A DNA stretch of 64,000 nt from Pseudomonadota bacterium (GTDB lineage Bacteria > Pseudomonadota > Alphaproteobacteria > Rhizobiales > Pleomorphomonadaceae). The stretch lies in assembly GCA_018262505.1 (NCBI GenBank), contig JAGSYV010000008.1, positions 1 to 64,000 on the forward strand, read 5' to 3'. Numbering within the stretch: the stretch's first letter is position 1; the number at the start of each line of letters is the position of its first letter. The notes under the pieces were generated by a model, which searched no databases, was not told the DNA's origin, and saw only the letters and a list, made by a program, of their open reading frames with translations. Positions 1 to 64,000 of this stretch are shown here, piece by piece. Made by a program: the position numbers and the translations under genes.

Positions 1-1229
<1,229 letters not shown>

Positions 1230-1230
1230 C

Positions 1231-2253
1231 TCAAGCCTCCTCGGAGAGGTTGGCGGCCAGGCGCTTCTGCCGGCGGACGGCGAGGAAGCGATCATGGCCG
1301 ACGGCGATCAGCAGGATGACGCCGGTGAGAATCTGTTGAACGAACTGGGAGATGCCGAGCAGCGTCAGGCCGATCAGCACCATGCCGAGCAGGAAGGTAC
1401 CGATCACCGGCCCCGTCAGGCCGCCGATGCCGCCCGACAGACTGACGCCGCCGATCACCGCCGCCGCGATGGCGCTCATCTCCATGCCGAGGCCAAGCGA
1501 CTCGGTTGCCGTCGACAGGCGGGCGACCATCAAGAGCGCGGCGAGGCCGGCGCAGAAGCCGCAGATCGAATAGGCGATGATCACCGTTCGCCCGACGTTG
1601 ATGCCGGCAAGGCGGGCCGCCTCGGCGTTGCCACCGACGGTGTAGATGTCGCGGCCGAAGCGGGTGCGGCCAAGCAGCACGCCAAACACCACCAGCGTGG
1701 CGATCATGATGAAGAAGGACAGCGGGAACCAGGGCATCTCGACCAGCGAAGACAGGCCGGTGGCCGAGCCGATGTCGAAATAGGTGTCGAGTCCCATGAT
1801 CCAGGGATCGCTGATCGGCGTCGTCGCCAGCTCAGGCACCAGTTGTCGCCCGGAAATGGCATAGACGAGGCCGCGGTAGGCGGCGAGCGTCGACAGCGTG
1901 GCGATGAACGGCTGCAGGCGCAGCTTGACGATCAACAGGCCGTTGAGCGCGCCGCATGCCGTCGCCACCAAAAGTACGACCGGAATGGCAACATAGCCCG
2001 GCACATCGAACATCAGCGTCAAGTCGAAGGCGACCATGCCGGCCAGGGCGAGGGTGGCGCCGACGGAAAGGTCGATGCCGCGCAGCAGGATGGGAAAGGA
2101 TTCGCCGATGGCCAGGATGGCTATGAAGGAGAACCCCGCCATGAGGTCCTCGAAATTGCTGGCCGTCGCAAAACTGGGCGCGAAAACGCAGAAGAATGCC
2201 AGCACGGCCAGGAAGAACAGGACGACGGCGATGAATGCGGATTGAACACGCAT
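1231..2253 (-). CDS. Sugar ABC transporter permease (RbsC family)
   Basis: 340-aa hydrophobic ORF; motifs GESFPILLRGIDLSVGATLALAGM and GGNAEAARLAGINV typical of RbsC-type permeases. Confidence 0.9.
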   Translation of the reverse strand: MRVQSAFIAVVLFFLAVLAFFCVFAPSFATASNFEDLMAGFSFIAILAIGESFPILLRGIDLSVGATLALAGMVAFDLTLMFDVPGYVAIPVVLLVATACGALNGLLIVKLRLQPFIATLSTLAAYRGLVYAISGRQLVPELATTPISDPWIMGLDTYFDIGSATGLSSLVEMPWFPLSFFIMIATLVVFGVLLGRTRFGRDIYTVGGNAEAARLAGINVGRTVIIAYSICGFCAGLAALLMVARLSTATESLGLGMEMSAIAAAVIGGVSLSGGIGGLTGPVIGTFLLGMVLIGLTLLGISQFVQQILTGVILLIAVGHDRFLAVRRQKRLAANLSEEA

Positions 2254-2405
2254 TGCGGACCTATGATCGGGTTTTAGCTTCAGCTCCGCTGACGAATGGT
2301 GCGTTCGGCTGGTACGTCAGCCGGCCGCCCGGCGGGGTTCTCGGCCGCTGCGGGGCTTGCAATCGACGGCCGACAGCCGATCGATCGCGTCGCGCTCGGT
2401 CTGGT

Positions 2406-2437
2406 CGGATCCGGGCAGCCTAGGCCACCCGGATCGC
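2406..2437. terminator. Intergenic hairpin downstream of the SBP gene (GATCCGGG...CCCGGATC)
   Basis: Inverted repeat read directly between SBP and permease; likely mRNA-stabilising or attenuating hairpin. Confidence 0.4.
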
Positions 2438-2459
2438 GCTTGAAAGTGCGGCTTGCCGC

Positions 2460-3494
2460 TTACCAGCGCTGCGACGGCTGGATCTGGCCCACCGTCTCCT
2501 TGGTGGCGATCACGTAGGGCATCAAGAGCTTGCCCTGCTGTTCGAACGCCTTGGCGGTGACCAGGCCGGAGGTCAGCACCGTGGCGGCAGCGGCGGCGAA
2601 GCGGCCCTGCTGGAACACATCCGTGTACTGCGTGCCGGTCAGCTCGCCCGCCTCGATCGACGCCAGCGCGTCCTTCTCGCCGTCGTTGCCGAAGATCACC
2701 ATCTTGCCGAGCAGACCCTTTTCCTTGACGACGTCGACCGCGCCGAGCGCCATCGAGTCGTTGACGCCGTAAACGCCGGCCAGATTCGGATTGGCGGCGA
2801 GAATGGTCGACAGCACGTCCTGGGCCTTCTTGCGCGACCAGTCGGCGACCTGATCGGCGACGACGCGGATGTCGGGGTAGTATTTCTTCAGGCCATCGAC
2901 GAAGCCATTGGTGCGCTGGTCACGGATGATGATGCCCGGGGGAGCATTGAGGATGGCGACGTCACCCTTGCCGCCGAGCTTTTCGCCCATCACCTTGGCG
3001 ATTTCCATGGCGCCGTAATAGTGGTTCATCTCCACGTGGGCGGCGTGCGCCTCGGTGGCATCGATGTTCAGCGTGATGACGATGATGCCCTTGCGCTTGG
3101 CCTTCTTGATCGACGGGGCGAGCGCCACGGAATCGCTCGGCTGCAGGAAGATCACCTTGGTGCCGTTGTTGATCAGCGTGTCCATCAGGCTGACCTGCAC
3201 TTCGACCTTGTTCTGGCCGTCGAGCTGGGTGTAGTCGACGGTCTGCTGGGTGCTCAACACTTCCTCGATGCCCTTGGACCAGCCGGCCGAGACAGTGTGC
3301 GGCTGGATCTGCAGGAAGGCCATCTTGACGCGCTCGTCGGCGCGGGCGGCACTGATGCCGATGACGCCGCTCGTCGGATCGATACCGGCCATCAGGCCGG
3401 TCGCAGCACCGGTCAGGGCGGCCGAGCCCAGGGCTATGGACTTGAGGATAGCGCGGCGGTCGGCCAACATTTTGCCTTCGTCTTTATGGGTCAT
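2460..3494 (-). CDS. Sugar ABC transporter periplasmic substrate-binding protein (RbsB-like)
   Basis: Tat/Sec-like N-terminus MLADRRAILKSIALGSAALTGAATGL; periplasmic-binding-protein fold sequence; first gene of operon. Confidence 0.88.
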   Translation of the reverse strand: MTHKDEGKMLADRRAILKSIALGSAALTGAATGLMAGIDPTSGVIGISAARADERVKMAFLQIQPHTVSAGWSKGIEEVLSTQQTVDYTQLDGQNKVEVQVSLMDTLINNGTKVIFLQPSDSVALAPSIKKAKRKGIIVITLNIDATEAHAAHVEMNHYYGAMEIAKVMGEKLGGKGDVAILNAPPGIIIRDQRTNGFVDGLKKYYPDIRVVADQVADWSRKKAQDVLSTILAANPNLAGVYGVNDSMALGAVDVVKEKGLLGKMVIFGNDGEKDALASIEAGELTGTQYTDVFQQGRFAAAAATVLTSGLVTAKAFEQQGKLLMPYVIATKETVGQIQPSQRW

Positions 3495-3530
3495 GTCTCT
3501 CTCCCTAATTTACGTTTTTCCCTTGGGTCC

Positions 3531-4448
3531 TCAACGCGCGGGGCGTTCGGCGCCGCGCACCGCCGTATAGACGGCATAGACGGATGTCGATGCCGTGATG
3601 AACAGTCGGTTGTTCTTGGGGCCACCGAAGCAGAGGTTGGCCACGGTCTCGGGCACATGGATGATGCCAAGCGGGCAGCCGTCCGGCGCGAAGATCTCGA
3701 CGCCGCGCGCCGTAGAAACCCAGAGGTTGCCGTATTCGTCGAGGCGGAAGCCGTCCGGTACTCCTTCCTCGACGGTGATCAGCACCTTGCCTTCGCCCAC
3801 CTGCCAGCCGTCTCCGAGCGGAAACGCCACGACGTGGCGATGGCCCGCCGCGTCGTGGGAGGCGGAGCTGTCGGCGACATAGAGCGTCCGCTCGTCGAGC
3901 GACAGGGCGAGACCGTTCGGCTTCAGCATCGAGCGGATCTTCGCCTCGACCTGGCCGGTGGCGGGATCGACGCGATAGACGAAGCAGCCGTCCTGCTCGG
4001 ACGGCGAGCGCTTGCCCTCGTAGTCGGTCATGATGCCGTAGGTCGGGTCGGTGAACCAGACGCCGCCATCGGAGGCCACGATCACGTCGTTGGGCGAATT
4101 GAGATGCCGCCCCTCGAAGGCGTCGGCGATCACGGTGCGTCGGCCGTCGAGTTCGAATCGGACGACCGAACGCGTCAGGTGCTCGCAGGCGAGGAGTCGG
4201 CCGGCGGGATCGATGGTGTGGCCATTGCAGTTGTTGGCGGCATGATCGAGGACGCGGACGCCGAGGTCGGCAATCCACTGGTACATCCTGCCCCGCGGAA
4301 TGTCCGACCAGATGAGGAAATCGCCTGTTGGAAAGTAGGCCGGCCCCTCGGTCCACAGGTGGCCGGTACTCAGTGTCTCGAGAGGGCTGCTCGGCAGCAC
4401 GAGCTGCCAAAGACGCTCGTCGAGCGCGGTTATGCGTTGCTGGCTCAT
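3531..4448 (-). CDS. SMP-30/gluconolactonase/LRE family protein
   Basis: TEGPAYFPTGDFLIWSDIPRGRMYQW, NSPNDVIVASDGGVWFTDPTYGI, KPNGLALSLDERTLYVADS; ATG at 4448 preferred over the longer ORF start. Confidence 0.88.
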   Translation of the reverse strand: MSQQRITALDERLWQLVLPSSPLETLSTGHLWTEGPAYFPTGDFLIWSDIPRGRMYQWIADLGVRVLDHAANNCNGHTIDPAGRLLACEHLTRSVVRFELDGRRTVIADAFEGRHLNSPNDVIVASDGGVWFTDPTYGIMTDYEGKRSPSEQDGCFVYRVDPATGQVEAKIRSMLKPNGLALSLDERTLYVADSSASHDAAGHRHVVAFPLGDGWQVGEGKVLITVEEGVPDGFRLDEYGNLWVSTARGVEIFAPDGCPLGIIHVPETVANLCFGGPKNNRLFITASTSVYAVYTAVRGAERPAR

Positions 4449-4534
4449 TGGCACGTAGGCCCTTGTCTTGGCGATTTCCTCAGTGTCATTGAAGCAGAGA
4501 CTGAAGGGGCGAGACAGCGCAGGTCCCACCTGGT

Positions 4535-4554
4535 TTTTGCGGGAACCCGCAAAA
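4535..4554. promoter_or_regulatory. Perfect palindrome TTTTGCGGG-AA-CCCGCAAAA between divergent genes
   Basis: 9-bp arms, 2-nt spacer, between SMP-30 (minus) and histidine kinase (plus). Confidence 0.5.
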
Positions 4555-4625
4555 CTTGACGCGCTTTTACGCTGGCGTCATGGCGGAGCTGCGCCGACAA
4601 TTGCCGTGTTGTTCATGAGGCCACC

Positions 4626-5876
4626 ATGCTGAGTCGTGCCCCGTTCGATCTGCAACGCATCATGGCGGTCCTGAAGTCGATCACCGGCCAGCTCGATCTC
4701 AAGTGCGTCGTCCAGGCGGTGTCGACGGCGGTGATCGACATCCTGCCGCACGACCATATCGACGTGGCCCTGATGAATGCCGACCGCACGATCGTCTCCA
4801 CTTACGAGGCGGGGCTTCATACGGAATGGGATATCGAGTCGCGCGGCACGCGGTCCGTCGCTGTCAGTCCCATCCGCAGCCTTTTCATGGGCGAGGTCGA
4901 CAGCATCATCACCGTGGATGCCCAGGCCGACCCGCGCTTCCATTTCGAGGGCGCCTGGTCGAAGCCGATCTTCGACGCCGGTCTGCGCGCCCGCCTGCAC
5001 GTGCCGGTGCTGGTGGAGGGACGGATCATCGGTGCGCTGTCCTTTTCGACACAGGTGCCCGACACCTACAGCGAGGCCGATCTCGACAATGCGCGAATGG
5101 TCGCCGACATCCTCGCCGCCTACATGTTCGCCCTCCAACAGAGCGACTTGGCGGCCCGCCGGGAAATCAAGCGGGTGGAGGCAGAAGCGCGTGCCGAGGG
5201 CCTTCGCATCGGCGCCCGCCATCTCACCGAGGAGCTGGAGAACGCCCGGCAGGCCATCGGCATGGACCTGCATGACCAGACGCTCGCCGACCTGTCGCGC
5301 ATTTCGCGCAACCTGAAGCGGCTCGAAGGCAAGACCAACCTCCGAGGCAGCGAGCTGCAGCCGATCCAGGACGACATCTCGCACTGCCTCACCGAGCTCC
5401 GGGTGATCATCGACAACGCCCGCCCGTCGGTGCTGCAATTCTTCGGCTTCTCCGAAGCCATCGAGGCCGTGCTCGACCGGTATGCCCGCGCATCGGCCAA
5501 GCCGCTGGTCTGCCGGCTGCGTGACGAGGGCTGCGCGGCGATCGACGCTCTGCCCGCCAACACCCAGGTGGCGCTCTACCGCATCGTTCAGGAAGCCATC
5601 AACAATGCCGGCCGCCACTCCGGCGCCTCCACCATCGAGGTCCAGGTGTGTTCCGATGAAAAGGGCATCCGCATTTCCATCGTCGATGATGGCTGTGGTC
5701 TGCCGCAAACACCCGGCAAACGCACCGGCGGCCTTGCCAACATGCGTACCCGCGCCTCGCTGATCGAGGCGGAGCTGACGGTGACATCCGGCGTCGAAGG
5801 CATCGGGACCCAACTGAGCATCACCATTCCGCTGGCCCGGCCACCTGAGCCGGCGCGAGTCCGGGAGGCAGAATGA
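4626..5876 (+). CDS. GAF-domain sensor histidine kinase (NarX/DegS-type)
   Basis: GAF-like N-terminus; DHisKA_3-type DLHDQTLADLSRISRNL; HATPase LYRIVQEAINNAGRHSGAS...IVDDGCGL. Confidence 0.85.
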   Translation: MLSRAPFDLQRIMAVLKSITGQLDLKCVVQAVSTAVIDILPHDHIDVALMNADRTIVSTYEAGLHTEWDIESRGTRSVAVSPIRSLFMGEVDSIITVDAQADPRFHFEGAWSKPIFDAGLRARLHVPVLVEGRIIGALSFSTQVPDTYSEADLDNARMVADILAAYMFALQQSDLAARREIKRVEAEARAEGLRIGARHLTEELENARQAIGMDLHDQTLADLSRISRNLKRLEGKTNLRGSELQPIQDDISHCLTELRVIIDNARPSVLQFFGFSEAIEAVLDRYARASAKPLVCRLRDEGCAAIDALPANTQVALYRIVQEAINNAGRHSGASTIEVQVCSDEKGIRISIVDDGCGLPQTPGKRTGGLANMRTRASLIEAELTVTSGVEGIGTQLSITIPLARPPEPARVREAE

Positions 5877-6628
5877 GCATCTATCTGATCGCCGAGGACG
5901 ATGTGCTGCATCGCGGCTTCCTGCGCGAGGTTATCGCACTCGGCGAAATCGACTGCGAGCAGGTCATCGAAGCGGAGAACGGCGAGGATGCCATCCGCCT
6001 CGCCCATGAGCATGAGCTCAAGGGCGTCATCCTCGATTTGCAGATGCCGAAGAAGACCGGCGTTCAGGCGGCGAAGGCGATCTGGGCCGAGAACCCGGCG
6101 ATGCCGATCATCTTCTGGTCCAACTACGCCGATGAGGCTTACGTCCGCGGCGTCGCCCGCATCGTGCCGGCCGGCGCTACCTACGGCTATCTCCTGAAGA
6201 CGGCGTCCAAGGACCGGCTGCGGCGGGCGATCCAGTGCGTGTTCGTCGAGGGGCAGAACATCATCGACCGTGAGGTTCGGGGCCTGCAAAAGCGCGGGCA
6301 GAAGAGCTCGGACGAGCTGACGGAGGTCGAGTATGAAATCCTGCTCGATATCGCCATCGGCCTCACCGATCAGGCGATCGCTGCCCGTCGCAACATGTCA
6401 ATGCGCACCGTGCAAGGGCGATTGCAGCAGCTCTACGCCAAGCTTGGGCTCGCCTCCCTTCCCTTGATGTCGGACGGGCGCGCTGTCTTCAACAGTCGCT
6501 CGCGCGCCGTTGCACTGGCGCTATCCAGCCGGATCATCAACTCCAAGACGATCGAGATTGCCGAATCCGACTACCAGCAGGACCCTGACCGCGGCCTCCG
6601 TCTAGGCGACAGCCGTTCATCCCGTTAA
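5873..6628 (+). CDS. Response regulator with LuxR/NarL-like HTH output
   Basis: Receiver MSIYLIAEDDVLHRGFL...GVILDLQMPKKTG; C-terminal ELTEVEYEILLDIAIGLTDQAIAARRNMSMRTVQGRLQQLYAKLG; overlaps kinase stop. Confidence 0.85.
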   Translation: MSIYLIAEDDVLHRGFLREVIALGEIDCEQVIEAENGEDAIRLAHEHELKGVILDLQMPKKTGVQAAKAIWAENPAMPIIFWSNYADEAYVRGVARIVPAGATYGYLLKTASKDRLRRAIQCVFVEGQNIIDREVRGLQKRGQKSSDELTEVEYEILLDIAIGLTDQAIAARRNMSMRTVQGRLQQLYAKLGLASLPLMSDGRAVFNSRSRAVALALSSRIINSKTIEIAESDYQQDPDRGLRLGDSRSSR

Positions 6629-6653
6629 GCGGAAAGCGCTCGGCGGCCACAAG

Positions 6654-7448
6654 CTAACCCGGATAAGCATCTGTCCCCAGGCAAGCGATCGAAGTGAGTG
6701 CCGGGAACGGTGAAGGGTCGTCCGCCTTGATAAGGTGGTGAAGGCGTATCCATTCGGTAGACCGCTTCGGAAAGCGCACCCTTTGGCCGACGCCGGTTTT
6801 TCTCAGATCGATTGCAAGATCGGACCCGTCGGAAAAAGAAAGGACGGCCCGCCTCCACCAGGCGTCGTGCGGAAAATCGGCACGCGTATGCAAGACAATC
6901 TCGTCGAGGAACACCTGGCGGCCGAAAGCCACGGTCAGCTCCGCCTCGGGATTGCGATTGATTCCCCAACTGGTATAGGGCCATTCGCCATGCCCTCTGG
7001 TCGCCGTCAGTCCGTCTATGGCGTTGCGGGCGGCAAACAGCGGCTCGCCACGCGTCACTGCATTGGCGGAGGCGTGCGGAAAGGCGCTGCTTTCGGGATG
7101 ATCGAACGGGTTCAGCGCCAGATCGCGCCGCGTGGTGACCTCTTCGCTCGTCGCGAGCCGCGCCGAGAGAAAATGCCGCTTGCCGGCAAAGGCGAAGGGG
7201 GCAAAGGCTTTCGCGGCGTCACCGAAGAGCAGCGAAAAGTCGAAGCGCCCTTCCGGCAGCCATAACAGCGGACAGGCCTGGGTATCGTCGAGACGAACCC
7301 AGACATGCGCGGCCGTTCCTTCCGTCTCAAGGACAATGCGATCACCCGGCGCATAAACCGCCGAATAAACCAGTTGGACCTCGGTCTCCTCGCGGGCTTC
7401 CGCGCGAACGAAGCCGTCGGCGCCAACGATTTTCAGCTGAATGGGCAT
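6654..7448 (-). CDS. Uncharacterised protein, possible discoidin/carbohydrate-binding-like C-terminal domain, in polysaccharide operon
   Basis: ATG at 7448 gives MPIQLKIVGADGFVRAEAREETEVQL...; NAIDGLTATRGHGEWPYTSWGINRNPEAELTVAFGRQVFLDEIVLHTRADFPHDAWW resembles F5/8-type C domains. Confidence 0.55.
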   Translation of the reverse strand: MPIQLKIVGADGFVRAEAREETEVQLVYSAVYAPGDRIVLETEGTAAHVWVRLDDTQACPLLWLPEGRFDFSLLFGDAAKAFAPFAFAGKRHFLSARLATSEEVTTRRDLALNPFDHPESSAFPHASANAVTRGEPLFAARNAIDGLTATRGHGEWPYTSWGINRNPEAELTVAFGRQVFLDEIVLHTRADFPHDAWWRRAVLSFSDGSDLAIDLRKTGVGQRVRFPKRSTEWIRLHHLIKADDPSPFPALTSIACLGTDAYPG

Positions 7449-7525
7449 TCCTCGCTCCCGGGATGAGCGCCGCGACGGCACAGTACGCCGCGGCGTCCCC
7501 TTTGCTTGTCTTGGGTCATCTTTCA

Positions 7526-7550
7526 GGGAAAGCGGCTTGCCGCTTTTCCC
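7526..7550. terminator. Hairpin GGGAAAGCGG...CCGCTTTTCCC downstream of the SBP gene
   Basis: Near-perfect inverted repeat in the intergenic gap. Confidence 0.5.
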
Positions 7551-7583
7551 GCCCGATGCCCAAACCATGGCGCCATACGGGCG

Positions 7584-8852
7584 TCACTGTCCGATGATGT
7601 TCCCCACCGTCTTGTTCATTTCGGCGATGCCGTCTTCGACCGTCTCGTTCTTGGTCATGATCGAATCGTGGACGCGATTGAGCGCCACTTCGATCTGCGG
7701 CGCCTTGGGATGAACCGGCATCTCGAGATAGCCCTTCTCGATGGTGAGCGCGGCCTTGCTGTTTTCGTCCTTCGGGAAACCGTCAATGGACGTAATGGTG
7801 TCGATCACCTTGGCATCACGCAGGGCGGGGATGGTGCCGGTCGAGGCGATGATCGTCGCGCCCTCGGGGCCGGTCACGAACTTGACGAAGTCGAGGGCCG
7901 CTTCCTTGTGGCTCGACTGCTTGTTGACGGCGAGCGACGTGATGGTGGCGATCGTGGTGCCCGCCTTGACGCCATCCGGATGCGGATACTTGACGATACC
8001 CCAGTTGACCGACTTGGACTCGCCGGATTTGATCTTGGTGATCTGCGTCGCGGCGAACCAAGTTCCCATCGGCAGCGTTGCAATCGTATTATTGAAGAAG
8101 GGCGCCGAATAATGGGTGTTCGACGTCTTCAGCATTGCGTAGTCGGGAACAATGCCGTCGCTCTGCAGCTTGATCGCCCGCTCGTACCACGGCTTCAGGA
8201 AATCGTAGTTGCCGTTCACGACGGTGTGCTTGCCATCGAGAATGCCGAATAGCTCGACCGTGCTGCGCCAGATATGGAAGATGCTGCCGTAGACCTTGTC
8301 GGAGCCGGAGCCGCTGGTCATCTTCCGCGCCAGCTCGTCATACTGCGCCACGGTCATGTCGTTCGACGGATAGGCGACACCGGCCTTGTCGAACAAATCC
8401 TTGTTGTAATAGACGACCCAGAAATCGCTGCGGAACGGTAGAGCGTAGACCTTGTCCTTGATGGTGATCTGCTCGATCAGGCCGGAATAGGCGGCCGGGT
8501 CGATGGCATTGTCCTTCATGTAGCCGGTCAGATCCTCAAGCTGGCCGGCGCGGACAACGTTGGCGTAGCCAGGAATATCCTTGATGGTCAGGACGTCGAG
8601 GTCGTCGGCGCCGCCGGTCAGTTGCGTGCTCAGCATCGTCTGATAGTCGGTCGAGCCAAGATCGACATAGTCGATCTTCACGTTCGGATGCTTGGCCTGA
8701 TAGGCGGCAATGAGGGGCTGATAGTAGGCGGTTTTGTCCCAATCCCACAGCGCCCACTTGATGGTTTCGCTGTCGGCAGCAAAGGCGTGGCCGACAACAG
8801 CGACCGAAGCGACGGCGGACATCGCCGCCGCGAAGGCTTTCAGGTGTTTCAT
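7584..8852 (-). CDS. Carbohydrate ABC transporter extracellular substrate-binding protein (family 1)
   Basis: Signal peptide MKHLKAFAAAMSAVASVAVVGHAFA; ESBP-1-like sequence. Confidence 0.88.
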   Translation of the reverse strand: MKHLKAFAAAMSAVASVAVVGHAFAADSETIKWALWDWDKTAYYQPLIAAYQAKHPNVKIDYVDLGSTDYQTMLSTQLTGGADDLDVLTIKDIPGYANVVRAGQLEDLTGYMKDNAIDPAAYSGLIEQITIKDKVYALPFRSDFWVVYYNKDLFDKAGVAYPSNDMTVAQYDELARKMTSGSGSDKVYGSIFHIWRSTVELFGILDGKHTVVNGNYDFLKPWYERAIKLQSDGIVPDYAMLKTSNTHYSAPFFNNTIATLPMGTWFAATQITKIKSGESKSVNWGIVKYPHPDGVKAGTTIATITSLAVNKQSSHKEAALDFVKFVTGPEGATIIASTGTIPALRDAKVIDTITSIDGFPKDENSKAALTIEKGYLEMPVHPKAPQIEVALNRVHDSIMTKNETVEDGIAEMNKTVGNIIGQ

Positions 8853-8892
8853 CTCTCTCTCCCTCGATTTCGGATGCCGTAGGCACCCCCTG

Positions 8893-9600
8893 TCAAACCA
8901 TGCTTCCCGCACCCGTCGCCCCACGGGCGAGCGACTGGTAGCGGATGAGCGCGCGCTGGCTCTGGAAGGTCATCACCAGTGCGCAAAACGAAAAGCCGAA
9001 GGTGGCCGGAATGAAGATGCTGACCGGATAGGCGGCGACATGGACCAGCCAGACCACGGCGCAGAGCAGCAGCGCGGCAAGCCCCGGCACGAAGCCAGCG
9101 ACGGTCATCAGGCAGGCGGTGCCGAGCAGCCGCCAAGTGGACAGGCTGGTCAGCAAGATCAGCGTAAAGCTGTGTGAGGCCATGAGCAGCAGCAGGATGG
9201 TGCCGAACAGCGACACCACGACCGCCAGCACGAAAAGCGGCTCCTCAGCTGCGGCTCTCGCATAGACAGCGATGGCAGCGACGCCGAGAGCCAAGGCCGC
9301 TCCGAAGATCCAGCCGACAAGGCTAGCGCGCCGGAACTCCCGCCGGAAAGTCTCCCAAAAGTCCCGCCAGAGATAGTGGTTCTCGTCGCGGATCATCGTG
9401 GTCGTGATGCGCGTCGTTCCAGCCAGCATCGCCGGAATGGTGACGACCGGCAGCGCGAACAGCACCATGAGCAGGTTGAGCTTGAACAGCTCCCACCATT
9501 CGCGCGCCAGGATTTCGACAAAAAGCGCTACGCCCGTTCTGGGCGGCGCGTTCCTGTCGATCTCCTTCACGTCGCCACGGCGGGCGCCAAACCTCCACAT
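8893..9600 (-). CDS. DUF624 (YesL-like) membrane protein
   Basis: EWWELFKLNLLMVLFALPVVTIPAMLAGTTRITTTMIRDENHYLWRDFW is typical YesL/DUF624. Confidence 0.8.
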   Translation of the reverse strand: MWRFGARRGDVKEIDRNAPPRTGVALFVEILAREWWELFKLNLLMVLFALPVVTIPAMLAGTTRITTTMIRDENHYLWRDFWETFRREFRRASLVGWIFGAALALGVAAIAVYARAAAEEPLFVLAVVVSLFGTILLLLMASHSFTLILLTSLSTWRLLGTACLMTVAGFVPGLAALLLCAVVWLVHVAAYPVSIFIPATFGFSFCALVMTFQSQRALIRYQSLARGATGAGSMV

Positions 9601-9617
9601 ACCGACCTCCCTCGACC

Positions 9618-10598
9618 TCAGTTGAAGATGGTTTTCTCACTCTCTCCGTCGAACAGATGCAGCTTGGTGGTGTCGATGCCGAGCGTCACCACGTCGCCGT
9701 CACGCGCCTTGCAGCGCGGAGGCACCTTGGCCACCAGCTTGGTTCCATTGACCAGGAGATGGAGATGAACCTCCGATCCCATGGGCTCGGCGAGTTCGAC
9801 TGTCGTTCTGATCGGCGTTGTGGTCGCCTGCCCCATGTAGGAGGAGGCATCATCGTGCAAGTCTTCAGGCCGGATACCGAGCATGCAGTCGCGTTCGAGC
9901 CAAGACGCCAACGCCGCTTCGCCGGCACGCTCGGGTAATGGAATGAGGTCGGCACCGAAGCGGGCGGCGAAGCCGGCCGCAGTCCGCTCGATGCGCACGG
10001 GCAGCATGTTCATCTGCGGCGAGCCAATGAAGCTGGCGACGAACATGTTGCAGGGATTGTCGTAGAGGTTCTGCGGCGTGTCGACCTGCTGGATGAAGCC
10101 GTCCTTCATCACCACGATGCGGTCGGCCATGGTCATCGCCTCCACCTGATCGTGGGTGACGTAGATGAAGGTGGTGCCAAGGCTCTTGTGCAGCTTGGAG
10201 ATCTCGACACGCATCGTCGCACGCAGCTTGGCGTCGAGGTTGCTGAGCGGCTCGTCGAGCAGGAACACGGCGGGATTGCGCACCATGGCCCGTCCCAGCG
10301 CCACGCGCTGGCGCTGACCGCCGCTCAGCGCCTTCGGCTTGCGGTTGAGCAGATGCTCGATATCGAGAATCCTGGCAGCTTCGCGAACCTTGGCGTCGAT
10401 CTCGGCGCGCGGCGCCTTCCTGAGCTCGAGACCGAAGGCCATGTTCTTGTAGACCGTCATATGCGGATAGAGCGCATAATTCTGGAACACCATGGCGATG
10501 TCGCGGTCCTTGGACTCCAGATCGTTGACGAGGGCGTCGTCGATGTAGAGCAGGGAGCCGTAGGTCTTCTGAATGTTGCGAAGCGAAATGCCCGCCAT
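9618..10598 (-). CDS. Carbohydrate ABC transporter ATP-binding protein (UgpC/MsmX type)
   Basis: LSGGQRQRVALGRAMVRNPAVFLLDEPLSNLDAKLR with C-terminal TOBE-like region. The annotated N-terminus lacks a clear Walker A (see findings). Confidence 0.85.
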   Translation of the reverse strand: MAGISLRNIQKTYGSLLYIDDALVNDLESKDRDIAMVFQNYALYPHMTVYKNMAFGLELRKAPRAEIDAKVREAARILDIEHLLNRKPKALSGGQRQRVALGRAMVRNPAVFLLDEPLSNLDAKLRATMRVEISKLHKSLGTTFIYVTHDQVEAMTMADRIVVMKDGFIQQVDTPQNLYDNPCNMFVASFIGSPQMNMLPVRIERTAAGFAARFGADLIPLPERAGEAALASWLERDCMLGIRPEDLHDDASSYMGQATTTPIRTTVELAEPMGSEVHLHLLVNGTKLVAKVPPRCKARDGDVVTLGIDTTKLHLFDGESEKTIFN

Positions 10599-10628
10599 GA
10601 CGGTCCTCCGATTGCTCAGCTTCGCCCG

Positions 10629-12653
10629 TTAGCGGACGAGAATGGTTCCAACGCTGGTTTCGCCCGCGCCGCGGTCGAAGACCGACACCTGGCCGAAGCC
10701 CGTGCAGCCGTCCGCGTTGAAGGTATCCGTGGGGCTCGCGTATTCGCGATGGGCGATCACAACCGTGAAGGCCCGTCCCCCCTTGGTGATGTTGAGGGCC
10801 TGGATCGTCGCATCATCGAAGGTGATCCCCTTAAAATTCGACGTCACCGGCACCGTCTCGGCCGACAACGCTTCGCGCTGCCTCGCCGGATTGAGGCCGA
10901 TGACGGTAAAGAGGTGGAGCGGGCCGTCGCCGTGGTCGTCGACCCGTAGCGTGACGTTGGTTTCAAGCTCGTTGTAACGGCGAGACAGCCGGGTCTCGAT
11001 CAGTCGTGCCCGTGGAGCGCCGCCGACCAGCAAGAGATCGACCGCGTTGCCGGCGCTGTCATAGGCAAAGCGGCGGCCATCGCCGGTCACCTGGCCACGA
11101 CTGTCGAAATGGAAGTAGCGCTGATAGGCGTGAGCGGACGCGGTATGGAACTCGTCGGCGATCACCAGGATATCCGGCTTCAGGAACAACAGCCGACGAT
11201 TGACGAAGACGCCACCCGAGGCAAGCTCCTGATAGCCGAGATGGCCGCCCTCGGCATAGGCGTAGCGATCGCCCGCGACGAAGCGGCGGTTGACGGCCCG
11301 CGACAGGCGCGAGCACCCCCAGCTGTCGACGGGCGTATAGACTTCCTCGTCATCGACCGTGACGGTGTTGTGGGCCGACGCGTTCTTGAACTCGAAGCGC
11401 TCCGGCTTGTTGACGTAGGTGTAGCGGCCGGCGTCGACGAGGACATCCTCGCCACGGGCAAACAGATCAAAGTGCAGCTTGTCGGAATGGCCATGTCCGG
11501 CGCCGAGCGTGCCGCAATGAAAATGCACGAATGTGCCATCCTCGCCCCAGCGATCGCGGAGATAGAAGTTGCCGGAGTGATGGAGCGCTGTATCGGTCGC
11601 GCGCGGTGGCTCCGCCGGCAGGGCCGCATAGGCGGCGATCGCGTCGGCGCCAAGATCCCACACGGCATCGATATCCATGACGGAACCGCCGAGCGCCCGC
11701 AGCAACGGGTCGGCGAAAATCACGGCGCCACGCACGACCAGATCGCGCTGGTCGATGTCGTCGCTGTCGCCCATCGACAGCTCGTGACCGTCCGGCTTGC
11801 CCGAAAGCGCGGTGACGCGGCAAAGGTCTCGGGTCTTGCGGCGGATCGGCTCCGGCAGCTCGTAGCCGCCTCGGTCGGCCAGCGTCACCACGTCGAGGTA
11901 ACAGGCCGTCACCTCGTTGTGGTACATCGGGCTCTGCTCCCACTGAAAGCCGTCGTCGTCGATCTGGATGCGCGCTTCCTCGGCAAGGCGGCGCGCAGCC
12001 TCGTGGCGATATGCCTCGGCGCGCGGCGCCGGCACGGCGGCGCCGACGATGAACAGGCCGTGGTTGGCCAGAACACCCCAGTTGCTCATCAGGTTGTAGC
12101 TGTTCCACACGCCCATGAGGAACTCGGCGTGCTCCGTCATCGAGGCAACAAAGGCGTCCATCACCTCGGGCGTGATGGCCGGGCTGCCTTCGAAGCACGC
12201 CATGGCCTTCACCCAGTATTCCATGCGGATACCGGCCTCGATGGTGCGCCAAGCCTTGGCATTGGCTGGGTCGTCCCGCTTGACCGTCCGCACCCAATGG
12301 GTGAGCTGATCGGCGAAGGCGGCGGCATAGTGTTCGTCGCCAGTCAGCGCATAAGCGCGGCCGAGCGTGATCCAGAACCGCATGCGGTTGAAGGCGAAGA
12401 TCCACTCCGGGTCGTCGCCGGGCTGGTGCAGCCAGTCGATCGCGCCCGGAAAGACCTCGGGAACGTGGGTGCGTTCCATGTCCCATCGCTCTTCGAACAC
12501 GAAGCGACGGTCGACGATCATGTCGGCGGAGGCGACAAGACGGGCGGCCTCATCCGGATAGGCTTGCCGCACGAAAGCGGCGATCCGGTCGCGGTCGGCG
12601 GCGCCGCGCATGAACAGACGGTCGGATCCTTCGAAGAACGCCTGGGGATTCAC
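10629..12653 (-). CDS. Heparinase II/III-like (alginate-lyase-like) protein
   Basis: 674 aa; HFHCGTLGAGHGHSDKLHFDLFARGEDVLVDAGRYTYV is characteristic of heparinase II/III. Confidence 0.88.
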   Translation of the reverse strand: MNPQAFFEGSDRLFMRGAADRDRIAAFVRQAYPDEAARLVASADMIVDRRFVFEERWDMERTHVPEVFPGAIDWLHQPGDDPEWIFAFNRMRFWITLGRAYALTGDEHYAAAFADQLTHWVRTVKRDDPANAKAWRTIEAGIRMEYWVKAMACFEGSPAITPEVMDAFVASMTEHAEFLMGVWNSYNLMSNWGVLANHGLFIVGAAVPAPRAEAYRHEAARRLAEEARIQIDDDGFQWEQSPMYHNEVTACYLDVVTLADRGGYELPEPIRRKTRDLCRVTALSGKPDGHELSMGDSDDIDQRDLVVRGAVIFADPLLRALGGSVMDIDAVWDLGADAIAAYAALPAEPPRATDTALHHSGNFYLRDRWGEDGTFVHFHCGTLGAGHGHSDKLHFDLFARGEDVLVDAGRYTYVNKPERFEFKNASAHNTVTVDDEEVYTPVDSWGCSRLSRAVNRRFVAGDRYAYAEGGHLGYQELASGGVFVNRRLLFLKPDILVIADEFHTASAHAYQRYFHFDSRGQVTGDGRRFAYDSAGNAVDLLLVGGAPRARLIETRLSRRYNELETNVTLRVDDHGDGPLHLFTVIGLNPARQREALSAETVPVTSNFKGITFDDATIQALNITKGGRAFTVVIAHREYASPTDTFNADGCTGFGQVSVFDRGAGETSVGTILVR

Positions 12654-12663
12654 GATAGACGCC

Positions 12664-13836
12664 TCACCAGTAGGAAACCCAGTTGGAAGAAAGGCGCGTC
12701 AGCGCCTCCATGTAGAAATAGTCGCCCCATATGACGCACTCATCGACGCCCTCGGGCGTGCAGGTGTTGAAGGGCGTCTTCTTGGAATAGGTTCCGTGCA
12801 ACACCAGGCCGTTGGAGACAGCGGGATCGGTGACGGCATAGGACCGCACGAGGCTCGCCACCATGCGCCGGGCAAGATCGCGATAGGTCGCCGCGGCCAC
12901 CTCATCGACATGAAGCGCCATTTCGAGGAGACCGCAGGCCACGATCGACGCGCTAGATGAATCGCGCGGTTCCTCGGTGCCCGAGGTGAACATCAGGTCC
13001 CAGTAGGGCACGAGATCCTCGGGCAGCTTCTTCAGGTAAAAGCAGAGCAGACGGTCGAACAGCTCGCGCTTTTCCTCCACCCGCTCGACCTTGTAGGCAA
13101 GCGCCACGCCATAGATGCTCCAGGCCTGACCGCGCGTCCATGGGGAATCGTCGCTGTAGCCCTGGCAGGTCGCCCCGTGCGACGGCTTGCCGGTCACCGG
13201 GTCCATGAAAAAGGTGTGATAGGTCGAAAAATCCGGACGGATGGAGTTTTCAAGACAGGTGACGGTGTGGATGCGAGCCACGTCCCTATAGCGGCTGTCG
13301 CCGGTCTCCTCGGTCGCCCAATAGAGCAGTGGCAGGTTCATCAGGCAGTCGATGATGAAGCGATAGTTCTCCGGCGCGCCGAAAGCGCCCCATGCCTGGA
13401 TGAACCCGCCAACCGGCTGGAAGCGATCCATCAGCCTGTCAGCGGCGAGAATGGCTGCTTCGCGGGCCAGCCGGTCGCCGGTCAGCCTGTAGGCGGCGAC
13501 GCAGCTCGGCGAATAGAGGAACCCCATGTCGTGGTGGTCGACCGCGATGCGATTCTCCACGCGATGATGGAAGTCCTTCACCTGCACCTGGGCGGCATCG
13601 AGAAACGCCTGATCGCCGGAGCGCTCATAGGCAAGCCAGATCTGACCCGGCCAGAAGCCGCACGTCCACTGGTCGTTGGCGCAGGTCGGGTAGAAGTTGC
13701 CGACGCTCGAATGGTTGCGGGCAGCGTGAGTGAATTCGGGCAGGTTGCGGCGGACCAGATCGACGGCAAGGTCGAGCGCGTCGGACACCTGTTCGTTGGT
13801 CACCGGATCGATCGTCGGCGAAATACACGCAGTCAT
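12664..13836 (-). CDS. Glycoside hydrolase family 88 (unsaturated uronyl hydrolase-like)
   Basis: WTCGFWPGQIWLAYERSGD, VDHHDMGFLYSPS, DDSPWTRGQAWSIYGVALAY are GH88 signatures. Confidence 0.9.
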   Translation of the reverse strand: MTACISPTIDPVTNEQVSDALDLAVDLVRRNLPEFTHAARNHSSVGNFYPTCANDQWTCGFWPGQIWLAYERSGDQAFLDAAQVQVKDFHHRVENRIAVDHHDMGFLYSPSCVAAYRLTGDRLAREAAILAADRLMDRFQPVGGFIQAWGAFGAPENYRFIIDCLMNLPLLYWATEETGDSRYRDVARIHTVTCLENSIRPDFSTYHTFFMDPVTGKPSHGATCQGYSDDSPWTRGQAWSIYGVALAYKVERVEEKRELFDRLLCFYLKKLPEDLVPYWDLMFTSGTEEPRDSSSASIVACGLLEMALHVDEVAAATYRDLARRMVASLVRSYAVTDPAVSNGLVLHGTYSKKTPFNTCTPEGVDECVIWGDYFYMEALTRLSSNWVSYW

Positions 13837-13855
13837 AATGGTCCTTTCGCTGCGC

Positions 13856-14692
13856 TCAGCCCTTGAGGCCGCTCGAGGCGATGCCTTCGACGAAGAAGCG
13901 CTGCAAGGCGAGGAAGACGATGAGTACGGGGATCAAGGTCACCACCGACGCCGCCATGATCAGTCCGTATTCGGCCGAATACTGGGCGATGAACATGCGA
14001 AGGCCGATCTGGATCGTCTTGAGCTCGGTCTTGGTGAGGTAGATCATCGGCCCGAGGAAGTCGTTCCAGGTGGTGACGAAGGTGAAGATCGTCAGTGTGG
14101 ACAGCGCAGGCTTGGACAGCGGCAGCATGATCTTCCACCAGATCTGGTATTCGTTCATGCCGTCGATGCGGGCCGCCTCGCAGAGCTCGTCGGGAATGCT
14201 CTGGTAGAACTGCCGCATCAGAAAGACGCCGAAGGCGGTGAAGGCCTGCAGGCAGATCAGCGCCAGATGCGTGTTGTTGAGGTGAAACTCGCGCATCAAG
14301 ATGAACTGCGGCACCATGTAGACCTGCCAGGGCATGGCGATGGTGGCGATGTAGCCGAGGAAGAGCGCGTTCTTGTACTTGAAGTCGAGCTTGGCGAAGG
14401 CGTAGGCGGCAAAGCTGGAGGTGAGAAGCTGCAGCACCGTCACGATGATGGTCAGCTTGGACGTGTTCCAGATGAACAGCGCCAGCGGCACCTTGGTCCA
14501 GATGTCGACATAGTTGTGCCACACCGGCTGGGCGGGGAACCACTCGACCGGGAAGGAGAACACGTCCTTGCTGAGCTTGAGCGATGCCGACAGCATCCAC
14601 ACGAAAGGCACCAACATGGTCACGGCTGTCGCGATCAGGATGGCGTAGACGACGATGCGGGAGACCTTGACCTTGCGACCGCGAATTTTCAT
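13856..14692 (-). CDS. Carbohydrate ABC transporter permease (MalG/AraQ type)
   Basis: Real start MKIRGRKVKVSRIVVYAILIATAVTMLVPFVWMLSASLK at 14692; EAARIDGMNEYQIWWKIMLPLSKPAL EAA loop. The longer listed ORF is upstream read-through. Confidence 0.88.
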   Translation of the reverse strand: MKIRGRKVKVSRIVVYAILIATAVTMLVPFVWMLSASLKLSKDVFSFPVEWFPAQPVWHNYVDIWTKVPLALFIWNTSKLTIIVTVLQLLTSSFAAYAFAKLDFKYKNALFLGYIATIAMPWQVYMVPQFILMREFHLNNTHLALICLQAFTAFGVFLMRQFYQSIPDELCEAARIDGMNEYQIWWKIMLPLSKPALSTLTIFTFVTTWNDFLGPMIYLTKTELKTIQIGLRMFIAQYSAEYGLIMAASVVTLIPVLIVFLALQRFFVEGIASSGLKG

Positions 14693-14715
14693 GGCTTTTC
14701 CTCCGACCCGAACCA

Positions 14716-15633
14716 TCACGCGTCTCTCTGGCCACGGAACTGAATAACCGTGACGATGAGAACGAGCAGGAACAGGACAAGGGCGACCATGCTGGCGTAT
14801 CCCAGGTCCCAGGAGATGAAGGCTTCGTTGTAGATGTGATAGACGAGGACCAGCGTCGACGTGCCGGGGCCGCCCTGCGTCAACATGTAGATCTGGTCGA
14901 AGACCTTGAAGCACTGGATGGTCAGCATGATGCTGACGAAGAAGGTCGTCGCGCTCAGCTGCGGAATGGTGACGTGGCGGAACTTGTCCCAGGCATTGGC
15001 GCCATCGATGCCCGCCGCCTCGTAAAGCTCGGGGTTCACGCCCTGCAGACCGGCAAGGTAGATCACCATGTAATAGCCCATGTTCTTCCAGACGGAGAAC
15101 AGGATGACCGTGACCATCGCCCAGTTCTTGTCGGCCGACCAGCCGGGCAGATGCGCCGGATCGAGGCCGAAAGCCACCAGCAGCATGTTGAACGGGCCCA
15201 TGGCCGGATTGAAGATCATGTTCCAGACCACGGCAACCGCGACCAGCGAGGCGACGTAGGGGAAAAACATGACGGTGCGGAAAAAATTGCGGCCGAAGAC
15301 CTTCTGGTTGAGCAGCACCGCCAGAAGCAGCGAACAGACCAGCGTCAGCGGCACGGTCACCGCCGTGTAGACAAGCGTGTTCCACAGCGCGGTCTGGAAC
15401 ACGTCGTCGGAAAACAGGCGCCAGAAGTTCCTGAGCCCGGCGAACGTCATCTCGTTCGAACCGTCCCAGTCCATGAAGGCCAGCGCGAAGGCAAACAGGA
15501 TCGGCCCGAGCGTGAACACGGCAAAGCCGATGAAATTCGGCGCAATGAAGCTGTAGGCGACCACATTGTTGCGCAACCGTCGGCGGGCGGCCGTCGTGGG
15601 GCGCGGCTTGCGAACTGGAGCGATGACCGCCAT
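14716..15633 (-). CDS. Carbohydrate ABC transporter permease (MalF/UgpA type)
   Basis: EAAGIDGANAWDKFRHVTIPQLSATTFF EAA loop, 6 TM-like segments. Confidence 0.88.
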   Translation of the reverse strand: MAVIAPVRKPRPTTAARRRLRNNVVAYSFIAPNFIGFAVFTLGPILFAFALAFMDWDGSNEMTFAGLRNFWRLFSDDVFQTALWNTLVYTAVTVPLTLVCSLLLAVLLNQKVFGRNFFRTVMFFPYVASLVAVAVVWNMIFNPAMGPFNMLLVAFGLDPAHLPGWSADKNWAMVTVILFSVWKNMGYYMVIYLAGLQGVNPELYEAAGIDGANAWDKFRHVTIPQLSATTFFVSIMLTIQCFKVFDQIYMLTQGGPGTSTLVLVYHIYNEAFISWDLGYASMVALVLFLLVLIVTVIQFRGQRDA

Positions 15634-15678
15634 TGCTTCCTCCCCGGGAATCTTTTCCGTTTTCCGTCAATTGACCCA

Positions 15679-15703
15679 GTGGAAACTTTCCAGAAATTTC
15701 CAC
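15679..15703. promoter_or_regulatory. Candidate LacI-type operator GTGGAAACTTTCCAGAAATTTCCAC
   Basis: Perfect GTGGAAA...TTTCCAC arms plus nested TGGAAA-C-TTTCCA, in divergent promoter region. Confidence 0.5.
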
Positions 15704-15830
15704 CCGCCCGTCGCACCCTCTCCAACGGACCGACCAGCAATGACGACGATCTCGACATCGCGATATTCTCGCGACGATCAGACGAGTGTAAACTCCACAA
15801 AACGTCGAAACGCAATCGACAAAATACACA

Positions 15831-15879
15831 TATTTTCCATCTTTCCAAATTTCTTTCTTTTTCCTCTAAATGGAAAATA
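15831..15879. promoter_or_regulatory. Inverted repeat TATTTTCCAT ... ATGGAAAATA
   Basis: 10-bp perfect arms (15831-15840 and 15870-15879) upstream of second heparinase gene. Confidence 0.45.
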
Positions 15880-15940
15880 TTAAACCGCTAGCGACCGGTG
15901 GGGGCGAAACGCCGCTCCGGATGAGAACAGGGAGAGCAGC

Positions 15941-17737
15941 ATGTTCGTCGAATGCCTGGCCAATCTGCCGCCGACGATCGGCCGTTTCGCCCCGGCGCCA
16001 TCGGCAGGGGATCGCGCGGCGTGGCATTGCCTGCCGGCCGATGTTCGCAACGCTCTCGTAGCGCGCGGTGAAAGCCTTGTTGATACCGCCTTTCCGCCGC
16101 TTCCCGCCTCCGCCTACATGGATTTCCGGCGTAACGGCGACCGCGCGCGCTTCGAAGCGATCTACCTTACGCGGCGGCGAAACCTCAACGCCGCCGTCAT
16201 GGCCGAATGCGTGGCGCATGACGGCCGGTTTCTCGATCAGGTCATCGATGGCATTTTCGCTCTCTGCGAAGAAAGCGGCTGGCAGCTGCCCGCTCACAAC
16301 ACGCTGGTGCGCGACACGCCGACGACCATCTTGCCTGATGTCGACACGCCAGTCCTGGACCTGTTCGCCTGCGAGACCGGCGCGCAACTGGCGGTCATCG
16401 ATCACCTGCTCGGCGCCGAGCTCGATACCGTCAGCCCGCTGATCCGGGCGCGCATCCGCCGCGAAATCGACGCGCGCATCGTCACCCCCTACCTCAGCCG
16501 TCATTTCTGGTGGATGGGCCATGGCGACGAGCCGATGTGCAATTGGACTGTCTGGTGTACCCAGAACGTTCTGCTCGCCACGATGACCGGCGACTACCCG
16601 CCCGATCTGCGCCGCCAGGTGGTGACCAAGGCCGCCGCAAGCCTCGACGCCTTCCTGAAGGACTATGCCGACGATGGCTGCTGCGAGGAGGGCGCGCAAT
16701 ATTATCGCCACGCCGGCCTCTGCCTGTTCAATGCCATGGACATCCTGAACAGGGTGACTGACGGGGCTTTTGCCACGGCCGCCCGGTCGGACAAGATCCG
16801 CAACATCGCCGACTACATCGTCAACATTCACGCTCGCGGCGCCTGTTACTTCAACTTCGCCGACTGCTCGCCGCTAGCCGGCTCGGCCGGCGCCCGCGAA
16901 TATCTGTTCGGCCTTGCTGTCGGCTCGGATCGCCTTGCCGACTTCGCCGCGGCCGACTGGGCGACGTCGACCGATCGCGACCTGCCCGAGGAGATCAATC
17001 TCTATTACCGGCTGCAGTCGGCGTTTGCCGCCGAGAGGATCGCTGCCCATCGCCCAGCCGCGCCGCAGGCTCAAAAGGACATCCACTATCCCAGCGTCGG
17101 GCTATTCGTCCTGCGCGACGCCACCTTCGACCTTGCCGTCAAGGCCGGCGACAATGGCGATAGCCACGGCCACGCCGATGCCGGCTCGCTGATCCTGTTC
17201 AAGAACGGCGCTCCCCTGCTGATCGACGTCGGCGTGGAGACCTATACGGCCAAGACCTTCTCGGCCGCCCGTCAAGAAATCTGGACCATCCGGTCGGCCT
17301 ATCACAACCTGCCGCTGTTCGGCGGCGTGGAGGAAGGTTATGGCGCCGCCTATGGCACCCGCGACGTGATCTTCGAGCCGGGCGAGACAGAAAGCCGCGT
17401 CTCGATGAACCTCGCCGGCGCCTTTCCATCGGCGGCGGGCGTCACGACGGCGCGCCGAACCGTCCGCTTCGTCAAGGGCGAGCATATCGAGATCGAGGAT
17501 AACAGATCACCGGCCGGTCCCTCGACACTGCATCTCATGTTGGCGCAGCGGCCCGACGTGACGAGAGACGGACTGATGCTGTCCGGCCTCGGCACGATCG
17601 CCATCGTGGGGGGCGGAGCGGTCAGGGTCGAGGCGATCGAGATCACCGATCCGCGCTTGCGGCAGGCATGGCCGGCGACGCTCTATCGCGTTGCCATTCC
17701 CTTCGAGGACCGCATCCTCGTGAGGATCGGCAAATGA
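15941..17737 (+). CDS. Heparinase II/III-like protein (second copy, divergent)
   Basis: 598 aa; KAGDNGDSHGHADAGSLILFKNGAPLLIDVGVETYT and WTIRSAYHNLPLFGG. Confidence 0.85.
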   Translation: MFVECLANLPPTIGRFAPAPSAGDRAAWHCLPADVRNALVARGESLVDTAFPPLPASAYMDFRRNGDRARFEAIYLTRRRNLNAAVMAECVAHDGRFLDQVIDGIFALCEESGWQLPAHNTLVRDTPTTILPDVDTPVLDLFACETGAQLAVIDHLLGAELDTVSPLIRARIRREIDARIVTPYLSRHFWWMGHGDEPMCNWTVWCTQNVLLATMTGDYPPDLRRQVVTKAAASLDAFLKDYADDGCCEEGAQYYRHAGLCLFNAMDILNRVTDGAFATAARSDKIRNIADYIVNIHARGACYFNFADCSPLAGSAGAREYLFGLAVGSDRLADFAAADWATSTDRDLPEEINLYYRLQSAFAAERIAAHRPAAPQAQKDIHYPSVGLFVLRDATFDLAVKAGDNGDSHGHADAGSLILFKNGAPLLIDVGVETYTAKTFSAARQEIWTIRSAYHNLPLFGGVEEGYGAAYGTRDVIFEPGETESRVSMNLAGAFPSAAGVTTARRTVRFVKGEHIEIEDNRSPAGPSTLHLMLAQRPDVTRDGLMLSGLGTIAIVGGGAVRVEAIEITDPRLRQAWPATLYRVAIPFEDRILVRIGK

Positions 17738-17742
17738 CCGGT

Positions 17743-18783
17743 TCAGCGGGGCGGCGCTGCCACGGAGGCCCGTTCCACCAGTTGGACGCCAAGGCTGAGC
17801 CGGCGGCCGTTGCGGAGCGGGTTGGCCGCCCCGTCGAGCAGCATGTGCACCGCGGCCCGCCCCATCTCGGCCCGCTCGATATGGAACGTGGTGAGCGGAA
17901 TCTCGCAATGCGCGCTGATGGGAAGATCATCGAAGCCGGTGATCGATACGTCTTCAGGCACCCGGTAGCCAGCGGCCAGAACGGCACGCATGGCGCCGAT
18001 GGCCAGCATGTCGGAAACGCAGCAAAGCGCCGTCGCCTCGAATTTGCCGCTGTCGATGAGCCGGGTCACCGCCTGCTGCGCACCGGTGCTGGTCAGCCCG
18101 GCGTCGTCGGTATCGAGCAAATGGCGGTCGGCATCGAAGGCAATGCCAGACCGTTCGAGCGCCTTGCGGAAGCCTTCGAGGCGAAGCGTGAGGGATTGGC
18201 GGAACGGATGGGTGACATGCAGCAGATTCCGGTGCCCCATGTCGAGGAGATGCTGCGCCGCCGCCCAGCCGCCGAAGTGATAGTCGGGCGAAACGCTGTC
18301 GATCCGCATGGCGGGATCCATGCCGTTGATGATCACCGCCGGGCAGCCGATGGCCGCGACGGCATCGACCAGCACCGGCTGATCGAGCCCCATCATGATG
18401 ACGCTCTCTGGCAATCCGCGGCGAAACAGACTCGACGGATCGGGTGTCGGCTCGCCGTGGAACAACATCTCGACGCCGAGCCCCAAGCCGATGCGCTCGG
18501 CCTCCTCGGTGATGCCGCGCAGGATCTCGCCATAGAAACTGTCGTTTCCGACATATCGGTCGTAGGTGACGATCGTCGCCGTGCCGAGGCCATTCGACTG
18601 CCGGGGACGCCCATCCGACTTGCGATAGCCGACGGCCTCCATGGCCCGCATGATTCGCTCGCGGTTGGCAGGGCTGACGCCGACCTTGGCGTTCAATGCC
18701 TTCGAGACGGTGCCCACGGAAACGCCGGCCGCCGCGGCGATATCGCTCAGAGTCGCCGAACGCGGCGGTTTCTGCTTGCCCAT
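17743..18783 (-). CDS. LacI-family transcriptional regulator
   Basis: [38 protein letters not shown] plus PBP-like sensor; possible alternative start at 18810. Confidence 0.92.
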
Positions 18784-18881
18784 TCCAACCTTTCCCCTCG
18801 GTCGGCGCAACGCCAGACGGCGGCAACCAGATGGTCTGCCGTTGTCGGCACCATTCTAGGGCCATCAGGAAAAAGTTTCTA

Positions 18882-18910
18882 CGTGGAAAAATATCGTCCT
18901 ATTTTCCACG
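18882..18910. promoter_or_regulatory. Candidate operator CGTGGAAAA...TTTTCCACG
   Basis: Perfect 9-bp inverted arms between divergent lacI-type gene and acyltransferase gene. Confidence 0.55.
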
Positions 18911-20000
18911 GCGAATTTGCCACACCAGTCTTCGCATGATCCGCGACCAGCCCCAGCCTCACCTGCTTCCGCGAAAGCTCCAGAAAATGAACGAACCCAC
19001 AGCCGACACTGCCGCCGAGGCGCACCGCAAGGCACGCATCGCCGTCCTGAGCTGGGAGCGCACCGATGCGGACATCGCCGATCCGGCCCATCAGGCCCGG
19101 ATCGCCGACCTCACGCGACACGCCGGAGCGCTGATCGCTGCGACGGCCTTTGTCGCGCCGGGCGCCGAGGTGTTCACGGATCGCCTGGTGCTCGGTGAAC
19201 GATCGTGGATCGCCGCCCACGCCATCGTGCGCGGCGACGTCGCCTTCGGTGACGATTGCACCATCAATGCCTACGCCTGCATCTCCGGCCAGGTGCGTTG
19301 CGGCAACGGCGTGCGGATCGCCTCGCACGTCTCGATCGTCGGCTTCAATCACGGTTTCGAGGATCCTGACCGCCCCATCCACGAGCAAGGGCTGACCTCC
19401 GTCGGCATCGAGATCGGCGATGACGTCTGGATCGGCGCCAATGCGGTGATCCTCGATGGCGTCAACGTCGGCCATGGTGCGGTGATCGCCGCCGGTGCCG
19501 TGGTCACGCGCGACGTTCCTGCCCTCGCCATCGTGGCGGGTGTTCCGGCCAAGGTTGTCCGCCGGCGCGGAGGGGAGCGCCGGACCACGCCGAGCAGGCG
19601 CAGCGAAGCGGAACGGGCGCTCACCGCCCTCGACGCCCGCGTCAAGGCGGACTGGCGGCAGGTTCTGACGCGGAACAGGATCGAGGGCGGCTACCTCTCC
19701 CGCGAAGCGGACGGCATCGCGCGCCCGAGCGCCCGCCACCTTTGCGACGCGCTCGAAATCGCCACCGGTTTCGGCGCGCTGGAGGAGGCCTTGCTGACTG
19801 TCGGGGAGATCGCCTCGCGAAACACCACCATCTCGCGATTGCAGGACCTGCAGGATCCGGCGAGCGGCCTATTCCCGGATCCGTCCCGTCCTCCAAAGGC
19901 TGGCGTTCCGCTGCGGAATGATGGGCTGGCGCTCTATAATGTGCTGGCCGTTGGCTACGCGCTGGAGGTTCTGGGCGCGGCACCACGTCATCGTGTCTCA

Positions 20001-20931
20001 GTGCCTGACTCGAAACTTCAGCAATAGACGCAATACCTTGCGATGCGCCTCGTAGTGAGGCGGATGTGTGCGAAGTTGATCCAGGCCTCGGATGAGGCGA
20101 TGGATTTCTCCCAATCTTTGGCCAGCCTACGGCAGCGTCCGAGCCAAGCGAAGGTCCGCTCGACGACCCATCGCTTGGGCAGAACCTTGAAGCCGCCGTT
20201 GGTGTCTGACCGTTTGACGATCTCGATGGTCCATTCGCCAATCTGATCGAGTGCGCCCTTGAGTTTGGGGCCGGCGTAGCCACCATCAGCGAAGATATGG
20301 CGGAGCCAGGGGCACAAAGTCCGTATCGAGGCCAGCGTGATGGGGGCGCCGTCGCGGTCTTGAATGTCGGCCGTATGCACCACGAGACCGAACATCAATC
20401 CGAGGGTATCGACGACGATGTGCCGCTTGCGCCCCTTGATCTTCTTTCCGGCGTCATAGCCCCGGACCCCGCCGTTTTCCGCGGTCTTGACGCTTTGGCT
20501 GTCGATGACGCCGGCTGTCGGACTGGCTTCGCGGCCTTCCAACTCCCGCGCTGCCACGGCGAGGTGAAAGCGGATCGTCTCGATCAGACCACGATCGCGC
20601 CAGTCGTAGAAATAGCGCTGGACGGTCGAGGCAGGAGGAAAGTCCTTGGGCAGCATCCGCCACTGGCAGCCGCTACTGGCCATATAGAGAATGGCGTTGA
20701 ACACTTCGCGCAGATCCGTCGTTCGAGGCCGTCCGACCGACTTCGACGGCGGCAGGAACGGTGCCACCAGTTCCCATTCCCGGTCGTTGAGGTCGCTTGC
20801 ATAACGCATCGACGCTCGCGCATATTCGCGGCGAGCGGTTTCGGTCCAGGGCATTCGTGGCTCCGTTCAGTGTGGTAACCGAACAGAATCACATCCTACT
20901 GAAATCGCTCAACTCTTTTTGGGTCGGGCAC
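20001..20931 (-). mobile_element. IS5-family insertion sequence (931 bp) with TCA target duplication
   Basis: Terminal inverted repeats GTGCCTGACTCGAAA / GTGCCCGACCCAAAA; TCA at 19998-20000 and 20932-20934; intact transposase. Confidence 0.88.
20018..20854 (-). CDS. IS5-family transposase (DDE)
   Basis: [66 protein letters not shown]. Confidence 0.92.
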
Positions 20932-21758
20932 TCAGCTGTCGACATCGATTTTTCGGCCTTGAGCGCCTGGCTCGAAAGCCTGCCCTGGACGAGCAATGCC
21001 TGGGGAGCCGGCGCCGCCGTCGATAGCATCGGCACCTCGCTTTACCTGAACGCCCGGCATTTTTCCGCCCCCGGTCCGCTTGTCGCGCTGTTCGGCTGGC
21101 TCACCCTACGCGCCGACCGAACGACCGGCCTGTGGGGCGGCCCGACCGAAACCGACGGCTGGCTGCAACCGATCAACGGCTTCTACCGACTGACGCGCGG
21201 CACCTATGCCCAGTTCGGGATGCCCCTCCCCTACCCGGTGGAGACCATTGATAGCGTCATCCGACATTATCGCGAACGGGGTGGGTTTGCCGACGCGGCC
21301 TATAACGCCTGCAACATCCTCGATACCATTCATCCGCTCATGCTCTGTCTTCGGCAAACCGATCATCGACGGTCCGATGTTGAGGCCATCGCCGAGGATA
21401 TCCTTTTGCGCGGCCCCGAGCGCTGGCAGGCCGGCGAAGGCTTTGCCTTCGCGGAAGGGCAGCCGCCTAGTCTTCAGGGAACGGAGATGTGGCTTTCAGT
21501 AATCCACATCGCCGCGAGCCTGCTCAGGCTTGACCCTCAGTTCTCATTCGTTCCGCAAGGCGTGCATAGAATGGGTCATTTCAGCCTTGAGACCGCGTCG
21601 CTTCCGGTCAGGACGCACGTTTGATCCAAGAGCGGTTGCTATCGCCGCACTTGGACGGCGCCATATCCATAGCAAACCGTTGCGAGACTCAGAGTGCAAT
21701 GAGCCAATATTGTCCGTGCGATCTTGTGACTCGATGAGTTACGGGGTTCTAGCCTTAT

Positions 21759-21945
21759 TTGGTTGCGGGCTACCAGACCCCCGATTGGAACTGCGATGCT
21801 AACCAATTTATTTTCTTAGCGTGGGATGATCGTCAAAAAACAAAACCCCAGCAATTCATTGATTTTGCTGCGGTTTATAGTTCGTTTTGGTTGCGGGGGC
21901 TAGCAGCCTCCGATACCGACATTCGCTGGAAGTGGCGATTTAGTC
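21759..21945. repeat. Repeat copy A: tRNA-3'-end-like GGTTGCGGG...GGTTGCGGGGGC flanking a hairpin
   Basis: Matches 50582-50721 with divergence and an extra ~55 bp; hairpin 21842-21876. Confidence 0.6.
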
Positions 21946-22313
21946 TGGAAGCACGAGATCCTTCGACTGCAAAACTCCTAAAAGGAAACAGGGCCTGCTT
22001 CTCTAGCAAGTTGCGCTGCAAATAACTCTTTGTCCCGCCTGCACTGGATGAATATCGACCTGCATCGGGAACGCGCGCACTGCTATCGTTGCGGAGATGC
22101 CGCATGATTCAACGTCTTTCCAGATCGGGACACCCTCGATCGCTCCGATATCAACCCCACTCCATGGTCAACCAAACCGCTAAGTGATTGATATCAAAAT
22201 ATCCTAAATTACTTTCCGATATATAATACCGTGATTTATACTGTCAAAATTCAGAGCCGGTTCGGTTTGTCTGAACATTTTACGGGCTTTCGCTAAGTGG
22301 AATTCGGCCCTGG

Positions 22314-23144
22314 TTATGCCGCAGCCGGGATTGGCCGCAGCGCGTTGAAGTAGGCGTGATCGGGCGTCTGCCGCCCCAGGCTCTGGTGAGGTCTCCGGCC
22401 GTTGTAGAATGCCAGATACCGGCCGATCGAGACGCGTGCCTCGGACACGGTGGCATAAGCGTGTAGATAGACCTCCTCGTACTTGACCGATTTCCAGATG
22501 CGCTCGACGAAGACGTTGTCGCGCCAGGCGCCCTTGCCGTCCATGCTGATCTTGATGCCGGCGCCGATCAGCAGGGCGGTGAACTCGCGACTGGTGAACT
22601 ACGATCCCTGATCGGAGTTGAATATGTCCGGCTTGCCAAAGCGGGCGACGGCTTCCTCGACGGCCTCGACACAGAACGCGACATCCATGGCGATCGACAT
22701 CCGCCAAGCCAAAACCCGGCGGCTGAACCAATCGACGACGGCCGTCAGATAGACGAAGCCCTTGGCCATGGGGACGTAGGTGATGTCCATTGCCTAGACC
22801 TGATTGGGCCGCGTCACGGGTAGTTTGCGCAGCAGATAGGGGAAGATCTTGTGGCCCGGTGACGACTTGGAGGTATTCGGCCGCCGATAGAGCGCCTCAA
22901 TCCCCATCCGCTTCATCAGCGTGGCGACATGAAGACGTCCGGTCACATGACCATCCGCCAGCAGGAGCCCCTGCAACATACGGCTGCCGGCGAAAGGGTA
23001 TTCCAGATGTAGTTCGTCGATCCGGCGCATCAACGCCAGATCGACGGCCGGAACCGCACGGGGCAGATAGTAGATGCTGCCCCGGCTGATCCCGAGAAGC
23101 TTCGCCTGCCGGCCGAGCGGGAGGCCGTGCGTGTGATCGATCAT
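22314..23144 (-). pseudogene. IS3-family OrfB transposase with two nonsense codons
   Basis: Same frame throughout; TAG at 22794-22796 (before AMDITYVPM) and 22599-22601 (after FNSDQGS). Confidence 0.85.
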
Positions 23145-23452
23145 CGCTTTGCGCTCAGAAGGCCGGCCTTGCCGAGCGCGCCGGATAAAAAATCATTTTC
23201 CAGCGCCAGCTCTCCGATCTTCGCATGCAACGTCTTCACATCGATTGTCGGCGCAACTGCCTCGGTCTTCGCTTCGGAGCCGAAGACGCCGGCTGCGCCA
23301 TCAAGAAGCTGACTGCGCCATTGCGTGATCTGGTTCGGGTGGACATCAAACTGCTGCGCCAGATCGGCCGGCGTCTTCTCGCCCTTGATCGCGGCCAACG
23401 CGACCTTCGCCTTGAAGGCGGGGCTGTGGTTCCGGCGGACTCGTCTCGTCAT
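23141..23452 (-). CDS. IS3-family OrfA (HTH)
   Basis: RRNHSPAFKAKVALAAIKGEKTPADLAQQFDVHPNQITQWRSQLLDGA. Confidence 0.88.
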   Translation of the reverse strand: MTRRVRRNHSPAFKAKVALAAIKGEKTPADLAQQFDVHPNQITQWRSQLLDGAAGVFGSEAKTEAVAPTIDVKTLHAKIGELALENDFLSGALGKAGLLSAKR

Positions 23453-23552
23453 CGTCGCTCCTGTTCACGGCAATCATGCCGCGTTCAGGCCGAAAATCCA
23501 CCTATACCCGCTGTCCAAATTTTCCGAGCCAGCTCGCTCGCGCCGTCGCGCG

Positions 23553-26210
23553 TCAGACGACGCCGTCCGCCCGGTCAGAGGGGTCTGCGATGATCGCACG
23601 TTTTCCGACGTGATTGGCGGGGCCGACAAGTCCCTCCTGCTCCATCCGTTCCACGAGGGATGCGGCCCGGTTGTAGCCGATGGAGAGCTTGCGCTGGATG
23701 TAGGACGTCGAGCACTTCCTGTCGCGCATGACGATCTTTATCGCCTTGTCGTAGAGGTCGGTGGCATCCTCTTCGCCCACGGCCGAGCGGTCGAATACGG
23801 CTTCGTCCTCGTCTGTTTCAGGTTTGTCTGCATCCTCCGTCACCGTACCCAGGTATTCCGGGCGCCCTTGGGTTTTCAGGTGTGCGACCACCTTCTCCAC
23901 CTCGTGGTCGGAGACGAACGGGCCATGCACGCGTGCGATGCGACCGCCGCCCATCATGTGCAGCATGTCCCCCTGGCCGAGGAGGTGTTCGGCCCCCTGT
24001 TCGCCGAGAATGGTACGGCTGTCGATCTTCGACGTCACCTGGAAAGAAATTCGCGTCGGAAAATTCGCCTTGATCGTGCCGGTGATGACGTCGACCGACG
24101 GGCGCTGTGTCGCCATGATCAGATGGATGCCCGCCGCGCGGGCCATCTGAGCGAGCCGCTGGATCGCGCCTTCGATCTCCTTGCCCGCGACCATCATGAG
24201 ATCCGCCATCTCGTCCACGATGACGACGATGTAGGGCATCGGGGAAAGGTCCATTTCCTCCTGCTCGTGGATCGCCTCGCCGGTCGATCGGTCGAAGCCC
24301 GTCTGGATTGTGCAGAGGATGGTCTCACCCTTGGCGCGGGCCGCGGCGGCACGCCCATTGTAGCCGTCGATGTTGCGCACGCCGAGGCGCGACATCTTGC
24401 GATAGCGGTCTTCCATCTCGCGCACAGCCCATTTGAGCGCCATCACCGCCTTCTTCGGATCGGTGACGACCGGCGTCAGCAGATGTGGAATGCCGTCATA
24501 GACGGAAAGTTCGAGCATCTTCGGATCGACCATGATCAGACGGCACTCCTCCGGCTTGAGCCGGAAAAGCAGCGACAGGATCATGGTGTTGATGGCGACC
24601 GACTTGCCCGAACCGGTGGTGCCGGCAACGAGCAGATGCGGCATCTTGGCGAGCTCGGCGACGACCGGTTCGCCGCCGATGGTCTTGCCGAGGCAGACCG
24701 GTAGCTGAAAGCGGGTTTCGCCGTAGTCGCACGATTCGATGAGTTCGCGGAAATAGACGGTCTCGCGGACCGGATTCGGCAGTTCGATGCCGATCACGTT
24801 GCGGCCCGGCACCACGGCTACGCGGGCGGAGAGCGCCGACATCGAACGAGCGATGTCGTCGGAAAGGCCGATCACGCGGGACGACTTGACGCCGGGCGCA
24901 GGCTCAAACTCGTAGAGCGTGACGACCGGACCGGGCCGAACGTCGATGATATCGCCCTTGACGCCGAAGTCTTCGAGAACGCTCTCGAGCAGACCCGCGC
25001 TTTGCTCCAGCGCTTCCGGCGTCATCGTGTGAGTCTCACGGTACTCCGGCAATTGCAGGAGATCGATCGAAGGAAACTCGTATCCCTCTTCCGAAGGTGT
25101 ACGGATATCCGCCGCGCGACTGCGGAGGACGGGACGTTCGGCGACATCCTCTATGGCGGACGGTACGGTGTCCTCGTCGGGCGCGGGTTCGAACGGAGCT
25201 GTCGGTTCGCTCACAACAATCGCCTCGGGACCAGCCTGACTTGCGGCGACGGTCGAGCCGAATCGATGAAGGCCAACCAGCCGATAGAGCGAGGCGACGG
25301 ACCACTCCGCATCCGCGGCGGGCGGCGTAAAAGCCGGTGCCTTCACCTCGACGGGCCCCGAGATTGCAGGTGTTTCAACCACTGCGGCCGCTACTGGAAT
25401 AGTGGCGCTCTCGGACTTCGCGCGCCGAGGCGGGTGTACCGTCGGCTCGTCATGACCATCGAACTCGACCATCGCCTCCCAGAAGACGTGATCGGAGAGG
25501 AAGGCCGTCGGTGGCAGTGGGCAAGTCTCACCGCTGGTGGCACAGAGCAGCGCACCAGTAGTCGGAGATTCGGTTGGCCCCACCTCGGGAGCCTCAAAGC
25601 TCACCGCGGCGGTGTGGGGCATGTTCGGTGCGGCCGCCGTTTTCACCTGCCGGCTACCGGACGCCGCGGTTCCGGATGGGGCCTCCTCGCGTGCCGGGCT
25701 TTGGCCAAGTTCGCGCCGCAGGCGGTAGCTGAGCGCCCGCGCCCCCTTGGTGTCCGGCGGCTGCGGCAGGAATTGCGGTCGCGCGATCACGCGCTCGGAG
25801 CCGCTTTTCGGTGCAAGCGGCGGCAGAACTTCGGATGATGCGGCCGCCGGGGCTCCAAGCGCCTGAGATGACGTGCCGACAGCTCCGGTCTCGATGGTCG
25901 GTGCGGCAGCTATCCGCCTTGGCAGCGCGGTATCGGGCGTGCGGGTGAAGCGGACGTTCGGTCCGAGTACGAAAGCCCTCTGCCAGATCGGGGCCTCGCC
26001 GCCGCCTTCGATCTCGCTCGCGGCGATCGAGCCGGTGCTATGCACCGTTTTGCTCGAAGCCCTCTGCGGCTCCGCCGGACTCGCCGCTGGCCCGCCTGGC
26101 CCCTCACGTTCGGTCTCCACGCCCTTCCGTTCATCTTCCAAGTGACTGGTAAAGCTTGAGAAACTCGAACGGCTAGAACGCATGGTTACCCTTGCACATC
26201 TCTCAAACAC
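23553..26210 (-). CDS. FtsK/SpoIIIE-family DNA translocase lacking obvious N-terminal TM segments
   Basis: [50 protein letters not shown]-terminal gamma-like w[31 protein letters not shown]. Confidence 0.88.
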
Positions 26211-26429
26211 GAATCAAAAAGCGCTGACAAGTTTACTAGAAAATAAAGGTTAACCAGCTCTTGTCGGAGGCTGCTGTTTCCCGGTTGGTGAACAGGCAAA
26301 ATGGCCCTGCTGTTCCGAGGCTGTGATTTAGGTCGGGTAAAGAACGAAGGTTTAACGCGGCTACCTACCAGCTTCGCCCCTCTCCGCCGATTTCGTGGAT
26401 ATCGGCCTTGATTGAGCAACGATGGCTCT

Positions 26430-26635
26430 CGGCGATGTTGGGCATTTCGGAATAACGGCGCTCAATCTCACGATTGAGATCTCCTCCTCGTTGCCCGGCT
26501 CCTGCGCGCCGAACTGGTTGGAGGGAAAGCCCAGAACCACGAGACCGCGCTCGCCGAGTTCCCGATAGAGCGCTTCCAGGCCCCCATACCGCGGCGTGAA
26601 GCCGCATTTGCTGGCGGTATCGCCTTGATCCATGT
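26430..26635 (-). pseudogene. Glutathione peroxidase fragment
   Basis: ASKCGFTPRYGGLEALYRELGERGLVVLGFPSNQFGAQEPGNEEEI then loss of homology. Confidence 0.7.
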
Positions 26636-26661
26636 CGCCGACACTTGGCTGACGGCAGACA

Positions 26662-26697
26662 ATAAAGGCACCCGCTCAACTCGGCGGGTGCCTTTAT
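26662..26697 (-). terminator. Intrinsic terminator ATAAAGGCACCCGC...GCGGGTGCCTTTAT
   Basis: 14-bp perfect inverted repeat with A/T flanks, downstream of minus-strand SDR gene. Confidence 0.85.
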
Positions 26698-26716
26698 CGT
26701 GGAATTTCAGATCAGC

Positions 26717-27481
26717 CTACCAGCACTCGAACCCACCATCGACCAGCAGATCGACGCCGGTGACGAACGAGGCTGCTTTCGACAGCAGGAACACCGCCGG
26801 CCCACCCATTTCGTCGGGTGTCGCCATACGCTGGATCGGGGTATCACGCTCGAAGATCTTGCGCTGCTCGGCCACTTCCGGACGTAGATTCATCGGCGTC
26901 AGGGTATAGCCTGGGCTGATGATGTTGACCCGAATGCCCTTGCCGATCCACTCCATGGCAAGGCTCTTGCTGAGGTGGACGACACCGGCCTTCGAAGCAT
27001 TGTAGTGAACCTGGGTGAGGCCACGGTTGACGATCGTTCCGGACATCGACGCGATATTGACGATGGCCCCACGGCCGTTGCGGATCATGGCGCGGCCTTC
27101 GGCCTGACAGGACAGGAAGACGCCCGTCAGATTGATGTCGATCACCCTCTGCCACTGGCTCTGCGCCATCTCTTCGGCTGGTGCAGCGTTGGCAATGCCG
27201 GCGGCATTGACGGCGGCGGACAACCGTCCGAGCTTGGCTTCCGTTTGGGCGATAGCAGCCTCCAGCGAGGCCTGATCGGTGACGTTGCCACCGGTGATCA
27301 GAGCCTTGCGACCGAGAGCCTCGATCCTGGCAGCCGTCTCCTTGACGCCCTCGCTATTCGGCAGATCGAACAGCGCCACATCGGCGCCTGCCGCGGCTAG
27401 ATCCAGCGCGATGGCCTGACCGATGCCGCTTCCCGCTCCCGTCACAAAAGCAACTTCGCCCTTGAGGCTGAACTTATCCAT
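26717..27481 (-). CDS. SDR-family oxidoreductase
   Basis: VAFVTGAGSGIGQAIALDLAAAGADVALFD and YNASKAGVVHLSKSLAMEW. Confidence 0.92.
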   Translation of the reverse strand: MDKFSLKGEVAFVTGAGSGIGQAIALDLAAAGADVALFDLPNSEGVKETAARIEALGRKALITGGNVTDQASLEAAIAQTEAKLGRLSAAVNAAGIANAAPAEEMAQSQWQRVIDINLTGVFLSCQAEGRAMIRNGRGAIVNIASMSGTIVNRGLTQVHYNASKAGVVHLSKSLAMEWIGKGIRVNIISPGYTLTPMNLRPEVAEQRKIFERDTPIQRMATPDEMGGPAVFLLSKAASFVTGVDLLVDGGFECW

Positions 27482-27578
27482 CTTCCTCTCCCTACATCTG
27501 GCGTGACACCCGCGTTCTGATCGGGGCACGCCGTCATCTATCGGCCGCGCCATTTAAGGCGATTGCCAGGGGTGTCAT

Positions 27579-29078
27579 TCAGGTCGTTGCCAGCTCCATC
27601 ACCGCGACGCGGTCGGCCTTTTGCCGATCGAGAATGCCACGATTGACACCCCGGCTCAGAACCATCACCCGGTGCGCAAGGCCCAGCACTTCATCGAGGT
27701 CGGAGCTGACCACGACGACCGCCATTCCCTGTCGCGCCAATCCCGCGATGACCTCGTAGATGGCGGCACGTGCGCCGACGTCGATGCCGCGCGTCGGTTC
27801 GTCGAGGATGACCACCCGCGGATTGCGGGAGATGCACTTGGCGATCACGACCTTCTGCTGGTTACCGCCCGAAAGCTCGTTGACGTGTTGCTCGGGCTTC
27901 CCTTTCACGCCAAACCGCTCGATGGCCACGCGTGCGAACCGGTCGACCGATTTCGGATTGATCCAGCCATTTGGAGCGATCTGGTGATAGTTGGTCTGGG
28001 CGATGTTGTCGGCGATGGTCTGCGGCAGGATCAGACCCTGGGCTTTGCGATCTTCGGGAACCAGCACGATTCCCTGGTCGAGCGCATCGCTCGGATGGGC
28101 CAGGCGGATAGGCTTGCCCTCGATCTTGACGACTCCCGACGAGATGGGGTCGGCACCGGCAATGGCGCGGACCAGTTCGGTGCGCCCGGCACCCACGATC
28201 CCGGCAATGCCAAGCACCTCGCCTTGCCTCACCGAGAAGCTCACGTTCTTGAAGGTTCCATCGGGACTGGAGATGTTCTCGACCTCGAGAAGCGTCTCGC
28301 CCAAGGACGCATCGATTTCCGGGAACATGCGGTCGAGCGGGCGACCGACCATTTCCTCGACCAGCGTCTTGACCGGCAACTGCGCCGTCTCATGCGTTGC
28401 GACCAGCTGCCCGTCCCGCAGGACGGCAACGCGATCAGCGATCTGGGCAATCTCGTCGAGACGATGGCTGATGTAGATGAAGGAAACGCCTTCCATCTTC
28501 AACTGCTCGATCCGCTCGAACAGACGGACGGTTTCCTCGCCGCCCAACGCGGCGGTCGGTTCATCGAAAATCAGAAGGCGCGCATTCAGCGTCAAAGCCT
28601 TGGCGATCTCAACCTGTTGCTGCGCGGCGACCTTCAGATCGCGGACCAATGTCGTGGGAGCGATATCGAGCCCCAGGCGTTTGAGCTGCTCGGCCGCCCG
28701 TCTGTTGATACCCATGCGGTCAATGCGTCCTGCCTTCGTCGGGAGCCGGCCGACGAAGACGTTCTCTGCAACCGAAAGGGCTGGCAGCAGGCGCATTTCC
28801 TGGTGAATGAGGCCGATGCCGGCGGACAGTGCGTCGGCGGGCGATTGCGGCGCGTGCGGCTTCCCCAGCCAGGTCATAGAGCCGGCCGTCGGCTTGACCA
28901 ATCCGGCAATGATCGAAGAGATCGTCGATTTTCCGGCGCCGTTCTCGCCCAGAAGCGCCAGAACCTCGCCTTGCCGCACGTCGAGATTGACATCCTTCAG
29001 AACGGTCACAGGGCCGTATTTCTTTGTGATGCCGCGAACGCTGAGAATGGCGTCGGATTGGTGGGACAGTTCGGACAT
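27579..29078 (-). CDS. Sugar ABC transporter ATP-binding protein (RbsA-like)
   Basis: Two ABC domains: LLGENGAGKSTISSIIAGL and NELSGGNQQKVVIAKCISRNPRVVILDEPTRGIDVGA. Confidence 0.92.
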   Translation of the reverse strand: MSELSHQSDAILSVRGITKKYGPVTVLKDVNLDVRQGEVLALLGENGAGKSTISSIIAGLVKPTAGSMTWLGKPHAPQSPADALSAGIGLIHQEMRLLPALSVAENVFVGRLPTKAGRIDRMGINRRAAEQLKRLGLDIAPTTLVRDLKVAAQQQVEIAKALTLNARLLIFDEPTAALGGEETVRLFERIEQLKMEGVSFIYISHRLDEIAQIADRVAVLRDGQLVATHETAQLPVKTLVEEMVGRPLDRMFPEIDASLGETLLEVENISSPDGTFKNVSFSVRQGEVLGIAGIVGAGRTELVRAIAGADPISSGVVKIEGKPIRLAHPSDALDQGIVLVPEDRKAQGLILPQTIADNIAQTNYHQIAPNGWINPKSVDRFARVAIERFGVKGKPEQHVNELSGGNQQKVVIAKCISRNPRVVILDEPTRGIDVGARAAIYEVIAGLARQGMAVVVVSSDLDEVLGLAHRVMVLSRGVNRGILDRQKADRVAVMELATT

Positions 29079-29235
29079 GGCCGCTCGACCTTATGGAAAA
29101 GGGGCGCCGCTCGGAGAGAGGGGGAGGAGTTCCCATCCGTCGCGACGCCCGTAATGTCCGCTGCTGTGGGGGAAGACGGCGGACAATTCGGAGTCGTGGG
29201 GGATGGCGGCGGGATGATCCCGCCGCCATTGCGAC

Positions 29236-30171
29236 TTACGGATGCTCGGCCACGAACTTGTCGACGTTCTCCTTGGTGGTCAGCGTCGCGGTCAGCAGTT
29301 GCTCCGGCGGGAGCTTCTTGCCGGCCACGAGATCGATGGCGGAATCGACGGCCATCCGGCCCATCTTCTGGGTCTGCTGGGTCGAGGTCACGTCAAAGAC
29401 GCCGTCCTTCAGGGCAACGAGGGCGGCGGTATCGCCGTCGAAGCCGGCGACCAGAACGGGCTGGTCCGGATGGGCTACCTTCACCGCCTGGGCGGCACCG
29501 AGCGCGAGCGCATCGGCCTGACCCCAGATGATGTTCACGTCCGGGTTGGTCTGCAGAAGGTCCTGGGTGAGCTTGAAGCCCTCGTCCTGATGCCAGCCTT
29601 CCGACCACAGCTCGCCGACCACCTTGATGTTCGGATAGGCCTTCATCGCCTCGGCGCAGCCCTTGCTGCGGTCGACCTCGGGGGTGGTGCCCTTCTGGCC
29701 ATGAATGATCAGCATCTTGCCCTTGCCGTCGGTCTTCTTGCCGATGTAGTCGCAAAGCTCATTGGCCGAATTGACCGAATTCGTGGCGATGAAGGTGTCG
29801 CCCGGAGCACCCTCGGCATTACGGTCAACGTTGATGACGGGGATGCCCGCGGCCTTGGCGGCCTTGACCGGCACCGACGCTGCCGTGGCACCGGCAGGAA
29901 TATAGATCAGGGCGTCGACGTCCTGAGCGATCAGATCCTGGATCTGGCTGACCTGGGTCGCGGCATCGCCCTTGGCGTCGACCGTGATGACCTCGATCCC
30001 CTTGCTCTTGCCGTACTTCTCGACCGACTGCTTGATCTGATTGAAGAAGTCTGCCTGAAGATTGGCAACGGCAAGCCCGATCTTCTTGGCTTCCTTGGCG
30101 CTGGACGCATCTACGGCACCAAGCAGGGCCAGAGTGGCGGCGGCAGTAAAGAGAAAAGCACGAGACAGCAT
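29236..30171 (-). CDS. Sugar ABC transporter substrate-binding protein (RbsB-like)
   Basis: Signal peptide plus KKIGLAVANLQADFFNQIKQSVEKYGKSKGIEVITVDAKGDAATQVSQIQDLI. Confidence 0.92.
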   Translation of the reverse strand: MLSRAFLFTAAATLALLGAVDASSAKEAKKIGLAVANLQADFFNQIKQSVEKYGKSKGIEVITVDAKGDAATQVSQIQDLIAQDVDALIYIPAGATAASVPVKAAKAAGIPVINVDRNAEGAPGDTFIATNSVNSANELCDYIGKKTDGKGKMLIIHGQKGTTPEVDRSKGCAEAMKAYPNIKVVGELWSEGWHQDEGFKLTQDLLQTNPDVNIIWGQADALALGAAQAVKVAHPDQPVLVAGFDGDTAALVALKDGVFDVTSTQQTQKMGRMAVDSAIDLVAGKKLPPEQLLTATLTTKENVDKFVAEHP

Positions 30172-30338
30172 TGCATAATCCTCCAGTTGTTAATGCCTGT
30201 CCGCGACGAAGGGCTCCTCCCCTAAGTTTCGCGGGGTCTTCTCCAGTCCGATGTGGACCTCTGTCCGCCTTTCGGCGAAGTCTGGACCTGCGCGGATGCC
30301 TCTCTGCGTAGGTCGATCTCAATGGAAGGCTTGTTATG

Positions 30339-31322
30339 TCACCGGCGACGGGCACGGATCGTATCGGCCGCGACGGCCAGGGCGATCACCACACCGATGA
30401 TCACCTGCTGCACGAAGGGCGACACATGCAGAAGGTTGAGACCATTGCGCAAAAACCCGATGATCAATACGCCGACGACCGTGCCGCCAATGCCGCCGAC
30501 ACCGCCGGCAAGGCTGGCGCCGCCAATGACCACCGCGGCGATCGTGTCGAGTTCGTACCCCACGCCCGAGCTGGGCTGGGCGCTATCGAGCCGGGCTGAC
30601 AGAATGACGCCGGCGAGCCCCGCGAGGAGGGCGCACATCGTGTAAACCAGGAGCGTGGCCCGCTCGACGTGGATACCGGCGAGGCGGGCGACCTCCGGGT
30701 TTCCACCGACGGCGTAAAGCGCACGCCCTGCCGGGCGATATTTCAGGAACACATAGAAGATGACGGTCAGTACGATCATGACCGAAACCGTCGCGCTGAG
30801 CAAACCGAAGTGGCGAATGATGGCCAGGCTCGAGAACCAGTCCGGGAAGCCGACGATCTGCTGACCATCCGTGATGATCGAGGCGATGCCGCGGGCGATG
30901 GACATCATCGCCAGCGTGGCGATGAAGGCCGGCATGTTCAGCTTGGTGATCATCAGGCCCGACACGGCGCCGCAGAGCGCGGACACCATCAGCGCCACCA
31001 CGATGCCCAGCGCGAACGGCAAGCCGAGGGTGTTGCCCAGGTAGCCAAGCACCATGCCGGACAGCGCCAGCACCGAACCAACGCTGAGGTCAATGCCGCC
31101 GAGCAGGATGACCAGAGTCATGCCGAGCGCCATCACGCCGATCACGGTAATCTGGTCCATGACGTTCAGGATGTTTCGAAGCGTCAGGAACGTGTCGGAT
31201 GTAAAGGAAAGAAAAAGGCAAAGTGCCAACAAGCCAATGAACGGCCCAACGGCTCCGCCGCCAAGGTAGCTCTTCCATGTGGGCTTGGCGTCACCCGATT
31301 TGGCTTCGGCAAGGCTGGCCAT
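30339..31322 (-). CDS. Sugar ABC transporter permease (RbsC-like)
   Basis: MALGMTLVILLGGIDLSVGSVLALSGM; AVGGNPEVARLAGIHVERA. Confidence 0.92.
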   Translation of the reverse strand: MASLAEAKSGDAKPTWKSYLGGGAVGPFIGLLALCLFLSFTSDTFLTLRNILNVMDQITVIGVMALGMTLVILLGGIDLSVGSVLALSGMVLGYLGNTLGLPFALGIVVALMVSALCGAVSGLMITKLNMPAFIATLAMMSIARGIASIITDGQQIVGFPDWFSSLAIIRHFGLLSATVSVMIVLTVIFYVFLKYRPAGRALYAVGGNPEVARLAGIHVERATLLVYTMCALLAGLAGVILSARLDSAQPSSGVGYELDTIAAVVIGGASLAGGVGGIGGTVVGVLIIGFLRNGLNLLHVSPFVQQVIIGVVIALAVAADTIRARRR

Positions 31323-31548
31323 GACAACACTCCTCCAAATCAGACGCGGAAACCACTGAACTCATCGCCACAGACGTTTGTTGTCTCTGCTGGCGAAATG
31401 TCTGCCTTCGCGGTTCAGACGGCTCGGTGGAAACGCAGCCGATATTTGCTTCACGGGATCGAAATCTTTCACGCTCGGGCAGCCCTTCCCAATGGCAAGG
31501 CCGAGTTACTCAGGACCTCCGCTTTTCCTCGACGCGGAGGCCGTTCAT

Positions 31549-33042
31549 TCAAGGTTCGGCGGGGGTAACGGACCCAAGCGACCGGGCGACTGCCCGACGC
31601 CATCCGAGCCGCTTCGCCGCCCTGATCTTTTCGTCGAGCGCAGGCGTGTAGCAGCGCCCTCCCCTGTCCATTCGGCTCAAGCCGGAGAATGTGAAGATGC
31701 CCTCCGCAATGCCCGCGAGATGGGCGACGCCCATGGCCGAAAGCTCGGCCGTATCGGTGCGCGCGACCGTTACACCGGTCATGTCCGCCTCGAACTGCAT
31801 GAGCTGATCGTTGCGGGTCGGACCGCCATCGACATGCAGTCGATCAACCGCCAGCCCCGACTGCCGGACGACATCGACCAGATCGGCGATCTGGTGAGCG
31901 ATGGAATCGATCGTCGCCCTAGCGATGACCGGGCGCCCGACCCCGAGCGTCACACCGGAAATGAGACCGACCGCATTGCTGTCCCACCAGGGAGCACCCA
32001 AACCGTTGAAACCCGGAACGACGTGGACATTGCCTGCGTCCTCGCAGGTGGACGCGAGCCTTGCCAACTCCGCGGCGTCGATCCCGAGGAGATCGGCCAT
32101 CCAGAGGATCGTCGACCCCGCCGAGCGGATGTTGCCCTCAAAGCCCAGCATGGGTTTGTCGACCCACCATGCCAGCGTCAGGCACAAGCCCGGATGCAGC
32201 GTCTTGCCGCCTCTCAGCGATGACGGATCGATCAGCCCCATTACCGAGGAGCCGGTGCCGTGCGTCGCCTTGATCGGGCCGGGCTTGTAGGCACCGTGTG
32301 CGAAGAGCGCCGAGTGCGAGTCCGCCATCACCGCGCGGACCGGCACACCATCGGGGATTGGCGCAAAGTCGCGGCAGACCGGGAATGGCCCGACGGAGGG
32401 GACGATGCGGGGAAGCGCAGCTCTCGGAATATCGAAGATGTCCAGCAGGACGTCGTCGTATTCGGCGATACCGACGTTCACCAACTGCATGCGCGATGCG
32501 TTACCGGCTTCGACGAGTGCCTCGCCACCAAAGCGGGAGAGAAGGAAGCTGTCTATGGTGCCGATGACGATCTCGCCGGCACGGGCTCGCTTCCGATCCG
32601 GATCGATGCGGTCAAGAAGCCATTTGGCCTTGACGGCCGTGAACATCGGATCGAGCGGCAAGCCGCTCTTTTCCCGAATGATCGCCCCCACGCCTCGGGC
32701 GCGAATATCCTCGCAGAGATCCTCGGTTCGCTGATCCTGCCAGGACAGAAGAGGTGTTATGGCCTTTCCCGTCTTGCGTTCCCAGATGACGCAGGATTCG
32801 CGTTGTGTGCTGAAGCCAACCGCGACGACTCGCGGAGCCAGCTCCGGTGTGACGCACGCGGCGACCGCTGTGCGGACGCTCGCCCATATCTCCTCGGGGT
32901 CCTGCTCGACCCAACCGGCATGGGGGGTTGATTGACCAAGCGGCGCACCGCCGCGAGCAACCACCTCGCCAAGCTCGTCGACCAGCAGACACTTGCTCGA
33001 GCCTGTGCCCTGATCGATTGCCAGAATCAAAGGGGAAGTCAT
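31549..33042 (-). CDS. FGGY-family carbohydrate kinase
   Basis: LILAIDQGTGSSKCLLVDELGEVVARG; GGPTRNDQLMQFEADMTGVTV. Confidence 0.9.
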   Translation of the reverse strand: MTSPLILAIDQGTGSSKCLLVDELGEVVARGGAPLGQSTPHAGWVEQDPEEIWASVRTAVAACVTPELAPRVVAVGFSTQRESCVIWERKTGKAITPLLSWQDQRTEDLCEDIRARGVGAIIREKSGLPLDPMFTAVKAKWLLDRIDPDRKRARAGEIVIGTIDSFLLSRFGGEALVEAGNASRMQLVNVGIAEYDDVLLDIFDIPRAALPRIVPSVGPFPVCRDFAPIPDGVPVRAVMADSHSALFAHGAYKPGPIKATHGTGSSVMGLIDPSSLRGGKTLHPGLCLTLAWWVDKPMLGFEGNIRSAGSTILWMADLLGIDAAELARLASTCEDAGNVHVVPGFNGLGAPWWDSNAVGLISGVTLGVGRPVIARATIDSIAHQIADLVDVVRQSGLAVDRLHVDGGPTRNDQLMQFEADMTGVTVARTDTAELSAMGVAHLAGIAEGIFTFSGLSRMDRGGRCYTPALDEKIRAAKRLGWRRAVARSLGSVTPAEP

Positions 33043-33045
33043 CTG

Positions 33046-33987
33046 TCAGCCCCGCAATTCTCTCACGGCAGCGATGATGCCGTCGGCGTTGAGGTGGAAA
33101 TGGTCAAGCAGAAACTCGGTGCTTCCGGTCGGAGCGAAGCCAGTCACGCCCAGGATACGCATGGGCACCGGATGATGCCGGACGACGACGGATGCCACGG
33201 CAGCACCCAGTCCGCCTTCCGTCAGCGCCTCCTCAGCCGTGATGATCGCCCCGGTTTCCCTGGCGGCGGCGATCACCGCGGCTTCGTCCAGCGGCGAAAT
33301 GGTCGCCATGTTGACGACGCGCAGGCCGATCCCTTCGGCGGCCAGGCGATCGGACGCTTCGATGGCCCGCGACACCAGAGTGCCCGTGGCGATAACGGCA
33401 ACATCGTCGCCGGCTCGCACGATGTTCGCCGTACCGTAAGCGAAAGGCTCGGTCTGGCCGGCGCTGACCGACGGCACCTTCGTCCGGCCAATCCGCATGT
33501 AGATGGGCTTTCCGGCGCCCGCCGCCCACTTGACTGCCGCTGTCGTCTGCTCGGGATCGGCGGGTATCAGCACGGAAAGGCCGCTCGTGGCCCGCATCCA
33601 GGAAATATCCTCGATCGAGTGATGCGTCGGACCAAGCTCGCCGTAGGCCATCCCCGGGCTCATGCCGCAAAGGACGATGTGGTAGTTGCTGTAGGCCACA
33701 TCCGCCTTGACCTGTTCGGTGGCGCGACCGGTCAGGAACGGGGCCGCCGCGCAGACGAACGGAATGAAACCTCCGTTGGCAAGCCCGGCCGCCACGCCGA
33801 TCATGTCCTGTTCGGCAATGCCGACGTTGATCAGGCGATCGGGGAATTCCTTCTGGAAGGCGACAAGGTTGGAGGACCCTACGCTGTCGTTGCAAACGGC
33901 GACAATGCGGTCGTCCTGTCGGGCCAGGGCGGCGAGGGTTTCGGCAAAAGCCTGCCGGCAGTCAAAGGTGGCAAGCGGTGCGCTCAT
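33046..33987 (-). CDS. Transketolase C-terminal subunit
   Basis: RLINVGIAEQDMIGVAAGLANGGFIPFVCAAAPFLTGRATEQVK. Confidence 0.9.
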   Translation of the reverse strand: MSAPLATFDCRQAFAETLAALARQDDRIVAVCNDSVGSSNLVAFQKEFPDRLINVGIAEQDMIGVAAGLANGGFIPFVCAAAPFLTGRATEQVKADVAYSNYHIVLCGMSPGMAYGELGPTHHSIEDISWMRATSGLSVLIPADPEQTTAAVKWAAGAGKPIYMRIGRTKVPSVSAGQTEPFAYGTANIVRAGDDVAVIATGTLVSRAIEASDRLAAEGIGLRVVNMATISPLDEAAVIAAARETGAIITAEEALTEGGLGAAVASVVVRHHPVPMRILGVTGFAPTGSTEFLLDHFHLNADGIIAAVRELRG

Positions 33988-34910
33988 CGAGAAAGCTCCT
34001 CAAGGGCCAGCTTGATCTGTTCGGGCGAGGGAACCTTGTGGTGCCATTCGACGCGATCTTCGATGAACGAGACGCCCTTGCCCTTGATGGTGTTGGCAAT
34101 AACGGCGAGGGGCTTGCCACGACCGGGACGCGTGAAGACATCGTAGAGGGCAGCATGATCGTGGCCGTCGATCTCGATGGCCTCCCAACCGAAAGCCGTC
34201 CACTTGTCGGGGAGCGGATCGAGCCGATTGGTGTCCTCGGTTCGGGCGCCCTGCTGAAGACGATTGCGGTCGATGATGGCGACCAGACTGTCGAGCCCCC
34301 GATGACCGGCGGCCATCGCCGCTTCCCAGTTGGAGCCCTCCTGCAGCTCGCCGTCCCCAAGAGCGACGAAGGTCCGCCAGTTCTTTCCGGAAAGTCTGGA
34401 GGCAATCGCCGAACCGACGCCGATCGGCAGGCCGTGACCGAGCGGACCGGTATTGGCTTCCACGCCCGGAATTTTGCGATTGGGATGGCCATTGAGCACG
34501 GACAGCGGCTGCATGAAGGTCGGCAGCCAATCGAGCGGGAAGAAGCCCCGCATGGCCAGCACCGAGTAGAGAGAGGCCGCGCAGTGCCCCTTGGAAAGGA
34601 TGAAGCGATCCCGCTCGCGCCATGCTGGGTTGGCCGGATCAAGCCTCAAGACACCGAAAAACAGCGTCGTCATCGCGTCGGTGATGGAGAAATCGCCCCC
34701 GATATGTCCGAGGCGTGCAGCGCCTATCATCTCGACGACCGACCTGCGAACCGCCTGGGCCGTATGGAAGAGCACGGCCGCCCGACTTTCCCGGGAAAGA
34801 GAGGAAAGCGCGTCTGGCTTCGGAAAGTTCTCGACTGACGCGAGACCTCCAATCGTCCCCATAACATCCTCCCAATCAGAATATTTATTCATTAACGGAT
34901 TTTGTTGCAT
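33984..34910 (-). CDS. Transketolase N-terminal (TPP-binding) subunit
   Basis: GHIGGDFSITDAMTTLFFGVL, RDRFILSKGHCAASLYSVLA, VALGDGELQEGSNWEAAMAAGH; true start may be nearer 34862. Confidence 0.9.
   Translation of the reverse strand: MQQNPLMNKYSDWEDVMGTIGGLASVENFPKPDALSSLSRESRAAVLFHTAQAVRRSVVEMIGAARLGHIGGDFSITDAMTTLFFGVLRLDPANPAWRERDRFILSKGHCAASLYSVLAMRGFFPLDWLPTFMQPLSVLNGHPNRKIPGVEANTGPLGHGLPIGVGSAIASRLSGKNWRTFVALGDGELQEGSNWEAAMAAGHRGLDSLVAIIDRNRLQQGARTEDTNRLDPLPDKWTAFGWEAIEIDGHDHAALYDVFTRPGRGKPLAVIANTIKGKGVSFIEDRVEWHHKVPSPEQIKLALEELSR
34881..34901. promoter_or_regulatory. Direct repeat copy 1 ATATTTATTCATTAACGGATT
   Basis: 21-bp exact match to 35155-35175. Confidence 0.6.
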
Positions 34911-35154
34911 TATAGGAAATTGATTGAATTACGTCAAGGATTTTTTTCGTACGCCTTTCGTTGATATGCGTTCTCTTTCGATTTCCCTCGTTTTGCGCCC
35001 TCATCGTCATGAGACGCAGCATTCGCTAATCGATTGAAAGCGTGAAAACAGGGAGTTATTCGTTTTTCGTCGCCAGTCGGACCGCAAATTCCGCACGAGA
35101 CAGGAGTACAGCCGTACTATTGCGTATTTGATAGCCAGCTAACACTCATCATGC

Positions 35155-35175
35155 ATATTTATTCATTAACGGATT
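35155..35175. promoter_or_regulatory. Direct repeat copy 2 ATATTTATTCATTAACGGATT
   Basis: 21-bp exact match to 34881-34901, upstream of SorC-type regulator. Confidence 0.6.
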
Positions 35176-35404
35176 GACATCCAGATAATGGCGTCTTATA
35201 GGCATCTTCAACACACTCCCAACTGCGGGACGTGTGGTCTCGACCTGCAAGCCACAGCAAATAAGAACGTTTTTAAGAATACGTCCTCGCCGCTCACCGG
35301 CATCCAGCTATGAATAAAATACGCTCTGGAATATACATTCAGTATCTGGCAGCGCCTCGCGTTCACAACGAACACGGGCGCCGTTCTGTTATCTGGAGGT
35401 TTTC

Positions 35405-36376
35405 ATGAGCCGTATTTATGAGTTGCGACTAATGGCGCGAGTTGCGCAACTATATCATGAGAATAACCTCAAACAGGCGGAAATTTCCAAACAACTCCAT
35501 TTGTCACAGGCTACAGTTTCACGTCTGCTGTCGCGCGCCGTGGACGAAGGAATAGTGCGAATTACCATTAATGCGCCGCGCGGGACCTATCCCCAGTTGG
35601 AGGATCAGTTACGCGACCGTTATGGGCTTGCCGAGGCGGTTGTCGCCGAATGCTACGAAGACCACGAAGAAGCCATTCTCCCCGCGATAGGAAATGCCGC
35701 TGCCTACTACTTTGAATCAACGGTCAGTCCGGACGAGGTCATCGGCATCTCCTGCTGGAGTTCGGCGCTGCTGCACATGGTCGACGCCGTTCATCCGGTC
35801 AAACGGCTCAAGGCCGAGAAAGTCATCCAGATCGTCGGCGGCATCGGCAATCCGGCCGTCCAAAGTCATGCCACGCAGATTACAACCCGCCTCGCAAGCC
35901 TTGTCAGCGCAGATCCCGTGCTGCTGCCTGCCCCGGGGGTTACAGCCTCGTCGGCAGCCCGCCTTGTCATGCAGGGTGATGGCTATGTCCGCTCCACGAT
36001 GGAGCAGTTCCGGCGCCTGACCATGGCAATCGTCGGCATCGGCACGCTCGAGCCGTCATACATGCTGCACAACTCCGGCAACACCTTCGCCGCCGACGAA
36101 CTCGCCGATCTCAGGGAGCGCGGGGTCGTGGGCGATATCTGCATGCGCTTTTTCGACGCCAACGGTCGGATCATCGACAGCCCGTTCGACGAGCGCGTCA
36201 TCGGCATCACCCTCCCCGAACTCAAAGCCGTTCCGCACGTGATCGGCGTGGCCGGAAGCGCCCGGAAGACCGCGACCATTCATGCCGCGTTGATTGGAGG
36301 CTGGGTCGATACACTCGTCACCGACAAGTTCACCGCGGAGCGATTGCTGAGCCTGCCGCATCCGCCGAACACTTGA
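35405..36376 (+). CDS. SorC/DeoR-family sugar-binding transcriptional regulator
   Basis: RVAQLYHENNLKQAEISKQLHLSQATVSRLLSRAVDEGIVRI HTH plus sugar-binding domain. Confidence 0.9.
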   Translation: MSRIYELRLMARVAQLYHENNLKQAEISKQLHLSQATVSRLLSRAVDEGIVRITINAPRGTYPQLEDQLRDRYGLAEAVVAECYEDHEEAILPAIGNAAAYYFESTVSPDEVIGISCWSSALLHMVDAVHPVKRLKAEKVIQIVGGIGNPAVQSHATQITTRLASLVSADPVLLPAPGVTASSAARLVMQGDGYVRSTMEQFRRLTMAIVGIGTLEPSYMLHNSGNTFAADELADLRERGVVGDICMRFFDANGRIIDSPFDERVIGITLPELKAVPHVIGVAGSARKTATIHAALIGGWVDTLVTDKFTAERLLSLPHPPNT

Positions 36377-36417
36377 TTCCACACAGCAGTGCTAGCTGAC
36401 AAAACCAGGAGGAAATC

Positions 36418-37200
36418 ATGGCACGATTTGACAACAAAACGGTCGTCGTCGCGGGCGCAAGCCGAGGCATAGGCGCGGCCATTGCCAAGCGCTTTGCACG
36501 CGAGGGAGCGTCCGTCTTCGTCAGCGCGAACGAACCGCGGGTCGAGGAGGTCGTCAAGGCCATCCGCGCCGAGGGCGGTCGCGCCGAGTGCTCGATCACG
36601 GACGTGACCGACAAGGCGTCCGTCATTGCCATGTATGATGCTGCCGAGGCCGCCTTCGGCTCCATCGACATATCCTGTCAGAACGCCGGCGTCATCACCA
36701 TCGCCAAGATCGAGGATCTCACCGAGGCCGAGTGGAACAAGGTGCTGGCCGTGAACACCACCGGCGTGTTCCTCTGTTGTCAGGAAGCGATCCGCCGCAT
36801 TCGCAAGCACGGCAGAGGCGGCCGCCTGATCAATACCGCTTCGGGACAGTCCCGGCAGGGCTTCATCTATACGCCGCATTACGCGGCGTCGAAGTTCGGC
36901 GTCATGGGCATCACCCAGAGTCTCGCCAAGGAAGTCGCAAGGGAGAATATCACCGTCAATGCCTTCTGCCCCGGCATCATCGACACGGACATGTGGGCCT
37001 ACAATGATGAGGCCTGGGGCAAGCTTCTGGGCGACTACAAGCCGGGCGAACTGATGGCCGAATGGGTTGCCAATATTCCGATCGGTCGCGTCGGAAAGGG
37101 CGAGGATATCGCTGGCGTCGTCGCCTTTCTTGCCAGCGACGATGCCGCCTATGTGACGGGCCAGACCATCAATATCGACGGCGGCATGTTCATGTCCTGA
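36418..37200 (+). CDS. SDR-family oxidoreductase
   Basis: KTVVVAGASRGIGAAIAKRFAREGASVFV; YTPHYAASKFGVMGITQSLAKE. Confidence 0.92.
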   Translation: MARFDNKTVVVAGASRGIGAAIAKRFAREGASVFVSANEPRVEEVVKAIRAEGGRAECSITDVTDKASVIAMYDAAEAAFGSIDISCQNAGVITIAKIEDLTEAEWNKVLAVNTTGVFLCCQEAIRRIRKHGRGGRLINTASGQSRQGFIYTPHYAASKFGVMGITQSLAKEVARENITVNAFCPGIIDTDMWAYNDEAWGKLLGDYKPGELMAEWVANIPIGRVGKGEDIAGVVAFLASDDAAYVTGQTINIDGGMFMS

Positions 37201-37231
37201 TTACGTCATTCGGTGCGCGGGGCGCACTGGC

Positions 37232-38077
37232 TTGACTGGATATATTCGCCGGAAGCTGGCGTGTGCGCCCTTCTTCCGGCGAAGAGCGCTGGGGAGCGAC
37301 CTGTTGATCGCGTCTGGACCTGTAAAACCACCCGTCCTGGCCCCCTGCGAAGTCGCTCTGATGCTCGACTTTGATGGGACGCTCGTGCCTTATGCCTCGG
37401 AGACCCGGCTCATTCCGGTCATCGACCCGAGATTGCCCGGCCTCCTCGAACGCCTGGGAAAGGACACCGGCGGCGCAACCGTCATTGTCAGTGGACGCGG
37501 CGTGAACGAGCTGCAAGGGCTGCTCGGACCGATCCGGCTGCCCATTCTGGGAACGCATGGCTTTGAGTTTCGCGCGTCCCCGGAAGCTGCCATCGAACTC
37601 GAGAGTACCGCGTCAGACACCCGCGACATGCTGGACGGCCTCGATCGCCTTTACACACAGTCATCCGCGTGGGCGCAGAAACACCGTGGGATATCCGCCG
37701 AACGAAAAGCCCTGACGGTGGTGGTCCATTTCCATGATGCGCCGGAAATGGCAGATCTCGCCTACCGGTTTGCCCGTGAAGCCTGCGATGGCAATCCGGG
37801 CTTCGCGCTGCAGGCCGGCCGGGGCGTGGCCGAATTCAGGCCGGCCAATGCCGACAAGGGAAGCGCCATCAAACGCCTGATGGACAAGCCGCCGTTTTCA
37901 GGACGAAGACCGATTTTCATCGGTGACGATCTCGCTGACGAAGCGGGTTTCCAGGTGGTCAATTCTCTAGGCGGCATCTCGATCAAGGTCGGGCCGGGCG
38001 AGAGTGCCGCGCCGTTCTCCCTTGCGACCTCTCAGGACGTATTGGCCTACCTCGGCTCCATTTCAATGCAGCTTTAG
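37232..38077 (+). CDS. otsB: Trehalose-phosphatase (HAD)
   Basis: EVALMLDFDGTLVPYASE and PIFIGDDLADEAGFQVVNSLGGISIKVG. Confidence 0.85.
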   Translation: MTGYIRRKLACAPFFRRRALGSDLLIASGPVKPPVLAPCEVALMLDFDGTLVPYASETRLIPVIDPRLPGLLERLGKDTGGATVIVSGRGVNELQGLLGPIRLPILGTHGFEFRASPEAAIELESTASDTRDMLDGLDRLYTQSSAWAQKHRGISAERKALTVVVHFHDAPEMADLAYRFAREACDGNPGFALQAGRGVAEFRPANADKGSAIKRLMDKPPFSGRRPIFIGDDLADEAGFQVVNSLGGISIKVGPGESAAPFSLATSQDVLAYLGSISMQL

Positions 38078-38314
38078 CCAACCATGACGACAGATCACAG
38101 AACCGTCACACGCAATTGCGTGAAAACAAAGCGGCTGTATTCCCGCATCTCTTGTCTGCGAGTTTGGGGGACGACGGTATCGGCGTGCCGGTCGACGATC
38201 GGCGCCGTCACGATGAAACGGCCGCCTCGCAGCTCCGCCCGACAACAGTCGTGACGACACCGGCGCACGGTGAGAGATGTGGCTTGAGTCACTCGACAAG
38301 AAGAGGAGAATAAA

Positions 38315-38455
38315 ATGAACACCGACAATCCTGTTGCCGGAGATCTGGTGTCTTTGATTGCCAAGGCCGGAACCGTTGGAGAAAACGCCGACGTCGCGAT
38401 GCGCCGATTGCCGACGTTATTCGCCCTCGCGCCACCAGAAGCTATCGCTACGTGA
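38315..38455 (+). CDS. Putative 46-aa small ORF
   Basis: MNTDNPVAGDLVSLIAKAGTVGENADVAMRRLPTLFALAPPEAIAT preceded by AAGAGGAGAATAAA RBS-like sequence; not in supplied track (too short). Confidence 0.3.
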   Translation: MNTDNPVAGDLVSLIAKAGTVGENADVAMRRLPTLFALAPPEAIAT

Positions 38456-38502
38456 AGAAAGGCCCGCTTCGCCGCATCTTCCGATATTTCTGAAATCGCC
38501 GT

Positions 38503-39630
38503 TCAATCGGCTCGCGACAGCATGAGGCGGAAACGGTACGTGGCGTAGGCGAGGAAAAGCGCGCCAAGGCCGCTCATGATCAGCAGCGGCTTCCAGACGA
38601 GATCGATCGTGGCACCACGATACAGCAGCCCTTGCGAGAACTGCACGTAGTAGACGGACGGCGAGACATGCATCGCCCATTGCAGCACCGTCGGCATGCT
38701 CTCAAGCGGCGTCATGTTGCCGGAGAGCAGCAGCATGGTGGTGAACACCGGGATGGCCATCAGCGCGAATTGCGGCATCGACCGGGCCAGCGTCGCCACG
38801 AGGATACCGAGCGAGGTCGTCGAGAACAGGAAGATGGTGGTCCCGAACAGGAACAGGACGCGCGAGCCGGCCACCGGCACGCCGAGATACCAGCGCACGA
38901 CCAGTTCCATGGACAGCTCGGCGGCGACAAGCAGGACGGCACCATTGGCCAGCACCTTGGCCAGCGCGATCTCGATGGCCCGGACCGGCATCACCAGCAG
39001 ATGTTCGATGGTCCCATGCTCGCGTTCTCGGATGACGGCGGCGCCAACCAGCAGGATCGACAGGATAACAATCGAATTGACCAACTGCATGATCGAGGAG
39101 AACCATCGCCCCTCGATGTTCGGGTTGAAATAGACGCGTGGCGCCGTGACGATCGGCAATTGTGCCTCGATGCCCTTGCTGTTGAGGAAGTTCGCCGCCT
39201 CGGTCAGCAGGATCGACTGGATATAGGCATAGCCGTTGCCGGCCTGGACCATGGCGGTGGCGTCGATGGTCAGACCGATGGCCGGTTGCCGGCCGCGCAG
39301 CACGTCGGCCTCGAAGGACGGCGGAAACTCCAGCACAAAGCCATAGCGGCCGACGTCCATGGCGCGATCGACCTCGCTGCGGGCAACCAGCTCCGGCGTC
39401 TTGAAATAGGGAGCGACGAAGGCATCGGCCATGCGGGCCGTCAGCTGCGAGCGGTCCTCGTCGACAATGGCGATCGTGGCGTTGACGACCTCGAGCTTGA
39501 CGGCGCTCGCCACCATCACCACCGCCGCCGAAAAGGCGTAGACGATGAGGAACAGCATGATCGGATCCCGGCGCAGGCTCCACAGCTCCTTGATGGCCAG
39601 GTAGAAGACGTTGATCACGAAGCGACGCAT
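38503..39630 (-). CDS. ABC-2 type transporter permease
   Basis: MRRFVINVFYLAIKELWSLRRDPIMLFLIVYAFSAAV; REREHGTIEHLLVMPVRAIEIALAK. Confidence 0.9.
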   Translation of the reverse strand: MRRFVINVFYLAIKELWSLRRDPIMLFLIVYAFSAAVVMVASAVKLEVVNATIAIVDEDRSQLTARMADAFVAPYFKTPELVARSEVDRAMDVGRYGFVLEFPPSFEADVLRGRQPAIGLTIDATAMVQAGNGYAYIQSILLTEAANFLNSKGIEAQLPIVTAPRVYFNPNIEGRWFSSIMQLVNSIVILSILLVGAAVIREREHGTIEHLLVMPVRAIEIALAKVLANGAVLLVAAELSMELVVRWYLGVPVAGSRVLFLFGTTIFLFSTTSLGILVATLARSMPQFALMAIPVFTTMLLLSGNMTPLESMPTVLQWAMHVSPSVYYVQFSQGLLYRGATIDLVWKPLLIMSGLGALFLAYATYRFRLMLSRAD

Positions 39631-39631
39631 G

Positions 39632-42430
39632 TCATGCCTCCTGCTTGTCGAGAAGAAGGCAGGCGGCACCGATGAACACCACCGCGAAGCCGGCGAGCGC
39701 CAGGTCCGATCTGATGAGGTCAAGGGCGCCTACACCCTTGGCAAAGCTGCCGATGGCGATGGTCTGGAACCAGGACGCGGGGAACAACAGGCCCACCCAG
39801 CGGGCAACACCGTCCATCGATGACATCGGGTTGATGAAGCCGGAGAAGTTGACGGTCGGCACGACGCAGAGGATGGCTGCCGCCATGATGGCGGCAACCT
39901 GCGTCTTGACCAATGTAGAAACCAGAAGGCCGAAGCCTGTGGCAGCCAGCAGGTAGAGCAGGACGCCGACGCTCAGTGCCGGGAACGATCCGGCAAAAGG
40001 TACGCCAAAGAACAGGCGGGCGAAGGCGAACAATGTCAGGTAGCTGGCCACCCCAACCGCCACATACGGCAGTTGCTTGCCGATCATGAAATCCACCACG
40101 GAGGCCGGCGAGGCGGAGAAGTTGGTGATCGAGCCGATCTCGCGCTCCCGCGCCACGCCGACGGCGGTCATCGCCGAGGGAATGAGGATCAGCAGCAGCA
40201 TGATGACGCCGGGCGTGATGGCGTCGACCGAGACGAAGGCCTGATTGTAGGCGTAGCGCGGCCGGAGATCGAAGGGCAGCGTCACCGATACCCCCGGACC
40301 GTACCGGTCATGACTAAGCTGCGCCACATAGGTCAGGACAACACCCTGAACGTAGGCCTTGACCGTCTCGGCGCGGAAGGTGTTGGCCCCGTCGATCAGA
40401 ATTGCCACTTCCGGGCGGGCGCCTTTCAGAAGATCAGCGCCATAGCCGGGCGGGATGGAGACCACGAGGCGCAATTCACCGGAAGCCAGACGTCGGTCGA
40501 CCTCCTGTTCGTCCCGGATCGGCGCCTGAGCATCAAAATAGCTGGAACCTGAAAAAGCGTCGATCAACTGCCCGCTCTCGATCGACTGATCGCGGTCGAA
40601 CACGGCGTAGGGCAGGTTTTTCACGTCGAAGGAAATGCCGTAGCCGAACAGCACCAGCAGCAGCAACGATCCGAGCACCGCAAACGACATGCGGACGGGA
40701 TCGCGGAGGATCTCCACGCCCTCGCGGCGGGCAAAGGTCCAAATCATCGATGCGGTCGCAAAATGGTTCCACCGTCGATGCGGCTTCGATGAAGGGGGAG
40801 TGGACGACGGCGCGGCGGTGTCCGGCTGCGGTGCCGTGACCGGTCCCTTGGTGTCTCGGCTGGCCGCCTCGGCGGCTTCGAGATTGCTGATGAACACGGC
40901 TTCGAGATTGGCTGCGCCGGCTTGCCGGACGAGCTCGGCCGGTGCGCCAACCGCCAGTACGCGGCCTTGATGCATCAGCGAAATGCGATCGCAGCGCTCG
41001 GCCTCGTTCATGAAATGGGTGGAGACGAAGATGGTGACACCATCGTTGCGCGACAGGCCGGCGAGATGGCGCCAGAAATCGTCACGCGCCTGGGGGTCGA
41101 CGCCGGACGTTGGCTCGTCGAGGATCAGCACTTCCGGGCGATGCAGACACGCGGCGGCCAGTTGCAGGCGCTGGCGAATGCCGAGCGGCAGGGCCGACGG
41201 CAGGCTGTCGGCGTGGCTAACGAGGTCGAAGCGCTTCAGCGACTCGTCAACGCGTGGTGCGACGTCGGCCGCGGGGAGGCGGTAGAGACGGGCGTGCAGC
41301 ATCAGGTTGGCCCTGACCGTCAGCTCGTCGTAGAGCGAAAAGCTCTGCGACACGTAGCCGACACGCAGGCGGACGCTGATGTCGCCAGCATCGACCGCAC
41401 TGCCGAGCAACTCGGCGCTACCCTCGGTGGCCGGCAACAGGCCGGTCAGCATCTTCATGGTCGTTGTCTTGCCGCAACCGTTGGAACCGAGAAAGCCGAA
41501 GATCTCGCCTTTCTCAATCTGGAAGGACACGTGATCGACGGCGGTGAAATCGCCGAAGCGTCGCGTCAGCCCGGCAGCGGAAATTGCCCAGTTGCCCGGC
41601 TCCGGCTTGCGCGCCGGCATGACGAAGGCAGGCGCCACCGTCTCGCCGTCGCGGCTACCGAGCCGGCGGTAGGCGTCTTCCAGCGTTGCCTCGCCGGTCT
41701 TGGCCAGGATGTCGGCGAGCGGGCCGTCGGCAATCACCCGGCCGTCGTCAAGGGCGATCACCCGGTCGAAGCGCGCCGCTTCGTCCATGTAGGCGGTGGC
41801 AATGATCACCGTCATGCCGGCGCGCTGGCGGCGGATGGAATCGATCAGGTCCCAGAACTGCCGCCGAGACAGCGGGTCGACGCCGGTGGTCGGTTCGTCG
41901 AGCACCAACAGATCGGGATCGTGAACCAGGGCGCAGCACAGCGACAGCTTCTGCTTCATGCCGCCCGACAGCTGGCCGGCCCGGCGTTGGCGGAACGGAT
42001 CGAGACCGGTCGCCGTCAGCAAGCGGTCGAGGCGGGCGGCCCGCTCGGAGGCAGCCAGTCCGAATAGGCGGGCGTGAAAGTCGACGTTCTCGGCCACCGT
42101 GAGGGTCGGATAGAGATTGCGGCCGAGACCCTGCGGCATGTAGGCAAGGCGCGGAGCAACGTCGTCGCGTCGGCGTCGCTCGCGCATCGAGCCGCCGAAC
42201 ACGCTGATCTCTCCTCTCTGCAGGCGCCGCACGCCGGTGAGAAGGCCGAGCAACGTCGATTTGCCGACGCCGTCCGGTCCGATAATCGCGACCGATGCCC
42301 CGCCGGCAAAGTTCAACGAGACATCGTCGAGCGCCACGGTGCTGCCGTAGCGGTGACCGACGCCGGTCGCGATCACCGGTGCATCCGCCGACTTGGCCTC
42401 GTCAGGCCGATCATTGGCGGGCGTCCTCAT
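39632..42430 (-). CDS. ABC transporter, two ATPase domains fused to ABC-2 permease (RbbA/YhiH-like)
   Basis: Two Walker A/signature sets (GPDGVGKSTLLGLLTGV; GSNGCGKTTTMKMLTGLLP) then REREIGSITNFSASPASVVDFMIGKQLPY; start ATG 42430. Confidence 0.88.
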   Translation of the reverse strand: MRTPANDRPDEAKSADAPVIATGVGHRYGSTVALDDVSLNFAGGASVAIIGPDGVGKSTLLGLLTGVRRLQRGEISVFGGSMRERRRRDDVAPRLAYMPQGLGRNLYPTLTVAENVDFHARLFGLAASERAARLDRLLTATGLDPFRQRRAGQLSGGMKQKLSLCCALVHDPDLLVLDEPTTGVDPLSRRQFWDLIDSIRRQRAGMTVIIATAYMDEAARFDRVIALDDGRVIADGPLADILAKTGEATLEDAYRRLGSRDGETVAPAFVMPARKPEPGNWAISAAGLTRRFGDFTAVDHVSFQIEKGEIFGFLGSNGCGKTTTMKMLTGLLPATEGSAELLGSAVDAGDISVRLRVGYVSQSFSLYDELTVRANLMLHARLYRLPAADVAPRVDESLKRFDLVSHADSLPSALPLGIRQRLQLAAACLHRPEVLILDEPTSGVDPQARDDFWRHLAGLSRNDGVTIFVSTHFMNEAERCDRISLMHQGRVLAVGAPAELVRQAGAANLEAVFISNLEAAEAASRDTKGPVTAPQPDTAAPSSTPPSSKPHRRWNHFATASMIWTFARREGVEILRDPVRMSFAVLGSLLLLVLFGYGISFDVKNLPYAVFDRDQSIESGQLIDAFSGSSYFDAQAPIRDEQEVDRRLASGELRLVVSIPPGYGADLLKGARPEVAILIDGANTFRAETVKAYVQGVVLTYVAQLSHDRYGPGVSVTLPFDLRPRYAYNQAFVSVDAITPGVIMLLLILIPSAMTAVGVAREREIGSITNFSASPASVVDFMIGKQLPYVAVGVASYLTLFAFARLFFGVPFAGSFPALSVGVLLYLLAATGFGLLVSTLVKTQVAAIMAAAILCVVPTVNFSGFINPMSSMDGVARWVGLLFPASWFQTIAIGSFAKGVGALDLIRSDLALAGFAVVFIGAACLLLDKQEA

Positions 42431-43422
42431 TTGGCGACCGCTTGCGGCAGATGAACGGTCAGGTTTTCCGGCCAGGTCGCCGCCGGATCGGTCAGCAGGT
42501 AGGCGTTGCCGGTCAGGCCGGATTTGACATAGTCGCGGTAGGTCTGAAGCAGCGACGGATCGATCTTGACTTTGACCCGGTACATCAGCTTGTCCCGCTC
42601 GTCGGCGGTCTCGACGCTTTTCGGCGTGAACTGCGCCTCGGCCGACACGAAGGAGACGGTCGCCGGGATCACCCATTCGCTCGCCGCGTCGAGCACGACG
42701 CGGGCCGGAGCATTGAGATTGACGCGACCGACCAGCCGGGTCGGCAGGAAGACGGTCATGGTGACGTCGGTGAGATCGAGAAGGGTGGCGACCTTGCCGC
42801 CGCTGGCGATGACCTCGCCGCGATTGACCAGCTTGTATTCGATGCGGCCGGCGGTGGGCGCGCGCAGCGTCATGTCATCGATGTTGACTTGGATCAGATC
42901 GACCTCGGCCAGAGCCGCATCGCGGGCAGCCACCGCGTCATCGACGGCGGCGTTGGCGGCGGCAACGCTGGCAACGGCCACGTCGTGTTGTGCCTTGCGC
43001 TGGTCGACCACCGACTGCGGGCCGACTTCCTTGCCGAGCAGTTCGGAGGAGCGCTGCAACTCCACCTCGGCAAGGCCGAGATTGGCTTGCGCCGACACGA
43101 CGTCTGTCTTTGCCTTGGCGATACCGGCGGTGGCGCGGGCGACAGCGGCGCGCGCGGCGGCGCGCTGAGCCAGCAAGTTGGAGGTGTCGAGGATGGCAAC
43201 GACGGCGGCGGCGGCAACAAGGTCGCCTTCCCTCACCCGGATATCGGCGACTCGTCCGGCCAGCTTGGTCGAGATGTCGATGCGTTCGACCTCGATGCGA
43301 CCGTTGGCGACCGTGACGCCGGCCGGCAGCCCGGGATCGGCATAGATGGTCCAGGCATAAAAGCCGCCAGCCGCGACGATAACCAATGCTGAGAGGGATA
43401 GGATAGGAACGAGCTTGCGCAT
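42427..43422 (-). CDS. HlyD-family membrane fusion/efflux adaptor protein
   Basis: GVTVANGRIEVERIDISTKLAGRVADIRVREGDLV; coiled-coil; ATGA overlap with RbbA-like gene. Confidence 0.9.
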   Translation of the reverse strand: MRKLVPILSLSALVIVAAGGFYAWTIYADPGLPAGVTVANGRIEVERIDISTKLAGRVADIRVREGDLVAAAAVVAILDTSNLLAQRAAARAAVARATAGIAKAKTDVVSAQANLGLAEVELQRSSELLGKEVGPQSVVDQRKAQHDVAVASVAAANAAVDDAVAARDAALAEVDLIQVNIDDMTLRAPTAGRIEYKLVNRGEVIASGGKVATLLDLTDVTMTVFLPTRLVGRVNLNAPARVVLDAASEWVIPATVSFVSAEAQFTPKSVETADERDKLMYRVKVKIDPSLLQTYRDYVKSGLTGNAYLLTDPAATWPENLTVHLPQAVAK

Positions 43423-43711
43423 CGTGACCTCTCTCCGGTGCGGGCCGGATAGGGTGAGCCGTTTCAATAGCCGCCATGAGCAACCCTAAATAGAGGGTCA
43501 CGGCCAGGTCAGTGACAACGATGCGCTCCGGTCCCCAACCGTCTCACCATCGGTCGGGAGAAGTCGATCGGTCGGCTTCTATATGGATGTGGGAGTAGGA
43601 AAATACATCAGGCAATTGTGCCATGGCCTTCCAGGTTGCCGTGGTGGGGTCGGTCATCGATCCGGTCGCAGGAGCCCCATGAGAGAACTCACCCTAGAGT
43701 ATCCGTGTTGA

Positions 43712-44650
43712 TCAAGGGGATTTTAGCTGCCATTTCCGACCTTCGCCAAGAAGGGCGTTGGCGAGAACGATGAGTTTGCGCATGATCGCGGTGATGGCGA
43801 TTTTTGCCGGCTTTCCTGCGGCGAGGAACTGATCGTATTTGGCCTTTAGGTCGGGATTGAAGCGGATCGCGACGAGGGCGGGCATGTAGAGAGCTTGGCG
43901 GAGGTTGGCCCGGCCGCCGCGAATGAAGGCGCGGCCGGTCCAACGTCCTGACTGGCGGGCGATCGGCGCGAGGCCGGCCAGACTTGCGGCCTGGCCTGGC
44001 TCCAGACTTCCCAGCTCCGGCATTTCGATCAGCAGGGCGAAGGCGGTGATCTTCGAGATTCCCGGGATGCTGGTTACGATGGCGAACCGCTCGGCGAGGT
44101 CGGCATCGGCTTTGATGATCTGGGTGATTGCCGCCTCGATCGCCACGATCTGGCGCTCGATTTGTTCGAGACGCTGGGTGTTGTGGCGCTTCAGAAGTGA
44201 CATGGTCAGCGCCTTGGCGCGGTTCCTGGCGGCGGTGCGGTCTTTCACCAAGGCTTCGCGAGCAAGGCGAAGCTCCTTAAGTTCGAGCAAAACCTCGCTT
44301 CTGGCCGGACGCGTCTCCAGCTCCAGCACTGCGCCCATGCGCGCCAGCATCGCCGCGTCGAGCCGGTCGGTCTTGGCGAGCTTGCCGGTTGCCTCAGCAA
44401 AGCGGCGCGCTTGCCGCGGATTGACCTTGGCGAAAGGAATGTCGGCAGCACCCAATGCACGCTCCAACGCCCGGTGATAGGGGCCGGTCGGTTCGAAGAC
44501 GACGCGCTCAACAGGCGTCTGCGCCAGCCATTTGATCAGCACCTTGTGGCCGCGTTTGTCGTTGGCGAAGCGCTGGCTTGCGCCGTCGGCCAGCCGGTGA
44601 ACATCGAGATGGTCTTTCGAGACATCGACGCCGATGGTATCATTCTTCAT
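43712..44650 (-). CDS. IS110-family transposase (DEDD), intact
   Basis: TIGVDVSKDHLDVHRLADG, VVFEPTGPYHRALERAL, TDRLDAAMLARMG, IPGISKITAFALLIEMPELGSL, AGLAPIARQSGRW. Confidence 0.93.
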   Translation of the reverse strand: MKNDTIGVDVSKDHLDVHRLADGASQRFANDKRGHKVLIKWLAQTPVERVVFEPTGPYHRALERALGAADIPFAKVNPRQARRFAEATGKLAKTDRLDAAMLARMGAVLELETRPARSEVLLELKELRLAREALVKDRTAARNRAKALTMSLLKRHNTQRLEQIERQIVAIEAAITQIIKADADLAERFAIVTSIPGISKITAFALLIEMPELGSLEPGQAASLAGLAPIARQSGRWTGRAFIRGGRANLRQALYMPALVAIRFNPDLKAKYDQFLAAGKPAKIAITAIMRKLIVLANALLGEGRKWQLKSP

Positions 44651-44855
44651 CTTTTCCGTGCCTCTGCTTGTCATCCGGGGCTCTCCCCCGGGTATCCGTT
44701 CAGGCCAAAGGAAAAGACGAGGGCGATCAAACTCTAAGTCGACCCGTCAAACGGTCCGCGCTTTCACGATCCGTCCCTCGCCGCTGACGAGAGGGCTGCC
44801 ACCCTCTCCCAGCGGTCCTTTTTGCCTCAGCGGCGCAGAAAGTCATAAGACAAGC
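44651..44855 (-). ncRNA. Candidate IS110 bridge/seek RNA region (non-coding 5' region of IS110 copy 1)
   Basis: Non-coding region conserved, inverted, with 44948-45154; contains hairpin CGCTGAC..AGCG at 44782-44814. Confidence 0.4.
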
Positions 44856-44888
44856 GCTGTTCGATCTGATTCAATCAGATCGGCGCTC
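44853..44888. repeat. Palindrome AGCGC tgtt CGATCTGATT-C-AATCAGATCG gc GCGCT
   Basis: 10-bp perfect arms 44862-44882 with one central base, nested in outer AGCGC/GCGCT. Confidence 0.6.
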
Positions 44889-45154
44889 TAAGTTCTTGTT
44901 TGGGAAGCATCATCTTTTCGATCCTCGTTTCACTCCGGTCGAATGATACTTGTCTTATGAGAATCCGTGCCGATCAGGCACAAAGGAACCGCTGAGAGAG
45001 GGTAGCAGCCCTCTCGTCAGCGGCGAGGGACGGATCGTGGATGTGCCAGCCGTTTGACGGGCCGAGCTAGAGTTTGATCGCCCTCGTCTTTTCCATGTGG
45101 CCTGAACGGATACTCGGGGCTTCGACCCGAATGACAAGCAGAGGCACGGAAAAG

Positions 45155-45751
45155 ATGACCAACATTACCATTGGGATCGACATCTCGAAAGCCGAACTAG
45201 ACGCTCATCGCTGGCCCGATGGTGCGACCAGTCGCTTTCCCAACACACCGGTCGGCTTTAAAGCGCTGCTCAGTTGGATCGGCACCGAGGCACCGCGTAT
45301 CGTCTTCGAGCCAACCGGTTCCTACCATCGCGCTCTGGAGCAACGTCTGTCAGAGGCAGGTCTGCCCTTCGTCAAGGTCAATCCCCGTCAGGCCCGGCGC
45401 TTTGCCGAGGCAACCGGTCGGCTTGCTAAGACAGACCGAGCCGATGCGACTCTCCTGGCGCGGATGGGTGCAGTTCTCGACCTGCCGCCCAGGCCAGCCA
45501 GAGACGACAAGCTCAACGACTTGAGAGAGTTGCGGGTCGCGCGCGAAGCTTTGCTCAAGGATAGGACGGCGACGCTGAACCGAAGTAAGCAGCTGATCAT
45601 TGTCCTGCTTAAACGGCAGAACGCCGACCGGCTGGCCGATTACAACACGTCTCGCTCGCATTCCCAGATCGACTGGCGTACGCCGTCCGAGTTTGCGGCT
45701 ACCTTCCAAATCGATCAGCTGAATCGCCTTGTCGAGTTTTCATGGAAATGA
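45155..45751 (+). pseudogene. Truncated IS110-family transposase fused in frame to an IS3-like transposase C-terminal tail
   Basis: N-terminal half MTNITIGIDISKAELDAHRWPDG...LKDRTATLNRSKQ then DYNTSRSHSQIDWRTPSEFAATF, an IS3 OrfB-type terminus. Confidence 0.8.
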
Positions 45752-45786
45752 CTGATTTGCGCTCCCGAGCCCACCCGGAGCATGCC

Positions 45787-47427
45787 ATGACCCCGTTATT
45801 TTCCCTGAAGCCTCTGGTGCTCTGCACTACTATCCTATTGTTCGGCCTTGGGTCTTCGCAGGCCGAGACTCGGGCCGTCGTTGTCGGCATCGACACGTAC
45901 CAAACCCTTACACCGTTACGAGGGGCCGAAGCGGACGCCCGAGATATCCGCGACACCCTTAAAAAACGCCGCGTTGAAGATCTCACCGTCCTTCTCAATG
46001 ATGAGGCCGACCGCTCCAGCATCCTTGACTCTATTGACGCCGTGATCGACCGCGCCAAGCCCGACGACTTCGTCATCCTCAGTTTCGCCGGTCACGGCGG
46101 TCAACTCAAATGGGGCAAGATCCGCCCGGCCTACGCCAAGGAGGGCGACCACTACGAGGCGTTTCTACTCGGAAGATTCAGCGCACCCGACAGCCAGGGC
46201 AAGCCGTACCCAGACGCATCCACCTCTCCTGCAGAACGCATTGCCGGCGTCGAAATGAACATCCGGTTACGGGAGCTCAATCAGAAGGGAGTGAGGACCA
46301 TCTTCGTCATCGACACATGCTTCGCCGACGGCTTGACGCGAGAACCCTATATAGGCAGCCCCGACACAGCTCGAACGTTCCGCGGGAACATTCCGATAAT
46401 GGAATTCCAAAACGGATTGGACCCACTGGCGGCCAGTCTCGCCGCTCTACCGCAATCTCAGGACCCCGATCAATTTAAGTCGGTGGTTGTTCTTGCCGCG
46501 GAAAGCGACAACAACACGACGCCTGAGGTTGAACTACCTGAAGGGTCGGGAAAAAGGCGGGGTGCCTTGTCCTACACCTTCGCCCGCCTTCTGGATGGTA
46601 GCCAAGACGTAGGCGCAAATGGCATTGTCAATCGCAGCCAGCTCGTCGGTTATATTCGGTCAAAGGTATCAATAAACTCGGAGAACCTGCAGACACCTGA
46701 AACTCATCCCCGCTCGGATCCCAATGCGCTAGCCATCGACTTCGCCAAGGATTTTGGTGCAGTCACGATGGCCAAACCAGATCAGGCCATAGCTGCCGTT
46801 CGGATGTTCATCTCCGGGAGCGGTGAGGCCTTGCCGCCTTCTCCACGCCCCGAAGCATTCAAAATCGTAGGCGCATCAAGTGCCGATTCAGCCGATCTCA
46901 TCTACGAGGGTGAGAAGGGCGAGGTCTATTCAGCGCAGCAGGATCTGGTAGCTACGGATGTCAGTCTGGATGGTCTCAAGGATGTCGCAGCAAGCACCTT
47001 TTCCATCCGTCGGCTCGTTGCGCTCAACCTGGTCCCGCACCCGCTTTCTCTACTCGGAGGCGACAAGCGTTATCGCAACGGTGAACGGCTCGTGATCGAC
47101 GCCCGGCCAGCCGACGATGCCGAGTATTTCGCTCTTTTTGACATCAACGGCAATGGTATCGTTCAGCTTCTCTACCCGCTGGAGGATAGGAAGGATTCCC
47201 TCCTTTTGGACGGGAGTGAGCCTTTCAGGGGTATGAAGATTAGCCCGCCATTCGGTCGCGATACGGTGGTTCTGGTCACGGACAAAAAGCCGCTGACCGA
47301 ACTGATCACCAGCCTCAATACTCTGAATTCAAACGTCGCTCCCCTCGAAGCCGTGGACTTCATCGAGAAATACAAGACCGACAGCATGCGCCTCGGCATT
47401 CAGGCATTCTTTACGGGTACAAATTGA
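45787..47427 (+). CDS. Secreted caspase-family (peptidase C14-like) protein with C-terminal DUF4384-like domain
   Basis: Signal peptide MTPLFSLKPLVLCTTILLFGLGSSQA; His motif FVILSFAGHGGQ; Cys motif TIFVIDTCFADG; C-terminal ADDAEYFALFDINGNGIVQLLYPLEDRKDS. Confidence 0.85.
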   Translation: MTPLFSLKPLVLCTTILLFGLGSSQAETRAVVVGIDTYQTLTPLRGAEADARDIRDTLKKRRVEDLTVLLNDEADRSSILDSIDAVIDRAKPDDFVILSFAGHGGQLKWGKIRPAYAKEGDHYEAFLLGRFSAPDSQGKPYPDASTSPAERIAGVEMNIRLRELNQKGVRTIFVIDTCFADGLTREPYIGSPDTARTFRGNIPIMEFQNGLDPLAASLAALPQSQDPDQFKSVVVLAAESDNNTTPEVELPEGSGKRRGALSYTFARLLDGSQDVGANGIVNRSQLVGYIRSKVSINSENLQTPETHPRSDPNALAIDFAKDFGAVTMAKPDQAIAAVRMFISGSGEALPPSPRPEAFKIVGASSADSADLIYEGEKGEVYSAQQDLVATDVSLDGLKDVAASTFSIRRLVALNLVPHPLSLLGGDKRYRNGERLVIDARPADDAEYFALFDINGNGIVQLLYPLEDRKDSLLLDGSEPFRGMKISPPFGRDTVVLVTDKKPLTELITSLNTLNSNVAPLEAVDFIEKYKTDSMRLGIQAFFTGTN

Positions 47428-47465
47428 GCACTTCATCAAGTTCGATTTTGAAGATCGGATAAATA

Positions 47466-48734
47466 ATGAACAAGATTTACCTACCTGCTTTCGGTCTGGC
47501 ACTTTCCATGATCTTCGTCGCGCCTGCGATTTGCTCTGCTGTCCCCACCGATCCCAAAGCCTGTGATCACGCGATCACTGGCAAGATCGGTTCAGCGCCA
47601 GCAATTGTGGCTCTGGCCAAGGCCGGTTTTGCCCTGGACCTAATCATTCACGCCAAGGCGCAAGCGGGTAACATCTCGGTCTCTCCGTTTGGTCTGGCCT
47701 CCGTCATCGCGGGCCTTGATCTCGGGGCTGATGCGAGAACCAACGCCGCTATCGCAGAATTGCTTCATGTCGGCGCCAAGTCGCGCCTCAGTATCAATAG
47801 CTACCGATACGACAGTCGTCGGCTTTCTCGGGCGGAAGTCACCGCCAGCTCGCCGCTATCTTCAGCCAATGCCTTTTTCTACGACGGTCAGCTCAAGCTA
47901 AACGGAGACATAGCAAGCTCGATTGCCGCCGAAAGCGGGTTTGCCGTATCGGCCGTCGATTTCGCCGATCCAAAGACGATCGACCGGGTCAACAGGTGGG
48001 TGTCAACCGGAACCGGTGGTGCCGTTCCCGAGATCATCGAACCAGGCTTTTCCGCATCGCTTGCCGCGATTAATGCCTTCCACTTCTCGGACTGCTGGAA
48101 ATACCGCTTCGACCCGGACTTCACCAAGGAGCGCGCCTTCCATACACTGGACGGAAGAGACACGCCGGTCGCCACTATGGCACTCGACACAACGACCATC
48201 GGTAACAATGCGCGCCTGGCAGTTCGCCAAAAGGGGCGCTTCATTGCCGTCGAACTACCATATGCTGATCCGCGTTTTGTGCTCGACATGGTGACGACCA
48301 CTGACAAGCCGGCAGAGAGGTCCGAGTTCCGGAGTAGCACCGGATTGTTGGCCGGCATCAAGTTCAAGCCGTCAGACGTTCGCCTTACTCTGCCGGCGTT
48401 TGATGACACCGCAAGTATCGATGCCCTGACCGATTTCGACCTTCCCAAACTCGGGATCATAGTGAATTCGTCAAAAGCCTTCTCTGGGATAGCCGAAGGT
48501 ATCCAGCTTTCTACCATCGTACAGAAGCTGGTGCTCAAAGTTGACGAGCGAGGCACTGAAGCGGCGGCCGCCACTGCGGCAATTGCGGTTCGTGGTGCCC
48601 AAATCCTCAAGCCGGCCAAGACTATTGCGTTCGATAAGCCGTTCATCTTTGCCATCCGGCATAAGGAAACCGGAGCAGTCCTGATCAGCGGCTATGTAGC
48701 CGAACCCCATGTCACGAAAACCGAAGTGCGGTAA
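47466..48734 (+). CDS. Serpin-family serine/cysteine protease inhibitor (secreted)
   Basis: NISVSPFGLASVIAGLDLGADARTNAAIAELL; AINAFHFSDCWKYRFDPDFTKERAFHTLDG; reactive-loop hinge DERGTEAAAATAAIAV; FDKPFIFAIRHKETGAVLISGYVAEP. Confidence 0.9.
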   Translation: MNKIYLPAFGLALSMIFVAPAICSAVPTDPKACDHAITGKIGSAPAIVALAKAGFALDLIIHAKAQAGNISVSPFGLASVIAGLDLGADARTNAAIAELLHVGAKSRLSINSYRYDSRRLSRAEVTASSPLSSANAFFYDGQLKLNGDIASSIAAESGFAVSAVDFADPKTIDRVNRWVSTGTGGAVPEIIEPGFSASLAAINAFHFSDCWKYRFDPDFTKERAFHTLDGRDTPVATMALDTTTIGNNARLAVRQKGRFIAVELPYADPRFVLDMVTTTDKPAERSEFRSSTGLLAGIKFKPSDVRLTLPAFDDTASIDALTDFDLPKLGIIVNSSKAFSGIAEGIQLSTIVQKLVLKVDERGTEAAAATAAIAVRGAQILKPAKTIAFDKPFIFAIRHKETGAVLISGYVAEPHVTKTEVR

Positions 48735-48739
48735 ATGTG

Positions 48740-49363
48740 ATGATTTCCAACGACATTTTCGCTGACAACGCCGCAATCGACGCCGACCTAGACGTCTACG
48801 AGGCCATGCTGTGGTCGCGCTTTCACCTCCTGGAAAGTCTCGTTTCCGAAAGCCGTTCTCGTGAGGAGAACGTGATCGACCTATTGCGCGTCGAGCCCAT
48901 GTATCAATTCGTCGAGTTCTTTTATCTCCTGAAAGCGCGTTCAATCGAAACTGTCGACGACATCAGCCAGTACGTGGAAGCCCACAACTACTACATCGAC
49001 ATGCTGACACGTGACGGTGAGAAAATGAAGCGTATGGGTCTGCGAAAGGATCGCTTGCTCGATGCCATCTTCACGGCTGACACGCTGCCGCGCCTCATCG
49101 AGACTTGGAAGACCCGGCCGGGAGTGATTGAGCAGTCGAATCTCGGCAGATTCCTAGTTGCCCAGATGTCGTCGGAGACATGCCGCAAACTGATCATCGC
49201 CTCAACCGAAGCAGGTTTTCTTGATCGAACCAAGTCGCCCTATGGAGCCATGCTTGTGCGCTCAACCGGCGTGTTCGAAAGGATCTTCGGCAACAACCTG
49301 CGTGAACTCCGCGACCGGATCACCGGGATCGGCGGCAACTCGCCCGCGAGCATAACTCTTTGA
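48740..49363 (+). CDS. Hypothetical protein (208 aa ORF), third gene of caspase-serpin cluster
   Basis: Starts within a few bp of serpin stop; helical-looking, no signal peptide; no family recognised. Confidence 0.65.
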   Translation: MISNDIFADNAAIDADLDVYEAMLWSRFHLLESLVSESRSREENVIDLLRVEPMYQFVEFFYLLKARSIETVDDISQYVEAHNYYIDMLTRDGEKMKRMGLRKDRLLDAIFTADTLPRLIETWKTRPGVIEQSNLGRFLVAQMSSETCRKLIIASTEAGFLDRTKSPYGAMLVRSTGVFERIFGNNLRELRDRITGIGGNSPASITL

Positions 49364-49373
49364 AAGACATTAC

Positions 49374-49820
49374 ATGACTGGCGAAGCCGTTTCCCTGTTC
49401 TCGCCTCAGGTGGCCAACTGGAATACTGCCGATGGCGTCGGCCGCTTCAAGAACTTGCTTGCGGTCATGTTGTTGGCGACGTCTCTGTCGAGTACAATCA
49501 GCAGTTCACCAGCACGAGCTGATCTCGTCTCGGACCACATGCTGCCGCAGTTCTCGCAGGCAGAGCTCCGGATAGTAATGTCGGACGGGCTATTGCGAGC
49601 AGCCTTGTCCGACGCGCCTTGGCTGCTCCTTCGGGCGCTTCAGATTGGGGCCTGTTCGACAACGGGGGGTAACACGAACCAACCCGGAGGCGCTGGTGCG
49701 TGTCCGACAACTCCATCCGCCGCTACCCCTGACGATGAGCCGGAGGAACGCGCCAATCCAGAAGCCGCTTACGACCTGTTCATGTTGCTCAAACGCGTCA
49801 AGGAAACCCAGGCCAGATGA
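49374..49820 (+). CDS. Hypothetical protein (148 aa), fourth gene of cluster, hydrophobic/export-like N-terminal segment
   Basis: 11 bp after previous stop; FKNLLAVMLLATSLSSTISSSPARADLV resembles a signal peptide; no family recognised. Confidence 0.55.
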   Translation: MTGEAVSLFSPQVANWNTADGVGRFKNLLAVMLLATSLSSTISSSPARADLVSDHMLPQFSQAELRIVMSDGLLRAALSDAPWLLLRALQIGACSTTGGNTNQPGGAGACPTTPSAATPDDEPEERANPEAAYDLFMLLKRVKETQAR

Positions 49821-50581
49821 AGCCGTCGCACTTGGAGAATAGGGTGCCAAGTGATTTCGAGGCCTCTGGAGTAGCGTTCTCTTGCTACTTGCGGTGAGGG
49901 GGAGCAATCCGAAGCTGTTGTATTGGAGCATCCGAGGTGGCCGAAAAACTGTTGGCGAGTGCCGTCTCTAAAGTGGCACTTGCTAGGCAACGCCGGCAAT
50001 TTACCTGCGCTTAGGATTCCGCGCCATCGGCACCTCACTCATACGCTGATCGTTCGCTAGCCTGATCCGGCCACCAGAGTTTCAGGTATTGCTCGATCAG
50101 GTGCTCGCCACCCGATCTCCTCCTTTCCATCCGCCAAGACCAGCCATTGCGTTGGCAATCGGACTGTCTTTGCGGCCCATATCGCTCCGGAATCCGCCTT
50201 CCGGATCGGAGATCCTATGCTCACTCCATCCTGCTTCTCCATCAACAATGGTCCTGACGAAGTCGACTCACTTTCTCGCGTTGCGGCAGACCTTCGACAC
50301 CTTCTCTACGGGAACGGCGTTCCCCAGATAGTCCGCCTCAATGCCGCTCCTTGAGCGGTTGGTCCGAAACTCTGATCCCCTGCGATGGATCATCAGCCTC
50401 TCGGGTGTCGACAAACCGACCTCGGGAATCGGTCAGCCCGTTTCGCACTCTCCCGCAGTCGCGGTTGGGCTAGGACTCTGCACGAATGGGTCCGCTTCGG
50501 CCGTCATGTCAACGAGATACCGGCATCGCGCTTTCGGATAAGAATAGCCCAACCAGAAGGGAGACGCTTCCTCGTCGCACG

Positions 50582-50721
50582 TTGGTTGCGGGCTACTGGA
50601 CCCCCGATTTGAACCTGCAACAAAGACCCCAGCAAATCATTGATTTTGCTGAGGTCTTTGGTTCAGACTGGTTGCGGGGGCTCGCAACTACCGAGACCGA
50701 CATTTGCTCGAAATCGCCATT
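50582..50721. repeat. Repeat copy B: tRNA-3'-end-like sequences flanking hairpin AAAGACCCCAGCAAA...TTTTGCTGAGGTCTTT
   Basis: Same arrangement and orientation as 21759-21945; hairpin 50622-50659. Confidence 0.6.
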
Positions 50722-50891
50722 TGACGTATTCGCTTTACAAAGGGTGTCTTGAGCCGAGCCACCCTGCGGCACTGGACGGGTTGCGAAGAGAGCCTGGGTA
50801 TGGGTGATGACGCTTCGTTGTTAACCACAGCCATTCGGTGGCTCTTGTGCCGAATGCGTGAGCGGTACCCCCCTGGTTCCGCATATCTTGT

Positions 50892-52055
50892 TCACGCAGC
50901 GACCGAACGTTTTTCGACCAGACGGGAAAGCAGGCTGGCGCCAACTGGCAGGAGGCCGTCGTCCAGCACGAAGGCGGGATTGTGCACCGGCACCGAGCCG
51001 CCGTGCCCGACGGTGAAATAGACACCCGGCCGCCGCGCCAGCATGTCGGCGAAGTCCTCGCTGCCCATCACCGGCTCGTTCTTGATGTAGACATTGGCGT
51101 CACCGACCACGCTGGCGGCAATCGTAAGGCAGCCGTCGACCAGTGCATCGGTGTTGGACAGCACGTCGAACCCGTTGCGGATATCAACATCGGCTTCGAC
51201 GCCAAACGCGGCCGCCACGCCCTCGACAATCTCGCGGAAGCGACTGACCACGCGGTCGCGTGTCTCGTGGTCGAGATAGCGAATTGTACCGCAGATCTCT
51301 GCGTCCTGAGGGATCACGTTGTAGGCGCTGCCAGCGTGAACCTGGGTCACCGACACCACTGCCGCCTTAAGCGGACCAACATTGCGGCTGACGATTGACT
51401 GCAGCGCCTGGACCAGATGCGTAACGGCCACGATCGGATCGCTCGAATGCTCGGGATGGGCGGCATGGCTGCCGTTGCCGCGCAGTTTCACATCGAAGAA
51501 TTCGGCACCGGCCATGGCCACACCTGGCTTGATTCCGACCCGGTAGGGTGGGTCGAGAGGCGAATTGTGCAGGGCATAGATCTCGTCACAGGGGAAACGC
51601 TCGAACAGGCCGTCGGCCAGCATGGCGCGCGCACCACCCATTCCTTCCTCGGCTGGCTGGAAAATCAGCACGGCGGTGCCGGCAAAGTCACGTGTTTCAG
51701 CGAGGTAACGGGCCGCGCCAAGCAGGATGGTCGTGTGGCCGTCGTGACCGCAGCCGTGAAAGCGACCTTGAATGGTAGAGGCATAGGACAGGTTGGACTG
51801 CTCCTGCATGGGCAACGCGTCCATGTCAGCCCGCAGGCCGATGGTGCGCCCCGGCCCCAGCTTGCCCTTGATGACACCGATCACACCGGTTTTGCCGAGC
51901 CCCCGATGCACCTCGATACCCCAAGATGCAAGCTTTTCGGCGACTATGCCGGATGTCCTCACTTCTTCGAAGCCGATTTCCGGATGAGCGTGGATGTCGC
52001 GCCGTATGGCAGTGAGTTCGTCGCCAAAGGCAGCGATTCGGTCGATGATCGGCAT
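50892..52055 (-). CDS. M20-family amidohydrolase (hippurate hydrolase-like)
   Basis: IRRDIHAHPEIGFEEVRTS, GLRADMDALPM, FHGCGHDGHTTILLGAARYL; ATG at 52055. Confidence 0.93.
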   Translation of the reverse strand: MPIIDRIAAFGDELTAIRRDIHAHPEIGFEEVRTSGIVAEKLASWGIEVHRGLGKTGVIGVIKGKLGPGRTIGLRADMDALPMQEQSNLSYASTIQGRFHGCGHDGHTTILLGAARYLAETRDFAGTAVLIFQPAEEGMGGARAMLADGLFERFPCDEIYALHNSPLDPPYRVGIKPGVAMAGAEFFDVKLRGNGSHAAHPEHSSDPIVAVTHLVQALQSIVSRNVGPLKAAVVSVTQVHAGSAYNVIPQDAEICGTIRYLDHETRDRVVSRFREIVEGVAAAFGVEADVDIRNGFDVLSNTDALVDGCLTIAASVVGDANVYIKNEPVMGSEDFADMLARRPGVYFTVGHGGSVPVHNPAFVLDDGLLPVGASLLSRLVEKRSVAA

Positions 52056-52107
52056 GGTTCCCTCCTTGACTGGCGCCCGGTGCCGCTTGGTCCGGAACGG
52101 ATATCTG

Positions 52108-53457
52108 TCAGATGGTCGAAAGATCGGCTGGGTCGGCGCAGTAGGTGAGCGCACCGATCTGCAACATTGGCTTGGAGCTGGCGTCGCCCGGGTGGCGTTG
52201 GACGGTCTCGCCGAAGCTTGCCATTGGAAAAGCTTCGGTAACGACGCCTGACGTTGCATCGCTGACCGTGATTTCAGTGGCGGCGTCCAGCGGCTGCAAG
52301 GCTGCGGGATCGCCGACCAACAGGCGGTCGCCGACCGGGACCAGGTCAATGGCGCTCCAAATGCTCCACCAGCGCCCGCTCCATTCCTGCAAGTGTGGCA
52401 AAGCTGGACCGCGCTCGGAAAACACGTTGAACAAGTCGATGATGCCCTCCGCCCACTGCGCGGCGTATCCATCTATGGCATTGGTGAGAACGCTGACGGT
52501 AATGCCCCAATCGGGCACGGTGACCGTTCGCGTCAGAAAACCGGGAAAGGCGCCGCCGTGGCCGAAGCAGCCGTGGCCGCCAATCTCTCCGGTGACGGTG
52601 CCAAGACCGTAACCGCGCCGTAGCGGCGAGCCGGGGAGCGGCCAGCGCGGCAGTGCCATGCTCCGACGACTCGCAACCGACAGCACACTCTTGGTGGCGT
52701 TGGGCGACAGGCTGTTGAAGAACCGGGCGAGATCCGCAGCCGTGCTGACAAAGCCGGTAGCCGCGGCCATGGCCCGGGTATTTGCGATGCCCGACATCGG
52801 CCGGCGCCCAAATGGCATGATGCCGCTATGGCCACTGGCGAGCCGGCCAGTCTCCTGCGCCTCGTAAAGATCGGCCGTCGTTTCCTTCAGATCGCTTGCC
52901 GTAACGATCTCGCGCTCGATCCACTTTGCATAGAGCTCGTCGGATATCGCCTCGATCAGCAGCCCAAGCAGCGAATAGCCGATGTTGGAATATTTGAGGC
53001 GGGTACCGCCGTCGATCACCGTCTGGCCGCCGAGCGCGGCTCGCAGGCCGGCCAGATCGAGAAACGGGCCGGTGTTGCCCCAGAAATCGGCTCGGGAGCC
53101 GTCGCGGCTGACCCCTGCTCCATGACAGAGCAACTGCTCTATGGTCGCCTCGGCGAGCCTATCATGCAAGCCCGGCACAAATCCGCCGATGGCATCGTCG
53201 AGATGCAATCTTCCCGCTTCACGCAGCTTGAGGATGGCAGCGGCCGTGAAGGTTTTGGAATGCGATGCAACGCGAAAGCGATGGGCCGGTGTCATGACTT
53301 CGCCGCTGCGGATGTCGGCGACGCCGAAGGCGAGTTCGGCAACCACTTCGCCGTCTTTCACCACGGCCACGACGCAGCCGGGCAACTGGGTGGCGCCCAT
53401 CTGATAGCTCAGCCAGGACTGGGTATAAGCGATGGCGTCGTCGAGCCAGACAGTCAT
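52108..53457 (-). CDS. Serine hydrolase (beta-lactamase/D-aminopeptidase-like)
   Basis: RFRVASHSKTFTAAAILKLREAGRLHLDD (SxxK), YSNIGYSLLGLLIEAI. Confidence 0.88.
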   Translation of the reverse strand: MTVWLDDAIAYTQSWLSYQMGATQLPGCVVAVVKDGEVVAELAFGVADIRSGEVMTPAHRFRVASHSKTFTAAAILKLREAGRLHLDDAIGGFVPGLHDRLAEATIEQLLCHGAGVSRDGSRADFWGNTGPFLDLAGLRAALGGQTVIDGGTRLKYSNIGYSLLGLLIEAISDELYAKWIEREIVTASDLKETTADLYEAQETGRLASGHSGIMPFGRRPMSGIANTRAMAAATGFVSTAADLARFFNSLSPNATKSVLSVASRRSMALPRWPLPGSPLRRGYGLGTVTGEIGGHGCFGHGGAFPGFLTRTVTVPDWGITVSVLTNAIDGYAAQWAEGIIDLFNVFSERGPALPHLQEWSGRWWSIWSAIDLVPVGDRLLVGDPAALQPLDAATEITVSDATSGVVTEAFPMASFGETVQRHPGDASSKPMLQIGALTYCADPADLSTI

Positions 53458-53592
53458 GATTGTTGATCCCGAATTCTTAGGGGTTGGTCAGCGGAGGCCT
53501 GGTCTGGCCTGGTGCCGCACAGGGGGCCTTTGGGGCAATTCAGAGGGTCCAATTCCGATTAGCACAAATTTTGGACATGGCTAGAAAATATG

Positions 53593-53606
53593 TTTGACTA
53601 GTCAAA
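53593..53606. promoter_or_regulatory. Perfect palindrome TTTGACTAGTCAAA in divergent promoter region
   Basis: 14-bp palindrome between serine hydrolase and peptide SBP genes. Confidence 0.5.
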
Positions 53607-53728
53607 AAATTTTTACTAGCCTCCTCTAGCTGCAACCGAGAAGGGAAACAACACCTGTAAATCCGGGCAGCCAATCCAGAAACAACCAAGCCAGTCCCAT
53701 TGCGATGACTACAGAGGGGCCCTAGACG

Positions 53729-55291
53729 ATGCGCATCATCAGACCGCTCGCAGGCGCCATAGCGCTTGCCCTCGGTGTGGCGGCAACCGGTTCTGCCCAG
53801 GCCGCAACACTGCATTTTCGTCTCGGCGAAGACCCGGAGACGCTCTACAATATCGCCACGATCTCACAGACGGCGGGTGATATAATAAACAGCTACATGC
53901 TTGAAAGCCTTGTCTATTTCGATGCGGATGGCAAGCCGCAGCCCTGGCTCGCGACGGGTTGGGACATTAGCGCCGATCAAACCACCATCACCTTCAAGCT
54001 GCGGTCCGGCATCGTCTTTCAGGACGGCACGCTCTTCAATGCCGCCGCGGTCGCCGCCACCTATGGCGCTATTCTCGATCCGGCCAACGCCTCGCCGCAG
54101 CTTGCCAATATGGGCTCGCTCTCTAAAGTTGAATCCGTCGATGACATGACGGTGCGCTTCACTTACAAGACACCGTTCGCTCCAGCCTTCAATGCGATCG
54201 CTGGTATCGGCATCAACTCGCCGACGGCGGTCGCCAAATACGGGAAGGATTACGGTCGTCACCCGGTAGGCACCGGGCCCTTCGCCTTCAAGGAGTGGAT
54301 CCCCGGCACCTCGATTACGCTCGAGCGCAACCCCTCCTATCATGCCCAGTTCCGCTCCGACGTTGCCAACAAAGGCGCACCCTATGCCGACGAAGTGGTG
54401 TTGACGGTGATCGCCGAAGAAGGCGTCGCCCAGAGCGCCCTCGAAACCGGAGAGCTTACCGCCGCCGGCCTGCAGGCCGACGCCATTACGCAGTTCGCCA
54501 GCAATCCGCAGTTCAAGACCATCATCAACAAGTCGAACGGCAACCTCGTCTTCCTTGAGTTCAATCAGTTCAAGGCGCCGTTCGGCGATGCGGCCTTCCG
54601 CAAGGCGCTAGGCTATGCGATCGACCGCAAGGCCGCGGTGGATGCCGCCTGGGGTGGCTATGGCGCACCGGCGCTCAGCCTTCTGTCGGTAGCCATTCCC
54701 TATTACGACGCCAAGGTGGCCGAAACTTACGGCACGCCCTACGATCCAGCCAAGGCCAGGGAACTACTGGCGGCGGATGGCTGGACCGATAGCGACGGCG
54801 ATGGCACCCTCGACAAGGGCGGCCAGAAGGCCGAATTCGTCATCCGCTCCTATTCCGGCTTCACCCATATCGATCGCACGCTGCAGGTCGTCCAGAGCAA
54901 TTTCGCCGACATCGGTATCAAGGTCAGCCTGGAAACGTCAGATTGGGGCGCCTTCTATCCCAGCCTGCTTGAGGATGGCTGGGACATGGACCTGATGCGT
55001 TGGACCGACAGCGACGCCGACGTGTTGACCCAGTTGTTCGCCTCGCCCGGTCATCGCAAGAAGCTCGTGCCCAATCCGGCCATCGACGACACGCTCAAGC
55101 GCTGCAGCGCCACGCTTGAACCTGCGGCACGCGCCGCCTGTGTCAGCGAGGCGCAGAAGGCGCTGCTTGAAGACATGACGGCTATCCCCATCCTAACCAG
55201 TTGGGGCGTCACCGCCACGCAGGCCAATGTCTCAGGCTATCACTTCGACTATCTCGGCTACCTGCTTTCCGCCGACATCAAGGCCGAATAA
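53729..55291 (+). CDS. Peptide ABC transporter substrate-binding protein (SBP family 5)
   Basis: Signal peptide; YMLESLVYFDADGKPQPWLATGWDISADQTTITFKLRSGIVFQDG. Confidence 0.93.
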   Translation: MRIIRPLAGAIALALGVAATGSAQAATLHFRLGEDPETLYNIATISQTAGDIINSYMLESLVYFDADGKPQPWLATGWDISADQTTITFKLRSGIVFQDGTLFNAAAVAATYGAILDPANASPQLANMGSLSKVESVDDMTVRFTYKTPFAPAFNAIAGIGINSPTAVAKYGKDYGRHPVGTGPFAFKEWIPGTSITLERNPSYHAQFRSDVANKGAPYADEVVLTVIAEEGVAQSALETGELTAAGLQADAITQFASNPQFKTIINKSNGNLVFLEFNQFKAPFGDAAFRKALGYAIDRKAAVDAAWGGYGAPALSLLSVAIPYYDAKVAETYGTPYDPAKARELLAADGWTDSDGDGTLDKGGQKAEFVIRSYSGFTHIDRTLQVVQSNFADIGIKVSLETSDWGAFYPSLLEDGWDMDLMRWTDSDADVLTQLFASPGHRKKLVPNPAIDDTLKRCSATLEPAARAACVSEAQKALLEDMTAIPILTSWGVTATQANVSGYHFDYLGYLLSADIKAE

Positions 55292-55357
55292 CCGGCGCGT
55301 GTCCAGTCCGGGGCCGGGCGAACCTGCCCGCTCCCGGACTATCGTCCGAGGACTGCC

Positions 55358-56290
55358 ATGGCCGCTTTCATCCTGAGACGCCTGCTGGTGACCATCCCGG
55401 TACTGGCCGGCATTCTGTTCGCCACTTTCCTGATCAAGGCACTGATCCCCACAGACGCCGTGCTCGCTCTCTATTCGGGAAAAGTAACCGAACAGAAGGC
55501 CGAAGCGGCAATCGCTGCCATTCGTGCAAAATATGATCTCGACAAACCGTGGTACGAGCAGTTTGCCAGCTACGCAGTCAAGGTGGCTCAGGGCGATCTG
55601 GGCGAATCCATCCGCACCCGTCGCCCGGTGGCCGATGAGATCGGCTTTCGCTATGTCAACACCATGATCCTTACCGGCGCCGCCCTGCTGGTAGCGGTAC
55701 TGGTCGGCCTGACAACCGGCATTGCCTCGGCCTATTGGAAGGGCAGCTGGATCGATGAGGCGGCAATGGCCGTCGGCATCATGGGTATCTCCATGCCTGC
55801 CTTCTTCTTCGGGCTGGTGTTGATCTATTTCTTCGGAGTCCAGCTGAAGTGGCTCCCGGTGATCGGCACCGGCGATCTGCGGTCGCTGATCCTGCCAGCC
55901 CTGACACTCGGACTGATCGAGTCGGCGCCTTTGTCGCGCATCACCCGATCGAGCATGCTCGACGTTCTGTCGCAGGACTATATCAAGGCTGCGCGCGCCA
56001 AGGGCCTTTCCGAAGCCTATATCGTGCTGCGTCACGCGCTGCCAAACGCGCTCCTGTCGATCCTGACTATCGTCGGCCTGCAGATTGGCGGGTTGCTGGG
56101 TGGCGCCTTCATTATCGAAGTGGTGTTCGGCTGGCACGGCATCGGCGAGCTCGCAGTCAAGGCCATCGGCTGGCGCGACTTCACCATCACCCAGGCCATC
56201 ATCCTGATCTCGGCCTGCACTTATGTGTCGGTCAATCTGGTCGTCGACATTCTCTATGCCTGGGCTGACCCCAGGATCAACCACAGGTGA
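55358..56290 (+). CDS. Peptide ABC transporter permease (DppB-like)
   Basis: RRLLVTIPVLAGILFATFLIKALIPTD; DYIKAARAKGLSEAYIVLRHALPNALL. Confidence 0.92.
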   Translation: MAAFILRRLLVTIPVLAGILFATFLIKALIPTDAVLALYSGKVTEQKAEAAIAAIRAKYDLDKPWYEQFASYAVKVAQGDLGESIRTRRPVADEIGFRYVNTMILTGAALLVAVLVGLTTGIASAYWKGSWIDEAAMAVGIMGISMPAFFFGLVLIYFFGVQLKWLPVIGTGDLRSLILPALTLGLIESAPLSRITRSSMLDVLSQDYIKAARAKGLSEAYIVLRHALPNALLSILTIVGLQIGGLLGGAFIIEVVFGWHGIGELAVKAIGWRDFTITQAIILISACTYVSVNLVVDILYAWADPRINHR

Positions 56291-56294
56291 TCGA

Positions 56295-57194
56295 GTGACC
56301 CATCAGACCACGCCGGGCACGCTCGCTCCCGCCGGAACGGTCGACCACCGACCGCGGCGCAGCGGCCTTATAAGGATCCTGCGGCGCCTTGCCCGTCATC
56401 GCTCGGGCCGGATCGGCGGCGCGGCGGTGCTTGTCATCATCCTGATGGCGGCCTTCGGCTCACTGCTCGTGCCCTACGCCCCCCTGAAAATCGATATGGC
56501 GCACCGCCTGCTGCCGCCCGGCGCCAGCCACTGGTTCGGGACCGACGAACTCGGCCGCGACCTGTTGAGCCGCGTGATCTTTGGCGCCCGCTACCTGCTG
56601 CTGGTTGGTGTCTATTCCACAGCCATCGCCTTTGGCGGCGGCGTGTTGCTCGGCCTGCTGGCCGTCGCCGGCGGCGGCTGGACCGACATGCTGGTGATGC
56701 GTCTCGTCGATATTATGCTGGCCTTTCCCTATGTCCTGCTGCTGCTGGCCATCATCGCCGCGCTAGGGCCGAGCCTGACCACGGCAATGGTTGCCGTGGG
56801 CATCGCCGGTATCCCCGGCTACGCGCGCTTGGTCCGAGGCGAAGCTCTGTCGGTGCGCGAGCGCGAATATGTTGACGCCATGCGAGTGCTTGGCGCTGGC
56901 ACACTGCGCATTACGCTCGGCACGATCCTGCCGTCGATCCTGCCGGCGCTGGTCATCTACACCAGCTACGTCATGCCGCTCGCCGTGCTATCGGCCTCGG
57001 CGCTCAGCTTCCTTGGCCTTGGTGCCCAGCCTCCGCTGCCCGAATGGGGGGCGATGCTGGTGTCCTCCCGCTCCTTCCTGGCCACGGCATGGTGGGTGGT
57101 GGCAGCGCCAGGCATGGCAATCTTCCTGTCCATCCTCGGCCTCAACCTGTTCGGCAACGCATTGCGCGACGTCCTGGACCCCAAGCACTCATGA
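56295..57194 (+). CDS. Peptide ABC transporter permease (DppC-like)
   Basis: GASHWFGTDELGRDLLSRVIFGAR; GTG start 56295. Confidence 0.9.
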   Translation: MTHQTTPGTLAPAGTVDHRPRRSGLIRILRRLARHRSGRIGGAAVLVIILMAAFGSLLVPYAPLKIDMAHRLLPPGASHWFGTDELGRDLLSRVIFGARYLLLVGVYSTAIAFGGGVLLGLLAVAGGGWTDMLVMRLVDIMLAFPYVLLLLAIIAALGPSLTTAMVAVGIAGIPGYARLVRGEALSVREREYVDAMRVLGAGTLRITLGTILPSILPALVIYTSYVMPLAVLSASALSFLGLGAQPPLPEWGAMLVSSRSFLATAWWVVAAPGMAIFLSILGLNLFGNALRDVLDPKHS

Positions 57195-58264
57195 CCGCCC
57201 TATCCTCCCCCATGCACTCCTCCGCCTCTCCGGCAGCGCCGATCGCCCCGGTCATTGAGGTGCGCGGACTGCGTACCCACTTTACCGGCGAAACCGGCAT
57301 CATTCGCGCGGTGGACGGCGTTGACCTTCATGTTCGCGCCGGCGAGTGCCTCGGCCTTGTCGGGGAATCGGGCTGCGGCAAGACCATCACCGCGTTGTCG
57401 CTGGTTCGCCTTGTCTCGCCACCCGGCCGGATTGCCGCCGGCGAAATCCTCTATGACGGACGCGATCTCGTCAAAGCCAGCGAAGCTGACCTGTTGGCTT
57501 TGCGTGGCGACCGCATTTCCATGATATTCCAGCAGCCGAAGGCCAGCCTCAACCCGGTCATCCAGATCGGCTGGCAGGTGGCCGAACTGTTTTGTCACCA
57601 TCGTGGCATGGCGCGTCGCGCGGCCTGGCTCGAGGCGGTTGAGCTGCTTAAGGCCGTAGGCCTGCCGGCGGCCGAGCGCAAAGCGCTGGCCTATCCTCAT
57701 GAATTGTCCGGCGGGCAGGCTCAACGCGTGATGATCGCCATGGCGCTGGCACTCAAGCCGCGCCTGCTGATCGCCGATGAGCCGACAACTGCCCTCGACG
57801 TCACAGTGCAAGCGCAGATCCTGCATTTGCTGCGCGGACTATGCCGCGACTTCGGCACCGCGCTGATCCTCGTCACCCATGACCTCGGCGTGGTGGCCGA
57901 GACTGCCGACCGCGTAGCGGTGATGTATGCGGGCCAGATCGTCGAGACCGCCGACGTCGTTCCGCTGTTCGCTCAGCCTGCCCATCCCTATACGCGAGGC
58001 TTACTGCACTCCATGCCGGTGCAGGGCCGCCGCCGCGACCGCCTCGATGCCATTCCCGGCTCGGTGCCGCCACCGGGGCTCACCATGGCCGGTTGCCGCT
58101 TCGCACCGCGCTGTTCGTTCGCCTTCGAGCGCTGCCATGCCGAACCGCCACCTCTCGTCGGCCTTCCGGACGGTCGGCAGGCTCGCTGCTGGCTTGCCAT
58201 CCCCGAGCCCACTCGGTCGCGGTCCCATTCGGACGATGTGGCTCGCCCGGGCCAGCCCGATTGA
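57191..58264 (+). CDS. Peptide ABC transporter ATP-binding protein (DppD-like)
   Basis: [53 protein letters not shown]; 4-bp overlap with previous gene. Confidence 0.93.
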
Positions 58265-58341
58265 GCCGCGACACAAGCCTGGAAATCTAGCGTGCTTGAT
58301 CACTCCCTGGATAAATCCGCACTGAGCCGAGGAGCGAGACC

Positions 58342-59349
58342 ATGACCAAGGCAACGTCCGGCAAGACGCACCGCGCCGATGAACTCGTCACGGTGTCCGG
58401 CGTCAGCGCCCATTTTGCCGTGCGATCCGGCCTGCTGCGCCGCCGCACCGGCACCGTCAAGGCGGTGGACGGTGTCGACCTGGTCATCCGGCGCGGCGAG
58501 ACACTTGGCCTCGTCGGGGAATCGGGATGCGGCAAGACGACGCTTGCCCGCACCATCCTTGGCCTCCGACCGGCCGATGAGGGCGAGGTGGTCTTCGACG
58601 GGCATGTGATCTCACAGTTGCCGCCGCGCGATCTGAAGCCCCTGCGCCGTCACATGCAACTGATCTTCCAGGATCCCTACGCCTCACTCGATCCCCATGC
58701 GACCATTGGACGGTCGATCCGCGCCGGCCTGGACATTCACGGCATCGGCAGGGCAGCCGAACGTAGCGCCATTGTCGCCGACATGATGAACCGCGTTGGC
58801 CTCGATCCGGCGCTGGCCGATCGCTTTCCGCACGAGTTTTCCGGTGGTCAGCGTCAGCGCGTCGGCATCGCCCGTGCTCTGGTGCTCAATCCACAGCTGG
58901 TGGTCTGCGACGAACCCGTCTCAGCGCTCGACGTGTCGATCCAGTCGCAGATCCTCAATCTCATCAAGGACCTGCAAGCAGACCTGGGCCTGACCTATCT
59001 GTTCGTCTCGCACAATCTTGCGGTTGTGGAGCATGTTGCCGATCGGGTCGCCGTAATGTACCTGGGGCGGATTGTCGAGATCGCAGATCGCGAGGCGTTG
59101 TTTGGAGCGCCACGGCACCCCTATACGCAGGCGCTTCTGGCAGCGGTTCCGCAGCCTGATCCCACACACCGCCGGACCGAAGCGCCGCTGGCAGGTGAAA
59201 CGCCGAGCCCAGACGTCGACTATCAGGGCTGCCGCTTTCGCGGGCGCTGTCCGGTGGCCATAGACCGCTGCCGGACCCAGGAACCGGAGCTTGCCGGACC
59301 TGTGAACGGACACAGGACCGCCTGCTGGCGGGTTGCCGACGGTCTCTGA
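58342..59349 (+). CDS. Peptide ABC transporter ATP-binding protein (DppF-like)
   Basis: [61 protein letters not shown]. Confidence 0.93.
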   Translation: MTKATSGKTHRADELVTVSGVSAHFAVRSGLLRRRTGTVKAVDGVDLVIRRGETLGLVGESGCGKTTLARTILGLRPADEGEVVFDGHVISQLPPRDLKPLRRHMQLIFQDPYASLDPHATIGRSIRAGLDIHGIGRAAERSAIVADMMNRVGLDPALADRFPHEFSGGQRQRVGIARALVLNPQLVVCDEPVSALDVSIQSQILNLIKDLQADLGLTYLFVSHNLAVVEHVADRVAVMYLGRIVEIADREALFGAPRHPYTQALLAAVPQPDPTHRRTEAPLAGETPSPDVDYQGCRFRGRCPVAIDRCRTQEPELAGPVNGHRTACWRVADGL

Positions 59350-59494
59350 GGTCTTGGAGCAGAATACGGTTGGAGCGAAACGAGGATCGACAAGACCAGG
59401 TTTCAAAAGTAAATCGTTGGAACGCCGATTTGAGTCAGTCGTCTCCAACGGCGATCCAACTTTTGGTTGTGCCGCGGACAGGCGCGAAGGGGTG

Positions 59495-60142
59495 ATGATG
59501 GCGGCTGACGGCGAGATCGGGACCGATGCGAACAAGGGCGAAGAGGCTGGCATTCCCGACGTCTACTATCTTGAATCCCTTGAACAGTTGCGAGCGCTCG
59601 CCGAGCCGCTGCGCTATCGCATGAGTGTGCTGCTTGACCGGCCCATGACCTGCGCGGGACTGGCCCGGGAACTCGGCATCGCTCGTCCGAAAGCTCATTA
59701 TCATCTCAAGCTGCTCGAACAGGTAGGGCTAGTGCGCTTCCACTCGGAAGGCATGGCCCATGGCATTGTCGAGAAATTCTATGTGGTGGTCGGCCGGATG
59801 CTGGATTTCAGCCGCCTGCTGCCGACCGGAAATGCACTGCTGCCCGACAACGTGTCACCGGAAACCGTTAGTGCCGTGTCGGATTTTCTGGCCGCAATGC
59901 TCGATGTTTCGCGGCTAAAGACAAAGCAATTGGCGGCCGAAGCCCAGCTTGGACACAGCCATTATTTCGACTTTGAGTCTGAGCTGACGCCCGAGCAGTA
60001 CGATGCCGTCAAAGCCAGGCTAAAAGCCCTCAAAGACGAAATTCTAGCTATGACGCGCCAGAACGACGGGCTGGGCAAATTTCCTCATGCCGATCTGGTC
60101 CCGTTCCACCTCACGAACTATCTGACGCGATTCAGGCGCTAG
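59495..60142 (+). CDS. ArsR-like winged-helix transcriptional regulator
   Basis: LEQLRALAEPLRYRMSVLLDRPMTCAGLARELGIARPKAHYHLKLLEQVGLVRF. Confidence 0.85.
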   Translation: MMAADGEIGTDANKGEEAGIPDVYYLESLEQLRALAEPLRYRMSVLLDRPMTCAGLARELGIARPKAHYHLKLLEQVGLVRFHSEGMAHGIVEKFYVVVGRMLDFSRLLPTGNALLPDNVSPETVSAVSDFLAAMLDVSRLKTKQLAAEAQLGHSHYFDFESELTPEQYDAVKARLKALKDEILAMTRQNDGLGKFPHADLVPFHLTNYLTRFRR

Positions 60143-61179
60143 AGCGGTGTGCATTCTGATTGAATCGTAGGGGATTCCAGAGACTGTTGTTTCGTGATTC
60201 ACTTCGGTGGGAGGTGATTTGCGATGCCGAGGTCCTATTCGCTTGATCTTCGCGAGCGCATTGCGCGGTATGTCGACAATGGCGGGTCTCGACATGCGGC
60301 GGCGGCTCATTTCGATGTGTCGGTCTCTTTCGTGGTGAAGCTGATGGCGGCGTTTCGCCAAACCGGTTGCCTCACGGCGAAGCCGGAGGGTGGTTGGCGC
60401 TATTCCAAGCTCGATCCGCACCGGGACTTCCTGATACGCCGGGTGAGCGAGAAGGACGACATCACCATGTCGGAACTGGCGGCCGAACTGGCTGAGCGGG
60501 GCACGATCGTTGATCCGTCCTCGATCTCGCGTTGGCTGATCCGCAACGGCTATCGCTTCAAAAAAAACATTGCTGGCCAGCGAGCAAGACCGGCCGGACG
60601 TGGAGGCCGCACGCCAGACATGGATGGGCCGGCAGCCAAGAATGCAGCTTGAGCCGCATCGGCTCGTCTTCCTTGATGAGACCGGCGCCACGACGAAGAT
60701 GACCCGTCTGCGTGGCCGTTGCCTGAAGGGCCTGCGGCTGCGTTCGAAGGCGCCATTCGGCCACTGGAAGACGCAGACCTTCATCGCCGGTCTCAGATGC
60801 TTCGGGCTGACGGCTCCCTTCGTCATTGATCGGCCAATGAACCGACGCATCTTCGAGGCCTATGTCGAGACCCAGCTCGCCCCGACGCTGTCTGCGGGCG
60901 ACGTTGTTATCCTCGACAATCTGGCGGCCCATAAAAGCCCAAAGGCGGAGGCCGCCATTAAGGCGCGCGGGGCATGGATGCTGTTCCTGCCGCCATACAG
61001 TCCCGATCTCAATCCCATCGAGATGGCCTTCTCCAAGCTCAAGGCTCACCTCAGGGCACGCGCGATCCGGACCTTCGATGGCCTCTGGAAGGCAATCGGC
61101 GACATCTGCGGCCTCTATTCGACAACCGAATGCCGCAACTACTTTAAAGCCGCCGGATACATCTGAATGCACGACGCTC
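60142..61179 (+). mobile_element. IS630-family element (about 1038 bp), TA target
   Basis: Inverted ends GAGCGGTGTGCATTCTGAT / GAGCGTCGTGCATTCAGAT flanked by TA (60140-60141, 61180-61181). Confidence 0.88.
60224..61166 (+). CDS. IS630-family transposase, two frames (60224-60652 and 60570-61166), probable programmed frameshift at A8
   Basis: RSYSLDLRERIARYVDNGGSRHAAAAHF then FLDETGATTKMTRLRGR...FLPPYSPDLNPIEMAFSKLKAHLR; A8 run at 60560-60567. Confidence 0.9.
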
Positions 61180-61259
61180 TAGCACTACGGTTGCGCCGGC
61201 TGTCCCAGTTTATGCAACACAGTCGCTCAGGCTGACCGCAGTCGCGATCACCGCAGCGC

Positions 61260-61395
61260 TCTTGTCGTGACCACGATCTTCCCGCCCGCGGAATTTTCCT
61301 CTAGAGCGCGGTGCGCTTCAACGATCTCATCGAGTTGGTAAACGCGGCCAATGCCGACATGGACCGACCGCATGGGTATTCATATGGGCGCGTGA
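61260..61395 (-). pseudogene. C-terminal fragment of zinc-binding dehydrogenase/quinone oxidoreductase
   Basis: Minus frame reads SVHVGIGRVYQLDEIVEAHRALEENSAGGKIVVTTRA. Confidence 0.65.
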
Positions 61396-61522
61396 TCAAA
61401 CGTCGCGGTAGCCGGTAGAGAGACGACATCCGCCATAAGGCCGGACACACAAGGAAGGGACCGAGGTTCAAAGACGCGTGCACAGGGCTCCGAGGAATGC
61501 AGACTCACAGCGCGTCGCGGGG

Positions 61523-62578
61523 TCAGGCGAGGCCGTACCAGGTTCCCCGTCCGGCGCCATGTTGCGACAGATGGCCATGTTCCGTCAGCACTCTTATGTG
61601 ATCCTTCACCGTGTTCCTGCTCGCGCCCGTTATCCGTGTTGCTTCCATGACAGTCACCCTCCCTCGCTCCCGCGCAAGCTCAAGAATCGCGATCGAAAGC
61701 TCCGGCAAATCACCGAGAACGATTCGCTCGCGCTCGATCTTGTGTTCAAGCCGCCGTTTCTGAAGCTGAAGACTGCGCAGGAAGAACTCGAGCCAGGGGT
61801 TCCAATCCGGCTGGGCGCTGCGGATGGTACCCTGTGTGCGGCGAAGGGCGAGGTAGTAGCCTTCCTTGTTCTGCTCAATGACGCTTTCCAATGAACTGTA
61901 CGGCACATAGGCATAGCCAGCACGCAGAAGCAGGAGAGTTGTCAAGACCCGGGACAGGCGTCCATTGCCATCCTGAAACGGATGGATCTCAAGAAAGACG
62001 ACGATGAATACGGCGATCATCAACAGCGGATGTAGAGCTTTATCAATCTCGCGGGCATGCACCCAATCAACAAGCTCACTCATCAACCGCGGGGTATCGA
62101 AGGGTGACGCCGCGGCAAATACAATGCCAAGGCTCTGGCCTCTTTCATCGAACGCTTCGACATGGTTGGCCAGCGACTTCCATTCGCCACGATGACGCTC
62201 ATCTTTGGATGAGTGAATCAGAAGGTCGCGATGAAGCTGGCGGATATGGTTCTCTGTCGGCGGGATCACGTCGTAGGCTGAAAATACCGTCTCCATGACT
62301 TCGGCATAGCCAGCGACTTCCTGCTCGTCGCGCGTGACAAAGGAACCGATTTTCAGGTTGGAGAGCAACTTCTCAACGTCACGATCACTCAGCTTCGCCC
62401 CTTCGATGCGAGTTGACGATCCGATACTTTCGATCGTGGCTACACGGCGCAGGCTCGACAACCGGTCGGGCGCGATACGACCAAGCGCTCGCCAAGCACC
62501 CTTGAACTCATCGATCTCCGCTATCAGGGACAGAATGTCCGCCGTGATCCGCACGGTCGATGTGTCAAAGGCCATCAT
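61523..62578 (-). CDS. Fic-family protein with C-terminal winged-helix
   Basis: Fic motif HPFQDGNGRLSR; class-II-like inhibitory motif SSTRIEG; C-terminal VTVMEATRITGASRNTVKDHIRVLTEHG. Confidence 0.93.
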   Translation of the reverse strand: MMAFDTSTVRITADILSLIAEIDEFKGAWRALGRIAPDRLSSLRRVATIESIGSSTRIEGAKLSDRDVEKLLSNLKIGSFVTRDEQEVAGYAEVMETVFSAYDVIPPTENHIRQLHRDLLIHSSKDERHRGEWKSLANHVEAFDERGQSLGIVFAAASPFDTPRLMSELVDWVHAREIDKALHPLLMIAVFIVVFLEIHPFQDGNGRLSRVLTTLLLLRAGYAYVPYSSLESVIEQNKEGYYLALRRTQGTIRSAQPDWNPWLEFFLRSLQLQKRRLEHKIERERIVLGDLPELSIAILELARERGRVTVMEATRITGASRNTVKDHIRVLTEHGHLSQHGAGRGTWYGLA

Positions 62579-62585
62579 CCATTAT

Positions 62586-62650
62586 TCCATCCATTTCCAT
62601 CCAAATACCTGTAGCGCCTCCCTCACCCATTTGTCCATCCATTTCCATCC
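62586..62650. repeat. Two direct copies of TCCATCCATTTCCATCC upstream of fic-type gene
   Basis: 17-bp exact repeats at 62586-62602 and 62634-62650. Confidence 0.6.
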
Positions 62651-62719
62651 GATAAGGTTCGCTGCCGTCATAGAAGAAGACAGAGAGCGCACAACGGACC
62701 TGAGGAGTCGCAGAAAACG

Positions 62720-62950
62720 TCACGCCGCATACTGCTCTTCCGTCATCTCCCCCTGCAGGCCATGCAGATAGGCAACGGCACTCTGAGCTTGCGCAGCCGC
62801 TGAGAAGATCGCCCGTCGGTCATCGCCGAGCACCTTCAGCCAGGACTGAAGGTAAGCCGCATGATCCGGGCGGGGTTCCAGTTCCGGTACGATGCCGAGA
62901 TCGGCGCAAAGAAAACAGCTTCCAAGCTCGGCGATCAGGGGAGCGGCGCA
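62720..62950 (-). pseudogene. C-terminal fragment of ArdC-like antirestriction/zincin protein
   Basis: LIAELGSCFLCADLGIVPELEPRPDHAAYLQSWLKVLGDDRRAIFSAAAQAQSAVAYLHGLQ; no N-terminal part in frame. Confidence 0.7.
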
Positions 62951-63217
62951 CCCGCAGTCGCCCTTGTCGAAAGTGTCGAACCAGGTTGACGGGCCGGACC
63001 GAAGGGGAGGACGGCAAAAGCCGTTGCGCGTACCCCGGCTCCGGCACAACAAGCGCCGGACGGGGCTGCGATGAACCGATCTCAAGACCGTTTTCGGCCG
63101 CGACCAAAGGTCGTGCCGACGCAAAAGAGCCAGAAACGCCGAGCGTTCCGACTCAATGCAGGACGGGAAAGATCGAAGGCGGGGCCTTGACGAGCCCCGC
63201 CCTGGTATCGGGAGCGA

Positions 63218-63508
63218 TCAGCCAAATGCGGCTATCTGAAGTTCGGCCGCCTTGCGGTCCAGCGTCGGCGCGGACGGATCGGCCGGGCGCTCGAAGGGCT
63301 TCCAGCGCTCGCCGACCACTTGCTCGTAGGCGGCAACCGCCCCCTCGGCCGCCATGCGCAGAGCGTGCGCTTGAAGGCCCATGTCGGCGGCGAATTCCCG
63401 CTTGCGTTGCGCCGGTCCGTCGAAGCCGACGGGACCGTCGGCCAGCCCAGAGCGGGAGAGATCGGAGGCATACCTCACAAAGCCCTGGCGCCGCATCAGC
63501 CGCCGCAA
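63218..63508 (-). CDS. Hypothetical protein
   Basis: 96-aa ORF MRRLMRRQGFVRYASDLSRSGLADGPVGFDGPAQRKREFAADMGLQ...; family not recognised. Confidence 0.35.
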   Translation of the reverse strand: MRRLMRRQGFVRYASDLSRSGLADGPVGFDGPAQRKREFAADMGLQAHALRMAAEGAVAAYEQVVGERWKPFERPADPSAPTLDRKAAELQIAAFG

Positions 63509-64000
63509 GACCGGCCGATCACCAACCGGCAGGGCAATTCGACAACGCCAGGTGCGATCTCTTCCCCGCGTGTCAGCGCCAGCATCGCCAAACCGGCGCG
63601 GCGCCCGACTTCTTTCAACTCCATGTCAACCGTGGTCAAGGGCGGGCGGGTCTGCCTGGCGATGACCTCCCAATTGTCATAGCCGGCGATGGCGACATCG
63701 CCGGGGACAGACAGTTCCAGATCGCGTAGGGCGTCGATCACGCCGCGTGCAATCTCGTCACTGCCGCAAAATATGGCGTCGGGCCGATCGCCTGCACGCG
63801 AGAAAATCGCCTGCGTCGCCTCGTAGCCCCACTCCTCGGTCCATGCGCCGTAGCGGACCTCGGATGCGTCGCCGCAGATCTGGCGATAGGCAGCGGCCCG
63901 AATGCGTGCCGCCAGATAGTCCATCGGCCCGGTGATATGGACAATCCGCGAGCGGCCCAGGCTTCGAAGGTGCTCGACCGCCAGACGGGCTCCGTGGGCA
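63496..64000 (-). CDS. LacI-family transcriptional regulator, C-terminal part (N-terminus beyond window)
   Basis: AHGARLAVEHLRSLGRSRIVHITGPMDYLAAR...DAIFCGSDEIARGVIDALRDLELSVPGDVAIAGYDNWEVIARQTRPPLTTVDMELKEVGRRAG. Confidence 0.88.
   Translation of the reverse strand, partial: AHGARLAVEHLRSLGRSRIVHITGPMDYLAARIRAAAYRQICGDASEVRYGAWTEEWGYEATQAIFSRAGDRPDAIFCGSDEIARGVIDALRDLELSVPGDVAIAGYDNWEVIARQTRPPLTTVDMELKEVGRRAGLAMLALTRGEEIAPGVVELPCRLVIGRSCGG

Follow-up and report, generated by a model that had tools for sequence, protein, structure and literature searches.

On balance, the locus at 45787-49820 of the 64,000-nucleotide stretch of Pleomorphomonadaceae DNA analyzed here (the window) appears to be a copy, truncated by insertion sequences (IS), of a conserved alphaproteobacterial periplasmic protease module in which a serpin would restrain the module's own Arg/Lys proteases, ancestrally a trypsin. 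A larger claim, which we put forward more tentatively, is that alphaproteobacteria run an endogenous periplasmic cascade of an orthocaspase and a trypsin zymogen, both activated by cleavage after Arg, with a dedicated serpin setting the threshold, and that the window may carry a version reduced to the orthocaspase and the serpin.

The locus comprises four ORFs, all on the plus strand, at 45787-47427, 47466-48734, 48737-49363, and 49374-49820. The initial annotation had described four same-strand ORFs separated by roughly 39, 5, and 11 bp; the arrangement stands, but these distances were slightly too large, the gaps being 38, 2, and 10 bp. Gene 1 has an alternative ATG upstream at 45742. The assembly is 90% complete in 257 contigs, of which the window is contig 218. 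GC content is 0.55-0.60 in genes 1-4 against 0.61-0.66 in the adjacent genes, and both gene 3 and the serpin are absent from all 13 congeneric genomes searched, which is consistent with an accessory origin. Taken with the IS110- and IS3-type pieces lying upstream, these features bear out the earlier proposal that the cluster follows IS remnants and is accessory. The signal peptides of genes 1, 2, and 4 were called from sequence and hydropathy, not from SignalP, and scans for promoters and terminators returned fewer sites than in shuffled sequence.

Gene 1 (45787-47427, plus strand) encodes a secreted orthocaspase (Pfam Peptidase_C14, E = 8e-13), classified as such by a p20-type C14 domain with the catalytic His-Cys dyad, His103 in SFAGHGG (46093-46095) and Cys178 in IDTCFADG (46318-46320). 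The signal peptide, both caspase motifs, and the DUF4384-like C-terminus had thus been read correctly from the letters, the DUF4384 match being weak (E = 2e-4, under the curated Pfam cutoff). An Asp lies two residues ahead of the Cys, forming a DxC motif; orthocaspases as a class cleave after Arg or Lys, and the position of this Asp fits that class (PMC6426788). In the tree, gene 1 is sister to the caspase of the G260 cassette with support of 100/99. We rejected an origin of gene 1 as a trypsin-caspase fusion that had shed its trypsin domain, since the tree places it with the separate caspases.

Upstream, an ORF at 45074-45706 (plus strand) joins the N-terminus of an IS110 transposase (Pfam DEDD_Tnp_IS110, 2e-23) to a piece of IS3-type integrase (rve_3, 0.0047, under the cutoff). 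In frame with this remnant are the last 14 codons and the stop of a lost OmpA-domain gene, the presumptive scaffold, at 45707-45751 (plus strand; tblastn and profile). Its sequence, QIDQLNRLVEFSWK, is identical at 12 of 14 positions to QQIDDLNRRVEFSWK, the C-terminus of the OmpA protein that precedes the serpin in G260 (L036; tblastn E = 8e-4), both finish at a stop codon, and the remnant is the top window match of an OmpA C-terminal profile (E = 0.012). The match is short, and position and reading frame count for as much as the score does. Since an OmpA gene before the caspase is the usual order elsewhere, the most likely history is an IS event in which everything except the end of this gene was replaced, the 14 codons being what remains of the OmpA-domain gene upstream of the window caspase. 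At 43712-45706, an IS110 transposase ORF of intact length on the minus strand faces the IS110 remnant on the plus strand, and two arms at 44710-44822 and 44982-45094 are 88% complementary, forming a large potential hairpin.

The second missing part is a trypsin. The 90% complete assembly yielded no cassette-type trypsin, whether between the window caspase and serpin or anywhere else, and a search of the same genome with trypsin profile A4 gave no match at 1e-30, the matches being of HtrA type only. We considered these trypsin-like genes as the missing partner and rejected them, as they are HtrA-type and do not carry the CQGDSGG/Asp189 motif. On contig 89 of the same genome, two trypsin-like ORFs (L054, L055), each about 470 aa long, lie side by side; they are not of the cassette type. 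Damage on this scale could mean that the locus is an unexpressed relic here, its promoter and scaffold gene removed by the IS event. The end of the IS-fused ORF about 35 bp ahead of the gene 1 start, the reduction of the OmpA gene to 14 codons, and the missing trypsin all speak for such a state, but all four ORFs are complete and free of internal stops, and the catalytic and loop residues are conserved. We regard a relic as possible though doubtful, and it would be compatible with the explanation proposed above.

That proposal draws on the recurrence of the cassette elsewhere. A serpin-bearing cassette is found in at least 7 alphaproteobacterial families (f1, f23, f27, f30, f44, f199, and f201), usually in the order OmpA protein, caspase, trypsin, serpin, and frequently together with gene 3, gene 4, and a membrane kinase. 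This order occurs in Rhizobium and relatives (L007, L037, L038), in G002 and G155, and outside the taxonomic order in G922, G820, and G1008. The serpin and orthocaspase of the window group with cassette members in trees. The trypsin is the gene immediately before the serpin in six families, and a lone caspase directly before a serpin was seen in the window only. The initial annotation, which proposed a caspase-serpin module and a neighborhood search for caspase-serpin adjacency, was therefore right about a secreted protease-inhibitor module and about recurrent co-occurrence, but not about the conserved pair; the trypsin was invisible to it because the gene is missing from the window copy.

On plasmid p42e of R. 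etli CFN 42 (146565-162960), a caspase with Sel1 repeats, an S74-like protein, a divergent gene, a gene 3 homolog, and a small secreted protein are followed by a DUF4384-OmpA protein, a caspase, a trypsin-caspase-DUF4384 protein, the serpin, and a Ser/Thr kinase with a weak FGE-like domain. Gene 3 and the serpin, each searched against plasmid records, retrieved largely identical Rhizobium plasmids. The serpin of G387, from the same order as the window, is almost the same as the R. etli one, so the window probably belongs to the order of Rhizobium. In three loci, WD40 proteins of very large size, some of them with C14 domains, adjoin the module (L036:9717-16358, L039:3-3098, L042:10616-18083). 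Adjoining gene 3 in Rhizobium is a divergent 534-aa protein (L007:4568-6169) whose C-terminus looks NlpC/P60-like by eye (DCSGF) and which in Pfam gives weak NHL-type matches only.

Among 398 genomes of the order, the serpin is present in 16, gene 3 in 12, and both in 9 (hypergeometric 4e-12, without phylogenetic correction). A class-wide search found serpins in 9 of 385 genomes and added four more genomes and two further families with the OmpA-C14-trypsin-serpin cassette. Serpin, trypsin, and C14 share one locus in 12 of the 23 other serpin-bearing genomes, a count that leaves out the window genome and is based on a locus comparison outside which the two loci of G973 fall. Taken by itself among loci selected by gene 3, the trypsin-serpin association does not reach significance (Fisher p = 0.15, few loci). 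About half of the examined serpin loci have no nearby protease cassette, and the characterized bacterial serpins target host proteases (PMC8233489), so the serpin might protect the cell from foreign proteases of hosts, predators, or competitors, with its protease neighbors incidental. We think this rather improbable given that tight linkage to both trypsin and caspase is repeated in seven families, in some with possible stop/start overlaps. Evidence against a serpin that restrains its own module comes from within the family of the window: the G001 locus (L008, 2023-17209) holds the whole module, trypsin and kinase included, but no serpin. The window copy, which has lost the proposed main target, also counts against our favored explanation.

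The cassette trypsin frequently carries a fused caspase-like domain and DUF4384. In most loci the distance from its stop to the serpin start is between −4 and about 20 bp; three genomes have a candidate serpin start that would make the two genes overlap by 4 bp. His57, Asp102, Ser195, and Asp189 are kept in all ten aligned representative trypsin domains, each of which starts after an Arg, as expected of a trypsin-type zymogen activated at an Arg site. In the order, the top nine trypsin matches (E ≤ 1e-89) are without exception cassette genes, and eight of them share their locus with a serpin. Counting against our favored explanation, numerous broadly similar trypsins occur in serpin-free genomes. 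In the Rhizobium trypsin protein, Gln or Arg replaces the catalytic His of the caspase-like domain. The reverse is seen in the family represented by L076, L077, and L078, where the trypsin-fused C14 domain keeps its dyad and the C14 protein adjoining OmpA (L076:5294-6823, L077:4511-6064, L078:5592-7121) has no recognizable one.

Serpins are suicide inhibitors of proteases. Gene 2 (47466-48734, plus strand) encodes a secreted serpin whose domain is complete, as the initial annotation had it, covering Pfam profile positions 4-370 of 370 (E = 2e-51), and its closest solved structures are PAI-1 and protease nexin. The hinge, ERGTEAAAAT, is of the inhibitory type, with small residues at P15-P9 and a plausible P1 (GTEAAAAT...AVR-GA). 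From alignment with PAI-1 and protease nexin, the presumed P1 is Arg376 (48591-48593, plus strand), the 14th residue from the hinge Gly. An Arg stands at this 14th position in 13 of 14 cassette-linked serpins and at the 15th in the remaining one, followed by a small residue; if this Arg is P1, the loop would be one residue shorter than in antithrombin-type serpins. We rejected the idea that the Arg is peculiar to cassette serpins, because several serpins without an adjoining trypsin (L045, L049, L073) also carry Arg at the presumed scissile position, and it therefore counts as compatible evidence and not as a cassette signature. In the tree, gene 2 clades with serpins of three cassettes (G260, G087, G122) and one lone serpin (G318) with support of 99/97; a search for close relatives in a genome contig collection gave a single distant Bacteroidota match.

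An Arg at the scissile position would fit inhibition of a trypsin or of an Arg-cleaving orthocaspase, not of an Asp-cleaving, animal-type caspase. This leaves the question of which protease is the target. If the orthocaspase is the direct and ancestral one, then the trypsin is merely a neighbor. Every examined trypsin-serpin locus has at least one C14 domain or gene, the window has retained its serpin beside the caspase although no trypsin was found, an Arg loop suits the DxC motif and the preference of orthocaspases for Arg/Lys (PMC6426788), and inhibition of plant and algal metacaspases by serpins has been reported (PMC10609998; PMC10896300). In the window itself, a dedicated caspase inhibitor gains weight because the orthocaspase is the only protease left in the locus. 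Against this stand the position of the trypsin directly before the serpin in six families, the restriction of the simple caspase-serpin pair to the window, and two loci (G024, G743) that have C14 and OmpA genes but neither trypsin nor serpin. An ancestral orthocaspase target thus seems unlikely to us, and we continue to favor an ancestral trypsin.

With the trypsin as ancestral target, we infer a module in the periplasm whose OmpA/DUF4384 protein probably tethers the protease set to peptidoglycan. The trypsin zymogen would be activated by a cut after Arg, made by the orthocaspase or by trypsin itself, and the serpin would trap the active Arg/Lys protease, keeping the response limited; the cassette is often accompanied by a Ser/Thr kinase of the membrane that carries an FGE-like domain. 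Judged by their residues, Asp189 trypsins with an Arg activation site, Arg-loop serpins, and Arg/Lys-class orthocaspases fit one another. With the OmpA gene and the trypsin gone here, a serpin still active against a product of its own locus would have only the orthocaspase to act on. The response served may be defense, envelope stress, or programmed lysis, all of which are candidates. The initial annotation had inferred a toxin-antidote-like, cell-death, or interbacterial module. A secreted protease adjoining an inhibitor in a cluster of accessory origin would suit a toxin-antidote or interbacterial weapon, the secreted caspase being the toxin and the serpin the immunity. Such a weapon found no support and is very improbable, as no delivery gene or toxin family was recognized in the cassette, and the peptidoglycan-binding OmpA domains and the membrane kinase speak for a system resident in the envelope.

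The remaining two genes match no family in Pfam, NCBIfam, or PADLOC, as had been anticipated. Gene 3 (48737-49363, plus strand) encodes 208 aa with no signal peptide seen, and its family resides mostly in module-type loci: homologs occur in 12 of the 398 genomes of the order, and 10 of these 12, the window counted, adjoin module genes. Comparison with PDB, Pfam, and NCBIfam gave chance-level matches only, including a faint HTH_20 in one member (E = 0.1), no relatives were found in the viral contigs searched, and a structure predicted without an alignment reached a pLDDT of 44. Perhaps, and this is a guess, gene 3 is a cytoplasmic accessory protein or regulator. Gene 4 (49374-49820, plus strand) is one of several small secreted proteins that share a conserved C-terminus (DLxxLLKxA) and usually adjoin gene 3, as seen from profile matches and from alignment with nine proteins that neighbor gene 3 elsewhere.

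A broad survey of serpins describes their role as enigmatic in many prokaryotes and has it that prokaryotes lack complex proteolytic signaling pathways (PMC8233489). Gene order that links a serpin with an endogenous trypsin zymogen and an orthocaspase in several families offers a testable system for this role, and Rhizobium strains amenable to genetics have the cassette intact. It also gives bacterial orthocaspases a candidate physiological substrate and a candidate inhibitor. These bacteria may have a serpin-controlled protease pathway of their own, and, if this is true, it would be a bacterial counterpart of the animal cascades. In animal serpin-controlled serine protease cascades, such as coagulation and Toll, a trypsin-type zymogen with an Arg activation site is paired with an Arg-P1 serpin. 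The zymogen Arg site and the Arg at the presumed P1 are shared with the module described here, which differs in being bacterial and in including an orthocaspase and an OmpA protein, and whose cascade is a proposal.

Among microbial systems, the alphaproteobacterial QC pseudo-orthocaspases, with an N-terminal trypsin domain and DUF4384, have the same domain order as the Rhizobium protein that precedes the serpin (trypsin, C14 with Gln for His, DUF4384), but they were described as single proteins with no mention of serpins (PMC6426788), and the window copy has no such protein. The characterized bacterial serpins (miropin, siropins, Bifidobacterium serpin, thermopin) share the family and the inhibitory hinge; their known physiological targets are host proteases (PMC8233489), whereas genetic linkage here ties the serpin to the cell's own trypsin and orthocaspase. 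In AtSerpin1 with metacaspase 9 and in the Chlamydomonas serpin-metacaspase system, a serpin acts on an Arg-cleaving caspase homolog (PMC10609998, PMC10896300), as it may here, but these systems are eukaryotic, and no cassette joins them to a trypsin zymogen gene. NTP-dependent conflict systems also combine trypsin and caspase peptidases, some with peptidoglycan-binding domains, in conflict-type loci (Kaur et al. 2020, PMC7159879); MoxR, STAND, and GTPase components were not recognized in the cassette, however, and serpins go unmentioned in that paper. Our searches of the open-licence literature turned up no description of a serpin within a cassette of this kind; the parts are known, and their combination seems to be new.
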